DNA from: Acidobacteriota bacterium
GTDB taxonomy: Bacteria; Acidobacteriota; Blastocatellia; Chloracidobacteriales; Chloracidobacteriaceae
Direction of reading: 5' to 3'
DNA: 64,000 nucleotides
Assembly: GCA_016208495.1 (NCBI GenBank)
Contig: JACQXX010000054.1
Coordinates: 1-64,000 of the forward strand
Below, piece by piece: positions 1 through 64,000 of the stretch (its first letter is position 1; every line of letters begins with the position of its first letter). Under the pieces are notes generated by a model. The model saw only the letters and a program-made list of their open reading frames with translations, did not search any database and was not told where the DNA came from. The translations under genes and the position numbers were made by a program.

Positions 1-2
1 TT

Positions 3-122
3 GCCTGGGAAGACAAATTCAGGCGTGTTCTTCTTCGCTTTGAGCGCTATGCCCAACGTCATTTAGGCTTCAAACTTCTGGCCTTTACCCTCATCAACTT
101 ACGGGAGTTTTGTAAGGCTTAA
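3..122 (+). mobile_element. C-terminal end of an IS transposase (cut by window edge)
   Basis: An open frame enters from the left edge and reads through to a TAA at 120-122. Its translation ends in RRVLLRFERYAQRHLGF and then LLAFTLINLREFCKA, a tail typical of IS5-type DDE transposases. The catalytic residues lie outside the window. The stop codon overlaps the end of a disrupted tcmP-like gene on the other strand, so the right end of the insertion sequence probably lies near 123-141. The family assignment is from memory of this C-terminal signature only. Confidence 0.7.
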
Positions 123-594
123 AACTCGCAACCAGTTCATATGGATCTAAAAACAAAACCGCTCGGTGTTTTTTCCAATTCTTCTGGCAGATCTCAATCA
201 ACGCCTGATTAGCTTCGGTGTTTTGAATGATGATGTCACTTGCTTTATCAGGAAACTCCACCTTTAATTTTTCGAGTTCTGCTGCTCTTTCTGGATCCTT
301 CTCAATAAAAATGTATTTTGAAAATCGGGGTTCAACCTCAAGCGCAATTGTAGCTGACCCTTCAATGAATTTCTGGGACTCCGAATCAAATAACTCTGGA
401 AACATTGGCTCACTTTCTAATTCACTCTGCTTCTGTGTCCGATACCCTGTCCCAGCAAAAGCATCAATATAAGCATATCTGAATCTTCTCTTGCTCATAA
501 TTTTCACATATGCTCCCAAGTATTTACGAACTCGGCTCAACTTTTCTGCCGTCCAATCTCCTCCAAAGCTTTGTAAGTCTGCGTCGGTTACCAT
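94..594 (-). pseudogene. tcmP: TcmP-like three-Cys-motif partner protein, 3' end truncated by IS
   Basis: The product begins MVTDADLQSFGGDWTAEKL and carries AYIDAFAGTGYR, EGSATIALEVEP, YIFIEKDPERAAELEKL and AVLFLDPY. These match the N-terminal half of TcmP, a family often encoded beside radical-SAM-like three-Cys-motif proteins. After FLDPY the similarity stops, and the frame ends about 15 codons later inside the transposase end. I chose the ATG at 594 because GGGAGGA precedes it by a normal distance; the frame stays open up to 681. Only about 165 residues remain, so the gene is probably inactive. The AT-rich sequence differs from the neighbours and suggests acquired DNA. The partner gene is not in the window. 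Confidence 0.75.
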
Positions 595-832
595 TTGCCT
601 GATCCTCCCAATAAGATTTCTGCTTACGTGTTTAGTTAGAAAAAAACTACCTGTCAAGCATAATTCCGTTTGCAAAAACATTTTTAGAATTAATTTAATT
701 TGTTTAATTATTAATTTATATGGCGGGAGAATTTTAATACCAAATTATAAATCCATTCTGGCACTAGCAAACTGCTAAATGCTTTCAAAAATAGGATTTA
801 ATGAACAATTGATGATTGATTCTTTTTCATCC

Positions 833-3800
833 TTACTCAACTGTCTTGCTTAAACCGTGGGTAGAATCTGAAACCGGAATTTGTTCGATGATTTCCTGAA
901 GTTCGTCAAATTGATACAGCTTCATCATCTTTCTGAGTTCCTGTCCGAGCAGCTCATCAAGGCAGGTAATCTCATTCACAACTTCATCTGCCGTGTCCTG
1001 GTCGCCGGTAAGGATGGCATAATTTAATCGCTCAATAATCCTGGCGGGAAGGAGCCTCAAACGTTCAGCCGTCACAATGGATTCGGTCGCTTGTTCAGAC
1101 TGGAGTGGCGCGACATCTTCAAACACCAGCCGCACCCCCAAAAAGTGACTCACGGTGTCGAAAATCACCTGGGCCTGAAATGGCTTGGCCACAAAATCAT
1201 CACATCCAAGCGCCAGAATTGAAGCCTTGTCGTGTTCAAAGGCGCTGGCGGTTAAGGCAATGATAAATGGGGTTCGGGGTTCAGGGTTCAGGGTTTGGGA
1301 TTCAGGCGTTTGAATTGAAATTGTTGTCGCTGATTCTCTGGCTTTTTGTTTGATGATGGCAGTGGCGGTCTTTCCATCCATTACGGGCATACGCATATCC
1401 ATCCAGATCAAATGGGGTTGCCAGCTTTCCCACATGGCAATAGCCTCTTCGCCATTGACGGCTTCGCGGACGTCAAACCCGACGCTGGTCAACAAAGTTG
1501 TCAGGACCATTCGGTTTTCCGCCAGATCGTCCACGACCAGTAACCGGATGGGCGGCTGCCCCGGCTCAAGTCCAACGACGCGCCGGGTGGGTTTGAGCAA
1601 TGCAGGCTCGCTCGGTGCCAATGGCAGTCGGAGCGTCAACCGAAAGGTTGCACCTTTGCCCAGTTCGCTCTGAACGGTAATGTCTCCGCCCATCAAACGG
1701 GCAAAATTGCGACTCAAAGCCAGCCCAAGCCCCGTTCCTTCTGTCGTTCGCCGCCCGCTTTGGGTTTGCACAAATGCCTCAAACAAGATGCCCTGTTCTT
1801 CCTTGGAAATGCCAAAGCCGGTGTCTTCAACTTCAAACCAGGCTTCTTCCTCGTGCCACCTGGCTCGCAGTGTGATCCGGCCCTGCCTGGTAAACTTGAC
1901 GGCGTTACTGAGCAGGTTCAGCAGGATTTGGCGGACTTTTCCATCATCTCCGCGCACAAACGGCGGAAGCTCGGAAATACCTGAAAATGTGAGGGTAAGT
2001 CCCTTGGCCTGGGCGCGAACCCGGATCATTTCCTCCAGATTGCGCAGCAAGTTTGGCAGGTTAAACACCTGTTCATTGAGGGTAATTTTCCCGGCTTCGA
2101 TTTTTGAAATCGAAAGCACATCGTTGATCAGGCCCAGCAAATGTTCGCCGCTGCGATGGATCATCTCCAGATATTCACGGTGTTCGGGGAGTATCCGGCG
2201 GTCACGTTCCAGCAACTGGGCAAATCCAAGAATGGCATTGAGCGGCGTTCGCAACTCATGGCTCATGTTTGAAAGAAACACACTTTTGGCCAGATTGGCT
2301 TCCTGGGCCTTTGCGGCCAGATCAATTGCTTTTTGCTCTGATTCGTGGGCTGAATGTTCAGAAAGTCGAAGCTGTTCAACGGTTTGGGCCAGCTCCTCCG
2401 TCCGCTCACGCACTTTCGTCTTCAACAGTTCAGTGCGTTGCCGGAGCGCCCTCAGGCGAATCTGAACACCACCATACAGGCTGCCCATCGCAGTCAGGGC
2501 ATAGGCCAGATACGCCCACCACGTATGCCAGGACGCTGGTTGAATCCGAAAAACAACCTGCACCGGCCCACTCACGTTGCCAACGTAATCTTTTCCCCAT
2601 ACCTGAAACGTGTAATGACCAGCCGGTAAATTCGTGTAGTTACGTCGGGCTTCTTCGGTCCAATCTGAAACATGCTGGTCATACCCAATCAATTGCGTTT
2701 GATACCGCGTCAACCGCTCTTTGAAATAGCTCAGCAAGGCATATTCAAACGCCAGATTATTTTCCTGATATGACAATGAAACCTGCTGGGTGGTCAGTAG
2801 TCGTTCCTGTTCATTGACCCAGGTGTGCTCCAGATACAATGGCTTTGAGGTGCGGTCTTCGGCCCACATTGTTGGGTCAAAGACCGCAAAACCACCAACC
2901 GTGCCAACCCAAATTCGCCCCTGCCTATCACGGCAGGATGCCTGGTTACAGCCATCGTGGGGAAGCCCATCATCCGTGGTGAACGTGTACACCTCAAATT
3001 CGTCTGGATTTTCAGGCGTTGGGGTGCGAGGGCTCAACCGGGTGACTCCGCCACTGTTCAAAAGGTAGAATCGCCCGTTCAGGTCCTGACACAGATGCCC
3101 GGCGCCACGATTTGAGAGTTCCCTGACCACACCTTCCGGCATGGGAAGCCACTGACCGGCAGTTGAATACCTGGAGAGCCCTTCGCTTGTGCCAACCCAT
3201 AAAACTGGCGGCGCCGTGTCAGAACGGGTTTCCAGCAAACCTCGAACACCATTATCGGGCAAACCAGAGTTGGTTTTGGTCAAAACCAGCCAGTCACCAT
3301 GTTTGTAACGGATCAACCCACCATTGGTCGCAATCCAAAGGACAGATTGGCCATCTGTGTCATGGCCTTCCAGAAGCGACAGGATCCAGTCATCCGGTAA
3401 TGGTGAATTGGATTTGTTGAACGTACTCCAGTTCCCATCCACATATCGGGCCAATCCACCATTGGTACCAATCCACAGTACCGGTTGACCGGTTGCATCA
3501 CGGGTTTCCAGCAAACATCCAACCTGGTTATTGGGCAGCCCGGAATTAAAGGTTGTGAATGTCGTCCACCTGCCGGCTTTGAAGCGAACCAGCCCCCGGT
3601 TGGTTCCAATCCAGAGCACACTTTGACCGTCAGGGTCGCGCACTTCCAGCAGCCGCCAGACCTGATTGGCTGCCAGCCCTGAATTGGCCGTGGTGAATGT
3701 CGTCCATTCCCCAGCCTGGAATCTGGCCAAACCACCATTGGTGCCAACCCAAATGACTGGCGGACCAGGCTGGCTCTGACTGACCAGCACATCCCAAACC

Positions 3801-4936
3801 TGATTATTGGGCAGACCGGTGTTTGAGGCGGTAAAGGCCGTCCACTGGCCGGTTGTGTAGCGAGCCAGCCCGCTTCCGGTGCCAATCCACACCGTAGACA
3901 CCCCCGACGGCTCACGCCGTTCAAGCAAATTCCACACTTCGTCATTCGGCAAATTTGAATTCGCCGTGGTAAACGCGGTCCAGCGTCCGTCTGCGTAGCG
4001 CGCCAGCCCGCCGCTGGTGCCAACCCACAGCACCGGATTCCCGGCAAAATCCTGACTTTCCACCACCTTAAAAATCTGATTTTTCAACACATGGCAATCA
4101 GACGCTGTAAAAATGGTCCAGCGATCACCTTCGAGCCGCGCCAGTCCGCCGCTATCCATTCCGACCCACAAAACCGGTTGACCAGCCGCATTCCGAGTTC
4201 CAAGCAGTCCCCACACCTGAGTATCAGGCAAGCTGGAATTCGAGCGATTCAACGTAGTCCATTGTCCGCCAGCATATCGTGCCAGCCCGCTCACCGTTCC
4301 AATCCAAAGAATCGAATTCCCTGCCGAATCCCGCGTTTCAGCCAGGCTCCGCACCCAGTCATCAGGTAATCCGGAGTTGGCGGTGTTAAACGTCGTCCAT
4401 TTTCCGGCCCGGTAGCAACTGACGCCGCCGCCATTGGTGGCAATCCACAGGGTCAGAGTGCCGGCAGCATCTTTGGTTTCAAGCAGATGGCGGACTCGAT
4501 TCGTAGCAATACCGGAATTGGCCGTGGTAAATGCCGTCCACTGCCCGGCCTGGTGCCGCAAAACACCCTGGTCCTGCAGGCCAAGCCAGAGACTGCCATC
4601 AGCACTCGGGAGCATTTCCCGCACAAACGACAGGTTGAGATGTGGTGGGAAATTCACCTTCGACCATTTGTGACCATTGTAACAAACAAGGGTGCTCCCG
4701 GTTCCAACCCAGAGATACCCGCTGGCATCAAAAGCCATACACCCGACGATTTGTTGGGGTAAGCCTTCTCTTTCGGTGTAGACCTGAAATCGCGCACGAC
4801 CTTCGGGAAACCAGTTGGAGGTATCAGGCGGCGGCGGTGGTGCCAGCCCTGGAACTCTGGCGGCTGCCATTGAGCCAGCCCCAACCACTATCAGCACTGT
4901 CAGAACCCCGACCAACCAGAACCGAATCATCGTCAT
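833..4936 (-). CDS. Hybrid sensor histidine kinase with two-component propellers
   Basis: A predicted inner-membrane sensor of 1367 residues. In order: a signal or anchor segment (about 1-25); about 14 propeller blades (roughly 35-700) with recurring LWIGTNGGLARY and GQWTTFTTANSG cores; a Y_Y_Y domain (about 725-800); a membrane helix (about 805-830); HisKA with SNMSHELRTPLNAILGF (phospho-His near 891); HATPase_c with NLLSNAVKF and GTGLGLALSR; a receiver domain with WMDMRMPVMDG (Asp near 1180); and a helical tail of about 100 residues. Fourteen blades fit two seven-bladed propellers. The ATG at 4936 follows GGAGGA; the frame is open further upstream to 5155 without a better start. No response regulator gene is adjacent. 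The receiver contains an unusual heptamer-repeat insertion (1266-1306). The ligand is unknown. Confidence 0.93.
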   Translation of the reverse strand: MTMIRFWLVGVLTVLIVVGAGSMAAARVPGLAPPPPPDTSNWFPEGRARFQVYTEREGLPQQIVGCMAFDASGYLWVGTGSTLVCYNGHKWSKVNFPPHLNLSFVREMLPSADGSLWLGLQDQGVLRHQAGQWTAFTTANSGIATNRVRHLLETKDAAGTLTLWIATNGGGVSCYRAGKWTTFNTANSGLPDDWVRSLAETRDSAGNSILWIGTVSGLARYAGGQWTTLNRSNSSLPDTQVWGLLGTRNAAGQPVLWVGMDSGGLARLEGDRWTIFTASDCHVLKNQIFKVVESQDFAGNPVLWVGTSGGLARYADGRWTAFTTANSNLPNDEVWNLLERREPSGVSTVWIGTGSGLARYTTGQWTAFTASNTGLPNNQVWDVLVSQSQPGPPVIWVGTNGGLARFQAGEWTTFTTANSGLAANQVWRLLEVRDPDGQSVLWIGTNRGLVRFKAGRWTTFTTFNSGLPNNQVGCLLETRDATGQPVLWIGTNGGLARYVDGNWSTFNKSNSPLPDDWILSLLEGHDTDGQSVLWIATNGGLIRYKHGDWLVLTKTNSGLPDNGVRGLLETRSDTAPPVLWVGTSEGLSRYSTAGQWLPMPEGVVRELSNRGAGHLCQDLNGRFYLLNSGGVTRLSPRTPTPENPDEFEVYTFTTDDGLPHDGCNQASCRDRQGRIWVGTVGGFAVFDPTMWAEDRTSKPLYLEHTWVNEQERLLTTQQVSLSYQENNLAFEYALLSYFKERLTRYQTQLIGYDQHVSDWTEEARRNYTNLPAGHYTFQVWGKDYVGNVSGPVQVVFRIQPASWHTWWAYLAYALTAMGSLYGGVQIRLRALRQRTELLKTKVRERTEELAQTVEQLRLSEHSAHESEQKAIDLAAKAQEANLAKSVFLSNMSHELRTPLNAILGFAQLLERDRRILPEHREYLEMIHRSGEHLLGLINDVLSISKIEAGKITLNEQVFNLPNLLRNLEEMIRVRAQAKGLTLTFSGISELPPFVRGDDGKVRQILLNLLSNAVKFTRQGRITLRARWHEEEAWFEVEDTGFGISKEEQGILFEAFVQTQSGRRTTEGTGLGLALSRNFARLMGGDITVQSELGKGATFRLTLRLPLAPSEPALLKPTRRVVGLEPGQPPIRLLVVDDLAENRMVLTTLLTSVGFDVREAVNGEEAIAMWESWQPHLIWMDMRMPVMDGKTATAIIKQKARESATTISIQTPESQTLNPEPRTPFIIALTASAFEHDKASILALGCDDFVAKPFQAQVIFDTVSHFLGVRLVFEDVAPLQSEQATESIVTAERLRLLPARIIERLNYAILTGDQDTADEVVNEITCLDELLGQELRKMMKLYQFDELQEIIEQIPVSDSTHGLSKTVE
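1266..1306. repeat. Degenerate TTCAGGG/TTCGGGG heptamer array inside the receiver domain
   Basis: About five seven-base units (TTCGGGG, TTCAGGG, TTCAGGG and degenerate flanks) lie in frame in the kinase gene. On the coding strand they read SQTLNPEPRTP, just before the conserved receiver strand FIIALTAS. The loop here is some 15-20 residues longer than usual. The same unit family forms noncoding arrays elsewhere in the window. Confidence 0.8.
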
Positions 4937-5234
4937 GGTTCTTCCTCCAGGTCTGCTCAGAATGTGCCGTCGTGTGTTTCCCTGGAATAGATGGATGTCG
5001 TGCGTGAAGATGCTGGAATGGACCTGCGCCTGAGTGTCGAGCAGATGCTTGACAAATGTGGCATAGCACAACAGGATGGTCAACTGGCTGTTTTTTGAGA
5101 CGAGAAAATCAGCCGTTCTTTGTTCAAAGCAAGAATATGCAGCCTTCGTCTTCAACCGCGCTCAATGTTTATTCAACGTCCTTTATGGGGTTCCACCTAC
5201 CTGAAGACAATATATTAGTTGCAATGAGGTAAAT

Positions 5235-7616
5235 ATGAGTGATCCGTCAAACAAAATCAGCGTCAATCCAGATTATATTTTCAGCCAACTGACCAAAGCC
5301 TTTACCACGCACCAGACACATAAAGATCCTGAGGTTCGTGTTCAGGCTCAGAAAAAAGTGGATAGCTGGATTAAAGTTGTCCAAAACCTGCTGTCTGGTA
5401 GCCTTCAGGTTGGCTCTCGAACGCCAGTTTCAGGTACTCCTGGTTGGGTTACGCTTGAGGTTGTCACCGGAGGGTTTGCAACTGGAGAATTTCTCGCCGC
5501 TGGTCCACTTCAAAGCCATGAAATAAACCTTCTGGCTCGACTTTTACCCATTGATAAAGGTATGGAGCGAACCGGGCTGAACACGTATTACCTGAGTGAC
5601 GAAGGGTTAGGTGAATTACAACACCTGCTGGCCAGTGGATGCTATCGCATCAATGTTCCAGAGGAAGGCGCACTGCTCGTTGTCGCCTGGCTTCTGAAAC
5701 AGGGGTACACGGATCAGGCCAGAACGATACTTGATGAAATTGGACCATACCTGTCGAAGTTGCGATTCTACCCAGTTTCTGATTCGCGCCCATTTGTCTT
5801 GACGCCAATGGTTTCGGTACAAAATGTTGGTCAGATAATTCGAGGGTTGAAAACACTGCGGACCCCTGAAGCGATTGAAAAGCAAAAAGAAGCAACTCTG
5901 ATCTGGGCCCCTTTGTATGACCGGGTGGTTGAACTTTTTCTTCAGACCATCTCGGGGCCGATTCCGATTCTGCAAAAAGGACCTGACGGTCAATTGTTGA
6001 AAAATAAAGCTGGACTATTTCTGGTCGAAGGTGGCTGGCCGTGCCAGCACTACCCAAATGGATGGCAGGAACAGGCCAGAGTCGTTTTGGAAGATTATGC
6101 CCGTCTCCGAGTACACCATCAGCGATGCACCAAACCAGACCGCAAAGAGGAAAACTTCGCCCGCCTCCGCGCCTATCTGCAAGTGTGCATTGAAGATCCA
6201 GGTCAACTCACGGGCAAAGACGTCGCTGCGATTCGGACCATTCTGGCCGCGATTGTAACCAAACGCGGGGTGCCGAACTCTCCCCAGTGCCAGCAATTCC
6301 GGGCAGCCCAAATCAATCTGATAGACCACCCAACCAAAGAAGAACTGGCTCAAATTTTGATTCAGCATCTTGCCGGATTGCCGCCAGATGAGGCACTTGA
6401 TTCACTTGACAGTGTCTTGCACCTGATTGCTCCCAAAGAAATGGACCATTCAACCCGTCAAGCCAACCCGGTGTTACTCAAGAAGTTGGGAAACAGTTTG
6501 CTTCGCTGCCTCAATGCACCGGTTGAAATACTTGTGGAAAAAGGAGTTATCTCTTCCGGAGAAGTTCTGGCCAGGGTTATTCCTCAACTCACGTCACAGA
6601 TTCGTGCTGCCGGCATTCCTGACCGAGAGTTGCAGCGCCTGTACACAGCAATTTACATTGCCTTTCGCCGTCGCCGATCATTGCTCCTTCTCAATCTGGA
6701 GCATCAAGTGAAACTTGAGGAACTCCCCTGGGTGAAAGTGATTGATGCCCATCGGGAAAACACGCTGTACAGTCAAGAACAAGCCCGAGACACACTTGAG
6801 CAAGTTGTCTGCCTGGCAATTACAGCTTTTCCACATCAGATTTTGCCCAATAAACTTCTTCAGGAACTTCGGTCACTGGCTGGTAGTGCCGGGCTTCACA
6901 TTCCGCTTGTTGATGAAATTGCCGCCGATATTTTCATGGGTGACTTTTCCGAAAAGTATTTGCAGGCGGCTCAACAGGCAGGTGAACTGCTTCAGGGCAC
7001 GCTCTATGAGCGGTATTATGGAATTTCGTATCCTCGGGTGCGACAGATTGATGATATCGAGACTTCGGGCTATGGCGCTCGAACGTCCCCATTATTCGCC
7101 GCATTGTGTCGGGAAATGGCTGGTAATGCGCCATCCACCAAACGCTGGTCGGTCGCACACAACGGTAAAATCATCGAACAGGAACAAATTCTGACCACTC
7201 ATAATCTGGCAACCCTGGTTTCCAGACTTGGACTCATTGAAAAGCTGAATCCACATCTGGAAGAGCTTGCCCGGCGTTGTTTTGAATGGATTTGTCATCG
7301 CCACCAGCAAAAGATCAGTCTCTGGAATGCTCAACTCCAGATGATCAAAAACACGGCCTATGCCTGGAGACAAACGGTCTTCTTTCTGGCGCTGTTGCCG
7401 GAAGACGCCCAGACTGGATTTCTGACCTGGGCTTACACGCATTTGGAATCACAGCGCCCTGCCTACCAGACATGTTTCAAACCAGCTCTGGATGGACTGG
7501 CACTGGCGATTCAGAAATCAGAACCCGAAGCTCGCTCCAGGCAAAACCTTTCAAACCCAGCCCATCGCTTTCTGGGTTGGACAACCGAACGACACTGGTT
7601 GATGGATGGAATGTAA
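5235..7616 (+). CDS. Large helical protein of unknown function
   Basis: A 793-residue product that I do not recognise. It begins MSDPSNKISVNPDYIF; a GAGGT ribosome-binding site lies just before the ATG, so the start is well supported. I see no signal peptide, membrane segment, nucleotide-binding loop or cysteine motif. The sequence reads as largely alpha-helical, with runs such as RRRRSLLLLNLEHQVKLEELPW. It is divergently transcribed from the hybrid kinase across an 300-base region (start to start) that may carry both promoters. It is the last gene before the left attachment site of the integrated element. Function, including any link to the kinase, is unknown. Confidence 0.85.
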   Translation: MSDPSNKISVNPDYIFSQLTKAFTTHQTHKDPEVRVQAQKKVDSWIKVVQNLLSGSLQVGSRTPVSGTPGWVTLEVVTGGFATGEFLAAGPLQSHEINLLARLLPIDKGMERTGLNTYYLSDEGLGELQHLLASGCYRINVPEEGALLVVAWLLKQGYTDQARTILDEIGPYLSKLRFYPVSDSRPFVLTPMVSVQNVGQIIRGLKTLRTPEAIEKQKEATLIWAPLYDRVVELFLQTISGPIPILQKGPDGQLLKNKAGLFLVEGGWPCQHYPNGWQEQARVVLEDYARLRVHHQRCTKPDRKEENFARLRAYLQVCIEDPGQLTGKDVAAIRTILAAIVTKRGVPNSPQCQQFRAAQINLIDHPTKEELAQILIQHLAGLPPDEALDSLDSVLHLIAPKEMDHSTRQANPVLLKKLGNSLLRCLNAPVEILVEKGVISSGEVLARVIPQLTSQIRAAGIPDRELQRLYTAIYIAFRRRRSLLLLNLEHQVKLEELPWVKVIDAHRENTLYSQEQARDTLEQVVCLAITAFPHQILPNKLLQELRSLAGSAGLHIPLVDEIAADIFMGDFSEKYLQAAQQAGELLQGTLYERYYGISYPRVRQIDDIETSGYGARTSPLFAALCREMAGNAPSTKRWSVAHNGKIIEQEQILTTHNLATLVSRLGLIEKLNPHLEELARRCFEWICHRHQQKISLWNAQLQMIKNTAYAWRQTVFFLALLPEDAQTGFLTWAYTHLESQRPAYQTCFKPALDGLALAIQKSEPEARSRQNLSNPAHRFLGWTTERHWLMDGM

Positions 7617-7955
<339 letters not shown>

Positions 7956-9116
7956 ATGCCACGCACTCGCACCGGTTCAGTTACAACCCGCAAAATCAAA
8001 AACTCAGATGGAACGACACGAGAAGTTGTCATCGCTAGACTCTGTTTCACCGATGCGGACGGCAAATACCACGACTACCAAAAACGAGCGGAAAATAAAA
8101 CGGAAGCCCGACGCATACTGGACAAAATGCGTCGAAGCATCGAAACACATGGGCAACTGCAAATTGATGCTGAACGGATGACCTTTGAACAGTTAGCCCA
8201 GTGGTATGAAAAGAATTATGCTGTTCCTGCCAAATTTGATACCAATGGCCAAAAAGTCCACGGATTGAAGTCTCACAAAGATGTCATACAAAGGCTGCAC
8301 GCTTTACGTGAATACTTTGGTAAAAAGCGTATCCGTTCGATTACTTTCACCGACCTAGAAAACTTCAAACGAAAAAGACTTCAGATCAAAACCTTTCGCG
8401 GGCAAGACCGCAAAATCGCAACCGTCAACCGCGAACTAGCAGTGCTCAGACGGATATTCCGCCTGGCTTTTAACAACCGTTGGCTTTTAGATGACCCGTT
8501 TGATAGGGGAGATAAAGCCTTGATCAGCACAGCGGTTGAAATTCGTCGTGAAAAGCTCATCAACCGCGATGAAGAACGCCAGTTGCTGGCAGCTTGTGTT
8601 GATACACGAGCACATATGCGACCACTAATCATTGCAGCCCTTGATACCGGATGCCGGGAAGGTGAGTTATTGCGGCTGAAATGGGCTGATATTGATTTTG
8701 AAACTCGCACAATTCGTGTCTTGGCTCAAAATTCGAAAACCCTTCGCGCACGTCAAGTCCCTATTTCAACCCGATTGATAGCTGAACTTGAACAACTGCA
8801 CCAAGAAGCCGCTGACAAGCAAAATGGGTTGGTTTTTGGTCGGACCAGTCATGTCAAATGGGCTTGGGATAAAGTGCGTCAAGCCGCTGGATTGCCTGAT
8901 CTTCGGTTCCACGATCTTCGTCATGTTGCCGCTACCAGGCTGGCACAAGGTGGACTTCACCCTTTCCAGGTAGCAGCAATCCTTGGGCACACTGACCCAA
9001 AAACGACTTACCGCTATTTCAATCTTGACCAGGTAACACTTCAAACAGCAAGAAGCGTGCTTGATACACTTCATGGCAAACCAATAGGACTCGGCACAGA
9101 AAGGAAGGACGAATAA
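7956..9116 (+). CDS. int: Tyrosine recombinase (phage-type integrase)
   Basis: Predicted to catalyse integration and excision of the element at the tRNA gene. The 386-residue product has an N-terminal arm-binding and SAM-like region (about 1-170) and a catalytic domain. The domain shows GCREGELLRLKW (Arg near 232), HDLRHVAATRLAQ (near 318) and LGHTDPKTTYRYFN, where the nucleophile is probably Tyr354. The ATG at 7956 follows AAAGGATATGG. It lies about 190 bases inside the left attachment repeat and points into the element, the usual arrangement for tRNA-integrating islands. A second, unrelated recombinase is encoded at 14364-15323; this one is the more likely integrase because of its position. 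Confidence 0.95.
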   Translation: MPRTRTGSVTTRKIKNSDGTTREVVIARLCFTDADGKYHDYQKRAENKTEARRILDKMRRSIETHGQLQIDAERMTFEQLAQWYEKNYAVPAKFDTNGQKVHGLKSHKDVIQRLHALREYFGKKRIRSITFTDLENFKRKRLQIKTFRGQDRKIATVNRELAVLRRIFRLAFNNRWLLDDPFDRGDKALISTAVEIRREKLINRDEERQLLAACVDTRAHMRPLIIAALDTGCREGELLRLKWADIDFETRTIRVLAQNSKTLRARQVPISTRLIAELEQLHQEAADKQNGLVFGRTSHVKWAWDKVRQAAGLPDLRFHDLRHVAATRLAQGGLHPFQVAAILGHTDPKTTYRYFNLDQVTLQTARSVLDTLHGKPIGLGTERKDE

Positions 9117-9246
9117 CCACAGAACCGATAGGGGAAGAAGACCTTTCCCTTGTCTTAACCCGTCAATAAAACCGCAACGGCCTGGATGTACCACCACCCA
9201 AGCCGTCACTTCATAACCGATACCTTACCAAGGGAGACTATCAGCT

Positions 9247-9549
9247 ATGCCAGGTAAATCTACTACAGTTAATCCGCGTCTGCACGTCAGTTATCAGGTT
9301 TACGGTCCCAACACCCAACCCAGAGAACCTCAACACCGTGACCATGCTCAAGAGTTGTTCTTTGCCGCTAAACATCTCAGTGCCATCTTTGGTCTAATGA
9401 GAATGTGTGGTCGCGATGGATTTTGTTGCATTGACCCTACGGACCTGCAATTGATGGTGGAGAATTTAGGTGAAATGGGCCAAGGGATTGCTGAATCAAT
9501 GTTTGAACTGATTGATAAACTTGAAGAACAAGCCAGGGTCAAGCAATAA
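9247..9549 (+). CDS. Small element protein of unknown function
   Basis: A 100-residue product beginning MPGKSTTVNPRLHVSYQVYG. AGGGAGA precedes the start. It looks soluble and helical in its second half (FFAAKHLSAIFGLMRM, then MVENLGEMGQGIAESM), with three cysteines near the middle. I recognise no family. It lies downstream of the integrase in the same direction, separated by 130 bases without obvious signals. Confidence 0.7.
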   Translation: MPGKSTTVNPRLHVSYQVYGPNTQPREPQHRDHAQELFFAAKHLSAIFGLMRMCGRDGFCCIDPTDLQLMVENLGEMGQGIAESMFELIDKLEEQARVKQ

Positions 9550-9635
9550 CCTGTTGCCATCTTGTGAGCGGTATTGCCCTTAACCAATACCGCTCTCATC
9601 AACCTTACTGTCAAATGTTACAAAGGAATGATCTC

Positions 9636-10367
9636 GTGGAAACGAATGACAACACTCTAGTCAAAGTAAAGATTGAAATCCTTCTATCAAAAGACAGTCC
9701 TTTTATTGCTATTGAACCCCATCCAACCGAACAAAGTGAAATACCAAACGGAGTTCATCTCAAACTGTCCAAAGCCTATGAAAACAGGGAAACGTTCTCT
9801 TGCAAAGGGATAAATGAAAAATTTGGAGAATTTAGTATTCAACGGGCAACCAGTTTGGAGTGGTGGTTTCAGTTCCGTGGTTACATCTTTCAGGAATTGG
9901 AATTTGATATGGCTAAAGCACTCTTAGACTCTTTAATACGTGCAGCTCGGAATGCTGATTTTCATAGCGGGGAAGATCATAGCCAACAGATTGCCAAATT
10001 AGAGAGGGAGCTTGCGAAACGAAAGAAGTCAAGACACAAAGCTGACATCACCAGGAAACCAGGTCCACACATCCACACAAAACCTTTTTCGCGACGGTTA
10101 ATTGATGCTATCCAAGAAATTGCAAAAGAAACCAAACTCCGTCCCACACAAGAAGCTGTCGCCAAAAAAATGGGATACGCCAGTGCTGTAGTGCTCAGAC
10201 AGATGATTCAACGGAGTGAACCGCCATCTTTCCCTGGGAGCAAAGAACAAAAGCTAACGTGGGCCTCTGCTTTAAAATCTGCAGGTGCTGCCAAATTAAG
10301 CCTTAGAAATCCAAAAAAGACAAAAACCAGAAAAAAGAAGGTCACTAAACTCACATCATCGCAATAA
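9636..10367 (+). CDS. Basic protein of unknown function preceding the origin region
   Basis: About 243 residues if translation starts at the GTG at 9636, which has AAAGGAA eight bases upstream. An ATG at 9615 and a GTG at 9564 in the same frame are alternatives. The middle (IAKLERELAKRKKSRHK) looks like a charged helix. The region RRLIDAIQEIAKETKLRPTQ followed by EAVAKKMGYASAVVLRQMI resembles a helix-turn-helix. The tail is very Lys-rich (PKKTKTRKKKVTKL), which fits DNA binding. Its place directly before the putative origin suggests a role in replication or regulation, but this is inference. Confidence 0.7.
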   Translation: METNDNTLVKVKIEILLSKDSPFIAIEPHPTEQSEIPNGVHLKLSKAYENRETFSCKGINEKFGEFSIQRATSLEWWFQFRGYIFQELEFDMAKALLDSLIRAARNADFHSGEDHSQQIAKLERELAKRKKSRHKADITRKPGPHIHTKPFSRRLIDAIQEIAKETKLRPTQEAVAKKMGYASAVVLRQMIQRSEPPSFPGSKEQKLTWASALKSAGAAKLSLRNPKKTKTRKKKVTKLTSSQ

Positions 10368-10547
10368 CCAAAAATAAACTCACTTTCTTAGAAATCAATG
10401 AGTTAGAGTCAGAAGGCGAAAACAGCAACATATATAAACATAACTGTTACTGTTTTTAAAAAACCAGAAATTCATTAAAGGTATTGCAAAAACAATAGAT
10501 TACTGGTAGCAATTTAACCTTGTTGAACAAGCTTTTACCTAAAAAGA

Positions 10548-10594
10548 AAGTTCGGAGCCACCATAGCCGCCAAGCACACAGTGGCTCCGAACTT
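10548..10594. promoter_or_regulatory. Perfect 14-bp inverted repeat (hairpin)
   Basis: Left arm AAGTTCGGAGCCAC (10548-10561) and right arm GTGGCTCCGAACTT (10581-10594) match perfectly around a 19-base loop. No T-tract follows, so a terminator is unlikely. Its position just before the iterons suggests an origin or operator structure. Confidence 0.75.
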
Positions 10595-10639
10595 CGGTAT
10601 TAACTCTCGGAAAGAGAGCCAGTGCTTATACAGGCATTA

Positions 10640-10720
10640 GCGAGTACAAAGCAGGTACAGGCAAGTACTAGCAGGTACAAGCGAGTACTGGGGCGCACAA
10701 GCACGCACAAGCACGCTCAT
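10640..10720. repeat. Iteron array, eight ten-base units
   Basis: The units are GCGAGTACAA, GCAGGTACAG, GCAAGTACTA, GCAGGTACAA, GCGAGTACTG, GGGCGCACAA, GCACGCACAA and GCACGCTCAT. Spacing is exactly ten bases from 10651 on, about one helical turn, so bound proteins would sit on one face of the DNA. The consensus is close to GCRNGYACAA. The last three units diverge together to GCACAA. The likely ligand is the RepA-like or HTH protein encoded next. Confidence 0.8.
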
Positions 10721-10796
10721 CAGATTAAACGGGACCTTGTGCTCTTTCAAGCTGTAGCGTGCTTTCTTTCCACTCATTTAATGAAAGGTAAGACGC

Positions 10797-11060
10797 ATGA
10801 AAGCCAAAAAAGACAGCCTTATTCCCCAATCGTCTGCGTTGCTACAAGCCGATATTGACAGGCTTTTTGGACAGAGATTGACCATCACTGAAGATGAATT
10901 GTGCCAGGCATTAGGAATTTCCCGTGTCTATAGCTGGATGCTCAGGCGCAAAGGAAAGCTGAAGTTCAGCCGCCAGGGTAAAAATGTAAAATTTACTAAG
11001 GCTCATGTACTTGATTATTTGAACGTGTGTGAATCTGACGCGCAAAGAGAGGTGGCGTGA
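10797..11060 (+). CDS. Small helix-turn-helix protein (excisionase-like)
   Basis: An 87-residue product. The central segment ITEDELCQALGISRVYSWML with RRKGKLKFSRQGKNVKFTK is typical of the MerR/excisionase-type winged HTH. Such proteins bend attachment-site DNA during excision or control replication genes. The ATG at 10797 follows AAAGGTAAG. Its stop codon overlaps the start of the helicase gene (TGATG), so the two are probably translationally coupled. The iterons end 77 bases upstream, so it may also regulate its own promoter. Excisionase and replication regulator cannot be told apart from sequence. Confidence 0.78.
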   Translation: MKAKKDSLIPQSSALLQADIDRLFGQRLTITEDELCQALGISRVYSWMLRRKGKLKFSRQGKNVKFTKAHVLDYLNVCESDAQREVA

Positions 11061-12616
11061 TGCAAGCAAAGCAAAAGCCATCCTCGGGACCGGATGGCTT
11101 CCAAAATAAAATGGAATCAAAAGACACGAGAAACATAGCACAAGGCGCACAGGCCGCCAAGGTGCTTGATTTCGAGGAACAAGCAGCGGATATCAAAGAA
11201 AGGTTACTACGACTTGAACGCATCCACCGAGATAAAGAGTTTCTCACCTCAAAGCTTCTAATGAAGCTGGATGCGGCTCTAAAAGATTACCGAAAACTTG
11301 AAGCTCAAGAATTTGTTAAGAAACATCAGAAAACTGTTTTCGTGCTTGAGCAGGTTGCTGGTAAGGACCGCCTTGAAGGGTATGAAGTAGAATTGGCTCG
11401 CGATATGGCCAAGGATTTCTCAAAAACCACGGGCAGCGCAAGACCGAACTCAAAACCTGCAACTGAAAAAACTAAGCCAGTTCAAGAAAATGCCGGTCCT
11501 CCTGAAATGACTGGGGTCTTCAGAACACTTGATGATTTATTCAGTGCAGATCTTCGCAAGCCTGAAGAAATCCTTTTTCGTGTTCGTCGAGGTAGCCCAC
11601 ATTTGCTGGTTGCGTCAACCAACGTGGGGAAAACCAGTTACATGCTGAATGTGTGTCTCAAGCTGGCAGCCGGTGAGGTATTCCCTCCTCTTGTGGTCAA
11701 TCGGGTGCCCCGTCGTGTGCTTTACCTGGATTTTGAGTCCGAAGCCGATGTAGTTCAAAGTGATTTACAGCGAATGCTTGAAGCAGGAATTTCAGATCAA
11801 GCAACTGCTCGGAAAAACTTTGCTTACTTGACGGAAACAACTCTGGACAGTAAATCCCTTAGTCTGAGTGACCCGCTTCATTGGGATTATGTCGCATTGC
11901 TTGGAAAAGAACTCCAAGTTGATTTGCTCATCATTGACACGCTCGGAGCGGCTTTCCACATTCGCGATGAAAACAGCAATGCCGAGGTAGAACAGAAAGT
12001 GGTTCGCCCTTCGCGTCAACTGGCTCGGACGTTGAATTGTGCCCTGATTTGGATTCACCACATCGGAAAAGCCAATGACACTCTCACTGGTGAAGCTGCG
12101 TACCGAGGACGTGGGGCAAGCGCCTATGGTGCAGGTGCCAGAGCGGTTTTCACTTTGACCAAAGAGGAAACCAAAGGCCCTGGATACGTCACCTTGAGTT
12201 GCGACAAGGCCAAAGGTGAATCATTTGATCCTACCCTTCTCCGGCTGGATTTTGACACTCGCTGGTTTGAACAATGTGCTGAAATTCCGCTGTCTGGTCA
12301 AAGCTCAATCACAGCACAAGAAATTGCCGACTTTGTGGAGCGCAACGAACCCCTGAGAGAAAAAGAAATTATCGAGGCATTTAGAGAAGTAGCTTCCGAA
12401 GCCACAATCAAGAGACGTATTCAGGAAGCATTGCGACTTGGCTTGATTTTGAAGAAATCTCGGGGGATTTATGAAAAGGCTCAAAGGCTCACTCTATATA
12501 GAGATGAGCCTTTGAGCCTTTCTGCTGAACACCACCGAATTCCTGGTTTACCTGACGATTTGGAAGCGAGTGGAATAGACGGGCAACCTGATGACGATGA
12601 CCTGGATGTGATGTGA
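11060..12616 (+). CDS. RepA-like hexameric helicase (AAA_25/RecA-fold ATPase)
   Basis: A 518-residue product likely to unwind the element origin. A helical N-terminus (1-130) is followed by a RecA-fold core with VASTNVGKTS (Walker A near 185-192, first Gly replaced by Ala), YLDFESEADVVQ, LLIIDTLGA (Walker B near 290) and LIWIHHIGKAND. The core resembles RSF1010-type RepA and AAA_25 proteins. A winged-helix-like region follows (EIADFVERNEPLREKEII). The C-terminus is acidic (QPDDDDLDVM), which could serve as a protein docking tail. The last 45 codons contain a 43-base palindrome and are duplicated downstream. The ATG at 11060 overlaps the previous stop; a GTG at 11057 is an alternative. Confidence 0.88.
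   Translation: MQAKQKPSSGPDGFQNKMESKDTRNIAQGAQAAKVLDFEEQAADIKERLLRLERIHRDKEFLTSKLLMKLDAALKDYRKLEAQEFVKKHQKTVFVLEQVAGKDRLEGYEVELARDMAKDFSKTTGSARPNSKPATEKTKPVQENAGPPEMTGVFRTLDDLFSADLRKPEEILFRVRRGSPHLLVASTNVGKTSYMLNVCLKLAAGEVFPPLVVNRVPRRVLYLDFESEADVVQSDLQRMLEAGISDQATARKNFAYLTETTLDSKSLSLSDPLHWDYVALLGKELQVDLLIIDTLGAAFHIRDENSNAEVEQKVVRPSRQLARTLNCALIWIHHIGKANDTLTGEAAYRGRGASAYGAGARAVFTLTKEETKGPGYVTLSCDKAKGESFDPTLLRLDFDTRWFEQCAEIPLSGQSSITAQEIADFVERNEPLREKEIIEAFREVASEATIKRRIQEALRLGLILKKSRGIYEKAQRLTLYRDEPLSLSAEHHRIPGLPDDLEASGIDGQPDDDDLDVM
12477..12519. repeat. 43-base near-perfect palindrome inside the helicase gene
   Basis: The arms run inward from AGGCTCAAAGG to a CTCTATATAGAG centre and back out to CCTTTGAGCCT, with one unpaired base. 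The second copy, 200 bases downstream, keeps the TATA centre but has lost several pairs. It encodes residues around KAQRLTLYRDEPLSL. It could be a recombination or replication site, or a transcription attenuator. Confidence 0.8.
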
Positions 12617-12822
12617 AGATTTATGTCTATCCTTTCAACTGGAAAAATAGGGGTAGTCTTTACGTGCGGGAAATTAAGGGTCAAAGGGTTACTCTATATA
12701 GGGATGAGCCTTTGATCCTTTCTACTGAACACCACCGAATTCCTGGATTACCTGACGATTTGGAAGCGAGTGGAATGGATGGGCAACCTGATGACGATGA
12801 CCTGGATGTGATGTGAGGATTT
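12482..12822. repeat. Direct repeat pair, about 141 bp, offset exactly 200 bases
   Basis: Copy 1 (12482-12622) is the 3' end of the helicase gene; copy 2 (12682-12822) lies just after it. They differ at about a dozen positions. Both encode the tail ending DGQPDDDDLDVM in the same relative frame, and copy 2 is open as part of a separate small gene. Confidence 0.9.
12613..12816 (+). CDS. Small protein carrying a duplicate of the helicase C-terminal tail
   Basis: A possible 67-residue product from a GTG that overlaps the helicase stop (GTGA). The first 20 or so residues are unique; the remainder repeats the helicase tail (YRDEPLILSTEHHRIPG and an acidic PDDDDLDVM end). It may be a decoy or docking peptide for whatever binds the helicase tail, or simply a duplication by-product. 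Most differences between the copies keep the reading frame and the acidic end, which mildly favours a real product. Translation is unproven. Confidence 0.45.
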   Translation: MKIYVYPFNWKNRGSLYVREIKGQRVTLYRDEPLILSTEHHRIPGLPDDLEASGMDGQPDDDDLDVM

Positions 12823-12895
12823 GCAAGAAAGACAATGGGAACTATAGGTATGGGCTGGATTGACAAAACAAATCAGGAAACCAAGCGGGGGCATT

Positions 12896-13288
12896 ATGCA
12901 AGTTCGGTTCAGGCGAAAAAACAAATCAACTAAATGGCATATTTTACATGCTTGGGCGATGTGTCTTGATGCCATTTACCTTGGATTGGCAGGCGATAGC
13001 ATATTTGTATTTCTGGATAGTTCAGATTTGGAATCACCGTATTGCTTTACCTGTACAGTTGAAGGGAAAGAAGTTTACATCGCCTTTGAAGATATTTGCG
13101 GCCATTGCAGGCGGTCTTTGTTTTCACGATTGAAACTCTATGGTGAGCCAATGGGGGATTGCCAGATCAGAGACGAAGTGAAAGCCAAAATGAGGGCAGA
13201 GCGTGAAGAGAAAGAAGCCCGGAAAATAGCCCGTCAGAAAAAACAACAACGGAAACTTTCCAAACAAAGGGAGAGACGGAAACAATAG
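12896..13288 (+). CDS. Small cysteine-containing basic protein, unknown function
   Basis: About 130 residues starting MQVRFRRKNKSTKWHIL; GGGGG lies just before the ATG at 12896 (a TTG at 12860 is an alternative). Two Cys pairs, YCFTC and CGHC, spaced 17 residues apart, could bind zinc. The C-terminal 40 residues are a highly charged helix (EEKEARKIARQKKQQRKL). This fits a nucleic-acid-binding accessory protein of the element, but no family is recognised. Confidence 0.65.
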   Translation: MQVRFRRKNKSTKWHILHAWAMCLDAIYLGLAGDSIFVFLDSSDLESPYCFTCTVEGKEVYIAFEDICGHCRRSLFSRLKLYGEPMGDCQIRDEVKAKMRAEREEKEARKIARQKKQQRKLSKQRERRKQ

Positions 13289-13460
13289 CCCCCCACTTCC
13301 TTAAACGGAGCAACCAGGTGCGGACCAGCTCCGGAGCGCGAAGCGTGAAATTTGGTCTCGATCAGGACGGGAGTTGAGAAAGCAGCACCCTGAACCACGG
13401 GTTTCAGGCTAAAAACAACCATATCGCAGTGACCATAAACGGAAGGGAGGAAGTCAGGAT

Positions 13461-13808
13461 ATGCCATTCAATCGCAAGCTGTATCCTTCGAACTGGGAAC
13501 ACATCAGTCACTCTATCCGGTTTGTTCGGGCAGGCGGTCAATGCGAATGGATTGATGATGATGGCAAGCGGTGTGCAGCCCAGCATGGTGAATTGCATCC
13601 GGTCACGGGTAGCAAGGTGGTGCTGACGACGGCACACGTCAACCATACCCCGTCTGACAATCGAGATGAGAACCTGCGGGCGTGGTGTCAGTTTCACCAT
13701 TTGCGCCACGATGCGCGCCACCATGCCGGAAATGCCCGGTTGACCAGGCGGGTCAAGAAAGACAAGCGGCGACCCTTGTTGATGATCAGTGCGGGGAGTC
13801 AGCTATGA
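13461..13808 (+). CDS. HNH endonuclease
   Basis: A 115-residue product with the HNH pattern TTAHVNHTPSDNRDENLRAW followed by CQFHHLRHDARHHAGN. A GGGAGG site precedes the ATG at 13461. HNH nucleases of this size are often encoded near phage terminases, where they assist DNA cleavage for packaging. Here the terminase genes lie about 2 kb downstream, so a packaging role is a reasonable inference. A homing or defence nuclease is the alternative. The next gene starts within its stop codon (ATGA). Confidence 0.88.
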   Translation: MPFNRKLYPSNWEHISHSIRFVRAGGQCEWIDDDGKRCAAQHGELHPVTGSKVVLTTAHVNHTPSDNRDENLRAWCQFHHLRHDARHHAGNARLTRRVKKDKRRPLLMISAGSQL

Positions 13809-14044
13809 AACGAGTGGCCACCATCCTTGACGAGTTGCGCGCCAGAGGGTTTGCCGTCCACACAGACGGAACAAACCTGTATGTGTCCCCGCGTGCCAAG
13901 CTGAAGCCGTCAGATGTGAAGACAATTCAGGAACGAAAGCCAGAGTTGCTGGCCAGACTCGAAAGTGAGGCTTTAGCCACTTACATCCGGAAACGGCTGG
14001 CTCAAGACAGAGCGGGGCGTTCCAACCATCGCCAGGCGGCTTAA
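13805..14044 (+). CDS. TubC-type docking-domain-like small protein
   Basis: A 79-residue product beginning MKRVATILDELRARGFAVH, followed by TDGTNLYVSPRAKLKPSDV and an ERKPELLARLESE helix. This order resembles the TubC N-terminal docking domain, known as a linker in NRPS/PKS enzymes and also seen as stand-alone proteins in mobile elements. The start overlaps the HNH stop by four bases and has GGGGAG upstream, so the two are probably coupled. It may be an adaptor for a larger protein; the partner is unknown. Confidence 0.65.
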   Translation: MKRVATILDELRARGFAVHTDGTNLYVSPRAKLKPSDVKTIQERKPELLARLESEALATYIRKRLAQDRAGRSNHRQAA

Positions 14045-14058
14045 CTTATGAGGAAGCT

Positions 14059-14370
14059 ATGAATGACCAAATTATTCCATTTCGGCCTTTACCCCATCTT
14101 GACCAACGTTTCCCGGCTACCCGGTTCTGGAATCTGAGCAATGCGGCGTTGTTTGAAGTCTTGAGGGACGTGGAACAGGAACTCACCAGGCGTGTCTTTC
14201 TGAATTTTTGGCCTGACCAGGCACAAGAAAAATTGGTCTGGGTGATAATTTATGCGCTTCGGGTCACACGTTGGGCGTCTTTGCGGGAGTTTGGAAAGAC
14301 ATGGGCTTCTTTGACCACGCTGTTGCTCTTGTTTCGATACAGGCCGGAAGCACCGCCAAAGGATCAATGA
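14059..14370 (+). CDS. Small element protein of unknown function
   Basis: A 103-residue product with GAGGAAG before its ATG, starting MNDQIIPFRPLPHLDQRFPA. It has a helical middle (LFEVLRDVEQELTRRVFLNF) and aromatic, hydrophobic C-terminal half. It follows the docking-like gene by 14 bases in the same operon. Its end overlaps by seven bases the end of the convergently oriented second recombinase gene. No family is recognised. Confidence 0.62.
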   Translation: MNDQIIPFRPLPHLDQRFPATRFWNLSNAALFEVLRDVEQELTRRVFLNFWPDQAQEKLVWVIIYALRVTRWASLREFGKTWASLTTLLLLFRYRPEAPPKDQ

Positions 14371-15323
14371 TGGACATCCTCTTTTTCCAACGTCAGTCCA
14401 AGCACATCACACGGGGCGTGCGTCAGGTTCTGTTGAACGCCAAGGTAGATTTCTGTGGTCTTGATGCTCTCGTGTCCCAAGGTCAGTTGAATCTGATCAA
14501 TGGGGCTTCCGCCTTTGTGAGCGAGTTTGGCAAAGGTGCGGCGAAGATCATGGGGTGTCAGTTTGGACGAAAGGTTTTGCTCGTTGGCGTAGCTGGTGAC
14601 AATGAAATGGATAGCCTGCGATGTCATCGAAGCCCCAATGTTGCCGTGACGATCAATCGAGCGAAACAACACGCCGTCCGTAATGCCAGCATGCTCCGTC
14701 CAGGCATCCACAGCCACTTTGGTCCAGGCCGGAATTGGCACGGTGCGGGTCCGACCACGTTTCCCAGTCAAGTCAGCAATTACCCAACGCCCGTCAAGCT
14801 GGCGAATCATCTCCACTCTCAAGTTGACCAGTTCCGAACGGCGCAAGCCCCCACCCAACGTAATTGCCAAAATTGCCCGGTCACGGAGTCCCTTGCTTTC
14901 CGTTGTGGATGTTTTGGACGGGGTGCTCAACAAAGCCTGTGCATCATCTCTGGTCAACCAGTTGCCGGTTTTGCGGCCTTCGCTCCGAACGCCTTTTACC
15001 CGGTGAATGGCTTCCGCATTCTGAAAATTAAGCAGATGGTTGTCAGCGGCCTCGGTCACGAGCTTTTTGATAGCGGACAAACGTTGGTTGATATTGGCGG
15101 GGGAAAGCTTGGCTTCCCTCAGTTCAGCCACGTAAGCGGCGACCACCGACTTTTGCAACGGCGGCGCGCCTTGGGTTTGATACCAGTCCAGGAAGTCAGA
15201 AAGCGCACGGGTATAGGCACGGCAAGTGTGCTCAGACGACAGGGTATCTGTGACGAGCTTAATCAAGGCATCTTTGGGGGTGGACGCTTCGTCGGTAGGG
15301 CGGCTCAAAACCAGGTTTGTCAT
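14364..15323 (-). CDS. Second tyrosine recombinase (XerC/D-like)
   Basis: A 319-residue product with a core-binding domain (about 18-105, SSEHTCRAYTRALSDFLDWY) and a catalytic domain. The domain shows GGGLRRSELVNL (Arg161), HDLRRTFAKLAH (258-269), LGHESIKTTEIYLG (His284, Tyr293). All catalytic residues are present, so it should be active. The start has GAGG upstream. It is the only large gene on the minus strand in the element and divides the replication part from the terminase part. It could resolve multimers, invert a segment, or derive from an older insertion. Confidence 0.92.
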   Translation of the reverse strand: MTNLVLSRPTDEASTPKDALIKLVTDTLSSEHTCRAYTRALSDFLDWYQTQGAPPLQKSVVAAYVAELREAKLSPANINQRLSAIKKLVTEAADNHLLNFQNAEAIHRVKGVRSEGRKTGNWLTRDDAQALLSTPSKTSTTESKGLRDRAILAITLGGGLRRSELVNLRVEMIRQLDGRWVIADLTGKRGRTRTVPIPAWTKVAVDAWTEHAGITDGVLFRSIDRHGNIGASMTSQAIHFIVTSYANEQNLSSKLTPHDLRRTFAKLAHKGGSPIDQIQLTLGHESIKTTEIYLGVQQNLTHAPCDVLGLTLEKEDVHH

Positions 15324-15493
15324 GGGGCCTCTTTTATTTCTAACTACTCATAACTACCATTATCATAAGTCAGAATAACCAAAATAACGGAACACCACAA
15401 GCCGTTTCGGAACGGGGTTTGAGCCTGATTCGAACCGTCATTTTCAGCAAGGGCATAACCTGTTCACTCGAAAAAAGAAAAGCGCTAAAAGCC

Positions 15494-15973
15494 ATGCCAC
15501 GACCATGCACAATCTGTGTTCATCAAAAACGAGAAGAAATTGACCGGATGCTGATTGAAGGGGTGTCGTTACGGAACATTGCGGAACATTCCGGAACAAG
15601 CCCCCAAGCCCTTTTACGGCACAAAGACCACATCGCGGCAGCACTGATCAGAGCCAAAGACGTCCAGGAAGTCATCCAGGCAGACACCTTGCTTGACCGA
15701 CTTCAGGCATTGAACCAGGAAACCAGAGACATCCTAAAGGCAGCGAAAGCGGATGACGACCCACATCTGGCATTGAAGGCCATTGCGCGTGCCGAAAAGC
15801 AACTTGAGTTGGAAGCCCGGTTATTAGGCGAGTTGAACGACCAGACAACCGTCAACATTCTGGTTGCTCCTGAATGGCTCGCGGTGCGTGCCGCCATTCT
15901 TGAGGCACTCGGACCCTTTCCAGACGCCCGTGCTCAGGTGGCGGCGCGTCTGATGCTTTTGGAGACCCGTTGA
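15494..15973 (+). CDS. Small-terminase-like DNA-binding protein
   Basis: About 159 residues from MPRPCTICVHQKREEID; the frame is open upstream to a weaker TTG at 15419. It has a CxxC near the start, a helix-turn-helix (GVSLRNIAEHSGTSPQALLR), a long charged helical region, and a conserved-looking end (VNILVAPEWLAVRAAILEAL). The architecture (HTH, then coiled coil, directly before TerL) matches small terminase subunits, which recognise packaging sites. Its stop overlaps the ATPase start (TGATG). The functional call rests mainly on architecture and position. Confidence 0.7.
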   Translation: MPRPCTICVHQKREEIDRMLIEGVSLRNIAEHSGTSPQALLRHKDHIAAALIRAKDVQEVIQADTLLDRLQALNQETRDILKAAKADDDPHLALKAIARAEKQLELEARLLGELNDQTTVNILVAPEWLAVRAAILEALGPFPDARAQVAARLMLLETR

Positions 15974-16737
15974 TGATTGCGAGTGATTTAGCGATGGCGC
16001 TTGACCCGTTGTTGTTCGCCCGGTGCTCTGGATTCCATCCGGATATCTGGCAAGCCGATTTGTTGTGCTCGCCTTCACCCCAAAACATCTTGCTGTGTAG
16101 CAGGCAAGCCGGAAAGAGCACCGTCACGTCATTTTTGGCATTGCACCAGGCGCTGTTCTATCCCCGTTCGCTCATCCTGCTTTTGGCTCCGGCTGAACGC
16201 CAATCCAAAGAACTGTTCAATGACAAGCTGAAACGACAGTACCAGCGACTCAGCGAGAATGTCCCGGTGGTGAAGGCCCGTCAGGAATCGGCGCTGGAAA
16301 TGGCCTTCAACAACGGAAGCCGGATATGTGCGCTTCCGGGCAAAGAAGCCACAATCAGAGGGTTTTCGAGTGTCAACTTGCTGGTTGTGGATGAAGCGTC
16401 CCGCGTGCCGGATGACCTCTACCGTGCCGTTCGCCCAATGTTGGCAGTCAGTCAAGGACGGCTGGTGTTGCTGTCCACCCCCTATGGCAAACGCGGGTTT
16501 TTCCATGAGGAATGGTCCAACGGCGGACCGAACTGGAAACGAGTCAAGGTCACGGCGGAACAATGCCCGCGCATCAGCAAGGAGTTTCTGGAATCCGAAC
16601 GCAAAGCTTTAGGTGACCGTGACTTCCGGCAAGAGTACCTGTGCTCCTTCGAAGAAACCCTGGATTCCGTCTTTTCCTACGAAGCCATTCAGGCGGTGCT
16701 GGATACCAGCGTCAAGCCTTTGTGGAGTGAATCATGA
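15973..16737 (+). CDS. Large terminase, ATPase half
   Basis: A 254-residue product with the terminase motor signature: SRQAGKST (Walker A, about 43-50), a strand-helix section (LLAPAERQSKELF), LLVVDEASRVPDDLYRAV (Walker B with catalytic Glu, about 136-153) and LLSTPYGKRGFFHEEW (coupling motif). It ends in a linker (FRQEYLCSFEETLDSVFSYE) that normally leads into the nuclease domain of the same polypeptide. Here an in-frame stop intervenes and the nuclease is encoded by the next gene with a four-base overlap. It would power DNA translocation into a capsid. Confidence 0.9.
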   Translation: MIASDLAMALDPLLFARCSGFHPDIWQADLLCSPSPQNILLCSRQAGKSTVTSFLALHQALFYPRSLILLLAPAERQSKELFNDKLKRQYQRLSENVPVVKARQESALEMAFNNGSRICALPGKEATIRGFSSVNLLVVDEASRVPDDLYRAVRPMLAVSQGRLVLLSTPYGKRGFFHEEWSNGGPNWKRVKVTAEQCPRISKEFLESERKALGDRDFRQEYLCSFEETLDSVFSYEAIQAVLDTSVKPLWSES

Positions 16738-17462
16738 CTTTTCAAACCCTGTGGAACGGGTGTCTCGATGCGTGGGCATATGTGACCCGTTCCCCACTAC
16801 GGAGACGACCTATGAGCTTATGGCATTCTGACCCTCCTCAGTTCTTCCTTGGGCTTGACCTTGGGCAGAGCAAAGACTACACGGCCCTGACGATCATTGA
16901 ACGGATTGAAACCAACGGGGGTGATGTTGTTGTCCAACAAGTCCGCCACTTGCAGCGATGGAAACTCCGGACGAGTTACCCCACCATCGTGCGGGAAGTC
17001 ACCGCGATGCTGAACCAGCCGCCGTTACGTCATGCTGACACCACCCTTGCGATTGACGGCACGGGCGTTGGTCGCCCGGTGGTGGATTTGTTCTGGAACG
17101 TCAAGACAGACGCCCTCATCAGACCGGTTCAGATTGTGGCTGGCAGCAAGGAATCTCACAACGACGGCTTTTACCACGTTCCCAAGCGGGAACTGGTGTC
17201 ACTGGTGCAAGTGGCGTTGCAAACTCGACAGTTACGGATTGCGGCTGAATTGCCCGAAGCGGAAGTACTGGTCAAGGAATTGATCAATTTTCAGGTGAAA
17301 ATAACGGACGCCGCGAATGACACTTACGGCGCATGGCGCGAAGGCCAGCACGACGACCTGGTATTGGCAACGGCTCTGGCATTGTGGGCTAGTGAAAAGG
17401 GCGGCGGGCGCGCCGAACACGGACCTTCGTTAGATGCGTTAGTTAACAACCGGTGGGGATGA
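16734..17462 (+). CDS. Large terminase, RNase-H-like nuclease half
   Basis: A product of up to 242 residues with the terminase nuclease pattern: FFLGLDLGQSKDYTAL (first Asp near 41), AIDGTGVGRPVVDLFW (second acidic site near 107) and HDDLVLATALALW (third site near 207). The ATG at 16734 overlaps the ATPase stop (ATGA), but an ATG at 16812 with GGAG upstream starts right at the conserved domain and is an alternative. Split terminases need the two chains to associate. It is the last rightward gene of the element; no portal or capsid gene follows. Confidence 0.9.
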   Translation: MTFQTLWNGCLDAWAYVTRSPLRRRPMSLWHSDPPQFFLGLDLGQSKDYTALTIIERIETNGGDVVVQQVRHLQRWKLRTSYPTIVREVTAMLNQPPLRHADTTLAIDGTGVGRPVVDLFWNVKTDALIRPVQIVAGSKESHNDGFYHVPKRELVSLVQVALQTRQLRIAAELPEAEVLVKELINFQVKITDAANDTYGAWREGQHDDLVLATALALWASEKGGGRAEHGPSLDALVNNRWG

Positions 17463-17580
17463 GCAATCTTTTGATTAAATGCCGAGTTGAGCACACTGGA
17501 TTTTTCAGGCAGCGGCAATAGGAAAGAAAAATCTGCGGTCGCAGAAAGTGGAACGATTCTTAGATGCCGAGAGGCGTTGA

Positions 17581-17832
17581 TTACAGGATTTTGGTGGGCA
17601 AGAGTGAGTTCACCGCACCCGTCAGTTTTTCCTGTTGATCTCGAAGCTCAGCCACATCCGCACGAAGTCCAACCGTGTCGTCACTGAGGACTGCAATCTT
17701 GCGGTTGACGCGTGTAAGTTCAGCCTGCATGTCGTTCAACCGTTGTTCCAACCGGTCAAACCGGGTATTAGTTTCAGCGCGAAACTCTTGCAGGAGCAAC
17801 AGAATTGTTTCAATCGTGGGTTTGGTGTTCAT
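17581..17832 (-). CDS. Small coiled-coil protein
   Basis: An 83-residue product starting MNTKPTIETILLLLQEFRAE. Almost the whole chain is a heptad-patterned helix (FDRLEQRLNDMQAELTRVNR and GLRADVAELRDQQEKLTG), so it should form a coiled-coil oligomer. It overlaps the end of the ribbon-helix-helix gene upstream by 23 bases, so the pair is probably co-translated. The function is unknown; it could be a partner of that DNA-binding protein. Confidence 0.65.
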   Translation of the reverse strand: MNTKPTIETILLLLQEFRAETNTRFDRLEQRLNDMQAELTRVNRKIAVLSDDTVGLRADVAELRDQQEKLTGAVNSLLPTKIL

Positions 17833-18034
17833 TGGTTTTGCCTTTTCGGTTGATGTTTTCAAACGGTGCACCCTGACGGTTGAGTGGGGGTAACTGATAG
17901 GGCGTGTACTGGTCAATCAGTGCCCGCAGAAAATACGACAGCGTGACCCCGTGATCACTGGCCTCACGTTTCAATCCGGCGAGTTCTGATTCCGTCAGGT
18001 AGAGCGTAGCTGATTTGAGGTTTGTTTTCCGCAT
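17810..18034 (-). CDS. Ribbon-helix-helix DNA-binding protein
   Basis: A 74-residue product starting MRKTNLKSATLYLTESELAG. The pattern of a short strand (SATLYLT), helix (ESELAGLKREASDHG) and helix (TLSYFLRALIDQYT) fits the CopG/Arc fold. It is the gene nearest the right attachment site, transcribed towards the terminase genes. It may repress element genes or assist excision. The start at 18034 was chosen because the domain begins there; the frame is open upstream without a clear binding site. Confidence 0.72.
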   Translation of the reverse strand: MRKTNLKSATLYLTESELAGLKREASDHGVTLSYFLRALIDQYTPYQLPPLNRQGAPFENINRKGKTNEHQTHD

Positions 18035-18180
18035 AGAGTTTAACTTTAATCTACCGTAGTTTGGTTGTAAAGATTTATGGATAAAGTTGCTGGACAACCT
18101 CAAAACAATGCCTGGTGTGTCTGGGTTTAAGCTTACACAGAGCCAACCATCAACCAACGGAAACTGATAAGCTCACAGTA

Positions 18181-18202
18181 TTTCTGTGTATAAATCTGTG
18201 TA
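18181..18202. promoter_or_regulatory. Possible integrase arm-type repeats near the right end
   Basis: TTTCTGTGTATAAATCTGTG at 18181-18200 resembles 7907-7926 near the left end (TTTCTGTGTGTAATTATGTG). A reverse copy of CTGTGTAA lies near 18133-18140. Short repeated words near both ends are typical of integrase arm sites, but the match is imperfect. Confidence 0.4.
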
Positions 18203-18251
18203 GAGCAATACAAATAAAAAGAAAGTTAGTGGTAACTAATTGATTCTAAAG

Positions 18252-18325
<74 letters not shown>

Positions 18326-18362
18326 ATATGAAACCGAAAACCAATCAACCTTGAAATGCAAA

Positions 18363-18389
18363 ATGCCTGCTTGACTGGCAAGCAGGCAT
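18363..18389 (-). terminator. Hairpin terminator after the YIP1 gene
   Basis: Arms ATGCCTGCTTG (18363-18373) and CAAGCAGGCAT (18379-18389) are perfect around a five-base loop. On the minus strand a short T run follows. It lies between the YIP1 gene and the tRNA and may serve both strands. Confidence 0.65.
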
Positions 18390-18422
18390 CCTAGCGAGGA
18401 ACATTCTTTCAGGCAAGTGTTT

Positions 18423-19256
18423 TTATTTCCCGCCGGTGAAGATGAACGCCAATGCAACACGCACCACAATCCAAATCGCCCATAATCCAAATGGCAACCA
18501 GGCAATCTGGAGCGGCTTTTTCTTGTAACAAATTGCCGCTAACCCAATCGTAACCAATGAAATAAACCAAATCGTGAAAAAGTCGAACTGCTGAAACAGG
18601 GTAAACAGCCACTGGGGGGTGCCTCGTGATGCCAGAATGGTCAGATTGCTGGCAACAAGGTTCTGCTGCAAAATTGCATCCATGTCCGGCGGACGAATGG
18701 CTACAATCAAAACGGTCAATAGCCCTTTCACAAAGTCGGTTACAAAGCTCGCGTAGGAAATTACAGACAGAACCTTTACAAACGAAGTCTGCCCGCGTAT
18801 CAGCAAAGAACCAATGTAATAAACTCCGGAAAAGAAAGTAATGGCCAGCGGGACAAGGACCAGAACCAGAATAAACGCATATTTCTGGATTGTGACGCTG
18901 ACCTGAATCCCTTGTTCATACGCCTGGCGTTCATTCTCGCTCAAGTCACGCATTCGTTTGCCTTGCGCTTCAAGCTGTTTTTCAACGCCAGCTTTGGCCA
19001 CTTCATAGGGATCCAGCTTGAGTTGCCAGTTGACAACCATATAAAAGCCAAGCGAGAGCACTGTGGTCAAAATCAGCGGCAGGATAACATCAGGTTTGCG
19101 GTTGATGTCCTCAAAGACTTCACCCGGTGAAAGAAAAATATTCGCCAACCGTTGCCAGGTCGTCATTTTGGGTGGTTCGACGGCTGGGGCGGTGGCATTT
19201 TTTGGGCCTGGGTCGCCAGGCACACCATAGGAAGGGACTTGCGGAGTATCTGTCAT
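18423..19256 (-). CDS. YIP1-family membrane protein
   Basis: A 277-residue product starting MTDTPQVPSYGVPGDPG, with GAGG 11 bases upstream. After a Pro-rich cytoplasmic N-terminus comes the motif LANIFLSPGEVFEDINRKPD, typical of bacterial YIP1-domain proteins. About five membrane helices follow (for example VILPLILTTVLSLGFYMVV and YAFILVLVLVPLAITFFSGV). Bacterial members have no firmly known function. The frame is open upstream to 19460, but that part is repeat-derived. Confidence 0.85.
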   Translation of the reverse strand: MTDTPQVPSYGVPGDPGPKNATAPAVEPPKMTTWQRLANIFLSPGEVFEDINRKPDVILPLILTTVLSLGFYMVVNWQLKLDPYEVAKAGVEKQLEAQGKRMRDLSENERQAYEQGIQVSVTIQKYAFILVLVLVPLAITFFSGVYYIGSLLIRGQTSFVKVLSVISYASFVTDFVKGLLTVLIVAIRPPDMDAILQQNLVASNLTILASRGTPQWLFTLFQQFDFFTIWFISLVTIGLAAICYKKKPLQIAWLPFGLWAIWIVVRVALAFIFTGGK

Positions 19257-19647
19257 AAGTTTTTCTGCCTCACGAAACCGGAATCTCAATGTTGTGTGAT
19301 TTTTTTGGAAGAACTCAGGAGTGTTCGGTTGCGAAACGCTTTGACAGTAGCAGTGAGTTCCAAAAATCAGGCGGAAGAAGTCGGGCGGAAGACATTGGGC
19401 TGGGGGCTGAAGACTTCGGGCTGAAGAAGTTGGTTTTAGGGAGTCGGATGGAAATATCATACCACCAGGGTTCAGGGTTCAGGGTTCAGGGTTCAGGGTT
19501 CAGGGCCAGATACTCCACGTTGAGTGGTACCCGCCAGTTCCCCAGTCTTCATCTTGAGTGGGATCAGTCAACTCATGAGTCTTCAGCCCCAAGCCCGTCT
19601 TCTTCAGCCCATCTTCTTCAGCCCGATGTCTTCAGCCCAAGGATTTT
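19257..19647. repeat. Gene-free region with nested inverted heptamer element (copy A)
   Basis: Outer arms rich in GGGCTGAAGA (about 19370-19438) and the complement TCTTCAGCCC (about 19580-19640) bracket an inner element. The inner element starts GGGAGTCGGATGGAAATATC at 19439, has about five TTCAGGG units (19468-19505), and continues with a core that shares CTTGAG-type words with the copy at 45952. It sits between the convergent YIP1-promoter side and the end of tldD. Confidence 0.8.
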
Positions 19648-21129
19648 TCAGCTCCGGGTGCCGCCAACGGTAATTTCCGAGATTTTGATGGTTGGGAGGC
19701 CAACTCCGACTGGGACGCTCTGGCCGTCCTTGCCGCAAGTGCCGACGCCGGTGTCAAGTGACATATCGTTGCCAACGGCGGTAACTTTGGTCAGGACGTC
19801 CGGTCCATTGCCAATCAGGGTGGCGCCCTTGACTGGGGCCGTCACTTTGCCGTCTTCAATCAGGTAGGCTTCGCTGGCCGAAAACACAAACTTGCCGCTC
19901 GTGATGTCTACCTGACCGCCGCCGAATTGCACGGCATACAGCCCTTTTTTCACGCTCCGAATGATGTCTTCCGGATGGTCCGCACCGCCGAGCATGTAGG
20001 TGTTTGTCATCCGAGGCATGGGAATATGGTGGTAACTCTCGCGCCGTCCATTTCCGGTTCGTTCGGCCCCCATCAACCGGGCGTTCAGGGCATCGTTGAT
20101 ATAGCCCCGCAAAACCCCCTTTTCAATCAACACCGTGTGCGACGTCGGCATTCCTTCGTCATCAATGTTGAGTGAACCACGTCGCCCAGGAATTGTCCCA
20201 TCATCAATCACTGTACAAAGATCCGAAGCGACCCGTTTGCCGATCATGTTTGAAAAGGCTGAGGTTTCCTTGCGGTTAAAATCGGCTTCGAGACCGTGTC
20301 CGATGGCTTCGTGGAGCAAAATCCCCGGCCAGCCCGGTCCCAGCACCACTTCCATCGTCCCTGCCGGAGCGTCCACCGCATCAAGCTGCAAAATCGCCTG
20401 ACGCGCCGCTTCCGTTGCCAGCACATCTGGATTCAATTCAGACTCGAAGTGTGCCATTCCATAGCGTCCTCCGCCTCCAGCCCGACCTGACTGCCGGTTG
20501 CCGTCGGCATCGGCAATGCAGTTGACCCCGACACGAGCCAGCGGCTGGATGTCTCCGGCCAGGATTCCATCGCTGGTGGCAATCATCACCACTTTGTATT
20601 CATCGGCAAACCCAATCTGGACTTCGCGGATGCGCCGGTCATAGGCGCGGGCCTTCTGGTCAATCTGCTTGATCATTTCGATCTTGTGTTCGACTGGAAG
20701 TTCACTGATGGCCAGCGGAATCGCATACAAATCGTGGGCATTGGGACGCACCGACACGTTGACGCTGGCACTGGTCGCCGTTTCTTTGGCAATACAGGCC
20801 GCCGTTTGGGCCGCTCGCCGGATGCTCTCGACGCTGATTTCATCGGTGTAGGCATAGCCGGTTTTTTCACCGACGTTAACTCGCACGCCAACGCCTTGCG
20901 AAATGGACTGATTGGCGGTTTTGACAATTTGCTCTTCGAGCGACACGCTGTTGCTTTGACGGTATTCAAAATACAGGTCCGCGTAGTCTCCGCCCTTGCC
21001 GAGCGCTTCAGCCAGGAGCTTGTTCAAATCATCGTGGGTAATGTGGTATCGGGAGGTAAAGAATTCAATGGCATCTTTCCGCATACGGTGCAGCCTACCT
21101 TTTTCTGGATGAAATTCAGGAAGCGCCAT
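19648..21129 (-). CDS. tldD: TldD-family metalloprotease
   Basis: A 493-residue product, normal length for TldD, the subunit that carries the metal site in TldD/TldE (PmbA) proteases. The zinc motif HEAIGHGLEAD is present, as are SVSLEEQIVKTANQSISQG near the N-terminus and GGGRYGMAHF. The family degrades unfolded or modified peptides and matures some peptide antibiotics. The partner tldE is not adjacent. Two starts are possible, ATG 21129 and ATG 21084; neither has a strong binding site. The gene ends just at the nested repeat region. Confidence 0.93.
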   Translation of the reverse strand: MALPEFHPEKGRLHRMRKDAIEFFTSRYHITHDDLNKLLAEALGKGGDYADLYFEYRQSNSVSLEEQIVKTANQSISQGVGVRVNVGEKTGYAYTDEISVESIRRAAQTAACIAKETATSASVNVSVRPNAHDLYAIPLAISELPVEHKIEMIKQIDQKARAYDRRIREVQIGFADEYKVVMIATSDGILAGDIQPLARVGVNCIADADGNRQSGRAGGGGRYGMAHFESELNPDVLATEAARQAILQLDAVDAPAGTMEVVLGPGWPGILLHEAIGHGLEADFNRKETSAFSNMIGKRVASDLCTVIDDGTIPGRRGSLNIDDEGMPTSHTVLIEKGVLRGYINDALNARLMGAERTGNGRRESYHHIPMPRMTNTYMLGGADHPEDIIRSVKKGLYAVQFGGGQVDITSGKFVFSASEAYLIEDGKVTAPVKGATLIGNGPDVLTKVTAVGNDMSLDTGVGTCGKDGQSVPVGVGLPTIKISEITVGGTRS

Positions 21130-21362
21130 TATTGTCTGTTCTGCACTATTCGCAAAGCCGAATTTGCCTGATTGTGGTCGGTTGTTGTTGAGAAAACCTC
21201 AAACCAAATCCGGTTTGACTCAAAGCTGTTTTTTTGCCTGGAATCCAACATCTGACTGCGCTAAACTACTGGCCATCACACATAACCAAGCCATTAAATG
21301 CTTGCCACTGAGCAGATCACGTCTGCAAAACTGGTAACTCTTTCTTTTTCAAGGAGAATGGT

Positions 21363-22532
21363 ATGAAATCCCAAGGCCGTCTCGCGGTATTGATCGCCCT
21401 GTGCGTGGTCCTCTTTGTTGTTGTCGTCGGAGTGGTGGTGCAACAGGTCCTTCCAGAAATCATCCAGCAGGCATACGAGTCCCAGAAACCAGCCAAAGCC
21501 AAAAAAGCTCAGAAGCGGAAACCAAGACCGCCGTCTGACATCGTTCCAACTCCTGCCATCCAACAACAACACAAAGAATTTTCGGACTTTCAAAAACAGG
21601 TGACTGACCTGTTCAAGCAAAACAAATTTGCCGAACTTGACCAGCTTGCTGGCGAGTTGCGCAAATCCAAAGCCAGGTTCACGGCTGGTGGTAGCTGGAA
21701 AATCTTTCGGCTGTATTATGTACTTGATTCCCCACTGGATATTCCTGATGGTGAGGAACCAACCGAAACGGACTGGCAAACATACCTCAAAAAGGTAGAA
21801 GGATGGGCGCAACAATCTCCAAACTCGATCACGGCACAGGTGCTCCATGCCGATGCACTGACTGGATATGCCTGGTTTGGCCGTGGGATTGAAACAGCCC
21901 CTCACGTCAGCGATGCCCAGTGGAAAATGTTCCATGAACGGCTCGACCTTGCCGAACAAGTGCTGCTGAAAGCCAAAGCACTCCCAGTGAAATGCCCAAT
22001 GTGGTACTACACCATGCAAACGGTTGCGCTTGGACAGGGGTGGGAAATAGCACGATACGATCAACTTTTTAACGAAGCAACCGCCTTTGAACCAAAGTTT
22101 TTTGGCTACTATACCGCTAAAGCCTATTACCTGCTCCCGCGCTGGTATGGAGAGGAAGGCGATTGGGAAGCCTTTGCTGAAGAAACCCGTCTCAAAATCG
22201 GTGGCAAAGAGGGTGCATCACTTTATTACCGCATTGCCATGTCGCAGCTTGATTATTACAAACCAGAGGATTACTTCAATGAAACCAACATTTCCTGGTT
22301 GTTGATGCGTGATGGGTATCTGGCAACGGAGGAACTCTATGGTCGCAATATTGATGCGTTGCACACCACCGCGAAATTTGCCTTTTGGGCACAGGACCGT
22401 GAATCCCTCAAAGTTCTGCTCGAAAAAATCGGAAACGATGTCGAACCCGAATGCTGGCCAAGCATGAAGGCATTTCAGGAGTTCAAAGACTGGGGAATGG
22501 GCAAAACCGAGAAGATGCCGGTTGTGAAATAA
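21363..22532 (+). CDS. Membrane-anchored DUF4034-type protein
   Basis: A 389-residue product. A basic N-terminus and one membrane helix (RLAVLIALCVVLFVVVVGVV) anchor it, with the rest probably periplasmic. A charged linker (KPAKAKKAQKRKPRPPS) leads to a helical domain with YAWFGRGIETA, CPMWYYTMQTVALGQGW and YLLPRWYGEEGDWEAF, which I recognise as DUF4034. The function of that domain is unknown. AAGGAG precedes the ATG. No operon partner is evident; a long inverted repeat follows the stop. Confidence 0.8.
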   Translation: MKSQGRLAVLIALCVVLFVVVVGVVVQQVLPEIIQQAYESQKPAKAKKAQKRKPRPPSDIVPTPAIQQQHKEFSDFQKQVTDLFKQNKFAELDQLAGELRKSKARFTAGGSWKIFRLYYVLDSPLDIPDGEEPTETDWQTYLKKVEGWAQQSPNSITAQVLHADALTGYAWFGRGIETAPHVSDAQWKMFHERLDLAEQVLLKAKALPVKCPMWYYTMQTVALGQGWEIARYDQLFNEATAFEPKFFGYYTAKAYYLLPRWYGEEGDWEAFAEETRLKIGGKEGASLYYRIAMSQLDYYKPEDYFNETNISWLLMRDGYLATEELYGRNIDALHTTAKFAFWAQDRESLKVLLEKIGNDVEPECWPSMKAFQEFKDWGMGKTEKMPVVK

Positions 22533-22548
22533 TGGGGTTATCGAAGAA

Positions 22549-22654
22549 TTCCTTCTGTAAATTTTTCCGTGATGGATTCTTTCGAAATAGGTTGAAAATT
22601 CAAGGTTTCAGCTTGTTCCAAAGAAACCCATCAAGGAAAAATTTACAGAAGGAA
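22549..22654. repeat. Long inverted repeat with perfect 20-bp arms
   Basis: TTCCTTCTGTAAATTTTTCC at 22549-22568 is the exact reverse complement of 22635-22654. The inward sequences also pair imperfectly (GATGGATTCTTTCGAAA against CCAAAGAAACCCATC), so the stem may reach about 40 bp with a loop of about 25. It could be a MITE-like remnant or the terminator of the preceding gene. Confidence 0.85.
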
Positions 22655-22669
22655 ATTATTCAATTCCTG

Positions 22670-22840
22670 ATGCGTGACCGCCAGTTACGACAACGTGACT
22701 TATTGCCGGTGTTGGGATCACGAGGCGTAACCTCTAAAATCATCAATGGCAAGCGTTCCCCGAGCAAAGCTCAGGCCAAAGCACTGGGCGAGTTTTTTGG
22801 CGTTTCACCCGATTTAGGGCTGAGAGCTTGGGGCGACTGA
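22670..22840 (+). pseudogene. Fragment of a HigA/Xre-type antitoxin
   Basis: The frame reads MRDRQLRQRDLLPVLGSRG, then TSKIINGKRSPSKAQAKAL and GEFFGVSPDLGL. This matches the helix-turn-helix end of HigA-type antitoxins. The N-terminal part of a normal antitoxin is missing and is replaced by the long inverted repeat. The last codons coincide with the start of a GGGCTGAGAGCTTGGGG repeat seen elsewhere in the window. No toxin gene is next to it. It is probably a decayed gene. Confidence 0.6.
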
Positions 22841-23085
22841 AGGGATGAGGGATGAGGGATGAGGGATGAAATAAAACCAGTTCTTCCGCCGTCTTCTTCA
22901 GCTCCGAGCCACCAGCTTTCACGTGTCGGTTTTTGGTTCTCATCCCGGAGGGATGGAGCAAAGTTAGCCGGTGGTCAGCATCGCTTTGGATGCGCCAGAA
23001 CGTCATTCAATACCAACGGAAAGGGAACGGGCTTTCTTATCCTGGCGCTTATGGCCCCAAGCCCTCAGCCCTGGTTTTTTCAGCC
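22815..23085. repeat. Inverted repeat element between antitoxin fragment and HEAT gene
   Basis: The left side has GGGCTGAGAGCTTGGGG and four GGGATGA units (22842-22868). The right side has CCCCAAGCCCTCAGCCCTGG (23056-23075). The arms are complementary around a core of about 170 bases. The stop codon of the HEAT gene falls at the right edge. Confidence 0.75.
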
Positions 23086-23089
23086 CTAC

Positions 23090-25828
23090 CTACCTCAAGG
23101 CCGTCTGCGGCCAGGCACTGAAAATTTCTTCCAGCCGGACGCCGGTGCGGGTGTCACGGGTGCGGGTCATCCCGGAGGCATCCATGAAAAATGACCGGCG
23201 TCCGGTTTCTTCAAATCCAACCGGCGTTGCCAGCACAAAGAAACTTGCTTTGGCGTGGTCACTGGCCTGACTCACGTAGAGCGAAAACCGATAGCCGCTG
23301 ACTTCGCCCGAAGCAAACTCTTCGTGAATCAGATTTTCGGCCACCAGATCCAGCACGCCGCCATATTCACCTTCACCAGCCCCGGCCTGATAGGTTTCTT
23401 CGGCTTCAAGCAACATTCGCATAACATCCAGAATTGCGGCTTCGTTGGCGGCAATCACCGCCGCGCGGGTGGCTGCCGTTGAAGCAGCCGGCGGCGGCGG
23501 AAGTGGTTTGGTTGCCGGTTTGGCTCCAGGTGAAGCCGCCGTTGATTTGGTCGCTGGACGAGTCGGGGCTGGTTTTGACGGCTCAGTGCGCGCAATCAAC
23601 GGCTCATCGGCAGGTTTCGTAGCCGGTTTTGATCCGATTTTCGGCGTGGTTTCTTTTCCAGTTCCAGACGGAGCGGGTTTGGTTGCTGACGGCGTGGGCT
23701 TCCCTGGTTGTTTTGAACTTGCCACGACTGGCGGCAAGGTGGCGGTGCCGGTTTTGGATGATTTGGTCACCGGGGTTGTGGTCGGCGTGGTTGAACTCGC
23801 AATATCCGCCTTTGGTTCGGCTGGTTCAGTTTTTGGATCAGGAACTGGCTGCGGTTCAACTTTCGGTGGCTGCGGTTTAGGTGGCTGTGGTCTGGAAGCT
23901 GTTAGCGTTGGGTCACCCGGAGTCGTGGTTGGAGTCGTCACAGCCGCGACCTTCGGTTCTTTTCCAACGCCTGGCACATCCAGACGGGCAATCCCGAGCT
24001 GGTCCAGTGCCATTCCAGCTTTTTCACGCACATCGGGGCTGGCATCCGTTCGATGCGCCCGCCGAAGGGTCTCCGGCAATCGTGGATTGCCTCGATTGGC
24101 CAGTTCACCCAGGGCAATCGCCACCTGACTGCGAACATCGGCTTCTTTCTCACTGGTCAGGAGTGCGAGCAACGTGTCTCCGCTCGCGTGAACTTTGCGC
24201 CGCAGGAGCCCATCAACCGCCAGCAGGCGAATGTCTTTGGCCGAATCTTTTAAAGCTGCCTGGAGCGCACTGGTTGCTTCAGGAGCATTCAACAAGGTAT
24301 CAAGCGCGACCAGCGCCCCGCGTCGCAAAATCGGGTCAGCCGCTTTGGTGTGCAATTCAACATCCTTGGCGCTTTCCCCATAGGCTTTAAAGAAAGCATC
24401 GAATGTCGCACGTCCTTGGGCAAGCTGTCCGGCATCGTTTTTTCCAACCAGGGTCAACACACCTTTGAGCGCTTCGGGGGTTCGAATCTGCCCCAAGGCA
24501 AAGGCCGCTGCGTTTCGGACCTGGGCATCGGTTTCCTGTAATGCAGTGAGCAGGTTTGGAATGGCTTGTTCACGACCGATTTTCCCAAAGGCAAGCACCG
24601 CACCGGCTCGCACAGCGGCATTCTGGTCACTCAACGCCGTTTGGAGCGCCGGTAAGGCTCTGGCATCACCGACTTTCCCAAGTCCATCAATTGCCCGGCG
24701 GCGCAACCCGGCATCGCTTTCAGAAAGTGATTGCAGCAGCGCATCGGTCGAACGGGAATCTGAATAGTTCCCCAGCGCCTGAATTGCCGTTCCCCGCACC
24801 ACTTTGTCATTGTCTTTGAGCATTTCGAGGACGACATCCAGGCTGCGCGGTGCGGCAATGCTCCCAATGGCGTCAAGGGCCCGATTGCGCACCCGGACAT
24901 CTTCATCACGGAGCAGTTCCGTCAGGTTTTCGACGGCGGCTTCATCGCCAATTTTCCCAAGGGCAAACGCGGCGTTGGTTCGCACAAACACATCGCGGTC
25001 ATAGAGCAATTCAACCAGTGGACGCACCGCCCGGCGGTCTTTGAAACCAGCCAGAGCTTCGGCGGCGGTTGAGCGGACAATCCGATCACTGTCTTTCAAG
25101 GCTTCGATGAGCGGTTCAATTGCGCGGGCATCGCCGATTTTTCCAATTGCCAGCGCGGCCCGGCTGCGGACATACGGGCTTGGATCCGTCATAGCTTTGA
25201 GCAACGGTTCCACCACCGAGGCATTCCCAATAAACCCAAGCGCTTCGGCGGCACTGGTTCGGACTTCGGGTTCGGCATCCTGGAGTGCAGCCGCAATGGC
25301 GCTCACGCTACTGGCGGCCCCAAGTCGGCCCAATGATTTGAGGGCACTGGAACGCACAAAGGCGTCTGTATCCCGGAGCGCCGCCTGCAAATGCACCACC
25401 GCCTGTTGATCGCCAAGTCGGCCAAGTGCCAGCGCCGCCGCCCCGCGAACTTCGCTCTGCTGGCTCGACATGGCCTCCAGGAGCGGCTGAACAGCAGCTT
25501 TACTGCGGAGCGTCCCGAGGCTTTCAGCCGCAGCCGACCGAACCAGAAAATCAGCGTCTTTGCGAAGCACCTCAACCAGTGGCGCCACGGCCCGTTCGTC
25601 ACCAGAGCGCCCGAGTTCTTCAACCGCGCGGCGACGGGTTTCACGTTCCGGCGCTTTCAGGTCGCGAAGCCAGGTATCAAAGCGGGCATCCTGAGCAAAG
25701 ACAGCTTTTGGAGCGAGGCTGCGAGCTTCAACACCATGCATCCAGGTGCCGAGGAGCCAGCCGCCGGCAAGAAAAAAAACACCAGTTCCAATCAAGGCAA
25801 AATAAGAGCGAGTCGTGTTGTGCTGCAT
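23090..25828 (-). CDS. Membrane-anchored HEAT-repeat protein with pilin-like C-terminus
   Basis: A 912-residue product. It has an N-terminal membrane helix ([20 protein letters not shown]), then about 19 HEAT/PBS-lyase-type repeats of 31 residues ([20 protein letters not shown] pattern, about 50-640). A Pro/Lys/Thr-rich linker (about 650-790) follows, and a C-terminal domain ([20 protein letters not shown]) that resembles the globular part of type II/IV pilin-like proteins. It is predicted to be a periplasmic scaffold. The gene starts just beside a TTCAGGG array. The exact repeat count is by eye. Confidence 0.85.
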
Positions 25829-26275
25829 AAGACAATTCAGGGTTCAGGGTTCAGGGTTCAGGGTTTCTGAAGGGATGAGGGATGAAACCAAGGGATGAGG
25901 GATGAGGGATGAAAAAAATCCCTGTCACCTTGTCATTCTGTCACCTTGTCATTCTGTCATTTGTCATCCCGCCAGGGTTTGGAAAATTCTACCTGACCAG
26001 ATGCCACAGAGCATATCTTTTGGGAAGCAGGAAGCGCCAGTCCCAGGCTCAATCCGATCCAGTCATCGCATTTAATTTAATTAAGTCCAATTGAATTAAT
26101 TTCTTTCTCGACTTACCAGCTCAAGTGCAGTCAGACATAGAACCACAACTAAAATCTTTCATTACAATAGTTTAAGCAAACAACCAAACCATTTGAACAT
26201 ATATGGCACAGAGGTTGCCTTTGTAACTTACACGAAAGATCAACTTTATATGACCTATTGTTTCGAGGAGTTCAA
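25829..26275. repeat. Gene-free region with several short tandem arrays
   Basis: 447 bases. About four TTCAGGG units (25838-25866) and GGGATGA units (25872-25911) are followed by TTGTCACC/TTCTGTCATT units of eight to nine bases (25921-25968). The remaining 300 bases are AT-rich and probably carry the promoter of the GH104 gene. No gene is seen. Confidence 0.75.
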
Positions 26276-27172
26276 ATGGGAAGCCGACCTACCGTCAAAG
26301 CAATTGTGAAGGGCAAACCAGTCGAAGTGCCAACGCTTCTGAGTGCAATCGCCAAGAAGAAAAATCGTGACCCGTTTATAGCGACGAATTACCGCAGTGA
26401 TGTGTTGCTGGTTCAGGAGCTTTTCAATGTTCTCATCAGACATGCTCATGGTTCTTTAGCCCCATACTTTTCGGAATTACCGGAAAACGGAACCAATGAT
26501 GAAGGGTATATCCACCTGCTCATCGAAACTCTGCAAAATCGAGAGGGAATTCAAGGGAAAGAACGCGAACTGAACATGATGCTTCCCCAAGGCGAAACCA
26601 TGAAAGCGCTTGCGGCCAAGGCATTGGATATTCTCTGTAACACCAAAACAGTCCCAGTCTTGCAAACCCTTTCAACCTTTCCCCAAATTCGTGCCATGTT
26701 GGAAACCATTGCCTGGGCAGAGGGCTTAAATGATGACTATCGAAGAATTGTCATTGGTATCGTTAAACAAACGCCGAATGGGAAATATAAAGAGTTTATC
26801 GGCAAATCCAGCCGTGAAATCGTGATCTCACTCGATGAACATCCGCAGATTTATGTGGATTGGAAAAAAGGAGAAAAGCTCAGTAGTGCAGCCGGGCGCT
26901 TTCAACTCGTGTATTCAACCTGGGAAGAAGTACAAAAGATTTATCATTTTCCTGACTTTAGCCCTCGTTCCCAGGAACTGGGTGCCATCGCACGAATGGT
27001 TCGGAGAGAGATGATTCGTCCACTGTTAACCAGGAATTATGAGGGTGCGTTCCGGAATGGGAATCGTGAATGGGCAAGTTTCCCAGGTTCTCCCTATGGC
27101 CAACATCATAAGTCTATGACGGAAATTGTCGAAGTATACAAAAAGCATCTGGCTTCTTTCCGAAACAAATAA
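26276..27172 (+). CDS. Lambda-R-like GH104 peptidoglycan-cleaving enzyme
   Basis: A 298-residue product; the ATG at 26276 has GAGGAG five bases upstream. The C-terminal half matches lambda endolysin R (GH104 lytic transglycosylase): MLETIAWAEGLND (catalytic Glu near 149), SAAGRFQLVYSTWEEV, FPDFSPRSQELGAIARM and REWASFPGSPYGQHHK. The N-terminal 135 residues have no counterpart in lambda R and no evident signal peptide. No holin or other phage gene is near, so it may be a captured lysozyme, a bacteriocin or a secreted effector. Confidence 0.85.
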   Translation: MGSRPTVKAIVKGKPVEVPTLLSAIAKKKNRDPFIATNYRSDVLLVQELFNVLIRHAHGSLAPYFSELPENGTNDEGYIHLLIETLQNREGIQGKERELNMMLPQGETMKALAAKALDILCNTKTVPVLQTLSTFPQIRAMLETIAWAEGLNDDYRRIVIGIVKQTPNGKYKEFIGKSSREIVISLDEHPQIYVDWKKGEKLSSAAGRFQLVYSTWEEVQKIYHFPDFSPRSQELGAIARMVRREMIRPLLTRNYEGAFRNGNREWASFPGSPYGQHHKSMTEIVEVYKKHLASFRNK

Positions 27173-27304
27173 ACAAGCTGAGGGTTAAGCTCAAAACCAG
27201 ATCGCGTTTCCGGGTCGGTACTGACTACTTTAAAGCTTCTTTTCTCAATACTTTATCTGATTTCTCAGAAAACATATCCAACCATCATCCATTTGGAGGC
27301 AATG

Positions 27305-28090
27305 ATGAAATCGTATTTCACCTTACTCATTCTTTCGCTGATATTGGTCAGCGTGATCGTCATCCAGACCAGCTATTCTCAAGAACAATCGGCCCCTCGA
27401 CAACCGGTAAAATTTCTGGCTGGGGCAACCCCGGTCATTGTGGAACCGACTTCCCAATCTCAAGCACCACAAGAACTACCTGCTCCGATCAATCCTGAGC
27501 CGGCAATTCAGTCTCAATCAGTCGAAGCAATAACCACTGATGAACCGGAAGAAGTAGAAGATTCAGGACCGCCCCATCTTCGCTTAAAAAATGTGCAAAC
27601 TGACTTTGGATTTGAAGACAGATCACCAAAAGTGATTCGCCCAGTTCGAATCCCCGATGCAGCCTTTCAAGCGATGTTTCGAGATAAGAAGAGTCGCGAA
27701 GTATTTGAATGCTTTGATTCCGAAGAGTATGGAGATAGTTACGATGAGCCTCCGCATTTACCAAGTCGCCAACTGATACAGCTTGCCCGACCAGCGTTGC
27801 TCGCCTCTGAAATTGATCTGAATCGAGATGGCCAGCGTGATTTGATTGTGGTAACGAGCGAAGAATTCAGTTGTCTGTGGGGAGGCCATGGTGGTCCATA
27901 CTGGGTTTTGCTCAAAACACCAAACGGGTACAAAGTGGTACTGACAACCTATGGACTAGGTTTTCATGTCCTGAAACACAAAACCAATGGAATGTACAAC
28001 CTTAAGTCGAGTTATTTCCAGGGCTACAATGGATACACCAACTACTTTAAATTCAATGGGAAAAAATATATTTTTGATTCAGAGGATTAA
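27305..28090 (+). CDS. Secreted protein of unknown function
   Basis: A 261-residue product with a signal peptide (KSYFTLLILSLILVSVIVIQ, cut probably after YSQ). A Pro/Gln/Glu-rich stretch (about 20-90) follows. The C-terminal domain includes DLNRDGQRDLIVV, a calcium-binding-like motif of the FG-GAP/VCBS type, and WGGHGGPYWVLLKTPNGYKV. GGAGG sits five bases before the ATG at 27305; an ATG at 27302 is possible. It follows the GH104 gene by 130 bases in the same direction. Function unknown. Confidence 0.75.
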   Translation: MKSYFTLLILSLILVSVIVIQTSYSQEQSAPRQPVKFLAGATPVIVEPTSQSQAPQELPAPINPEPAIQSQSVEAITTDEPEEVEDSGPPHLRLKNVQTDFGFEDRSPKVIRPVRIPDAAFQAMFRDKKSREVFECFDSEEYGDSYDEPPHLPSRQLIQLARPALLASEIDLNRDGQRDLIVVTSEEFSCLWGGHGGPYWVLLKTPNGYKVVLTTYGLGFHVLKHKTNGMYNLKSSYFQGYNGYTNYFKFNGKKYIFDSED

Positions 28091-28388
28091 CAATCCCCAA
28101 AAATGAACACGTTGAAAGAACAGATTCAGGCCAGAGAAATAGTGAAGCGATTGAAAAATCCATATTTCTTTGGCCTTTTTTTCCATCTCCAGCCTGATCC
28201 TCATTTCCTTTCCGCACTCGAAGATCAAACTCCGAATCAGTCCAAAATTGAGAAAAAGACGGTTCTGCTTTCAATAACTGATTGCTCTTCATTCGGATGA
28301 CTTGCGCCATACCGGTCACTTCAGTATTGTTTGGCGCACCTTCCGCCGTTCAGGCTAACCGTCACATCCCAACGGAGTTTCAAACATC
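28091..28388. other. Gene-free spacer before the AlkD-like gene
   Basis: I see no convincing gene in this 298-base stretch. A 65-codon open frame on the plus strand has no ribosome-binding site and no family features. No heptamer array is present here. Confidence 0.55.
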
Positions 28389-29093
28389 TTGCTCGACGCT
28401 ATTCACCTCAAGCTCAGGGAAGCCGCCAACCCTGAGAAAGCCAAAATTTTGCAGCGGTTCTTCAAAACTGGCCCTGGTGGGTACGGCGCTGGCGATGTGT
28501 TTTTGGGACTCACGGTGCCGTTTCTGCGTCAGGTCGTCCGTGAATTCCAGACGCTTTCCATGGACAATACGTTGACACTCCTGGCCTCTGAAGTTCACGA
28601 GGAACGCATGCTCGCATTGCTCATCTGGGTTCGTCAGTTTGAAAAAGGTAACACCCAGACGAAAAAGACGATCTATGACACTTACCTGCAAAACACCCGC
28701 CTGATCAACAACTGGGATCTGGTGGATGCGTCGGCAACATCTATCGTCGGAGGCTGGCTGTTTGAACAAACTGACCGTTCACGCCTGACTGAACTGGCTG
28801 TTTCGGAAAACCTCTGGGAACGCCGAATTGCCATGATTGCCACTTTTTACTTCATCCGGCGCAATCACTTTGACGATGCGCTGACCGTCGCGACCCAGCT
28901 CCTTTCTGACCGCGAAGACCTCATCCATAAGGCCGTGGGCTGGATGCTTCGCGAAACTGGCAAGCGGGACCTTGCAATTTTGGAAGGGTTCCTTCAAAAA
29001 CATTACTCCGTTATGCCGCGCACGATGCTTCGGTACGCGATTGAGCGATTTCCTGAAGATCGTCGGCAGCACTATCTCAAAGGAACTCTTTAA
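28389..29093 (+). CDS. AlkD-like DNA alkylation repair protein
   Basis: A 234-residue product, normal for the HEAT-like AlkD/AlkC glycosylase family that removes alkylated bases. Signatures: LQRFFKTGPGGYGAGDVFLG near the start, MLALLIWVRQFEKGN, LINNWDLVDASA, and IHKAVGWMLRETGKRD (the WMLRE helix). The likely start is TTG at 28389, with GGAG 12 bases upstream; the conserved region begins a few codons later and no ATG fits. It is followed by a VOC gene 23 bases downstream, so the two probably form an operon. Confidence 0.88.
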   Translation: MLDAIHLKLREAANPEKAKILQRFFKTGPGGYGAGDVFLGLTVPFLRQVVREFQTLSMDNTLTLLASEVHEERMLALLIWVRQFEKGNTQTKKTIYDTYLQNTRLINNWDLVDASATSIVGGWLFEQTDRSRLTELAVSENLWERRIAMIATFYFIRRNHFDDALTVATQLLSDREDLIHKAVGWMLRETGKRDLAILEGFLQKHYSVMPRTMLRYAIERFPEDRRQHYLKGTL

Positions 29094-29116
29094 CCAGCAC
29101 AGAAAGGAACTCACAT

Positions 29117-29506
29117 ATGAGCGAAACTCCGCAAATTGAACTCGGCAAAATTGGATGGATTGACCTGACCATTGAAGATGCAGACAACGTCCGTGATTTT
29201 TATAAGTCAGTCGTTGGTTGGGAAACCAGCGATATCAGCATGGGCGACTACAACGACTATTGCATGCATCCACCGGGAAGTGCTCCGGTTGCAGGCGTTT
29301 GCCACGCACGTGGCACCAACGTTGGATTGCCCGCGCAGTGGCTGATTTACATCACGGTGGCTGACCTGGAACAGAGCATGGCCCGCTGTGTTGAACTCGG
29401 CGGCGAGGTTCTGGTTGCTCCGAAATCAGCCGGCGAACATGGGAAATATTGTGTCATCCGCGATCCGGCAGGTGCCGTTTGTGGGCTTTTTCAGAAAGTT
29501 AGCTAA
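29117..29506 (+). CDS. VOC-family (glyoxalase/dioxygenase-like) protein
   Basis: A 129-residue single-domain VOC protein: GWIDLTIEDADNVRDFYKSV, MHPPGSAPVAGVCHARG and YCVIRDPAGAVCGLFQK. Such small proteins bind metals and act as lyases, dioxygenases or resistance proteins; the substrate cannot be told. AAAGGAAC precedes the ATG. It is the second gene after AlkD-like and is followed by a heptamer array. Confidence 0.88.
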   Translation: MSETPQIELGKIGWIDLTIEDADNVRDFYKSVVGWETSDISMGDYNDYCMHPPGSAPVAGVCHARGTNVGLPAQWLIYITVADLEQSMARCVELGGEVLVAPKSAGEHGKYCVIRDPAGAVCGLFQKVS

Positions 29507-29579
29507 CGCCAGATGAGGGACCAGGCCAGATCAAAGGACATAAAGGACATAAGGGATCAAAAGGACTAAAAATTCGAAA

Positions 29580-29673
29580 CCCTGAACCCTGAACCCTGAA
29601 CCCTGAACCCTGAACCCTGAACCCTGAACCCTGAACCCTGAACCCTGAACCCTGAACCCTGAACCCTGAACCC
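29580..29673. repeat. Perfect CCCTGAA heptamer array, 13 units
   Basis: Thirteen identical seven-base units (29580-29670) and a partial unit form the longest perfect array in the window. On this strand every frame has a TGA every seven codons; on the other strand it is fully open. It ends five bases before the ATG of the acetyltransferase gene. The preceding bases (29531-29570) hold nine-base AAAGGACAT-type units. Confidence 0.97.
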
Positions 29674-29677
29674 GAAA

Positions 29678-30136
29678 ATGTTCATTCGCCAGGCGCTTGC
29701 CTCAGACGCCAACCACCTTACCAGTCTTGCCCACGCTGCCAAACGGTACTGGAACTATCCGGAACACTGGCTGGCGGCGTGGGAGTCATCACTGACCATC
29801 ACACCGGAATTCATCAACACTCACCTGGTCTTTGCAGCCTGCGAAAATGATCAAATCCTTGGATTTTATGCACTTACCCAGGAGAGATCAGACTGGTTTC
29901 TCGAACATTGCTGGGTGCGGCCAGAATCCATCGGCACGGGAATTGGTCGCCAGTTGTTTGAACACGCAGTTAAAACGGCCCGCGCCGCCGGAATTCCCAG
30001 CCTTCTGATTGATGCCGACCCGTTTGCGGCTCCGTTTTATGAGCGAATGGGCGCCCGGCACGTTGGCACGATTCCTGCACCAGTTCCCGAACAGCCGGAG
30101 CGCACGCTCCCACGATTGCGAATTGGAGTGAGTTGA
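29678..30136 (+). CDS. GNAT-family N-acetyltransferase
   Basis: A 152-residue product with the GNAT fold: MFIRQALASDANHLTSLAH, a VFAACENDQILGFYAL strand, WVRPESIGTGIGRQLFEHAV (acetyl-CoA loop) and PFAAPFYERMGARHVGTI. The substrate is unknown. The bases before the ATG are the end of the CCCTGAA array, so no Shine-Dalgarno site is visible. Either translation is weak or it starts without one. The end of the gene runs into another repeat element. Confidence 0.9.
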   Translation: MFIRQALASDANHLTSLAHAAKRYWNYPEHWLAAWESSLTITPEFINTHLVFAACENDQILGFYALTQERSDWFLEHCWVRPESIGTGIGRQLFEHAVKTARAAGIPSLLIDADPFAAPFYERMGARHVGTIPAPVPEQPERTLPRLRIGVS

Positions 30137-30269
30137 AAAAACCAGGGCTGAGGGCTTGGGGCTGAGAAAACCAGGGCTTGGGGCAATCGAGGGATGAAAT
30201 AAAACCAATTCTTCAGCCCGATGTTTTCAGCCCTCAACCCCAAGCCCTCAGCCCTGGTTTTCTCAGCCC
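30136..30269. repeat. Inverted pair of CAGGGCTGAGGGCTTGGGG-type arrays
   Basis: Left arm (30136-30184) has AACCAGGGCTGAGGGCTTGG twice. The right arm (30213-30269) is its complement, with CCCAAGCCCTCAGCCCTGG. The core is about 28 bases. It could form a very long hairpin between two same-direction genes and may act as terminator. Confidence 0.85.
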
Positions 30270-30329
30270 GATTTTTCTCGCTTTGGTGTTCTCAAATTTC
30301 AAACTCTGCCTGGAAGGAATCACAACACT

Positions 30330-31847
30330 ATGTCCACTTCGACCGATGGGGTAGCCCCGTCAACTGCCCACAAGACGTCTTCAGAAACAGAATTTGCCAA
30401 AGGTCTCGGACTCTTTGATTCGATGATGGTGGTGGTCGGAGTCATGATCGGCTCCGGTATTTTTATTGTTTCGGCGGATATGGCGCGACTCCTCGGGAGC
30501 CCAGGCTGGTTGCTGGCGGCCTGGGTCGTCACAGGCATTCTGACAATTGCCGCAGCGCTGTCGTATGGCGAACTGGCCGCCATGATGCCACGCGCTGGTG
30601 GACAGTATGTGTATTTGCGCGAAGCATTTTCGCCAATGTGGGGGTTTCTCTACGGCTGGACGCTGTTTATGGTCATTCAGTGCGGCACCATTGCAGCAGT
30701 TGGCGTGGCCTTTGCTCGATTTCTGGGCGTGTTGTGGTCTCCGGTTTCAGAAACCAGCTATCTCATTTCACCCAGACACATTACGAGCAGCTATGCGGTG
30801 TCCCTGTCCTCAGCCCAACTGGTCGGAATCCTGGTGATTGTCTTTCTGACCTGGATGAATTCCCGTGGGCTGGAATATGGCAAGATTGTCCAGAATATCT
30901 TTACCATCACCAAAACCGGCGCCTTGCTGGGGTTGATTTTGCTGGGGTTGCTGGTCGGATGGAACGCCACGGCGGCCAATGCCAATTTTGGGAATCTCTG
31001 GACACCGCGCAGCTTCACACCGATTGTCCCTGGGTTGGATGTCACGACAACTTTCGGCCTCTTTGTCGGGATTTGCGTTGCGCAGGTTGGGTCGCTCTTC
31101 TCAGCCGATGCCTGGAATAACATCACGTTTACGGCTGGTGAAGTGCGCAACCCACAACGGAATCTGCCGCTTTCGCTGGCACTTGGCACCTTGATCGTGA
31201 TTTCGCTCTATCTGCTGGCCAACGTTGCCTATCTGGCCGTGTTGCCGCTGGAGCAAATCCAGAATGCACCGTCAGACCGTGTCGCGACCGCCACCATCAA
31301 CGCCATTTTCCCTGGCATGGGCGCCATGGTGATGGCTGTGGCGATTATGATCTCGACCTTTGGCTGTCTGAATGGAATCATTCTGGCTGGGGCGCGGGCC
31401 TACTACGCCATGGCCAAAGACGGCCTGTTTTTTGCGGCGGCGGGACGTCTCAATAGCGCGAAAGTTCCTGGCTGGGCCTTGATGATTCAGGGAATTTGGG
31501 CCGCGACACTGGTGCTGCCACGAACCTTTGACGTTCAAAGCAAAACCTACGGCAACCTCTATGGCAACCTGCTTGATTACATTGTGTCGGCGGCGGTGTT
31601 GTTTTATATCCTGACCATTCTGGCGGTGTTTCGGTTGCGCCAGACGCGTCCACATGCGGAACGACCATACAAAACTGTCGGGTATCCATTTGTCCCAGCG
31701 CTGTATTTGATCGGTGCGAGCGTGATCCTGGTGGTCCTCTTTATCTACCGTCCAGCCACGACCTGGCCGGGGCTTTTGATTGTGTTGAGCGGCGTTCCCA
31801 TCTATGCCTTCTTGAAGAATCGGGCTGGTTTGGTGAAGAATGGCTGA
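30330..31847 (+). CDS. APC-family amino acid permease
   Basis: A 505-residue product with about 12 membrane helices. The first helix motif GVMIGSGIFIVSADMARLLG is diagnostic of the amino acid-polyamine-organocation family, as are GELAAMMPRAGGQYVYLREA and FWTWMNSRG-like helix 5. A late segment, FRLRQTRPHAERPYKTVGYP, is usual for Lat/YfnA-type transporters. The substrate is probably an amino acid. AAGGAA lies upstream of the ATG at 30330. No amino acid enzyme gene is adjacent. Confidence 0.92.
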   Translation: MSTSTDGVAPSTAHKTSSETEFAKGLGLFDSMMVVVGVMIGSGIFIVSADMARLLGSPGWLLAAWVVTGILTIAAALSYGELAAMMPRAGGQYVYLREAFSPMWGFLYGWTLFMVIQCGTIAAVGVAFARFLGVLWSPVSETSYLISPRHITSSYAVSLSSAQLVGILVIVFLTWMNSRGLEYGKIVQNIFTITKTGALLGLILLGLLVGWNATAANANFGNLWTPRSFTPIVPGLDVTTTFGLFVGICVAQVGSLFSADAWNNITFTAGEVRNPQRNLPLSLALGTLIVISLYLLANVAYLAVLPLEQIQNAPSDRVATATINAIFPGMGAMVMAVAIMISTFGCLNGIILAGARAYYAMAKDGLFFAAAGRLNSAKVPGWALMIQGIWAATLVLPRTFDVQSKTYGNLYGNLLDYIVSAAVLFYILTILAVFRLRQTRPHAERPYKTVGYPFVPALYLIGASVILVVLFIYRPATTWPGLLIVLSGVPIYAFLKNRAGLVKNG

Positions 31848-31868
31848 CGAAATCAGGGGTCAGGGGTT

Positions 31869-32104
31869 CTGAAGGGATGAGGGATGAAAGATGAGGGATG
31901 AAAAAAATCCCCTGGTCATTCTGTCATCTGAGGCTCAGGGTTTTCGAACTTTGGCCCTGTATACCGGTTTCGTCCTTTTTGCCTTTCAGGCCGTAAACGA
32001 CCTGCCTCAATTCAGCCACCGCTACGCGGCGAAAACCTGGATAGGTGACAAGGAGACAGAGGCATTTTTTTCATCCCTCATCCCTCATCCCTCATCCCTT
32101 CTGA
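31869..32104. repeat. Inverted pair of GGGATGA arrays with a core of about 150 bases
   Basis: Left arm (31869-31909) consists of GGGATGA units ending in GGGATGAAAAAAATCCC. The right arm (32063-32104) is the near-exact complement, with TTTTTTTCATCCCTCATCCC. Pairing extends about 40 bp. The core (31910-32062) has no gene but includes a word GGTGACAAGGAGACAG. Confidence 0.88.
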
Positions 32105-32131
32105 AAACCCGGAACCCGGAACCCTCATCCT

Positions 32132-32458
32132 ATGGCCAGTTTTCAACAACTCACACCTCAAGAAGTCAAAGCCCGCCTTGATGCTGGTGACACAATTGTG
32201 TTGCTCGACGTGCGCGAGCGGCAGGAATTTGAATTTAACCACCTTGAAGGCGCCGTCTTTCGTCCGTTGAGCCAGATTCACACCTGGGTCAAGGAACTCG
32301 ATAAAACCAAAGAATACGTGGTGTATTGTCACCACGGCATGCGCAGCCAGCAGGCGTGTATGTTTATGTACCACAACGGTTTCCAGAAATTGAACAACCT
32401 GTATGGAGGGATTGACCTCTGGTCGCACGATGTTGATCCCACGGTACCGGTCTACTAA
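32132..32458 (+). CDS. Single-domain rhodanese
   Basis: A 108-residue rhodanese-like sulfurtransferase: LLDVRERQEFEFNHLEGAVF and a catalytic-loop region YVVYCHHGMRSQQACMFMY with Cys in the expected place (YCHHGMRS). It probably moves sulfur or acts in redox stress. A paralogue with the same layout is at 53094. The start follows a short GGAACCC array with no clear ribosome-binding site. The gene is bracketed by two repeat elements. Confidence 0.9.
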   Translation: MASFQQLTPQEVKARLDAGDTIVLLDVRERQEFEFNHLEGAVFRPLSQIHTWVKELDKTKEYVVYCHHGMRSQQACMFMYHNGFQKLNNLYGGIDLWSHDVDPTVPVY

Positions 32459-32460
32459 AA

Positions 32461-32550
32461 AGAGGGTTGAGGGTTGAGGGCTGAGGGTAGAAAATGCCAG
32501 ATTTCACTGGTTGAAAAGCCCTCAGCCCTCAGCCCTCAGCCCTCAGCCCT
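32461..32550. repeat. Inverted pair GGGTTGA/GGGCTGA and CAGCCCT
   Basis: Left arm 32461-32490 and right arm 32517-32550 (about five CAGCCCT units) are complementary with a 26-base core. It ends six bases before the next start codon and takes the place of a ribosome-binding site. Confidence 0.88.
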
Positions 32551-32556
32551 AATCGA

Positions 32557-34740
32557 ATGAAACAAATCGTCCAAAACTTTAAAACTGGGGAACTTCTCGT
32601 CGAAGAACTGCCCCCTCCTGCCTTGAAACCGGGCGGTGTGCTGGTCCACACCGCCTACTCACTGATCAGCGTTGGCACCGAACGCACCACGGTTGAAACC
32701 GGCCAGAGTTCTTTGATTGGAAAAGCGCTCAAACGGCCTGACCTGGTCAAACAGGTCTGGAATACCTTTCGGCGCGAAGGATTGCGCAGCACCTATGAAA
32801 AAGTAACGGCCCGACTCGAAGCCACCAAGGCCCTTGGGTACAGCTCTGCCGGAATTGTGCTTGAAGTCGGCGACGGGATTGACGAATTTCGCCCCGGCGA
32901 TCTGGTAGCCTGTGCCGGTGTCGGTTATGCCTCACACGCTGAAATCAACTTCATTCCGCGCAACCTCTGTACCCGCATCCCGGAAGGTGTCGGGCTGGAC
33001 GCGGCGGCCTACACCACGCTGGGCGCCATTGCGATGCAGGGTGTCCGTCAGGCCAAAGTCGAACTCGGTTCCTGTGTGGTCGTGATTGGGCTGGGATTGC
33101 TTGGCCAGATCACCGTGCAACTGCTCAAAGCCGCTGGATGCCGGGTGTTTGGCATTGACCTGTCACCAAGAGTTCTCGAACTGGCGAAAAAATCAGGCGC
33201 CGATGCCGTCTGCCTGCGCAGTGAAGACACACTCAAGGCCCAGTGCGAAGCATTCACCTATGGACGCGGCGCCGATGCAATTATCCTCACGGCAAGCACT
33301 GAAAAGGCTGACCCGGTTGAACTTGCCGGGGAACTGGCTCGGGACCGGGCCCGCGTGGTGGTGGTCGGCGCGGTCAAAATGGACATTCCCCGCGAGTACT
33401 ATTTCCGCAAAGAGCTTGAACTCTGTCTCTCGCGCTCATATGGACCAGGCCGCTATGACCCGGTCTATGAAGAAGGCGGAATTGATTACCCTATCGGCTA
33501 TGTGCGCTGGACTGAACGCCGCAACATGGAGGAATTTCTCCGGCTGGTGGCCAGCGGCGCCGTCAAAACCGACTTCTTGACCTCGCATCGGTTTTCGGTC
33601 GAACGTGCCCGCGACGCCTATGACGTCATTCTGGGCAAAACCAACGAACCCGTCTGCGGCGTCCTGATTGAATATCCAAAAGCTCCGGCTGGGACACCGC
33701 CGATTAGAAAATTGCTCACGGCGGGCGCGGCGGGGAAACCCAAATCAGGTGACATCGGCGTTGGCTTCATCGGCGCCGGGAATTTTGCCACCGCGACGCT
33801 CCTGCCGCCGCTCAAAGCGATTTCGAAAGTCAACCTGACCGGCGTGGTGACCTCAACCGGTATTTCAGCCAAGAACACCGCCAGCCGGTTCAAGTTTGAA
33901 TACTGTTCGTCTGATTTTCGCGAACTTCTCACCGACGGCAAAACCAACGCGGTCTTTATTGCGACCCGGCACAATCTGCACGCACAGATGACAATGGAGG
34001 TCCTGCGAAGTCGCGCCGCCGTGTTTGTTGAAAAACCACTGTGTTTGACAGAAGAGGAACTCAAGGAAATTGTGGCAGTTCACGCTCAAAGCGAACAGAT
34101 TCTGCTGGTTGGCTTTAATCGCCGGTTTTCTCCGCTGGCCCAAACCATCAAACAACGAATCGGCAAACGGAGCGGTCCGGCTACCATTAGCTATCGCGTC
34201 AATGCCGGGTTTATTCCTAAAGACAGTTGGATTCAGGATCCGCACGAAGGCGGCGGACGCATCATGGGCGAAGTTTGCCACTTTGTAGATATGATCCAGT
34301 TCCTGACCGGGGCCGAACCAGTGCGGGTCTTTGCGGAAACGGTTTCGTCCGGAAGCGAAAAAAATACCGATGCCGACACGGTTCAAATCGTGATCAAACT
34401 TTCGGATGGGTCGGTTGGGCACATTACTTACATTGCGGTTGGCGATACCAGCTTCCCCAAAGAACGGGTCGAATATTACGGCGATAACTCCGTGGCCGTG
34501 ATTGACGATTATGTTCAGGGAAGTTTCACCCGCCATGGCAAAACTGAAACCCTCAAAGGCGGGGCTCAGGACAAAGGTCACCGCAACGAAGTCGAGGCAT
34601 TTATCAAAGCGGTGGCTGAAGGCAAGGAAAGCCCGATTCCCTTCCGTTCGCTGGCCTTGACTACGCTCACCACGCTGAAAATCTGCGAGTCTATCGCCAC
34701 GGGTCAACCGGTGCGCGTCAATCCAGCGGATATTTTTTAG
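32557..34740 (+). CDS. Bi-domain oxidoreductase (alcohol dehydrogenase plus Gfo/Idh/MocA)
   Basis: A 727-residue fusion. The N-terminal half (1-360) is a medium-chain dehydrogenase: YSSAGIVLEVGDGIDEFRPG, a GLGLLGQITVQLLKAAGCRV nucleotide-binding fold and DFLTSHRFSVERARDAY. The C-terminal half (about 395-727) is a Gfo/Idh/MocA oxidoreductase: IGVGFIGAGNFATATLLPPL, VFVEKPLCLTEEELKE and GEVCHFVDMIQFLTGAEPV. This fusion is common in polysaccharide and nucleotide-sugar clusters. No other sugar gene is adjacent, so the substrate is unknown. The start is ATG 32557, directly after a heptamer array. Confidence 0.92.
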   Translation: MKQIVQNFKTGELLVEELPPPALKPGGVLVHTAYSLISVGTERTTVETGQSSLIGKALKRPDLVKQVWNTFRREGLRSTYEKVTARLEATKALGYSSAGIVLEVGDGIDEFRPGDLVACAGVGYASHAEINFIPRNLCTRIPEGVGLDAAAYTTLGAIAMQGVRQAKVELGSCVVVIGLGLLGQITVQLLKAAGCRVFGIDLSPRVLELAKKSGADAVCLRSEDTLKAQCEAFTYGRGADAIILTASTEKADPVELAGELARDRARVVVVGAVKMDIPREYYFRKELELCLSRSYGPGRYDPVYEEGGIDYPIGYVRWTERRNMEEFLRLVASGAVKTDFLTSHRFSVERARDAYDVILGKTNEPVCGVLIEYPKAPAGTPPIRKLLTAGAAGKPKSGDIGVGFIGAGNFATATLLPPLKAISKVNLTGVVTSTGISAKNTASRFKFEYCSSDFRELLTDGKTNAVFIATRHNLHAQMTMEVLRSRAAVFVEKPLCLTEEELKEIVAVHAQSEQILLVGFNRRFSPLAQTIKQRIGKRSGPATISYRVNAGFIPKDSWIQDPHEGGGRIMGEVCHFVDMIQFLTGAEPVRVFAETVSSGSEKNTDADTVQIVIKLSDGSVGHITYIAVGDTSFPKERVEYYGDNSVAVIDDYVQGSFTRHGKTETLKGGAQDKGHRNEVEAFIKAVAEGKESPIPFRSLALTTLTTLKICESIATGQPVRVNPADIF

Positions 34741-34744
34741 TTAC

Positions 34745-34836
34745 GGGTGCCTGGTGTTTCGTTCCTGGCTATTCTTCGAAGATACTGATTCCTAAGCACT
34801 AAGCACCAGGTACAAAGCACCAGTCACCAGGCACTC
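34745..34836. repeat. Degenerate GCACTAA/GCACCAG repeats before the TPR gene
   Basis: GGGTGCCTGGTGTTTCG (34745-34761) is partly complementary to CAAAGCACCAGTCACCAGGCAC (34813-34834). Between them lie units of TAAGCAC. It is another short inverted pair. It ends three bases before the next ATG. Confidence 0.6.
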
Positions 34837-34837
34837 C

Positions 34838-37120
34838 ATGGAAAACCACCCTGCCGAAACCAACTCTGTTTCCTCGCCAGCATTCGCCTTCCCCTTCTTC
34901 AATCTTTCGACACGACACCTTTTCTTGCTCGCCACGGTTGTGCTGGGTGGGGTGATTCTGGCGGTGTTTGGGTTGGCGCTGAACTTTGAGCTGCTTGAGT
35001 ATGACTCTGAAACCTATATTCTGCGCGACTACGCAATTCGAGTTTTGGACTGGGATCATATTCAAGCCATCTTTCGAAGCTACTACTTTATCAATTACAA
35101 CCCTTTGCAGCGCATCTCCTACATGATTGATTACAATCTATGGGGATTGGAACCGGCTGGGTTTCGGACAACCAATATTCTGCTGCACTGGATAGCGACA
35201 GTGTTTGTTTTCCTGTTTTGTTATGAGTTGACGTCTCGCCCATCAGTCGCCTGGTTAACCTCACTGGTATTTGCGATTCATCCAACCCGAGTTGAAAATG
35301 TCGTCTGGCTAGCCCAGCGCAAAGATGTACTGTCAGCCGCGTTTGGATTTGCTGCGATGTGGATGTATGCCAAAACTGGGCAACCTGAAGGATACCGTCC
35401 GCCCATCCCGTTCGCTGAAAATCTTGAACAACCAGCTTCTGATTCGACTTCCTCTCAGTCTCCACCACTGGTCTCGGCCTGGTATCTTGGGAGTTTGCTG
35501 ATGTATATCGGGGCGCTGGCATCAAAAGCGCAGTGGGTACCGTTGTGCGGAGCGGTGGTTTTGCTGGATGTATATCGCCGACGGACCATTGATCGCGGAG
35601 TGATGCTCTCATATGTCCCATTTTTTGGGTTGAGCCTGCTCTTTGCCTGGCTGGCGATTGATTCGCAACTGGTTTCAACTGGAAGATCCCAGGCAGTCCA
35701 GTTGACCACCTTGGAGTTTTTGACCAACCCGCTACTGGATTTGATGTTCTACCTCAAGCAAGTTTTTTGGCCAGTAACCTTGCTGCCACGCCATACCCGG
35801 ATCACCAATAGCCCGGCAATGGTTCTTCTCTCAATCATATTGGTCGGAGGATGCCTTGCTGGGATGGTCAAAAGCTGGCAACAGAACCGTGTCTGGTTTT
35901 TTGGATTTGGTTGGTTCCTGGCCTTTTTGGCCCCGATGCTCAATCTGGTACCCGGTACAATCCTCCCAGCAGACCGCTATCTGTATGTTTCACTTGTCGG
36001 TCTGGTGTTTCCACTGGCTCTGTGGCTGAGTCAGTACTCAGTCAAAATGATTTGGGTAACTGGCCTGATTCTGACGCTGTTTTTGGGTGGGAAGACACTC
36101 TCCACAATCCCAATCTGGCAAAATGATCTGACCTTATGGACACACATCACTCAAAACTCAGAGAGTGATCAACTGGCACTGGGCAATTTGATGAAAGCCC
36201 AGGTTGATGCCGGTCAGTACACCGCGGCTCGTCAGACCTATGAACGAGCCCTGGCCCGATCTGACCGATATCTGCGGATCTTTGAGGTCGCTTCGATCCT
36301 TGAAAGCAAAACTGGCGGCGACGCCGGAGCGCCATTGCTCCTGGGAATCCAAACCACGCGATATTCCGGCCCGCTGGTGGCACGGTATGGAAAACATTTT
36401 CTCGCCAGCCGCAATTACCCGGAAGCAGAAAAGTGGCTCACCCAGGCATACACCATGGATTTTGGGGCCGATACCAGCCTGGACCTGGCCGATCTTTATG
36501 TCCAGACTGGTCAACTTGAGAAAGCCTTGCCGTATGCAGTTGCAGCCCTTGAAGCCAATCCATTTCATCCTGAAGCCTGGCGGATACTTGGCACGCTGAA
36601 ACTCCAGACAGCAAACCAACAGGCCCGAAGTGGCAAAGGAACCGATGCCCAGGCTACATTGATCGAAGCCGCCCAGATGTTTCAGTTAAGCCTCCAGCAT
36701 AATCCAGACCAGGCCAAGCCCCAGATTGGACTGGCCCGCATTGCCCTGCAACAAAAAAATCTGGCTGAAGCTCAAAAATGGATGCGTGACATTCCAGTAG
36801 GCCGCATTCCCAAAGCCCGCATTCCAGCCGATGGCTACCTCGTCTGGGCTGATATTTACCGCCAGCAAAACCAACCATTTGCAGCGCTTGGCACCTTGAT
36901 CGAAGCGACCCAGGTTGAAGACGCTCCACCCTACTGGCTTGAACTGGCCCGCCAGCAGGTCAGCATGCGGCGTGATGCCCGCCCGGCACTGGAACGCGGC
37001 TTCAAACAACTCGATGCTAAATCACAACTTGAATTGGAACAGGATCCAGTATTGGGATCGCTCGTGAAGGAATTGTTTCCAAAAGTGGAAAAATCAGGTC
37101 AGTTGCCGCAATCAAAATAG
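34838..37120 (+). CDS. TMTC-like membrane protein with TPR repeats
   Basis: A 760-residue product. The N-terminal half has about ten membrane helices with HPTRVENVVWLAQRKDVLSA, a motif of TMTC and related glycosyltransferase-C-like proteins, and LVPGTILPADRYLYVSLVG. The C-terminal half (about 450-740) is TPR (YTAARQTYERALARSDRYL; EKALPYAVAALEANPFHPEA). It probably mannosylates or otherwise modifies exported proteins, but this is by analogy. No clear ribosome-binding site exists before the ATG at 34838, because repeats fill the site. Confidence 0.85.
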   Translation: MENHPAETNSVSSPAFAFPFFNLSTRHLFLLATVVLGGVILAVFGLALNFELLEYDSETYILRDYAIRVLDWDHIQAIFRSYYFINYNPLQRISYMIDYNLWGLEPAGFRTTNILLHWIATVFVFLFCYELTSRPSVAWLTSLVFAIHPTRVENVVWLAQRKDVLSAAFGFAAMWMYAKTGQPEGYRPPIPFAENLEQPASDSTSSQSPPLVSAWYLGSLLMYIGALASKAQWVPLCGAVVLLDVYRRRTIDRGVMLSYVPFFGLSLLFAWLAIDSQLVSTGRSQAVQLTTLEFLTNPLLDLMFYLKQVFWPVTLLPRHTRITNSPAMVLLSIILVGGCLAGMVKSWQQNRVWFFGFGWFLAFLAPMLNLVPGTILPADRYLYVSLVGLVFPLALWLSQYSVKMIWVTGLILTLFLGGKTLSTIPIWQNDLTLWTHITQNSESDQLALGNLMKAQVDAGQYTAARQTYERALARSDRYLRIFEVASILESKTGGDAGAPLLLGIQTTRYSGPLVARYGKHFLASRNYPEAEKWLTQAYTMDFGADTSLDLADLYVQTGQLEKALPYAVAALEANPFHPEAWRILGTLKLQTANQQARSGKGTDAQATLIEAAQMFQLSLQHNPDQAKPQIGLARIALQQKNLAEAQKWMRDIPVGRIPKARIPADGYLVWADIYRQQNQPFAALGTLIEATQVEDAPPYWLELARQQVSMRRDARPALERGFKQLDAKSQLELEQDPVLGSLVKELFPKVEKSGQLPQSK

Positions 37121-37251
37121 TCATAGGAACCCCCAGAAACCGGGGACCACCAAAAAGCCATTTTATAGTGTATCAAGCGAACTGATGGTTTAAACTCCCT
37201 GGCAAAGCACGCAACGTGTTGTTTTTCTTTTTCTTTCATTTCAGAGGTTTT

Positions 37252-37836
37252 ATGTCTGCGCTTCCAAAACCGAAATACACACTGGAAGAATACCTGGAAC
37301 TTGACCATCGGTCCGAAGAACGGCTTGAGTTTTGGGACGGCGAAATCTACGCCATGAGCGGAGGGAGCTTACGGCATGACGATATCATCATCAATCTCAT
37401 TAGCTTGTTGAAAAATCGTCTCCCAAATGGCCATCGATGTCGGGTTTCAGGAACTGAAGCCCGGATTAAAGCACCGGCTTCCCCCTCGCCATATCATTAT
37501 GCCGATGCCAGTGTTACCTGTGGTGACCGCGAGGTCGAATTGCTCGGCAAACAGGAATTACTCGCCAACCCGGTGTTGATTATCGAGGTTCTTTCACCAA
37601 CCAGCGAAGCGTTTGACCGGGGCGACAAATTTACCTTCTACAAATCAATTCAATCATTTCGTGAATATCTTCTGGTTGCCCAGCACCGTCCGCATGTAAC
37701 GCACTTTTTCAAAACAGATGCCGGCGAATGGAAGTATGAAGAATTCAACGGTCTGGTAGATACGGTTGAACTGACGACAGTTGGGATTTCGTTGACGTTA
37801 AATGAGATCTATGAGGGAATCAGCTTTGGAGGGTGA
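37252..37836 (+). CDS. Uma2-family putative nuclease
   Basis: A 194-residue Uma2 protein of the PD-(D/E)XK superfamily: YTLEEYLELDHRSEERLEFW, MSGGSLRHDDIIINL, HYADASVTCGD and PVLIIEVLSPTSEAFDRGDK (Asp and Glu-x-Leu core). Uma2 genes are very abundant in cyanobacteria and Acidobacteriota and their role is unsettled. The ATG at 37252 follows AGAGGT; the frame is open to 37216 without signals. Confidence 0.9.
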   Translation: MSALPKPKYTLEEYLELDHRSEERLEFWDGEIYAMSGGSLRHDDIIINLISLLKNRLPNGHRCRVSGTEARIKAPASPSPYHYADASVTCGDREVELLGKQELLANPVLIIEVLSPTSEAFDRGDKFTFYKSIQSFREYLLVAQHRPHVTHFFKTDAGEWKYEEFNGLVDTVELTTVGISLTLNEIYEGISFGG

Positions 37837-37855
37837 GAGAACTGCGGTATGGAAT

Positions 37856-38107
37856 TCAGGAAACTACAAATTCTCCAATCAGATACTCAGTTACAACGTC
37901 TTTCAAGTCATCATCGGTTAGTGTTGCACCCGATGGCCTGGCGATGCCAATCAATTGCTCGGCTCTCATTCCAGGTGTCAAATCAATAGCTCGAAGCTGG
38001 GCAGAATTTGAAGTCAGCGTTTTTCCAACCAGAATCTCCAGAGCAAGGAGCCGACGTTCATCCAATGGAAGCAGGTTGATTTCTTTTAACAACTCCTGGC
38101 GTGTCAT
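37856..38107 (-). CDS. Small conserved protein (antitoxin-like)
   Basis: An 83-residue product starting MTRQELLKEINLLPLDERR. GGGAGG lies seven bases before the start. The N-terminal LLKEINLLPLDERRLLALEI helix is common in small proteins of repeat-rich bacteria that are sometimes annotated as toxin-antitoxin components. It ends next to the convergent Uma2 gene. The function is unknown. Confidence 0.62.
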   Translation of the reverse strand: MTRQELLKEINLLPLDERRLLALEILVGKTLTSNSAQLRAIDLTPGMRAEQLIGIARPSGATLTDDDLKDVVTEYLIGEFVVS

Positions 38108-38194
38108 AAAAACTCCCTCCCTTTCAACAATCTTGTTTCAATTGACTTTCAACCCGGTGTTATTTTCGAGTGTATCTTAACTTTTTAATTTGCG

Positions 38195-39955
38195 CTATTT
38201 GAGCACCTTTCCAAGAAATGCCTGGAGCGCACGATCAAACTCCTCAACCTTCAGTACACGGCAAACCACAGCAAAAGCAAGACTTGCAAGACCAATTGTC
38301 AGTGTGAGTTGGACACAACGTAACCAGAAGCTACTGGCTTGCCAGAAATGGACACATCCCCAGGCGGTTACCGAAAGCAGACCAGACGCCACCAGAATTT
38401 TCAGGAATCCCTCCCAAAAAGCCCCTTCCAATCGCTGCCGGGTATGCTGTTTGAGCAGCCACACCAACATCACAAATTCAATCAGAATCACCCCTGCCGT
38501 CGAAAGTGCCAGCCCGGTGTGGCCAAAGTGAAAGACCCGGACCAGCAGATAATTCAATCCAAAATTGAGCAATACTGAGCCAACACTGAGCAGCACCGGT
38601 GTTCGTGTATCGTGCAGCGAATAAAACACCGGCGCCAGCACTTTGATTGCGGCATACCCAGTCAACCCCAGGGCATAACATCCGAGCGCCGAAGCCGTCG
38701 CCTGTGTATCAACTGCTGTAAACTTCCCGTGCTCGTAAATCACAGCTACAATGAGCTTTCCCAGTACAGCTAGCCCACAGGCCGATGGAATACACAGCAC
38801 CATCACCAGCCCCAGTGCCTGTGAAATCTGGCGCTGAAGATCAGAGAAATCTCGCCGACTCGCTGCCCGCGCCATGGCTGGAAACGTCGTGGTGGCAATC
38901 GCCACGCCAAAAATGCCAATCGGGAATTGAATCAATCGAAAACTATAGTTGAGCCATCCAACCGGACCATTTCCCAGTTCCGAAGCAAAATAGGTGTTGA
39001 TGAAAACGTTGATTTGCGTAGCGGCACCACCAATCACTGCCGGGAGAAACAACCACAGCACCCGCCGGACATCCGGGTCAGTCATCGAAACTGTTGGAGC
39101 ATACCGGTATCCAGCCGACCACAGGCCCGGCAGTTGAATGACAATTTGCAATGTTCCGCCAATTAACGTTCCAGCCGCCATTCCGAAAATGGCCAGCGCG
39201 ACGCGGCTTGTATCCACCTGGTCAGGGTGTTGCAGACCAGCCAGCACGCGAGCCATTCCAAACACATACTCTGGCGCCAGCCAGCCAGCACAGGCGAGAC
39301 CTCCGAAAATTGCGCCGACGTTGAAACTGGCCGAGGCAAATGATGGCGCGGCAAACTGTTCTCGGGCATTGAGCGTGCCCATCAGGAGTGATGCCAGAAA
39401 CACCATTCCGACAAATGGCCACATCAATCGGGCCAGCCCCACCGTCAAATCAGCTTTGCCAGGAATGCCGCCAAACCCTGGGGCAATCAGTTCCATCAAT
39501 TGCGGTTGAAACCAGACTCCGGCCACAACCACCAGCCCGGAAAGCAAAAGCAGCACATGCAGAACGCGATTGACCAGCGTCCACAGTGCTGCTTCTCCAT
39601 GCGTTGCAAGCTTTTGTGAAAAAACCGTGACAAAAGCCGTTGAGAGACCGCCTTCGGAGAACAAATCCCGCAACAGATTGGGAATCCGAAAAGCGGTAAC
39701 AAAAGCATCGTACTCCAGCCCGGCACCAAACAAGATGGCAAAAACTTGTTCGCGAACCAGCCCTAAAATTCGACTGCTTAGAATGGCAAATCCAACAAAG
39801 CCAGCGTTTCGGGTTCGGGGTTCGGGGTTCGGGGTTCGGGGTTCGGGGTTCGGGGTTCCGGGTTTTTGAAGGGCTGAAAAATCCAGGGCTGGGGGCTGGG
39901 GGCTCAGGGCTGAAGGAACCTCTGGTGTCCCATTGCCCCCTTGTCCTTGTGTCAT
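38195..39955 (-). CDS. murJ: MurJ/MviN lipid II flippase with repeat-encoded leader
   Basis: A 586-residue product; the MurJ part begins near residue 51 (GFVGFAILSSRILGLVREQV) and has about 14 membrane helices. Signatures: FRIPNLLRDLFSEGGLSTAF, VFSQKLATHGEAALWTLVNR and FPIGIFGVAIATTTFPAMAR. It flips lipid II for peptidoglycan synthesis. The first 50 residues (MTQGQGGNGTPEVPSALSPQ, then PNPEPRT repeats) are encoded by tandem arrays. No alternative in-frame ATG, GTG or TTG exists before the first helix, so translation must pass through the array or use a rare codon. Confidence 0.93.
   Translation of the reverse strand: MTQGQGGNGTPEVPSALSPQPPALDFSALQKPGTPNPEPRTPNPEPRTRNAGFVGFAILSSRILGLVREQVFAILFGAGLEYDAFVTAFRIPNLLRDLFSEGGLSTAFVTVFSQKLATHGEAALWTLVNRVLHVLLLLSGLVVVAGVWFQPQLMELIAPGFGGIPGKADLTVGLARLMWPFVGMVFLASLLMGTLNAREQFAAPSFASASFNVGAIFGGLACAGWLAPEYVFGMARVLAGLQHPDQVDTSRVALAIFGMAAGTLIGGTLQIVIQLPGLWSAGYRYAPTVSMTDPDVRRVLWLFLPAVIGGAATQINVFINTYFASELGNGPVGWLNYSFRLIQFPIGIFGVAIATTTFPAMARAASRRDFSDLQRQISQALGLVMVLCIPSACGLAVLGKLIVAVIYEHGKFTAVDTQATASALGCYALGLTGYAAIKVLAPVFYSLHDTRTPVLLSVGSVLLNFGLNYLLVRVFHFGHTGLALSTAGVILIEFVMLVWLLKQHTRQRLEGAFWEGFLKILVASGLLSVTAWGCVHFWQASSFWLRCVQLTLTIGLASLAFAVVCRVLKVEEFDRALQAFLGKVLK
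39807..39862. repeat. TTCGGGG heptamer array encoding the MurJ leader
   Basis: Six perfect TTCGGGG units (39814-39855) with a degenerate unit on each side. On the coding (minus) strand the unit CCCCGAA has no stop in any frame and gives repeating PNPEPRT. A gain or loss of one unit would shift the frame of murJ. Confidence 0.95.
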
Positions 39956-40014
39956 TCTGTCACCTTGTCACCCTGTCCCCTTGTTACCTGTCACCTTGTC
40001 CTCTTGTCACCCTG
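39863..40014. repeat. Mixed GGGCTGGG and TGTCACC arrays before murJ
   Basis: GGGCTGAAAAATCCAGGGC and GGGGGCTGGGGGCTCAGGGC words (39870-39915) are followed by TTGTCAC/CCTTGTC units (39945-40015), reaching the end of the hydrolase gene. The first part encodes the start of the MurJ leader. Confidence 0.7.
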
Positions 40015-41094
40015 TCACTTCAAATACTTCACCATATGTTTGCCCATCAGGTAGCCGTCATAAAACTTGAACGGGAATTCGCCCGAAGTGTAGTGACCAC
40101 AGGGCATCCAGGCAGTCTGGTATGGAATCCGGCAGCGTTCAAACTCGCTCATCAACTGGCGTGACAGATGCGGCAGGAAGGTCATGTCGTATTGCGCTGA
40201 AATCAAAAGGGTTTTGTGGCCATGATGGATTTCGTTGCGCAGCCGCTTGACGAATGGCTGGGGACTAATGGCCATCCAGTAGTTGCGTAGATCCGCTCTT
40301 TGGACCTGCCCTTCAAGCCCATCCCGGACGTGGCGGGTTGAGATGCCGGTCCAGACGACGTCTGCAAAGTAACTTGAAACGTGGTTAAACGCCCCAACCC
40401 GTATCCGAGGGTCGTGAACATAACTCAGGAAACTGATACAGGAGCCAATACTGGTGCCGACAATGCCAAACCGTGTATACCCAAGCGTTTCCAGCCAGGT
40501 AATGATGGATCGGACATCCTGCACCGCCTGACGGCACGCCTGCAGCGTCCGGCCAATATTGGGGCTCACCATATAGTCGGCCCGCATTTGATTTTGTGGT
40601 TTGCGACTGTCGTGATAGGGCAGGCTCAGGCGAACCGCTGCCATCCCCAGCTTATTCATCATCTGACACACGGCGACATGTCCGCGAATGTCGGCATTCC
40701 ACTGCGGCAGGACAATCACCACCGGCGGCATCTCCCCGGAACCATTCTTTTTGGCAGTGACGGGAAAGTAGCGGGCATAGGCTATATTGTTGGTTTCATA
40801 GGGAGTTTGAACCGTGCTGCGAAACGTGAGCCAGTTATCGTGAAAGTGCCATTCCGGGACTTCAGCCGGAGTGAAAAAGGCATCACTGTTGGCCACGACC
40901 TTTGCATTGTATTCCATCAGGAACTGGTGCGGATCAGTCAGGGCAATATCTTCAAACGGAAAGGGTTCCGGAAGATAGGCATTCATATCCGCCAGATGTT
41001 CGAGACCCCACGTAAACGGGTCGGCTCGACGATTGCGGTCACGGGTTGAAAGGTGAACTTCCCAGCGGTGAATCCAGTCTTTTAGAAGGGCCAT
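40015..41094 (-). CDS. Alpha/beta hydrolase
   Basis: A 359-residue product. The nucleophile elbow GTSIGS (in RFGIVGTSIGSCISFLSYVH) and an upstream VIVLPQWNADIRGHVAVCQM fit an alpha/beta hydrolase of the ABHD18/DUF2048-like type. A late His (CGHYTSGEFPFKFYDG) could complete the triad. The substrate is unknown. The stop codon touches the tandem TGTCAC region on its right end side. No operon partner is evident. Confidence 0.85.
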   Translation of the reverse strand: MALLKDWIHRWEVHLSTRDRNRRADPFTWGLEHLADMNAYLPEPFPFEDIALTDPHQFLMEYNAKVVANSDAFFTPAEVPEWHFHDNWLTFRSTVQTPYETNNIAYARYFPVTAKKNGSGEMPPVVIVLPQWNADIRGHVAVCQMMNKLGMAAVRLSLPYHDSRKPQNQMRADYMVSPNIGRTLQACRQAVQDVRSIITWLETLGYTRFGIVGTSIGSCISFLSYVHDPRIRVGAFNHVSSYFADVVWTGISTRHVRDGLEGQVQRADLRNYWMAISPQPFVKRLRNEIHHGHKTLLISAQYDMTFLPHLSRQLMSEFERCRIPYQTAWMPCGHYTSGEFPFKFYDGYLMGKHMVKYLK

Positions 41095-41104
41095 AATTCC
41101 AAGG

Positions 41105-41273
41105 ATGAATTATGAATTATGAATTATGAATTCTCAGAGGATAAAACCCGTGCTTTTTCAATTGGATAGTTTTTCTTTATTAACTATTCAATCTCACACT
41201 CAGCATCATCTATCACTTTACAACCCAATGATTCTTCCATAATTCATAATTCATAATTCATAATTCATAATTC
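41105..41273. repeat. Inverted pair of ATTATGA arrays
   Basis: Left arm 41105-41132 (about four AATTATG units) and right arm 41239-41273 (five CATAATT units) are complementary around a 106-base AT-rich core. It lies at the 5' end of the hydrolase gene and 3' of the DnaC-like gene. Confidence 0.9.
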
Positions 41274-41285
41274 GTTAAGCGGCAT

Positions 41286-41320
41286 AAAGGCGGCGGTGAC
41301 AATAAATCACAGCCGCCTTT
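41286..41320 (-). terminator. Putative terminator of the DnaC-like gene
   Basis: Arms AAAGGCGGCGGTGA (41286-41299) and TCACAGCCGCCTTT (41307-41320) pair with one mismatch around a seven-base loop. It follows the DnaC-like gene on the minus strand; the T run is short. Confidence 0.55.
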
Positions 41321-41344
41321 CAATTTGCAAAAGAGAATAAATGG

Positions 41345-42154
41345 TCAGCGAATCAAAGAAGGTTGGGTTTTATAGGTCAGGACTTTTTTCCGGTAGTCAT
41401 CGCCCTGTACCAGAATCGTTTTACACATTTCATACAGCCGTGATCGAAGGCGTGCCCCAACCCGATCTGTCAACGTTTCTTCTCCAGGTTTCGTCCCCGG
41501 CAAGGGCGTGTCCAGATAGTTTGAAGTGATAATGGTAATTTTCTTCTCGTTGTACCGGGTGTTGATAATCTGGGTAATCGTATCCTGAACCCAGGCAGTT
41601 GGCTTATTGGCGCCAAGCTCATCCAGTACAAGCACTTCAGCTTTGTACACTGGATCAAGCACGGCTGATTCCGTTGCGTGAGTGTTGGGGTTATAGCTTC
41701 CCTGAATCTCTTTTAACAAATCGCGAAAGTCATAAAACAGGCAGGGTACATTTTTCCAGGTAATCAACTTGTTGATCACCGCTGCGGACAAATGGGTTTT
41801 CCCCACGCCACAGGGGCCTAAAAACAGTAACCCGTAATCAATTGCCGGGTACTCTTTCAAGAAATGGTGACAGTCCTGTTGGGCGCGAGCCTGCGACGTG
41901 TGCTCGGGTGAATTGGGTTTCCCTTGAGGGTAATAATTGGACAACGTGCAATTCTTAAAGCGAATTGGAATCCGGGCCCGGGTGAGTAAAGTATCCTGTT
42001 GATTGGTCTTCCGGCACGAACAAGGGCGAGATTGGCGAAGTGCTGGCAGAAACTCCCAGCCCGTACCCCGACACTTGGTGCAGGTAGACGACTCAGGTTC
42101 TACTGGTTCAGGCTGGAGGTCTGAATAGAGATTGAGCTGATCTGGAGCTGACAT
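41345..42154 (-). CDS. DnaC/IstB-like AAA+ ATPase
   Basis: A 269-residue product. A Cys-rich N-terminal zinc-binding section (CTKCRGTGWEFLPA and SRPCSCRK) leads to an AAA+ core with LLFLGPCGVGKTHLSAAV (Walker A), VLVLDELGANKPTAW (Walker B) and TIITSNYLDTPLPG (sensor 1). This fits helicase loaders and IstB-like proteins. No transposase or replication gene is adjacent, so a chromosomal loader role is likely. The ATG at 42154 has AGGTG upstream; the frame is open to 42292. Confidence 0.88.
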   Translation of the reverse strand: MSAPDQLNLYSDLQPEPVEPESSTCTKCRGTGWEFLPALRQSRPCSCRKTNQQDTLLTRARIPIRFKNCTLSNYYPQGKPNSPEHTSQARAQQDCHHFLKEYPAIDYGLLFLGPCGVGKTHLSAAVINKLITWKNVPCLFYDFRDLLKEIQGSYNPNTHATESAVLDPVYKAEVLVLDELGANKPTAWVQDTITQIINTRYNEKKITIITSNYLDTPLPGTKPGEETLTDRVGARLRSRLYEMCKTILVQGDDYRKKVLTYKTQPSLIR

Positions 42155-42490
42155 AAGACACCTATGGTGATTCCCAGTCCCACGTGACTGAGACCACACC
42201 GGCTTGTTTTTCTTTTGGAGTATAAACTGCTGAACCCTTGTCGAGCTGCTCACGGGTGAGAGCATCGGCAAGTATCGTTGAAGGTTGCTCAAAAATCAAG
42301 CGTGGCGACAGGGTTTTCCCACGCAGGTGACTGCAAAAATCTGACCTATTTTTTGCCCGAAAGCATCGGGAAAACTTGACCAGGTCTCATTGATTTTGAA
42401 AACACTTTTCAAGTAGTATCCATTTTTCTGAACACACTTCTTCATTTTGCCAGGCTTGCCCCTGAAATTTTTAAGTACCCGTGGAGCCTT

Positions 42491-42769
42491 ATGACCAGAC
42501 TTCGTGCTCTCCTTTCTCCGTTCACTTCCCTAAAAACCTCTTCCAAACTTCCCCAAAAATTGGTTGAGGTTCCCGCCGGTGTACGAGTTCGCATTCGTGG
42601 GTTTGAAACGATGGAAGGCACTGAAACGCTACGGGAACGCGGCCTGTGCGAAGAAGCCGAAGTTCGGGTCCTCAAAGCCGGTGATCCGCTTGTCTGTCTG
42701 GTCTTTGGCAGCCGCCTGATTTTGAACCGCACCATCGCCGAAGGCATCCTGGTTGAGGTTTTGGGCTAG
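42491..42769 (+). CDS. feoA: FeoA-domain protein (first copy)
   Basis: A 92-residue SH3-like FeoA protein: VEVPAGVRVRIRGFETMEGT and LRERGLCEEAEVRVLKAGD. FeoA modulates the ferrous iron transporter FeoB. The N-terminus is extended and basic (MTRLRALLSPFTSLKTSSKL) compared with usual 75-residue FeoA. It is first in the cluster feoA-feoA-feoB-Cys-rich protein. I could not identify a Fur box with confidence in the 200 bases upstream. Confidence 0.88.
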   Translation: MTRLRALLSPFTSLKTSSKLPQKLVEVPAGVRVRIRGFETMEGTETLRERGLCEEAEVRVLKAGDPLVCLVFGSRLILNRTIAEGILVEVLG

Positions 42770-42787
42770 AGCGAAAGAGCACACAAA

Positions 42788-42923
42788 AGCGAGTAACGAG
42801 TAGCGAGTAGTGAGTAGTAAAACTGAATTCCTTTACCCGCGTTGTTTGAGTAGTTCCCTTTAAATCTCAAACGTGAACAACAGATTTGATTGACTACTTG
42901 CGACTCGCTACTCACAACTCGCT
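42788..42923. repeat. Inverted pair of GAGTAGC arrays between the two feoA genes
   Basis: Left arm 42788-42818 (units GAGTAAC, GAGTAGC, GAGTAGT) and right arm 42892-42923 (CTACTTGCGACTCGCTACTC) are complementary. The core is about 73 bases. The array ends four bases before the second feoA start. Confidence 0.88.
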
Positions 42924-42927
42924 CTAA

Positions 42928-43221
42928 ATGACATATATGACCGATTCCCAATCAACACCATCCCCAACAACGACTCCTGGCCGGGTAACCCTTGATACCC
43001 TGAAGATTGGTCAGGAAGCCCAAATTGAGCGACTTCGCGGTGGACGCGCCACCGCCCAGCGATTACAGGAAATGGGTTTGATTCCTGGCACGACGGTCCG
43101 GGTACTGAAATTTGCTCCGCTTGGTGATCCCATCGAATTGATGCTCCGTGGCTATCATTTAACCCTTCGGAAAGAAGAAGCCGCCTTGATTGAAGTAACC
43201 CTGTCAGTACCACCTGCGTAA
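42928..43221 (+). CDS. feoA: FeoA-domain protein (second copy)
   Basis: A 97-residue product with GRVTLDTLKIGQEAQIERLR, QRLQEMGLIPGTTVRVLKFA and PLGDPIELMLRGYHLTLRKE, a typical FeoA. The start may be ATG 42928 or 42937; no ribosome-binding site is visible, because a heptamer array occupies it. The last residues SVPPA and the TAA stop are encoded by the left arm of a REP-like palindrome shared with the nuoG upstream region. Confidence 0.9.
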   Translation: MTYMTDSQSTPSPTTTPGRVTLDTLKIGQEAQIERLRGGRATAQRLQEMGLIPGTTVRVLKFAPLGDPIELMLRGYHLTLRKEEAALIEVTLSVPPA

Positions 43222-43278
43222 GCGGGTGGACTGAATCTGAAGAGGCCACCCACCTGCTTACGCAGGTGGTACTGACAG
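43201..43278. repeat. REP-like long inverted repeat between feoA and feoB
   Basis: Perfect 23-bp arms at 43201-43223 and 43256-43278 (CTGTCAGTACCACCTGCG...), extended by GGGTGG/CCACC pairs. Single copies of the same motif occur at 63690 and 63741. The hairpin could attenuate or stabilise the transcript between feoA and feoB. Confidence 0.93.
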
Positions 43279-43310
43279 CTCATTCTTCATTCCCTGGCTT
43301 TGTTGTTTTT

Positions 43311-45545
43311 ATGAGTTCATCCCGTCTTGACCCGGCGATTTCGTCCCCGCCCGAACCAACTTCCCTCCGAACAGTCGCCCTGGCCGGCAATCCAAACTGT
43401 GGCAAAACCACTGTTTTCAATGCTTTAACTGGCCTTCGCCAAAAAGTCGGCAATTATCCCGGCGTCACCGTCGAAAAAAAAGAAGGCCGCCTGCGGGTTG
43501 AGCAGGTTGATTTGACGCTGGTTGACATCCCCGGAACTTACAGCCTGTCTGCTCGCTCACTTGACGAACAGGTTGCCCGCGACGTTTTGCTTGGGCTGAT
43601 GGAAGGCGCGACCCGCCCCGATCTGATTGTATCCATTGTTGATGCCAGCAATTTGGAGCGCAATCTCTATCTGACAACCCAGTTGATGGAGCTTGGTCGC
43701 CCAGTCGTGGTGGCGCTCAATATGATGGACGTGGCCGCCCAAAACGGACTCGACCTGGATGCGCAACTCCTGTCCGAGCACCTTGGCGTTCCAGTCATCC
43801 CGCTGGTTGCCAGCCGAAACATCGGGTTTGAACAATTGCGGCACATCCTGATTGGTTCACTTCCCCCACTTCCCAAACGCCAGTGGACGCTCCCTCGCGA
43901 AGTTGAGCACGAAGTCCAAAAACTGGCCAATGTCCTGATTCAACAGGAGATTGAACCCGAAGCGGCTGAAGGCGAAGCCATTCGCCTGTTGCTCAATGAC
44001 ACCGAAACTTCCCCAATCAAACAGGAACTGACACCCGAAGTTGAGTCCCAAATTGCTGAATCACGCGCCTACCTTGAATCACTCGACATTGACTGGTGGT
44101 CGGTTGAAGCCGAAGGCCGCTATGGGTGGATTAAGAATGTCGCCGTTGCCGCCGGCGTGGTTCACCAAAAGTTTCGCCGAACAACCAGCGATAAAATTGA
44201 CAGCGTGTTGACCCATCGGGTGTTTGGCCCGTTGATTTTTGCCGTGGTGATGGCCGTTGTTTTCCAAAGCATCTTTAAATGGGCTGAGCTTCCAATGAAC
44301 TACATTGATCAACTCACAGCTCAAGCCAGCAACTGGGTGCGAACGCTGATTCCAGATGGTGACCTGCAAGGTCTGGTGGCCGAAGGGGTCATTCCCGGTG
44401 TTGGTGGGGTGGTCAAGTTCCTGCCCCAAATTCTGATTTTGATGTTTTTTATTTCGCTGCTGGAAGATACCGGCTACATGGCTCGCGCGGCGTTCATTAT
44501 GGATCGCATCATGCGGCGGGTCGGGCTCAATGGAAAATCCTTTATTCCGCTGTTGAGTTCATTTGCGTGTGCCATTCCGGGCATTATGGCCACCCGGACG
44601 ATTGAAAACTCAAAAGATCGGCTGGTGACGATTCTGATTGCCCCGTTGATGAGTTGCAGTGCCCGTTTACCTGTGTACACGTTGATGATCGGCGCGTTCT
44701 TCCCTGCCGATCAGACCCTGTTTGGAGTCATCACCCTGGCTGGGCTGGTGCTCTTTGCCATGTACTTGCTGGGAATTGTGGCTGCGATTTCAATGGGCTG
44801 GCTGTTTAAGAAAACACTCATCAAGAGCGGAACCACGCCACTGATTATGGAGCTTCCGCCCTATCGGCTTCCTTCCTGGCGCAATATTTTTTCTTCGCTC
44901 CTGAGCCGGACGGGACAATTTTTACAACGAGCAGGAACGGTTATTCTGGCTATCTCAATGATTCTGTGGTTTTTGGCGGCTTATCCCAAAACTCTGGTAC
45001 TTTCCAGAAATTACAAGAGTGAGCAGCAAGCGGTTGAGACATTGTTCACGGCCCAGAAAATTTCGCTCGAAGAAAAAGATGCTCGTTTGGCTCAACTCTC
45101 CTTTGAAGAAACAAGCGAACGCAGCCGGATGAGCTACCTTGGCCGGATCGGTCACCTGATCGAACCGGTCATTGCTCCACTTGGATTTAACTGGAAAATT
45201 GGTGTCGGTCTGGTTTCGGCCTTTGCGGCACGCGAAGTCCTGGTCAGTACCCTGGCGATTGTCTATAGCGTCGGGGATGATTCTGACGAAGCGGCTCCCA
45301 GTCTGCATCAGGCATTGCGCAACGACCGCTATCCAGATGGACGCCCGGTGTATAGCCCGCTGGTTGCGATTTCGCTCATGGTCTTTTTTGTACTGGCGCT
45401 CCAATGTATGTCCACATTTGCGATTGTCCGTCGGGAAACCAATAGCTGGCGCTGGCCCTTTTTTATGCTCGGCTATATGACCTTGCTCGCTTACCTTGGT
45501 TCGTTGACGGTGTTTCAAGGTGGGCGGCTGCTGGGGTTTCAGTGA
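43311..45545 (+). CDS. feoB: FeoB ferrous iron transporter
   Basis: A 744-residue inner-membrane transporter. The N-terminal GTPase has GNPNCGKTT (26-34), VGNYPGVTVEKKEG, DIPGTYSLS and LNMMD motifs. The GDI-like segment follows, then two Gate regions with SFACAIPGIMATRTIENSKD and SCSARLPVYTLMIGAFFP, the conserved Cys-containing sites. About 8 or more membrane helices are visible. The start at 43311 fits the conserved region; the frame is open to 43266 in the REP. It is downstream of two feoA genes and upstream of the Cys-rich membrane protein. Confidence 0.96.
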   Translation: MSSSRLDPAISSPPEPTSLRTVALAGNPNCGKTTVFNALTGLRQKVGNYPGVTVEKKEGRLRVEQVDLTLVDIPGTYSLSARSLDEQVARDVLLGLMEGATRPDLIVSIVDASNLERNLYLTTQLMELGRPVVVALNMMDVAAQNGLDLDAQLLSEHLGVPVIPLVASRNIGFEQLRHILIGSLPPLPKRQWTLPREVEHEVQKLANVLIQQEIEPEAAEGEAIRLLLNDTETSPIKQELTPEVESQIAESRAYLESLDIDWWSVEAEGRYGWIKNVAVAAGVVHQKFRRTTSDKIDSVLTHRVFGPLIFAVVMAVVFQSIFKWAELPMNYIDQLTAQASNWVRTLIPDGDLQGLVAEGVIPGVGGVVKFLPQILILMFFISLLEDTGYMARAAFIMDRIMRRVGLNGKSFIPLLSSFACAIPGIMATRTIENSKDRLVTILIAPLMSCSARLPVYTLMIGAFFPADQTLFGVITLAGLVLFAMYLLGIVAAISMGWLFKKTLIKSGTTPLIMELPPYRLPSWRNIFSSLLSRTGQFLQRAGTVILAISMILWFLAAYPKTLVLSRNYKSEQQAVETLFTAQKISLEEKDARLAQLSFEETSERSRMSYLGRIGHLIEPVIAPLGFNWKIGVGLVSAFAAREVLVSTLAIVYSVGDDSDEAAPSLHQALRNDRYPDGRPVYSPLVAISLMVFFVLALQCMSTFAIVRRETNSWRWPFFMLGYMTLLAYLGSLTVFQGGRLLGFQ

Positions 45546-45552
45546 AGAATGA

Positions 45553-45649
45553 AGAAAGTGGTTAGTGGGTAGTGGGTAGTGGTTAGTGGTTAGTGGTTAG
45601 TGGTTAGTGGTTAGTGGTTAGTGGTTAGTGGTTAGTGGTTAGTGGTTAG
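45553..45649. repeat. TTAGTGG heptamer array
   Basis: About 13 units of AGTGGTT/AGTGGGT run uninterrupted from the end of feoB. The reverse-complement family (TAACCAC) returns at 45921-45950 and 46155-46180, so the Cys-rich gene lies inside an inverted pair. Confidence 0.95.
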
Positions 45650-45673
45650 AAATCATTCATTCTGTATCTGCCT

Positions 45674-45880
45674 ATGGAACAAGAACTTTTAGCCCTGATG
45701 TGTGTTGCCGGAGCAGCCAGTTATCTGGTTTGTGGATGGGTGCGTCGAACATTCCTCCGACCTTCGGTTGAGGGACCAGGGTGCGCCAGTGGATGCGGGA
45801 AATGCGGTTCAGCTCCGACAATGCCTCCGGCTTCCCTGCCACGCCGGTCATTGCCGGTGATTCGACCCACATCACAATAA
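45674..45880 (+). CDS. FeoB-associated Cys-rich membrane protein
   Basis: A 68-residue product: an N-terminal membrane helix (LLALMCVAGAASYLVCGWV) followed by GCASGCGKCGSAP, the signature of the FeoB-associated Cys-rich family. Its role in ferrous iron uptake is uncertain but the cysteines could bind iron. Position after feoB supports the call. It is bracketed by TTAGTGG-type arrays. Confidence 0.8.
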   Translation: MEQELLALMCVAGAASYLVCGWVRRTFLRPSVEGPGCASGCGKCGSAPTMPPASLPRRSLPVIRPTSQ

Positions 45881-46189
45881 AGAAAGTGGTTCTTGGTTCT
45901 TCTTCGAAAGTATTGATTTCTAACCACTAACCACTAATCACTAACCACTAAGGGAGTCGGATGGAAATATCATACCACCAGGGTTCAGGGTTCAGGGTTC
46001 AGGGTTCAGGGTTCAGGGTAGGCTAATCCAACTTGAGCCGTAACCGCCGGTTTCCTGGTACTCATCTTGAGCGGAACCCGTTGCTTCATCGCCTCAAACC
46101 CTGAGCCCTGAACCCTGAACCCTGGTTCATTGGGACTTTATTTTCTTCTGGGTCCCTAACCACTAACCACTAACCACTTTCTTCATCCT
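45881..46189. repeat. Gene-free region with nested inverted element (copy B)
   Basis: Outer TAACCAC arrays (45921-45950 and 46155-46180) enclose an element that starts GGGAGTCGGATGGAAATATC at 45952, has six TTCAGGG units (45981-46019), a core with CTTGAG words (46030-46075), and inverted CCTGAAC units (46098-46123). The opening 30 bases and core match copy A at 19439. Confidence 0.88.
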
Positions 46190-49126
46190 TCATTCCGCCA
46201 GTTTCGTCCAATCACCCGACTGGATAAACGACGCCCAGTAAAACGGATGCTGGCGTTTTGGGTCTTTGAGTAGCTTGAGTTGAGTGTTGCGCAAGGCTTC
46301 GCTGCGGCCTTCGCCAGCTTTGAGGCGCGTGTAATATTCGGTCATTAGTTCTTGAGTTCCTTGATCTGAAACGGCCCATAAACTCATCATTTGGGCTTCG
46401 CTCCCGGCCAGCACCAGCGCCCGTCGGAGGCCATAGACCCCATCCCCGTTTTTGACATCCCCCAAACCGGTATCACAAGCCGAAAGTACAACGAGCTTCG
46501 TTCCCCACAAATTGAGTTGCGCCGCTTCCAGCGCGGTCATCACCCCGTCATTGTCTCCGGTCCCACCCCGATTTGCTCCCGCAAAAAACAGCATTGACCG
46601 CAACAGGGGATTTAATTCACGCTGGTTTTCATAGTCTTTTAGCAGTTCGGCCAAAGCCTGTCGAGATTGGGGCGATTCAGCGACTGCAAGTTCCTGGGGT
46701 ACATCTTCCAGAAAATATCCGTGCGTGGCGATATGCAACATTTTTGGCCTGACAGCCTGTTTGAGAATGGCTTCCGTTGCGTCAGATTTCATCTTTAATT
46801 GTGCTTCAGGAAACATCGCTTTGATTTCCTGACCTTCTTTGCGGGTTCCCGACAGCCGTGACAACCGATGCACTGCCCCCCTCGACAACTGCGGTCCCGT
46901 CCCATCCGCATAATCGGGGTCGGCCATCACCAGCGGGGGTTCCTGGCTCTTCACTTTTGCAGCCATTCGCAGCAAGTCACGCCCACTGGTCAGGTAGGTC
47001 AAGGTATAATTTTCCACCAAAAACTTCCCGTTTTCATCAACCAATGCTGAAAAGGGAATCAGATTCAACGCCCCATCCGGAGAAACCAGCAGGTGGCGGG
47101 TGGATCCGATCAGATTCCGTACTGGCTTCATCACCAGCGTGTCCAGAACTTTGGATAACGGTTGAACTTCTTTGACAAAATCTTTCTTTGAATTCCCCAA
47201 TGCCTGGCGTAGCGCTCCAACAACCTGGTCAACGGCTTCGGCCTCACCCAGGTCAACCCAGAGTAGGGTTTTGGGTTCCGGGTTCCGGGTTCCGGGTTCC
47301 ACTTTTTGAAGATCGCCCTTCTCCTTTGAACCTGAGTTCGGTCCAGAAAAAGTATCTGGCTGAGATTGAATTCCCTTTGCTTCAGACTTTGAACCATGAA
47401 CCCTGAACCCTGAACCCTGTTTTTCGGCCCCTGTCCTCTGCCTGAGCACATATGCCACATACCGTGGTTTTCCAAACGTTCCTGTTTTCACATCAAAAGG
47501 CTGATACAGGGCATATTCCACCAAAGCCGCATTGGCTGGAATCAATTTTTGTATCGCTTCCAGGGTAATCGGAGTGGTCTGAACTTTGAATTCTCCGGAC
47601 AGACGGCTGATCTCGTTTTCCAATTTTTCTTTTTGATCTTCCAGTACCCGCATGCTGGCGTGATGTTCTTCCGGCTTCTTTTTTCCTGGGCCACGCAACG
47701 TCAGAACCGAGATTTGGCTGGCCAAATTTGCATAATCATCCAGCAGTTTTTGGGTTTTGGGACGCTGCTGATTCCGCAAAATCGCCAGGGCGTTGGTCAT
47801 CGCATCCAACCCTCGTCCTTTGCGGCGGAGAATCACGGTGAGAGCGGCCCGGAGAGCGGCTGGGTCTTGTGGTGCTGTCTGAACATGCAAAGAAATTGTG
47901 AGGTCCGTCTTATTTGCGGTCTTTTTCAGATACAGTACTTTTTGGTTTTCCGAACCGGAAACCAGATTGCGGGCCAGATCGCTTTCGATGGCGTCATTGC
48001 TCCGTGACCGATATCCAACTGCCTGAGTTATTTCGCCTGTGGCCTGATAGAACACAGCCAGGTGGCTAAGGCTACTGGCAACAGACGGATGCTCAACACC
48101 CAACGCTTTTTCCCTGATCGTCAATGACCTCACCAAAAGCGGCTCGGTCCTGGAATACTCGCCCCTGGCCTGGTAGACCACTGCCAGATGATTGAGGTTT
48201 TCGGTAATTGATGGATGCTCAACACCCAATGCCTTCTCATAAATCGCCAACGACTTCACTAAAAACAATTCGGCTTTAGCATAGTCACCTTTGACTCGGT
48301 AAATTCCGGCCAAATTATTGAGACTTTCAGCGACGGAAGGGTGTTCGGCCCCCAAAACTTTTTCCCGAATCGCCAACGACCTCATATACAGCGACTCAGC
48401 CCTGGCGTATTCACCTTTGGCCCAGTGAAGACCAGCCAGGTTGTGCAGACTGACCGCAACAGATGGGTGTTCGGCGCCCAACAGCTTTTCCCTGATTGCC
48501 AATGCCCTCGCCAAAAGCGGTTCGGCCTGCGGATAATCACCTTTGGCGAGATAGTGCACAGCCAGACTATTGAGCGTATTCGCGACAAGTATATGTTCAG
48601 TACCGAGTGCCTTCTCCCTGATCGTCAATGACCTTACATACAAGGGTTCAGCCCGCGTATACTCACCCTTGTCATTATAGAGCGCCGCCAGGTTATGAAG
48701 GCTGCCGGCAACAGACAGGTGCTCAGAACCCAATACTTTTTCATACATCGCCAACGACTTCACCAAAAGCAGCTCGGCATTGGTGTACTCCCCTTTGGCT
48801 TTGTAGACCTGAGCCAGGTTGTTGAGGCTCTCAGCAATCAGGGCGTGCTCTGGTCCGAAAATCTTTTCCGCTTTATCCAGAGCTTGTTGAGCAACGGGTA
48901 AAGCCTGGTCATATTTTCCGGCCTGATAAAGTTCCTCAACTTCCGTATGCAGTTTTTTAATCTCACCTTGAGCCTGTTCCGGCTCGGCGATTTCTTTGCT
49001 AGAGGAATTTTGTGGACTGGATGTTGGAATTTTGGTTTGTGGGCACAGATGGGCCATTGGGATGGAAATCAATCCACTAAAAACAATGAGGATGATCATT
49101 ACTAACCTGAACAGGTGTCGTTTCAT
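46190..49126 (-). CDS. Secreted TPR-CHAT protease-like protein 1
   Basis: A 978-residue product with a signal peptide (LFRLVMIILIVFSGLISIPM), seven kinesin-light-chain-type TPRs of 42 residues (about 60-410), a coiled linker and a C-terminal CHAT domain. The caspase-like dyad is present: LHIATHGYFLEDVP (His near 802) and VVLSACDTGLGDVKNGDG (Cys near 881). GGAGG precedes the ATG at 49126. About 52 residues encoded by an inverted repeat element (47266-47426) sit just before the CHAT domain and are absent in the paralogue. Its partner and substrate are unknown. Confidence 0.9.
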   Translation of the reverse strand: MKRHLFRLVMIILIVFSGLISIPMAHLCPQTKIPTSSPQNSSSKEIAEPEQAQGEIKKLHTEVEELYQAGKYDQALPVAQQALDKAEKIFGPEHALIAESLNNLAQVYKAKGEYTNAELLLVKSLAMYEKVLGSEHLSVAGSLHNLAALYNDKGEYTRAEPLYVRSLTIREKALGTEHILVANTLNSLAVHYLAKGDYPQAEPLLARALAIREKLLGAEHPSVAVSLHNLAGLHWAKGEYARAESLYMRSLAIREKVLGAEHPSVAESLNNLAGIYRVKGDYAKAELFLVKSLAIYEKALGVEHPSITENLNHLAVVYQARGEYSRTEPLLVRSLTIREKALGVEHPSVASSLSHLAVFYQATGEITQAVGYRSRSNDAIESDLARNLVSGSENQKVLYLKKTANKTDLTISLHVQTAPQDPAALRAALTVILRRKGRGLDAMTNALAILRNQQRPKTQKLLDDYANLASQISVLTLRGPGKKKPEEHHASMRVLEDQKEKLENEISRLSGEFKVQTTPITLEAIQKLIPANAALVEYALYQPFDVKTGTFGKPRYVAYVLRQRTGAEKQGSGFRVHGSKSEAKGIQSQPDTFSGPNSGSKEKGDLQKVEPGTRNPEPKTLLWVDLGEAEAVDQVVGALRQALGNSKKDFVKEVQPLSKVLDTLVMKPVRNLIGSTRHLLVSPDGALNLIPFSALVDENGKFLVENYTLTYLTSGRDLLRMAAKVKSQEPPLVMADPDYADGTGPQLSRGAVHRLSRLSGTRKEGQEIKAMFPEAQLKMKSDATEAILKQAVRPKMLHIATHGYFLEDVPQELAVAESPQSRQALAELLKDYENQRELNPLLRSMLFFAGANRGGTGDNDGVMTALEAAQLNLWGTKLVVLSACDTGLGDVKNGDGVYGLRRALVLAGSEAQMMSLWAVSDQGTQELMTEYYTRLKAGEGRSEALRNTQLKLLKDPKRQHPFYWASFIQSGDWTKLAE
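47266..47426. repeat. Inverted heptamer element in frame within the CHAT gene
   Basis: On the plus strand, GGGTTCC units (47274-47301) and GAACCCTG units (47391-47419) form complementary arms around a core of about 90 bases. On the coding strand this reads QGSGFRVHGS, a low-complexity core and VEPGTRNPEPKT without a stop. The paralogue at 49275 lacks it. Confidence 0.9.
48060..48880. repeat. 126-bp TPR-encoding tandem repeats
   Basis: Seven units of 42 codons encode the TPR region of the first CHAT protein. The unit core is KALGVEHPSVA plus NNLAVLYQAKGEY. Such arrays can recombine. Confidence 0.85.
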
Positions 49127-49274
49127 CCGGTATTCCTCCATGGTTTAGGTCAATATCAACTACCATTTTGGACGTGGGGCTTAGAACTCCGGGCCTAGAA
49201 AAACACAGTTTTTTCAATTACTTAACCTTCTGTGCTTATATGAAATGATGAGTTAGACCCCTCCAACCCTGTTT

Positions 49275-52200
49275 TTACAGATGCCCCCACTGCCCCGATT
49301 GAATAAACGAAGCCCAGTAAAACGGATGGCGTCGTTTGGGGTCTTTGAGCAGCTTGAGTTGGGTGTTTCGCAAGGCTTCGCTCCGGCCTTCGCCAGCTTT
49401 GAGGCGCGTGTAATATTCGGTCATCAATTCGCGCGTGCCCTGGTCTGAAACCGACCACAGACTCATCATTTGGGCTTCGCTTCCGGCCAGCACCAGCGCT
49501 CGCCGGAGACCATAGACCCCATCACCGTTTTTGACATCACCCAAGCCGGTGTCGCAGGCCGAAAGCACAACGAGCTTCGTTCCCCACAAATTGAGTTGTG
49601 CGGCTTCCAGTGCCGTCAGTATCCCATCGTTGTCGCCACTCCCACCCTGATTTGCCCCGGCAAAAAACAGCATTGACCGCAATAGTGGATTCAATCCACG
49701 CTGTTTTTCATAGTCTTGCGGCAATTTCGCCAAAGATCGTTGAGCTTGAGGTGAATCATCTGTGGCAGGTTCTGGCGGTGCGTCTTCCAGAAAATACCCA
49801 TGCGTGGCGATATGCAGGAGCTCCGGCCTGACGGCTTGTTTAAGAATCGCTTTTGTCGCTTCGGCTTTCATCTTTAATTGGGCCTGGGGGAAAATCGCTT
49901 TGATCCCTTCGCCTTCGAGACGTGTTCCCACCAGTTGCGACAATCGGTGCAGTGGGCTTCCCAGCAGTTGTGGTCCGGTCCCTTCTTTATAATCCGGATC
50001 AGCGATCACCAGCGGCGGTTCCTGGCTCTTAATCTTGACGCCCAGTCGCAGCAAATCACGTCCGCTGGTCAGGTAGGTCAAGGTGTAGTTTTCCACCAGA
50101 AACTTCCCGTTTTCATCAAGGAGTGCCGAAAATGGAATCAGATTCAAGACACTATCTGGGGAAATCAGCAGGTGGCGCGCGGTTCCGACCAGTTTCCGCA
50201 CTGGCCGCATGACCAGTTTGTCCAGGGCCTGCGACACGGATTGGATTTCTTTGAGAGCACTTTTCTTGGGATTACCGAGCGCCTGACGCAGTGCGCCAGC
50301 GGCCTGGTCAACCGGTACAGCATCACCTAAATCGGCAAACTGGATGTGTCCGCTATGGGTGAGCAGATAAACGGCGTAACGAGGATTTCCAAACTGGTTG
50401 GCTTTTACGTCATAGGGCCGATACACGGCATATTCCACCAGTGCCGCATCAGCGGGAATCAGTTTTTGAACGGCTTCCAGGGTAATCGGGCTGGTCTTGA
50501 CTTTAAACTCCCCGGATACACGGCTGATTTCGTTTTCCAGTTTTTCTCTCTGGTCTGTCAGTGACCGAATGTCGGCCAGATGGTCTTCCGGATTCTTTTT
50601 TCCTGGGCCACGCAACGTTAGAACCGAGATTTGACTGGCCAGATTCGCATAGTCATCCAACAATTTTTGAATTTCGGGACGTTGCTGATTTCGCAAAATT
50701 GCAATGGTGTTGGTCATGGCATCCAGCTCTCGCCCTTTGCGACGCAAAATCACGGTCAGGGCAGCCTGGATGGCAGTCAAATCGCGCGGCGCGGCCTGGA
50801 TGTGCAAGGAAATGGTGCAATCCGTGCGGGTTGCCGTTTGTTTCAGATAGAGCGCCTTCTGAAGTTCGGAACCAGAAGCCAAATTACGGACCAGGTCACG
50901 TTCGGTGGTGTCATTGCCACGTTTCCAATACTGAATCGCCTGAGCCGTTTCTCCTTTAGCCTGGTAGAGCACCGCCAGGTTGTTGAGGGTAGTGGCTGTT
51001 TCCGGGTGGTCGGCGCCCAGAGCCTTCTCCCTGATCACCAACGATCTCACCAAAAGCGACTCGGCCCGGGTGTACTCACCTTTGTCACGATAGAACACAG
51101 CCAGGTTGTGAAGGCTACCAGCAGTTTCTGGGTGGTCAGCGCCCAGAGCCTTCTCCCTGATCGCCAACGCCCTTATATACAGCGGCTCAACCTGTGTAGA
51201 GTCACCTTTGTCACGATAGAACACAGCCAGATTGTTGAGGCTGCTGGCAACAGATGCATGTTCAGCCCCCAATGTCTTCTCATTGATTGCCAACGACCTC
51301 AAAAAAAGCGGTTCAGCACGTGCATAGTCACCTTTGTCACGATAGAGCCCAGCCAGATTGTTCAGGCCGTTGGCGACAGATGCGTGTTCAGCCCCCAACA
51401 CCTTTTCCAAAATCGCCACCGATCTCAAAAAAAGTGGCTCGGCCCTGGTGTAATCACCTTTGCTGTAATAGAGCAAGGCCAGGTTGTTGAGACTGGTGGC
51501 AATAGACGGATGGTCGGCACCCACTACTTTCTCCCGGATTGCCAATGACCTCACATACAGCGACTCAGCCTGTGTATAGTCACCTTTTTCAGAGTAGAGC
51601 AAAGCCAGGTTGTTGAGGTTGAGGGCAACCAGCGGATGGGTAGTGCCTAACACTTTCTCAAAGATCGCCAACGATTTTACATACAGGAGTTCAGCCTTGA
51701 TGTAGTCACCTTTTTCACGGTAGAGATCAGCCAGATTGTTCAGGTTGACCGCCGTCTCCGGGTGGTTTGCACCCAAGGCTTTCTCTCTGATTGCCAACGA
51801 CCTCACAAACAACAATTCGGCCCGTGTATATTCACCTTTGACCTGGCAGAGCGCAGCCAGGTTATTGAGGCTGGTGGCAACATCTGGGTGGTTTGCGCCC
51901 AACGTCTTCTCTCTGATTGCCAAGGATCTCATATAGAGCGACTCGGCGCGTGGGTAATCGCCTTTGGCTGTGTAGAGTAAAGCCAGGTTGCTGAGGCTCG
52001 TGGCGACAAATGGGTGTTCAGCACCCAACGTTTTCTCAAAAATCGGCAACGCCCTCACATACAGCGGTTCGGCCCGTGTATATTCACCTTTGGTCTGGTA
52101 GAACACAGCCAGGTTGATGAGGCTGGTGGCAACATTCGGATGTTCAGCGCCCAGAACCTTCTCATAAATCGCGAGCGATCTCACATACAGTGGCTCGGCC

Positions 52201-52862
52201 TTGGCCAAATCACCTTTAGCGCGGTAGAGCACCGCCAGGGTGTTGAGGTTCCCAGCAACGAGAAGGTGCTCCGATCCAAAAATCCTTTCCGCCCTGTCCA
52301 GAACCTGTTGAGCGAGTGGCAATGCCTGATCATATTTTCCAGCCTGACGAAGTTTCTCAACCTCTGCACTCTGTTTTTCAATCTCAATTTGAGCCCGATC
52401 CTGTTCGGTGGCCACCCTGACAGGTTCCACGCTCAGGTCATATTTGCCCGGCGGAGCTGTTTTTTCCAATGACTCAATTTCAATGGAATACCTGCCTCCC
52501 TGCTCAATGATGGCGGAAATCGGTTCCGACCCCTGCGTGCCGTTGGGACTGTCTACCTCTTGCAGTGTTTTTCCATCTGGCCCAATCAGGCGCACCACGA
52601 CATCAATCCCACGTTGCTCCACCACCAGTTTCAGGTAATCGTTGGTTTTGAGCTGAAGCGGGTAGCTGTGTTTTTCCCCACTGTTGAGTTCGCGTTCAAT
52701 GGGTTTGCCCGGTGTGAGTTGGGGAATGGATTTCGAGTTGACTGATGACTGACTGGTGCTCTGAGTTGAACTCTGGACCTGGAGTTCCTGACCCAAAAGA
52801 AGACCGAGCGAACCAATCAGCGAGACACTGAGAATGCGCTGCAGCCGGACAAACCTGTGCAT
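49275..52862 (-). CDS. Secreted TPR-CHAT protease-like protein 2
   Basis: A 1195-residue paralogue of the previous protein. It has a signal sequence (ILSVSLIGSLGLLLG), a PPC-like beta domain (about 50-140; IELNSGEKHSYPL-like, RYSIEIESLEKTAPPGKYDL), eleven 42-residue TPRs (about 190-670), a helical linker and a CHAT domain with LHIATHGYFLEDAP (His near 1020) and VVLSACDTGLGDVKNGDG (Cys near 1100). CGAGGAAAA precedes the ATG. The CHAT halves of the two paralogues are nearly identical, suggesting a recent duplication or gene conversion. Membrane or periplasmic location is likely. Confidence 0.9.
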   Translation of the reverse strand: MHRFVRLQRILSVSLIGSLGLLLGQELQVQSSTQSTSQSSVNSKSIPQLTPGKPIERELNSGEKHSYPLQLKTNDYLKLVVEQRGIDVVVRLIGPDGKTLQEVDSPNGTQGSEPISAIIEQGGRYSIEIESLEKTAPPGKYDLSVEPVRVATEQDRAQIEIEKQSAEVEKLRQAGKYDQALPLAQQVLDRAERIFGSEHLLVAGNLNTLAVLYRAKGDLAKAEPLYVRSLAIYEKVLGAEHPNVATSLINLAVFYQTKGEYTRAEPLYVRALPIFEKTLGAEHPFVATSLSNLALLYTAKGDYPRAESLYMRSLAIREKTLGANHPDVATSLNNLAALCQVKGEYTRAELLFVRSLAIREKALGANHPETAVNLNNLADLYREKGDYIKAELLYVKSLAIFEKVLGTTHPLVALNLNNLALLYSEKGDYTQAESLYVRSLAIREKVVGADHPSIATSLNNLALLYYSKGDYTRAEPLFLRSVAILEKVLGAEHASVANGLNNLAGLYRDKGDYARAEPLFLRSLAINEKTLGAEHASVASSLNNLAVFYRDKGDSTQVEPLYIRALAIREKALGADHPETAGSLHNLAVFYRDKGEYTRAESLLVRSLVIREKALGADHPETATTLNNLAVLYQAKGETAQAIQYWKRGNDTTERDLVRNLASGSELQKALYLKQTATRTDCTISLHIQAAPRDLTAIQAALTVILRRKGRELDAMTNTIAILRNQQRPEIQKLLDDYANLASQISVLTLRGPGKKNPEDHLADIRSLTDQREKLENEISRVSGEFKVKTSPITLEAVQKLIPADAALVEYAVYRPYDVKANQFGNPRYAVYLLTHSGHIQFADLGDAVPVDQAAGALRQALGNPKKSALKEIQSVSQALDKLVMRPVRKLVGTARHLLISPDSVLNLIPFSALLDENGKFLVENYTLTYLTSGRDLLRLGVKIKSQEPPLVIADPDYKEGTGPQLLGSPLHRLSQLVGTRLEGEGIKAIFPQAQLKMKAEATKAILKQAVRPELLHIATHGYFLEDAPPEPATDDSPQAQRSLAKLPQDYEKQRGLNPLLRSMLFFAGANQGGSGDNDGILTALEAAQLNLWGTKLVVLSACDTGLGDVKNGDGVYGLRRALVLAGSEAQMMSLWSVSDQGTRELMTEYYTRLKAGEGRSEALRNTQLKLLKDPKRRHPFYWASFIQSGQWGHL
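51010..52300. repeat. 126-bp TPR-encoding tandem repeats (eleven units)
   Basis: Eleven 42-codon units lie in tandem in the second CHAT gene. Recurrent DNA words, such as TCAGCCAGATTGTTCAGG, show close similarity between units. Confidence 0.85.
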
Positions 52863-53032
52863 GAATTTTCCTCGGGGGAAAGGTGTGTTGGATGAATTTG
52901 GCTGAATCTTGGAATTTGGAGCAGGGCAGGAAGAAACTCAGTGTACCAGGAAGCCAAAAGAAAGCACACCAGGCACGATTGAAGTGAATAAAATGGAAAA
53001 ATCCTTTCAGTCTTTTTTTCTGGCTGTAAATC

Positions 53033-53065
53033 AAAAAGCACGTTCTTTTCCAGAACGTGCTTTTT
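53033..53065 (-). terminator. Strong terminator after the nuo/rhodanese operon
   Basis: Arms AAAAAGCACGTTCT (53033-53046) and AGAACGTGCTTTTT (53052-53065) are perfect around a five-base loop and flanked by A and T runs, so it may work on both strands. Confidence 0.9.
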
Positions 53066-53093
53066 GGTTTTTCATCAAATTGTGTTTGTCAGG

Positions 53094-53420
53094 TTAATAT
53101 TTCGGAATGGTTGGATCAATCCGATCACTCCAGGCCAGAATACCGCCCGCCAGATTTTTCACATTCTGAAAGCCTTTTGACATCAGGAAGTGGCAGACCC
53201 TGGCGCTTCGGGCACCGGACCGACAATGAACCACAATTTCCACGTCCGGGTTCAATTCTGAATAGCGCGACTCAATCACACTCATCGGGATCAAGGTCGT
53301 GTCGGCCAGATGGCAGATGTCATATTCGTGTGGTTCGCGAACGTCGAGGATGAACGGCCTGTCGCCTTGATCAAGGCGGGCTTTGAGTTCTTCAACGGTT
53401 ATTTCGAAGCTGTTGCCCAT
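53094..53420 (-). CDS. Single-domain rhodanese coupled to nuoN
   Basis: A 108-residue rhodanese: ILDVREPHEYDICHLADTTL, and the active-site loop VVHCRSGARSARVCHFLMS with catalytic Cys. It is similar in layout to 32132-32458. It starts 22 bases inside the end of nuoN and so is co-transcribed with complex I. The coupling suggests a link with sulfur supply for Fe-S clusters, but this is inference. Confidence 0.92.
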   Translation of the reverse strand: MGNSFEITVEELKARLDQGDRPFILDVREPHEYDICHLADTTLIPMSVIESRYSELNPDVEIVVHCRSGARSARVCHFLMSKGFQNVKNLAGGILAWSDRIDPTIPKY

Positions 53421-54958
53421 GCCGAATCTCCTTTCTTAACGGGTGATTGATACTGAGCCGCTGCGGCTGGGGCATCTTTGTCTTTATTTTTCAACAATGG
53501 CTCGGGGTAGACACCCAGCGCAAAAACCAGTAATGCGGCGGCGGCCAACGCAACGCCGGATTCAAAAGAAATGCGCGGCGGAACGTATTCGCCTTCCCGG
53601 TTTTGAAAGAACATCACCACCAGTGGACGCAAATAATAGTAGAGCGAAACCGCACTGGTCAGCACGCCAATGATCACCACTGGCTGGTATCCGGCAAACC
53701 ATGCCTGCTTAAAGACCACAAACTTCCCGATGAAACCAGCGGTCAATGGAATTCCACCCAGACTGAGTAGGAAAATCATCAACAACACTGAAAGCCCCGG
53801 ATTTTGGAATCCGATTCCGGCAAAATCGTCAATTTCCGTCTTTTCATCACCCTGCCGGGCCAGCAGCGAAATCACCGTAAAGGCCCCCATGCTGGTCACG
53901 GCATAGGCAAGCATATAAAAGGCCACCGGTTTCCAGTCATTCCCCAAAATACCAACCATGCCATACCCGGCATGGGCAATCGAAGAATACGCCAGCATGC
54001 GCTTGATGTTGGTTTGCGTGATTGCCACCACGTTCCCGATGATCATTGACATAATGGCAATAATCACCACGGCACTTGTCCAGGTTGAATAGAGGGTGCC
54101 GCCGGCATTGGTACTTGAGGTTCCAAACAACACGGTGTCCTGGGCAAAGGCTTCGACAAAAACACGCAGGAACGCCGCAAATGCGGCAGCTTTGGGACCA
54201 GCCGCCATAAATGCCGTCACGGCGGTTGGTGCACCCTGATACACATCCGGCGCCCAGAGGTGGAAGGGCACCGTGGCAACTTTGAATGACAACCCAATCA
54301 GCATCAGGGCCGCGCCAATCATCAGAATCGGCATTGAGGTAACGTCACCCGTCAAAATCGCATCGTGAATCCGCGCCAGATTGGTGGTTTTGGTGGCACC
54401 ATAGACCAGCGCAATCCCATAGAGCAGAAACCCAGTCGAAAAGGAACCTAAAATAAAGTACTTCAATGCCGATTCGTTGGACCGAACATCACCCCGCCGG
54501 TAGCCAGCTAACACATAGGTCGTAATTGAGAGGATTTCAAGCCCCAAAAACAACATCGCCAGGTCACCAGCGGCAGCCATCAACATCATTCCAACCGTGG
54601 CAAACATCAGCAAGGTGTAAAATTCACCCGGTGGAAGCCGCTCGTCATCCAGGAACTGCATGGATGCCAGGACTGCTAACGCCGCTACAATCAAAAAGAT
54701 GAGCACAAAATACAGCCGCAACTGGTCGCTGACAAACATACCGCCAAACGCAGTGTACTCAGGGGCATTCCATAACCGAAGGAGACCACCACCTGCGCCG
54801 ATGATTCCGGCCAGGGCAATCACCCCCGAGTCCCGCCGTCGCTCCTGCGGCGAAAAGGCGTCATACATCATGATGACAAAGGCCGTCAGGGTAATGCAGA
54901 TTTCGGGAATGATGACAACGTAGTCTTGGAGCTTGGGAAGTTCAGGTAAAATGAACAT
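53399..54958 (-). CDS. nuoN: NADH-quinone oxidoreductase subunit N
   Basis: A 519-residue antiporter-like membrane subunit of complex I with about 14 helices. Landmarks: FVIMMYDAFSPQERRRDSG, LGLEILSITTYVLAGYRR, STGFLLYGIALVYGATKTTN, TVPFHLWAPDVYQGAPTAVT (helix with conserved Lys/His), RMLAYSSIAHAGYGMVG. Last complex I gene of the minus-strand cluster; the stop overlaps the rhodanese start. Confidence 0.95.
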   Translation of the reverse strand: MFILPELPKLQDYVVIIPEICITLTAFVIMMYDAFSPQERRRDSGVIALAGIIGAGGGLLRLWNAPEYTAFGGMFVSDQLRLYFVLIFLIVAALAVLASMQFLDDERLPPGEFYTLLMFATVGMMLMAAAGDLAMLFLGLEILSITTYVLAGYRRGDVRSNESALKYFILGSFSTGFLLYGIALVYGATKTTNLARIHDAILTGDVTSMPILMIGAALMLIGLSFKVATVPFHLWAPDVYQGAPTAVTAFMAAGPKAAAFAAFLRVFVEAFAQDTVLFGTSSTNAGGTLYSTWTSAVVIIAIMSMIIGNVVAITQTNIKRMLAYSSIAHAGYGMVGILGNDWKPVAFYMLAYAVTSMGAFTVISLLARQGDEKTEIDDFAGIGFQNPGLSVLLMIFLLSLGGIPLTAGFIGKFVVFKQAWFAGYQPVVIIGVLTSAVSLYYYLRPLVVMFFQNREGEYVPPRISFESGVALAAAALLVFALGVYPEPLLKNKDKDAPAAAAQYQSPVKKGDSAWATASK

Positions 54959-55123
54959 AAGACAGTTTTTTCGGTCAGATTTCTTTACTCAATTCGGATT
55001 AACAAAATCAAGGCACGTGGCAAGTTTCAGAAGGTTTTTCTTCAAGGTTCAAACTTTAGATTCAGGACCCTTTCGACCACCGAGGAGTTGATTTACTACT
55101 CGCTACTCGCTCTTCACTTTTCT

Positions 55124-56671
55124 CTAGTGAGCCAGTTTGGTTTGCTGAGTATCGGCTTTGGCAACTTTGACGACCGCTTTCTGAACTTTTTCCATATCAG
55201 CGTGCATAGTGCGCAGGAACAGGTTTGGCGCCACGCCCATAATCACCATCAGGGCAATCAAGGGTGCCACCATCACGATTTCGCGGGTGTTCATATCTTC
55301 CAGTTTGGCGTTTTTCGGATTGGTAATTTCCCCAAACACCACTCGCTGGAGCATCCACAGCAAATAGACCGCCGATAAAATCACGCCTGTTGCCGCCAAC
55401 GCCGTGTAGATCACATTGTGCTGTGAAATAAAGGCACCCAACAGAATCAAGAATTCACCGACGAACCCGTTGAGCATTGGTAACCCGGCTGAGGAAAGAC
55501 AGGTAAAGACAAACAACACCGCATAGAGCGGCATCGGGGTCACCAGCCCGCCAAATTCTGAAATCAGGCGCGTGTGACGGCGTTCATAAATCATACCGAC
55601 AAACAAGAAGAGCGCTCCGGTCGAGACACCGTGGTTGAGCATTTGATAGAGCGCGCCTTCCAACCCCTTATCGGTAAACGAGAAGATCCCGAGCACCACA
55701 AACCCAAGGTGGCTGACCGACGAATAGGCAACCAGCTTCTTCAAATCGGGCTGCACCATCGCCACCAGTGCCCCATAAATAATGCCAATCACCGACAAGA
55801 TAATGATCGGCACGGCAAACTTGTGACTGGCCTCTGGGAAGAGCGGCAGGTTGAATCGAATCAACCCGTACGTTCCCATCTTGAGCAGGACAGCGGCCAG
55901 AATCACCGATCCGGCGGTTGGCGCTTCGACGTGGGCATCCGGCAACCAGGTATGGAGCGGGAACAACGGCACTTTAATCATAAAGGCCAGGGCAAAGGCC
56001 AAAAACAACCACGTCTGGGCTTCGGGCGAGATAATGGCGCGAGTGGCGACGTTTTGGGTGATCGTCACAATATCAAAGGTGAAGTTGCCGGTGGCCTGGC
56101 CATGAATGAAATACAGGCCGATCATCGCCGCCAGCATCAACAAACTGCCGACCACGGTGTAGAGAAAGAATTTGACCGCCGCATAAATACGCTGCTCCCC
56201 GCCCCACACCCCGATCAAGAAGTACATCGGCACCAGGACCACTTCCCAAAACAGGTAGAACAAAATCATGTCGAGCGACAAAAACACCCCGAGCATGCCG
56301 GTCTCAAGCAACAGCATGAACACCAGATATTCACGCACATACTTTTCAATGGCGGTCCACCCGGCCAGAATCGCAATCGGCATGGTAAACGTGGTCAAAA
56401 TCACCAGCCACAGACTGATGCCGTCAACGCCCATGTGGAAGTTGACCCCCATGCTCTTGATCCAGGGAATGTTGATCGTCAGGCTCTGATCGGCATACCA
56501 GCCAATGAGCGGGAGCGACAGCACAAACGTCAACAGAGTCGAGAGCAACGCAAACCACCGCTGTGACTCTTCCGTGGCTTTGGTGGCACGTTGGTACACC
56601 ACTAGCAAGAAGGCCGCCAGGGTCGGTAAGAGGGTGATAATCAACAGGATATATGACTTGAAGAAATTCAT
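55124..56671 (-). CDS. nuoM: NADH-quinone oxidoreductase subunit M
   Basis: A 515-residue proton-pumping subunit. Landmarks: NFHMGVDGISLWLVILTTFT, LLLETGMLGVFLSLDMILFY, PLFPLHTWLPDAHVEAPTAG, LKKLVAYSSVSHLGFVVLGI and LPMLNGFVGEFLILLGAFI. Its membrane helices number about 14. It follows nuoL by 73 bases; before nuoN there are 165 bases with CGCTACT-type repeats. It has no obvious oddity. Confidence 0.96.
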   Translation of the reverse strand: MNFFKSYILLIITLLPTLAAFLLVVYQRATKATEESQRWFALLSTLLTFVLSLPLIGWYADQSLTINIPWIKSMGVNFHMGVDGISLWLVILTTFTMPIAILAGWTAIEKYVREYLVFMLLLETGMLGVFLSLDMILFYLFWEVVLVPMYFLIGVWGGEQRIYAAVKFFLYTVVGSLLMLAAMIGLYFIHGQATGNFTFDIVTITQNVATRAIISPEAQTWLFLAFALAFMIKVPLFPLHTWLPDAHVEAPTAGSVILAAVLLKMGTYGLIRFNLPLFPEASHKFAVPIIILSVIGIIYGALVAMVQPDLKKLVAYSSVSHLGFVVLGIFSFTDKGLEGALYQMLNHGVSTGALFLFVGMIYERRHTRLISEFGGLVTPMPLYAVLFVFTCLSSAGLPMLNGFVGEFLILLGAFISQHNVIYTALAATGVILSAVYLLWMLQRVVFGEITNPKNAKLEDMNTREIVMVAPLIALMVIMGVAPNLFLRTMHADMEKVQKAVVKVAKADTQQTKLAH

Positions 56672-56744
56672 GGCAAAAGAAGAGGTTCGGGTTTCGGGAC
56701 CTGGCGGAGGGTTGAAGCATCAACCTCCACCAGTCACCAGATGA

Positions 56745-58898
56745 TCAAATGAACTTTCCAAGGAAGAAATAACCGATGAGCAGCACGGCGGCGGCAAAAA
56801 TAAATGCCGCATAGGTCCGGGCAAAGCCGGATTGCAACCCACGCAGGTAATCGCCCAGACCGTACATAAATGTCCCCAGTCCATTGACAATCCCGTCAAT
56901 GACCTTGACGTCAAAGATTTTCCAGAGACCTTCGCGGGAAAGATTTTCGATGGGCTTGATGATGACGGCTTCATACACTTCATCAACCCAGTATTTGGCT
57001 TCGAGGACAGTTGGCGGTTTCCAGAGCGGATTTTTGCTAAACCAGGTCCAGCCGATGGCAATTCCAATCGCGGCCAGAATCGCGGAGCCAATCGCCAGCA
57101 TGCGCTCGGTGGATTCCATGGCCGGATCGTGATGGGCTTCAGCTTTGGGTTTGGCCGCAACAGCAGGTGTGGTTGCCTTTGGTTCGGCTCCGTGCGACGC
57201 ACCGGAAGCACTGTGTCCAGGCGCTACTTTTTGCCCTGGTTCAAGTGGCTTTGGCGCGGCCTGTTCGCCAGCGGCATGGTGTGATTCAGTCACTGGGGCC
57301 AAAAATGCTTCAAACTGATTATGGCCGCCGAGGGCGTGAGGAATGCCAACCAGGCCACCAACCACTGATAAAATCGCCAGTACCACCAGCGGGCCCGTCA
57401 TCACCCAGGGTGATTCGTGCGGTTTAAATGGTCCGTGATGATGACCGTGGCCATGATCTTTTTTACCGTGGTCATCGTGGTGATCGTCATGGCCGTGGTC
57501 GTCGTGACCGTGGCTTTCTTTATAGCGTTCGCCGCCTTCAAAAGTCACCACCATCAATCGTGTCATATAAATGGCGGTCAACAGTGCCGTGGCGACACCA
57601 AGTCCCCACAGAATCTTCCCGGCATCTCCCGGCAACACGCTGGTGCTAAAAGTCTTCCACAGAATTTCGTCTTTACTGAAGAACCCGGCAAATGGTGGAA
57701 TCCCGGCAATCGCAATCCAGCCGCAGATCATCGTCCAGCGCGTCACCGGCATGTATTTCTTGAGGCCGCCCATGTAGCGCATATCTTGTTCGTGGTGCAT
57801 CCCGTGGATCACGCTTCCGGAACCGAGGAAGAGCAGCGCTTTGAAAAACGCGTGGGTCATCACGTGGAAAATCGCCGCCGTGTAGGCTCCCACCCCGCAC
57901 GCCAGGAACATATAGCCAAGCTGCGAAACGGTCGAATAGGCCAGAACTTTCTTAATATCCCACTGTCCAAGCCCAATGGTTGCAGCAAAAAGCGCCGTCA
58001 AACCGCCAATCACCGCCACCACCAGCAACGCCGTCGGCGCTTTGCTGTAAATTGCGTTGCAGCGCGCCACCATGTACACCCCGGCGGTGACCATCGTCGC
58101 CGCGTGGATCAACGCAGAGACTGGTGTTGGACCAGCCATCGCGTCCGGCAGCCAGACAAAAAGCGGAATCTGGGCGCTCTTCCCCGTCGCGCCAATAAAG
58201 AGGAGCAACGCAATCGTGGTCAATCCCCCGGCCATCACGGCTGCCATTCCGAAGGGTTCGGTTGGCAACTGAGCCGCCTTTTCCATCACCTCGGCAAAGT
58301 TGATCGTGCCGAAGTTGTTAAAAATCAGCAGCACGCCCAGCACCACGCCAAAGTCACCGATGCGGTTGAAAATAAAGGCTTTCTTCGCGGCATCCCCGGC
58401 TTCCTTCTTCAACAGGTAGTACCCGATGAGCAGGTATGAGCACACACCGACGCCTTCCCAACCGACAAACATCAGCAGGAAGTTATCTGCCAGGATGAGC
58501 GTCAACATCGCAAACATAAACAGGTTGAGATAGCAGAAGAAGCGATGGAAGCTCTTGTCGCCGTGCATATAGCCGGTGGCAAACACATGAATCAGAAAGC
58601 CCACACCGGTCACAAACAGCACCATAATGCCAGAGAGGGGGTCCAAGGCCAGGCCGAAATCGGCTTTGAACGTTCCCACCTGCATCCAGGTCGCCACATG
58701 TTCGGTCACCCGGCGAATGCCGTCAGCGCCTTCTTTGGCAGGGAGCAAGGCAGTGAAAAAGGTGTAAAAGGCGGTGAGTGCTGAGATTCCAACGGTGGAG
58801 CAGGCCAGCAGGCCAACCAGCCGTTCCGACAGCCGTTTCCCGATAAAGGCGAGGAGAATCGAGCCCACAAGTGGGGCAAGAACAATCAGTTTAAGCAT
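56745..58898 (-). CDS. nuoL: NADH-quinone oxidoreductase subunit L, with His-rich loop
   Basis: A 717-residue subunit with the usual 14-16 helices and the lateral helix. Landmarks: LMFVGWEGVGVCSYLLIGYY, QIPLFVWLPDAMAGPTPVSA, KKVLAYSTVSQLGYMFLACG, GIPPFAGFFSKDEILWKTF. Two long low-complexity loops are unusual: a His/Asp stretch (HGHDDHGHDDHHDDHGKKDH, about 463-490) and an Ala/Pro/Lys stretch (about 550-605). The His-rich loop could bind metals. It is preceded by nuoK, 127 bases away. Confidence 0.95.
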   Translation of the reverse strand: MLKLIVLAPLVGSILLAFIGKRLSERLVGLLACSTVGISALTAFYTFFTALLPAKEGADGIRRVTEHVATWMQVGTFKADFGLALDPLSGIMVLFVTGVGFLIHVFATGYMHGDKSFHRFFCYLNLFMFAMLTLILADNFLLMFVGWEGVGVCSYLLIGYYLLKKEAGDAAKKAFIFNRIGDFGVVLGVLLIFNNFGTINFAEVMEKAAQLPTEPFGMAAVMAGGLTTIALLLFIGATGKSAQIPLFVWLPDAMAGPTPVSALIHAATMVTAGVYMVARCNAIYSKAPTALLVVAVIGGLTALFAATIGLGQWDIKKVLAYSTVSQLGYMFLACGVGAYTAAIFHVMTHAFFKALLFLGSGSVIHGMHHEQDMRYMGGLKKYMPVTRWTMICGWIAIAGIPPFAGFFSKDEILWKTFSTSVLPGDAGKILWGLGVATALLTAIYMTRLMVVTFEGGERYKESHGHDDHGHDDHHDDHGKKDHGHGHHHGPFKPHESPWVMTGPLVVLAILSVVGGLVGIPHALGGHNQFEAFLAPVTESHHAAGEQAAPKPLEPGQKVAPGHSASGASHGAEPKATTPAVAAKPKAEAHHDPAMESTERMLAIGSAILAAIGIAIGWTWFSKNPLWKPPTVLEAKYWVDEVYEAVIIKPIENLSREGLWKIFDVKVIDGIVNGLGTFMYGLGDYLRGLQSGFARTYAAFIFAAAVLLIGYFFLGKFI

Positions 58899-59025
58899 AA
58901 AGAGTCCGTTGCTTTTGGCCCTAAAGGTCTTTCGTTTTTACAACTGGCCTTCAATGATTTCTGCTTTGTAACTATTGATTACAGAGATTTTATCAATACA
59001 AAAGGTCAGATACCCGAGACCAAAA

Positions 59026-59328
59026 TCACATCTTTAACAAATGGGATTCATCAACGTCGAGTGTTTCACGGTTGCGGAACACCGAAATCACAATTGCCAG
59101 CCCGACACCGGCTTCAGCGGCAGCCACGGTAATGACCAGAAACACAAAAAGCTGCCCATCCGCCTGTTGAAAAAAGCTGGAAAAGGCAATCAGCGCCAGA
59201 TTGGCGGCATTGAGCATCAGTTCAAGACACAACAGAACCGAAATCACGTTGCGTTTGACAAACACACCGACCGCCCCCACCGTGAACAGGAATGCGCTTA
59301 ACAATAAATACCAGGACAGTGGAACCAT
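59026..59328 (-). CDS. nuoK: NADH-quinone oxidoreductase subunit K
   Basis: A 100-residue, three-helix subunit: LLLSAFLFTVGAVGVFVKRN, VLLCLELMLNAANLALIAFS (conserved Glu residues of the proton path) and FVFLVITVAAAEAGVGLAIV. Normal length. A heptamer element separates it from nuoJ. Confidence 0.96.
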   Translation of the reverse strand: MVPLSWYLLLSAFLFTVGAVGVFVKRNVISVLLCLELMLNAANLALIAFSSFFQQADGQLFVFLVITVAAAEAGVGLAIVISVFRNRETLDVDESHLLKM

Positions 59329-59365
59329 AGTTTTTTGGGTATGGGGTTGGAAGTTTTTGGGTTAG

Positions 59366-59474
59366 TGAAGAATGAAGAATGAAGAAACCAGAATGAAGAA
59401 AAAACTATTTGGATAGCGAGTGTTTCTCCAGGTTTCATTCTTCATTCTTCATTCTCAATTCTTCATTCTGGTTT
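59366..59474. repeat. Inverted pair of GAAGAAT arrays between nuoK and nuoJ
   Basis: Left arm 59366-59400 (GAAGAATGAAGAATGAAGAA and ACCAGAATGAAGAA) and right arm 59433-59474 (CATTCTTCATTCTTCATTC and TTCTTCATTCTGGTTTC) are complementary with a 32-base core. It lies inside the complex I cluster. Confidence 0.9.
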
Positions 59475-59494
59475 CTTTGTTCTGGCCCAGAAAG

Positions 59495-60001
59495 CTATTC
59501 TTTCTCTCGTTTTGCAAGGTGCATCGAACCAATAATGGCCATCAAAATCAGCACGGACGTGGCTTCAAACGGTAACAGATAGGTCGTCAACAGCTCTTTC
59601 CCGATGGTTTCGACCGTTCCCACACCAGGACTGACGGTTGGCGACTGGGGAATGGCCACTCGGGCCACCACAAAGACAAGCTGTGCCAGCAAAATCAATC
59701 CAAGTATACTGGCCACAGGTTTCAGGTAAGCGTGGTGATCAATATGGGTTGCCTCGCGACGCACGTTCAACAGCATGATCACAAAGACAAACAACACCAT
59801 GATCGCACCGGCATAGACCACGATCTGAATGACCCCCAGAAAGTGGGCGCCCAGCATAATGTAAATGGCTGACAGGCCAAGGAAGGACAGAATCAGTGAA
59901 AAAGCCCCATAGAGCGGGTTTTTCTGCAAAATGACGCTGATGGCGCCACCCGCCACAATCCCGGCAAAAAGACAAAAAAGAATCTGTGGAAACAAAGACA
60001 T
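59495..60001 (-). CDS. nuoJ: NADH-quinone oxidoreductase subunit J
   Basis: A 168-residue membrane subunit with five helices: LFCLFAGIVAGGAISVILQK, NPLYGAFSLILSFLGLSAIY and GVIQIVVYAGAIMVLFVFVI (conserved Tyr helix). Normal length. It follows nuoH directly; nuoI, which usually lies between them, is absent. Confidence 0.95.
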   Translation of the reverse strand: MSLFPQILFCLFAGIVAGGAISVILQKNPLYGAFSLILSFLGLSAIYIMLGAHFLGVIQIVVYAGAIMVLFVFVIMLLNVRREATHIDHHAYLKPVASILGLILLAQLVFVVARVAIPQSPTVSPGVGTVETIGKELLTTYLLPFEATSVLILMAIIGSMHLAKREKE

Positions 60002-60043
60002 AGCTCGCCACTCAGTGCGGATTGAAGCTCCGGTTCAAAAGTT

Positions 60044-60080
60044 CAGCGGGTGGGGCTGTCTGCCCCACCTGCTGTCGCAG
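60044..60080. repeat. REP-like hairpin between nuoJ and nuoH
   Basis: CAGCGGGTGGGG and CCCCACCTGCTG pair around a short loop (60044-60074). It shares GCGGGTGG and CCACCTGC words with the REP-like motif at 43201 and 63690. Confidence 0.7.
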
Positions 60081-60082
60081 TA

Positions 60083-61108
60083 TTAGAAAAAGAGCGAAAG
60101 GGTTGCCGTTAACACGATGTTGAACAACGCCAGCGGAAGCAGGCATTTCCAACCAAAATCCATCAACTGGTCATATCGGAAGCGGGGCAGTGTGCCGCGC
60201 AACCAGATATACAGGAACAGGAAAAAGAAGATTTTGGCCGAGAAATAAACCGGTCCCAACAGCGGGAATTGATCCACGAACGGGCCTTGCCAGCCACCCA
60301 GGAAGAGCAGTGTCGCCATCGCCGAGGCCGTAATCATATTGGCGTATTCAGCCATAAAGAACATGGCAAATTTCATCGAACTGTATTCGGTATGAAATCC
60401 AGCCACCAGTTCGGTTTCGGCTTCGGGCAGGTCAAACGGCACGCGGTTGGTTTCGGCCACCATTGAAATCAGGAAGATCAAAAAACCAAGCGGTTGAAAC
60501 ATAAAGACATGCCACTGCATGCCAAACCAGCCGCTCTGATTGTTGACGATAGTGACCAGATCGAGTGAACCAGCTTGCAAAATCGCGCCGATGATAGACA
60601 TCGCCATGGCAAGTTCATAACTCACCAACTGTGCCGACGACCGCAAACCGCCCATCAGACTGTACTTATTGTTTGAGGCGTACCCGGCGAGCACAATGCC
60701 ATACACGCCCATTCCGGTCATTCCCAAAATCACCAGCACGGCCACATTGACCCGCGTGATGTGCATCTGGATTTCGCCAATTCCAGGAATGTTGATTGCA
60801 CCGCCGAAGGGAATCATCACAAACGCCATTAACGCTGGGACCAGCGATGCCACCGGCGCCAGGGTGTACAGAAATTTGTCGGCATCCAGCGGAGTGATAT
60901 CTTCTTTGAAAATAAACTTGATTCCGTCCGCCAGAGGCTGGAGCAAACCAGCCGGGCCAACACGGTTTGGTCCCTGGCGCATTTGAATCCACGCCAGCAA
61001 CCGCCGCTCAAGCCACGTCAAATAGGCAATGACGGTCATCAACATCCCAAAAATCAAAAAGATCTTGACGCTCCACTCGATGATATAGCGTAAGAGTTTC
61101 GGATCCAT
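60083..61108 (-). CDS. nuoH: NADH-quinone oxidoreductase subunit H
   Basis: A 341-residue quinone-site subunit with about eight helices: YLTWLERRLLAWIQMRQGPN, RVGPAGLLQPLADGIKFIFK, and AETNRVPFDLPEAETELVAG, all diagnostic. Normal length. It is the second gene of the cluster after nuoG. Confidence 0.97.
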   Translation of the reverse strand: MDPKLLRYIIEWSVKIFLIFGMLMTVIAYLTWLERRLLAWIQMRQGPNRVGPAGLLQPLADGIKFIFKEDITPLDADKFLYTLAPVASLVPALMAFVMIPFGGAINIPGIGEIQMHITRVNVAVLVILGMTGMGVYGIVLAGYASNNKYSLMGGLRSSAQLVSYELAMAMSIIGAILQAGSLDLVTIVNNQSGWFGMQWHVFMFQPLGFLIFLISMVAETNRVPFDLPEAETELVAGFHTEYSSMKFAMFFMAEYANMITASAMATLLFLGGWQGPFVDQFPLLGPVYFSAKIFFFLFLYIWLRGTLPRFRYDQLMDFGWKCLLPLALFNIVLTATLSLFF

Positions 61109-61144
61109 GCTTCGTGTTCCTAAAAAGTTTGATGTCTCGCAACT

Positions 61145-61246
61145 GGGCTGAGGGCTTGGGGCGAAGGGCTGAAAAATACTTTTATTTGTCTTTAGCCTTG
61201 AAGGGGTTTTCCCTGAACCCTGAACCCCGAACCCTGAACCCTGAAA
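61145..61246. repeat. GGGCTGAGGGCTTGGGG and CCCTGAA repeats between nuoH and nuoG
   Basis: GGGCTGAGGGCTTGGGGCG (61145-61163) and five CCCTGAA/CCCCGAA units (61212-61246). The last unit lies three bases from the nuoG stop. The two arrays are of different families, so they pair only weakly. Confidence 0.8.
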
Positions 61247-61248
61247 AT

Positions 61249-63489
61249 CTAGTCTCCGCTGGCCGCCGCAAATTCACCTTCCCACTCGGCGGTTTCTCCG
61301 GCGTGGGATTCCCAGAACGGTTTGGCGTCAACCATGGTCGGAACCTGATTGAGCAGGGTTCCCATTCGGAACAATCCTTCGCCCTGTTCGACCACAGCCG
61401 TCAGGTGTTTGGCGGAGGTGTTAATTTTGGCTGTTTCCTGTTTGAGCGCCGCCAGAATTGGATCAAGTGCCACCTTTTCAACCACCGGTCGGGTGGTGCG
61501 CCAGGCACCGTTGGCGGCTTTGATTTCGGGCAAGCTGACGCCGGTATATCCGGCAACGGTTGTCCCGATTTCTTTGAGCAACGCTGGTGCCGAGCCTTTG
61601 GACGGCATATCAAGGCCCATTTCCTTGGCCACGGCCTGGGTGACCAGCCAGTCTGGACGCAACTGACCACGGCCTTCGAGCGCACGAGCCACCCGCTGGA
61701 CCTGTCCGGCCAGATTGGTGAACGTTCCATCCTGTTCGGCATAACTTGAAACCGGGAAGACCACTTCGGCCAGACTCGCGGTTTCGGTCAAAAACAGCTC
61801 ATGAACAATCAACAGATCAAGTTTTCCAAGGGCGTCTTTCCAGGCTGACCCATACTGGTCAACCGGATTGCTGCCGACCAGATACACGGCTTTGATGGAA
61901 TTCCCAACCTGTGGCAGCCACGTCGCTGGATTTCCGGTCAGCCCCATATCAAAGGCGCCGACTGAGTTGTTGTACTGAGCCATCGGCACATAATGGACCT
62001 GCTTTTCAGTCCCATCCTGAACCAGGCTGCCCAGGCGGGCCAGGGCTTTGAGCGCTGCCCCCTGAACCGATGGACCAAAGACAATCAACAGATTGGTGGC
62101 TTTCAATACTTTTTCGCGAACGGCTTTGAGTTCAGCAACCGGCACGCCAGCCGTTTTGGCCATGGCTTCGACGCTGGTTTCATCAACCAGGGCCTGGACA
62201 ATCGCACTTTCGGCGTTTGGACGAATATGGAGGAAGTTGTCAGCCTGACGGCGGGCAATCTTGATCGGGCGGGAGTTGACCACCAGCATTTGCGCGTCGT
62301 GCTTGCGTTCGGCATAGCGCACGCTAAACCCGGTGAGTGGGCTTTCTTCCGTCGGGTCGGCACCGATCATCAAGACCGTGGTGGCAGCCTGCATTTCGGC
62401 GTGGGTGGCAATCGGCGCGGAAGCATTGGCGAAAAACTCGCCTAATTCCATTGATCGGAAGTGCCCAACATTCGAGGTGTTGAGAGCTTTTCCAAACCGT
62501 GACAGGACATAGCCGGCTTCGTTGGTGATGCGGGGCGAGCCGATGATGGCCACGCTGGTATCACCGCTGGCCCGGCGAACGTCATTGAGTCGGCTGGCGG
62601 CATGTTTGAGCGCTTCGTCCCAGGTGGCAGGCACTAACTGGCCATTTTTGCGAATCAACGGCGTTTTCAATCGTTCCGGACTGCTGATAAAAGCACTGCC
62701 GTAGCGGCCCTTGACGCACAAAAACTCACCATTGATGCCCGTCATATCCTTTGAAGCAACCCGCACATACTCTTCCCCGCGCACGCCAAGGTTGATCTGG
62801 CAGCCGTCGGCGCAATAGGTGCAGGTGGTCACGGTTTCCTTCATATCCCACGGGCGGGATTTAAAGCGTGAATCAACCGAAAGCAGGGCGCCCACCGGGC
62901 AGACTTCAATACAGTTTCCGCACTGTTCGCAGCTTAAATCATTGCCATAAAAGCCGATCATCTCGTGGGTACCACGAAAGACCTTAGTCAGGGCGTGGAC
63001 ATCCATCCATTCTTCGCAGACCCGAATGCAGCGATAGCATTTCACACAGCGCTGTTCGTCATAGGCAATAAAGGGTGACAGGCGTTCTTCAACCTTGTCA
63101 TTTTTCTGCACCATGTAGTCAGCATAGACCGTGCCGTGATCAAACGCCATGTCCTGCAATTCACACTGGCCGCCTTTGTCACACACCGGACAATCCAGCG
63201 GGTGATTGCCTAAAATGAAATCGAGCATGCCTTTGCGCATCTCAAGGATTTCACTTGAGTTGGTGGTCACCACCATGCCGTCGGTCACGGTCACGGTGCA
63301 GGAAGTGGCCAGCTTGGGCATTTTTTCAATCCGCACCAGGCACATGCGGCAGGCAGCCTGCGGCGTTAAGTCCGGGTAGTAGCAAAAGCTGGGGACATCA
63401 ATCCCGTGGTCTTTACAGACTTCAATCAGGAGTTTTCCCTTGGGAGCTTGGTACTCCTTCCCGTCAATCGTCACTTTCACCAGTTCCAT
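61249..63489 (-). CDS. nuoG: NADH-quinone oxidoreductase subunit G
   Basis: A 746-residue peripheral-arm subunit. Iron-sulfur motifs in order: SFCYYPDLTPQAACRMCLVR with a later Cys (2Fe-2S), HPLDCPVCDKGGQCELQD, CVKCYRCIRVCEEW, CEQCGNCIEVCPVGAL and CTYCADGCQINL (four-Cys site with a later CVKGRYG). A molybdopterin-type domain follows (RLKTPLIRKNGQLVPATWDE). The ATG at 63489 has AGGTAGGAT upstream; the frame is open to 63699 through REP motifs. It is the first gene of the cluster, with no nuoE or nuoF upstream in the window. Confidence 0.95.
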   Translation of the reverse strand: MELVKVTIDGKEYQAPKGKLLIEVCKDHGIDVPSFCYYPDLTPQAACRMCLVRIEKMPKLATSCTVTVTDGMVVTTNSSEILEMRKGMLDFILGNHPLDCPVCDKGGQCELQDMAFDHGTVYADYMVQKNDKVEERLSPFIAYDEQRCVKCYRCIRVCEEWMDVHALTKVFRGTHEMIGFYGNDLSCEQCGNCIEVCPVGALLSVDSRFKSRPWDMKETVTTCTYCADGCQINLGVRGEEYVRVASKDMTGINGEFLCVKGRYGSAFISSPERLKTPLIRKNGQLVPATWDEALKHAASRLNDVRRASGDTSVAIIGSPRITNEAGYVLSRFGKALNTSNVGHFRSMELGEFFANASAPIATHAEMQAATTVLMIGADPTEESPLTGFSVRYAERKHDAQMLVVNSRPIKIARRQADNFLHIRPNAESAIVQALVDETSVEAMAKTAGVPVAELKAVREKVLKATNLLIVFGPSVQGAALKALARLGSLVQDGTEKQVHYVPMAQYNNSVGAFDMGLTGNPATWLPQVGNSIKAVYLVGSNPVDQYGSAWKDALGKLDLLIVHELFLTETASLAEVVFPVSSYAEQDGTFTNLAGQVQRVARALEGRGQLRPDWLVTQAVAKEMGLDMPSKGSAPALLKEIGTTVAGYTGVSLPEIKAANGAWRTTRPVVEKVALDPILAALKQETAKINTSAKHLTAVVEQGEGLFRMGTLLNQVPTMVDAKPFWESHAGETAEWEGEFAAASGD

Positions 63490-64000
63490 AAAAAATCCTA
63501 CCTGTTTACTGACTGAATTTTGGTCGCGTGGAGCGTGGGGAGTCGGGACATGCCGAAGGCGTTCGGGACGAACGGCTTGGGTACAGGCATATCGCCTGGG
63601 TTGTCTGAAATACTGAGGTAAACTGGAAATCCTTTCACGATTCAGACTGGTTCGTATAGTCAACCTTCCGTCCAGCACCACGACCAGGGTCAGTACCACC
63701 TGCCTCAGCGGGTGGGGTTCGTTGTGTTAAGTCACCAAAGTCAGTACCACCTGCCTCAGCGGGTGGGTCAGTCACTGAGGCACAAGACACCCTGGCTGTG
63801 AAATTTCCCTCGAAACCGATCAAAACTCTTTCCGGAAGAAGGCTTTGCAAAAGACAGGAGCGAGTTTGCACCACCGGGCAAAACCATCGCCAAAAGGACT
63901 GACTCAACCGATCTAAAGTAAGTGATAGGAACAAGATACCGAACGTGTGATGATGGGCTACCCAGGTGAGTGTGGGCTTGGGTTTGAATGATGCGCGCGT
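63490..64000. other. Gene-free upstream region of the complex I cluster
   Basis: 511 bases without a supported gene. Two REP-like copies lie at 63690 and 63741. The remainder should hold the promoter of the nuo operon. Short open frames on the minus strand are translations of the REP motif. Confidence 0.65.
63690..63766. repeat. Two direct REP-like copies, 51 bases apart
   Basis: TCAGTACCACCTGCCTCAGC plus GGGTGG at 63690-63715 and again at 63741-63766. Each forms a CCACCTGC/GCGGGTGG hairpin. Related to the feoA-feoB palindrome at 43201-43278, where the tip reads GCGTAAGC instead of GCCTCAGC. Confidence 0.92.

Follow-up and report, generated by a model that had tools for sequence, protein, structure and literature searches.

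The replicon of the IncQ plasmid RSF1010 comprises iterons, the RepA helicase and ssi hairpins, and the iterons of IncQ plasmids are about 20 bp long. The origins of PICIs have been described as two iteron sets that flank an AT-rich core 3' of rep, and the AlpA protein of a Gram-negative PICI activates its own promoter (PMC6092414). BldC, a protein of the HTH_17 family, binds direct repeats head-to-tail and recognizes, at smeA-sffA, four regularly spaced tracts located one helical turn apart (PMC5859096). RdfS, which shows HTH_17 similarity to BldC and Xis, binds its own promoter and attP (PMC11963761) and has been proposed to line up on DNA like BldC.

The window analysed here, i.e. the whole 64-kb stretch of DNA, belongs to contig 54 of an 8.4-Mb genome and carries a 10.5-kb mobile element (10,527 bp) integrated in a tRNA-Met gene and bordered by a 45-bp perfect direct repeat (7725-7769 / 18252-18296). 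Its genes encode, in this order, an integrase, two proteins devoid of convincing family matches, an HTH_17 protein, an AAA_25 helicase, an HNH endonuclease, a recombinase on the minus strand, a TerS-like protein and a TerL split in two genes. The features are as follows:

7725-7769, unstranded: left att repeat, copy of the 3' part of tRNA-Met (45-bp perfect repeat of 18252-18296)
7956-9116, plus strand: tyrosine integrase (PF00589, E=6e-28; phrog_1, E=1e-60)
10430-10549, unstranded: 120-bp segment with the lowest GC content in the element, 25% (GC scan)
10548-10594, unstranded: perfect hairpin, 14-bp stem, 19-nt loop (inverted-repeat search; DNA fold z=-6.8)
10639-10719, plus strand: array of eight decamers of GCRNGTACW type, the final three with GCAC, GCAC and GCTC (period-10 score, unit scan)
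10797-11060, plus strand: HTH_17/excisionase-family wHTH protein, 87 aa, proposed array binder (PF12728, E=2.8e-6; TIGR01764, E=1e-5, below cut-off)
11057-12616, plus strand: RSF1010-RepA-like hexameric helicase (PF13481, E=6e-26; PDB 1g8y, E=2e-12; model and Foldseek)
12475-12521, unstranded: origin-like inverted iterons AAAGGCTCAAAGGCTCA / TGAGCCTTTGAGCCTTT around CTCTATATAGAGA, with a TATATAG core (inverted-repeat search, fold)
12676-12822, unstranded: diverged copy (93%) of 12476-12622, in which the inverted iterons are weaker (repeat search)
13461-13808, plus strand: HNH endonuclease (phrog_1571, E=4e-31)
15419-15973, plus strand: terminase small subunit-like protein (position; homology to the ORF preceding TerL in L012 and L013)
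15970-16737, plus strand: terminase large subunit, ATPase half (phrog_7579, E=4e-62)
16734-17462, plus strand: terminase large subunit, nuclease half (phrog_27743, unnamed, E=2e-47; phrog_5909, TerL, E=8e-7)
18252-18296, unstranded: right att repeat, within the intact tRNA-Met gene (tRNA and repeat detection)

Three minor features accompany this organization. The minus-strand recombinase (14364-15323, between the HNH and TerS genes) is a second tyrosine recombinase with a SAM-like N-terminal domain, and a perfect 11-bp inverted repeat (9566-9595) is found at the beginning of ORF 9564-10367. The host part of the window is rich in heptanucleotide tandem repeats (AACCCTG, AGTGGTT, CAGGGTT and others), for example at 29578-29673, 45557-45649 and 19466-19505.

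Like Gram-negative PICIs, the element displays an integrase at one end with a specific att site, followed by a small HTH regulator, a replication gene whose 3' end carries inverted iterons around an AT-rich core, and terS; no capsid gene was found among the element proteins scanned. However, it encodes an HTH_17 protein and no recognised AlpA, its large terminase is split, and its helicase does not include the primase domain of a pri-rep protein. Indeed, no primase domain was detected in the helicase by Pfam or in its model, and its PHROG matches to primase/helicase families cover the helicase part. Like RSF1010, the element has iterons, hairpins and a RepA-type hexameric helicase with a RecA-fold core. 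RSF1010 RepA is the closest PDB entry of this helicase by sequence (1g8y, E=2e-12) and provides the best Foldseek matches (TMt 0.75-0.80) of its AlphaFold2 model (mean pLDDT 70, core well predicted). By contrast with RSF1010, there is no recognised RepC or RepB, the repeats are only 8–10 bp long, and the helicase is extended by long helices at its N-terminus and by a winged helix at its C-terminus (residues 419-473). No close relative of this helicase was found in plasmids, phages, or viral and genome contigs, the contigs being searched with a single-sequence query. The element shares with BldC, RdfS and Xis the HTH_17/excisionase family, direct repeats about one turn apart and, as for RdfS, a site upstream of the regulator's own gene, but it has eight GTAC-core decamers, whereas the known BldC sites include two to four repeats of 9 bp and RdfS has no clear consensus. 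It differs from pRN1, whose protein is of the prim-pol/SF3 type and whose stem-loop of 100 nt contains no iterons (PMC4234260).

The decamer array and its surroundings

The array consists, as stated in the initial annotation, of eight decamers: AGCGAGTACA (10639), AGCAGGTACA (10650), GGCAAGTACT (10660), AGCAGGTACA again (10670), AGCGAGTACT (10680), GGGGCGCACA (10690), AGCACGCACA (10700) and AGCACGCTCA (10710). Its period-10 score (42/60) is the highest of the 64-kb window, 1000 Markov simulations of the element giving at most 34. The spacing, previously described as strictly ten bases, begins with a step of 11 followed by six steps of 10. The core is GTAC in five of the eight units, GCAC in two and GCTC in one; the last three units had been said to change together to GCACAA, and their cores do change, the eighth unit reading GCTCAT. 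This change is the basis of the initial suggestion that two half-arrays may differ in their affinity for protein. Units 2-5 form a 20-bp higher-order repeat (two blocks 90% identical), and the final 23 bp are perfect 10-bp repeats. Positions 2, 6 and 9 of the decamer (G, G, C) are constant between units while the other positions vary. The lattice GC-NN-GTAC-NN-GC is partly its own reverse complement, a self-complementarity equalled in 7 of 2000 shuffles. No second array of this motif is found anywhere in the element, and, across the phylum sample, an exact three-unit GC-NN-GTAC-NN match is restricted to the window, the ~395 other genomes having none. An RNA reading was rejected: no Rfam family was detected at the array, and on its own the array folds modestly as RNA (z=-2.8).

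As initially annotated, the array lies between a perfect hairpin, which stops 44 bp upstream, and the HTH-helicase operon, in which the start of the helicase gene overlaps the HTH stop. An AT-rich region of melting type (10430-10549) and the minimum of the cumulative GC skew (10850; block-shuffle p about 0.06, weak) adjoin the array. In-phase tandem direct repeats next to such a region are features of an iteron origin; repeats one helical turn apart (10 bp, first step 11) with an HTH_17 gene beside them, here 78 bp downstream, are features of an operator bound by an HTH_17 filament. No sigma-70-like promoter was detected between the array and the HTH gene, and the promoters of this phylum may differ.

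Relatives of the helicase and the inverted iterons at its 3' end

The relatives of the helicase belong to the same class, plus one viral contig, and are distant (30–42% identical). Several of them also carry an HTH gene, and L010 retains the integrase - HTH - helicase order. The initial annotation implied that homologous elements keep the array along with the helicase. This is not what was found: no comparable array with a period of 9 to 12 lies up- or downstream of the helicase in the relatives scanned (L010, L011, L012, L014, L019-L025 and L065), all of them distant. In the nearest syntenic relative (L010/L064), the HTH protein shares 37% identity with that of the window, yet the DNA upstream carries no comparable array.

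Another origin-like structure is present at 12475-12521, within the 3' end of the helicase coding sequence and just past the winged helix, a placement also observed in L065. At 17 bp, against 12 reached in 15 simulations, it exceeds every other perfect inverted repeat of the element, and it is strongly folded (z=-8.6). By the shape of its sequence, it corresponds to the PICI arrangement, in which an AT-rich core 3' of rep lies between two sets of iterons, here inside the coding end of rep. Seven related helicase genes, including that of the window, display inverted repeats of 8–10 bp at or just past their end. The counterpart of L025 is AAGTGGCTCAGTGGCTC...TATATAGGGAT...GAGCCACTGAGCCACTT, 3' of the helicase gene; the cores are TTATAGGGGG in L014, TTATAGGG in L019 and CTATAAC in L011; L065 has a 23-bp stem around CTATAG, and L010 a weaker stem with AATAG. 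TATA occurs in the core at six of the seven loci, far above chance given the TATA frequency of the window, for a motif that was noticed first and tested afterwards. No such element was found at the more distant helicases L012, L020, L023 and L024, and the L022 helicase has a hairpin without a TATA core. The exact 17-mer CTATATAGGGATGAGCC has matches in two unrelated viral contigs, without helicase match there, which is as chance allows. Judging from these sequence features, replication would be likelier to start at this previously overlooked inverted-iteron hairpin, where the helicase gene ends, than at the array.

A 147-bp partial duplication gives the window a second, degraded copy of the inverted iterons.

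One-turn GTAC arrays in viral contigs

Spacing of GTAC cores by one turn had been considered uncommon. In fact, arrays of four GTAC at 10-bp spacing are recurrent: at least 119 usable loci were found in viral contigs, so that this format is common in phages, and the control of same composition (four CATG) yielded 90 over the entire viral collection. Exact spacing is not diagnostic by itself, because GTAC at 11-bp spacing is also abundant among the matches listed.

Among these matches, AAA helicases lie near 42 of the 119 GTAC loci and near none of the 80 control loci. This raw count was not taken at face value, because the large neighbours in the Pfam tally against the control also include terminases, portals and integrases, so that replication is not singled out, and because the 42 helicases represent only four protein clusters (three with an unbiased profile); the profile behind the count was itself trained partly on these loci. 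In two phage types (L180 and L160), GTAC decamers and perfect hairpins are located directly 3' of AAA_25 helicase genes. The stem of the L180-type hairpin varies with compensation (GAACGTGTC/GACACGTTC, GAACGTATC/GATACGTTC, GGGTGTCC/GGACACCC). As decamers with a compensating hairpin adjoin the helicase gene, an origin role is plausible for the decamers of L180-type phages.

The distance to HTH_17 genes was compared in viral loci picked by the GTAC pattern alone. All four HTH_17 ORFs of the 10-bp-array loci (L140, L156, L221 and L074) lie 0-41 bp from the array among the matches listed, versus one of six within 300 bp of the pattern in the CATG control. HTH_17 accounts for 3/77 small neighbours in the Pfam tally (control, 0/75), and most GTAC arrays have other neighbours. 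L156 shows the same layout as the window (array - HTH_17 - primase/helicase), and L108 the same change from GTAC to GCAC in its final units. The commonest small neighbour of one-turn GTAC arrays is Terminase_2 (6/77 versus 0/75 in the control, among the matches listed).

GTAC decamer arrays located a few to ~120 bp upstream of Terminase_2 genes (5 bp in L217, 55 bp in L113, also L223) are candidate packaging sites.

Possible roles of the array

The leading reading, to which a probability of about 0.5 can be given, is that the array serves as a multiple operator to which the HTH_17 protein encoded by the element would bind, ahead of the HTH-helicase operon. It leads because of BldC/RdfS-type binding, AlpA autoactivation and the existence of a separate origin candidate 3' of the helicase. 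HTH_17 monomers would each occupy one decamer, all on one face of the DNA, head to tail and spaced by one helix turn, and a short filament would assemble ahead of the operon. This filament would switch the operon by activation or repression, i.e. autoregulation. Replication would begin elsewhere, the RepA-like helicase being loaded where inverted iterons enclose the TATATAG core (12475-12521). One turn per unit suits a wHTH monomer of ~50 residues, the protein encoded beside the array matches the HTH_17 family, the HTH_17 genes of viral loci lie close to their 10-bp arrays, with the layout of the window repeated in L156, and relatives that are devoid of the array nevertheless retain the helicase with inverted iterons 3' of it. 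Against an operator stand the missing array upstream of the L010/L064 HTH gene, the failure to detect a sigma-70-like promoter between array and HTH gene, the few (four) HTH_17 neighbours among the matches listed and the other neighbours of most GTAC arrays. So do the decamers flanking hairpins beside AAA_25 helicases, which favour an origin role in those two phage families.

If the operator reading is correct, it would be wrong to call short repeats ahead of such operons origins as a matter of course, a better origin candidate would be available, with a shape recognisable in distant relatives, and the phased array would provide a clean system for studying the assembly of small HTH_17 proteins on DNA. 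As GTAC decamers are widespread in viral contigs, the question of array recognition is a general one and easy to test in vitro. A broader proposal, still tentative and rather doubtful, holds that one-turn GTAC decamer arrays are, in phages and their relatives, a convergent format read by several unrelated oligomeric HTH proteins (HTH_17 filaments, small-terminase rings, helicase winged helices), and that this helicase family has a recognisable 3'-end origin, made of inverted 8–10 bp iterons around a TATAG core and sometimes included in the coding sequence.

The initial annotation regarded the array as origin iterons. The array, the hairpin and the AT-rich stretch would then form the origin, to which either the HTH protein or the C-terminal winged helix of the helicase would bind in an RSF1010-like manner. 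The hairpin, the HTH protein, the RepA-like helicase, the lowest-GC segment and the weak skew minimum are indeed present, and the AAA helicases near viral GTAC arrays, above all the L180- and L160-type arrangements, point the same way. However, the window's array precedes the HTH gene, the position occupied in relatives, towards the 3' end of the helicase gene, is filled by a separate inverted-iteron hairpin, and the relatives are devoid of the array. This origin role, weakened because of these observations and because GTAC arrays are common beside terminase, HTH_17 and helicase genes alike, is now considered unlikely. It is improbable that the array has no function at all and results from a young tandem duplication of a 10/20-bp unit: its 90% identical 20-bp blocks and perfect final repeats are what slippage would leave, and it is not conserved in relatives, but G, G and C persist at positions 2, 6 and 9 while others vary, and the array precedes an HTH gene, as GTAC decamers do in unrelated phages beside HTH_17 genes.

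Two further roles would involve other DNA transactions of the element. As an arm-type site controlling recombination directionality, the array would be bound by the HTH protein acting as an excisionase; this protein matches excisionase families and RdfS binds attP as well as its own promoter, but 2.9 kb separate the array from the nearest att repeat and neither att site has a similar array nearby, which makes this role very improbable. A packaging (pac/cos) site, recognized by HTH domains around a TerS ring, would fit with the frequency of Terminase_2 genes next to one-turn GTAC arrays, sometimes within 5 or 55 bp, and with the presence of both TerS and TerL in the element. Nevertheless, the terS gene is 4.7 kb from the array and TerS HTH domains have shown little sequence specificity in binding where they have been examined (SF6; PMC4737164), so packaging is a quite improbable function.

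The terminase genes have homologues in L012 (G046:C36) and L013 (G046:C313), where the TerS, TerL ATPase and TerL nuclease genes are found in the same order, with an integrase near each set. From their sequences, these loci and the window's element possibly represent a family of small elements with their own split terminase.
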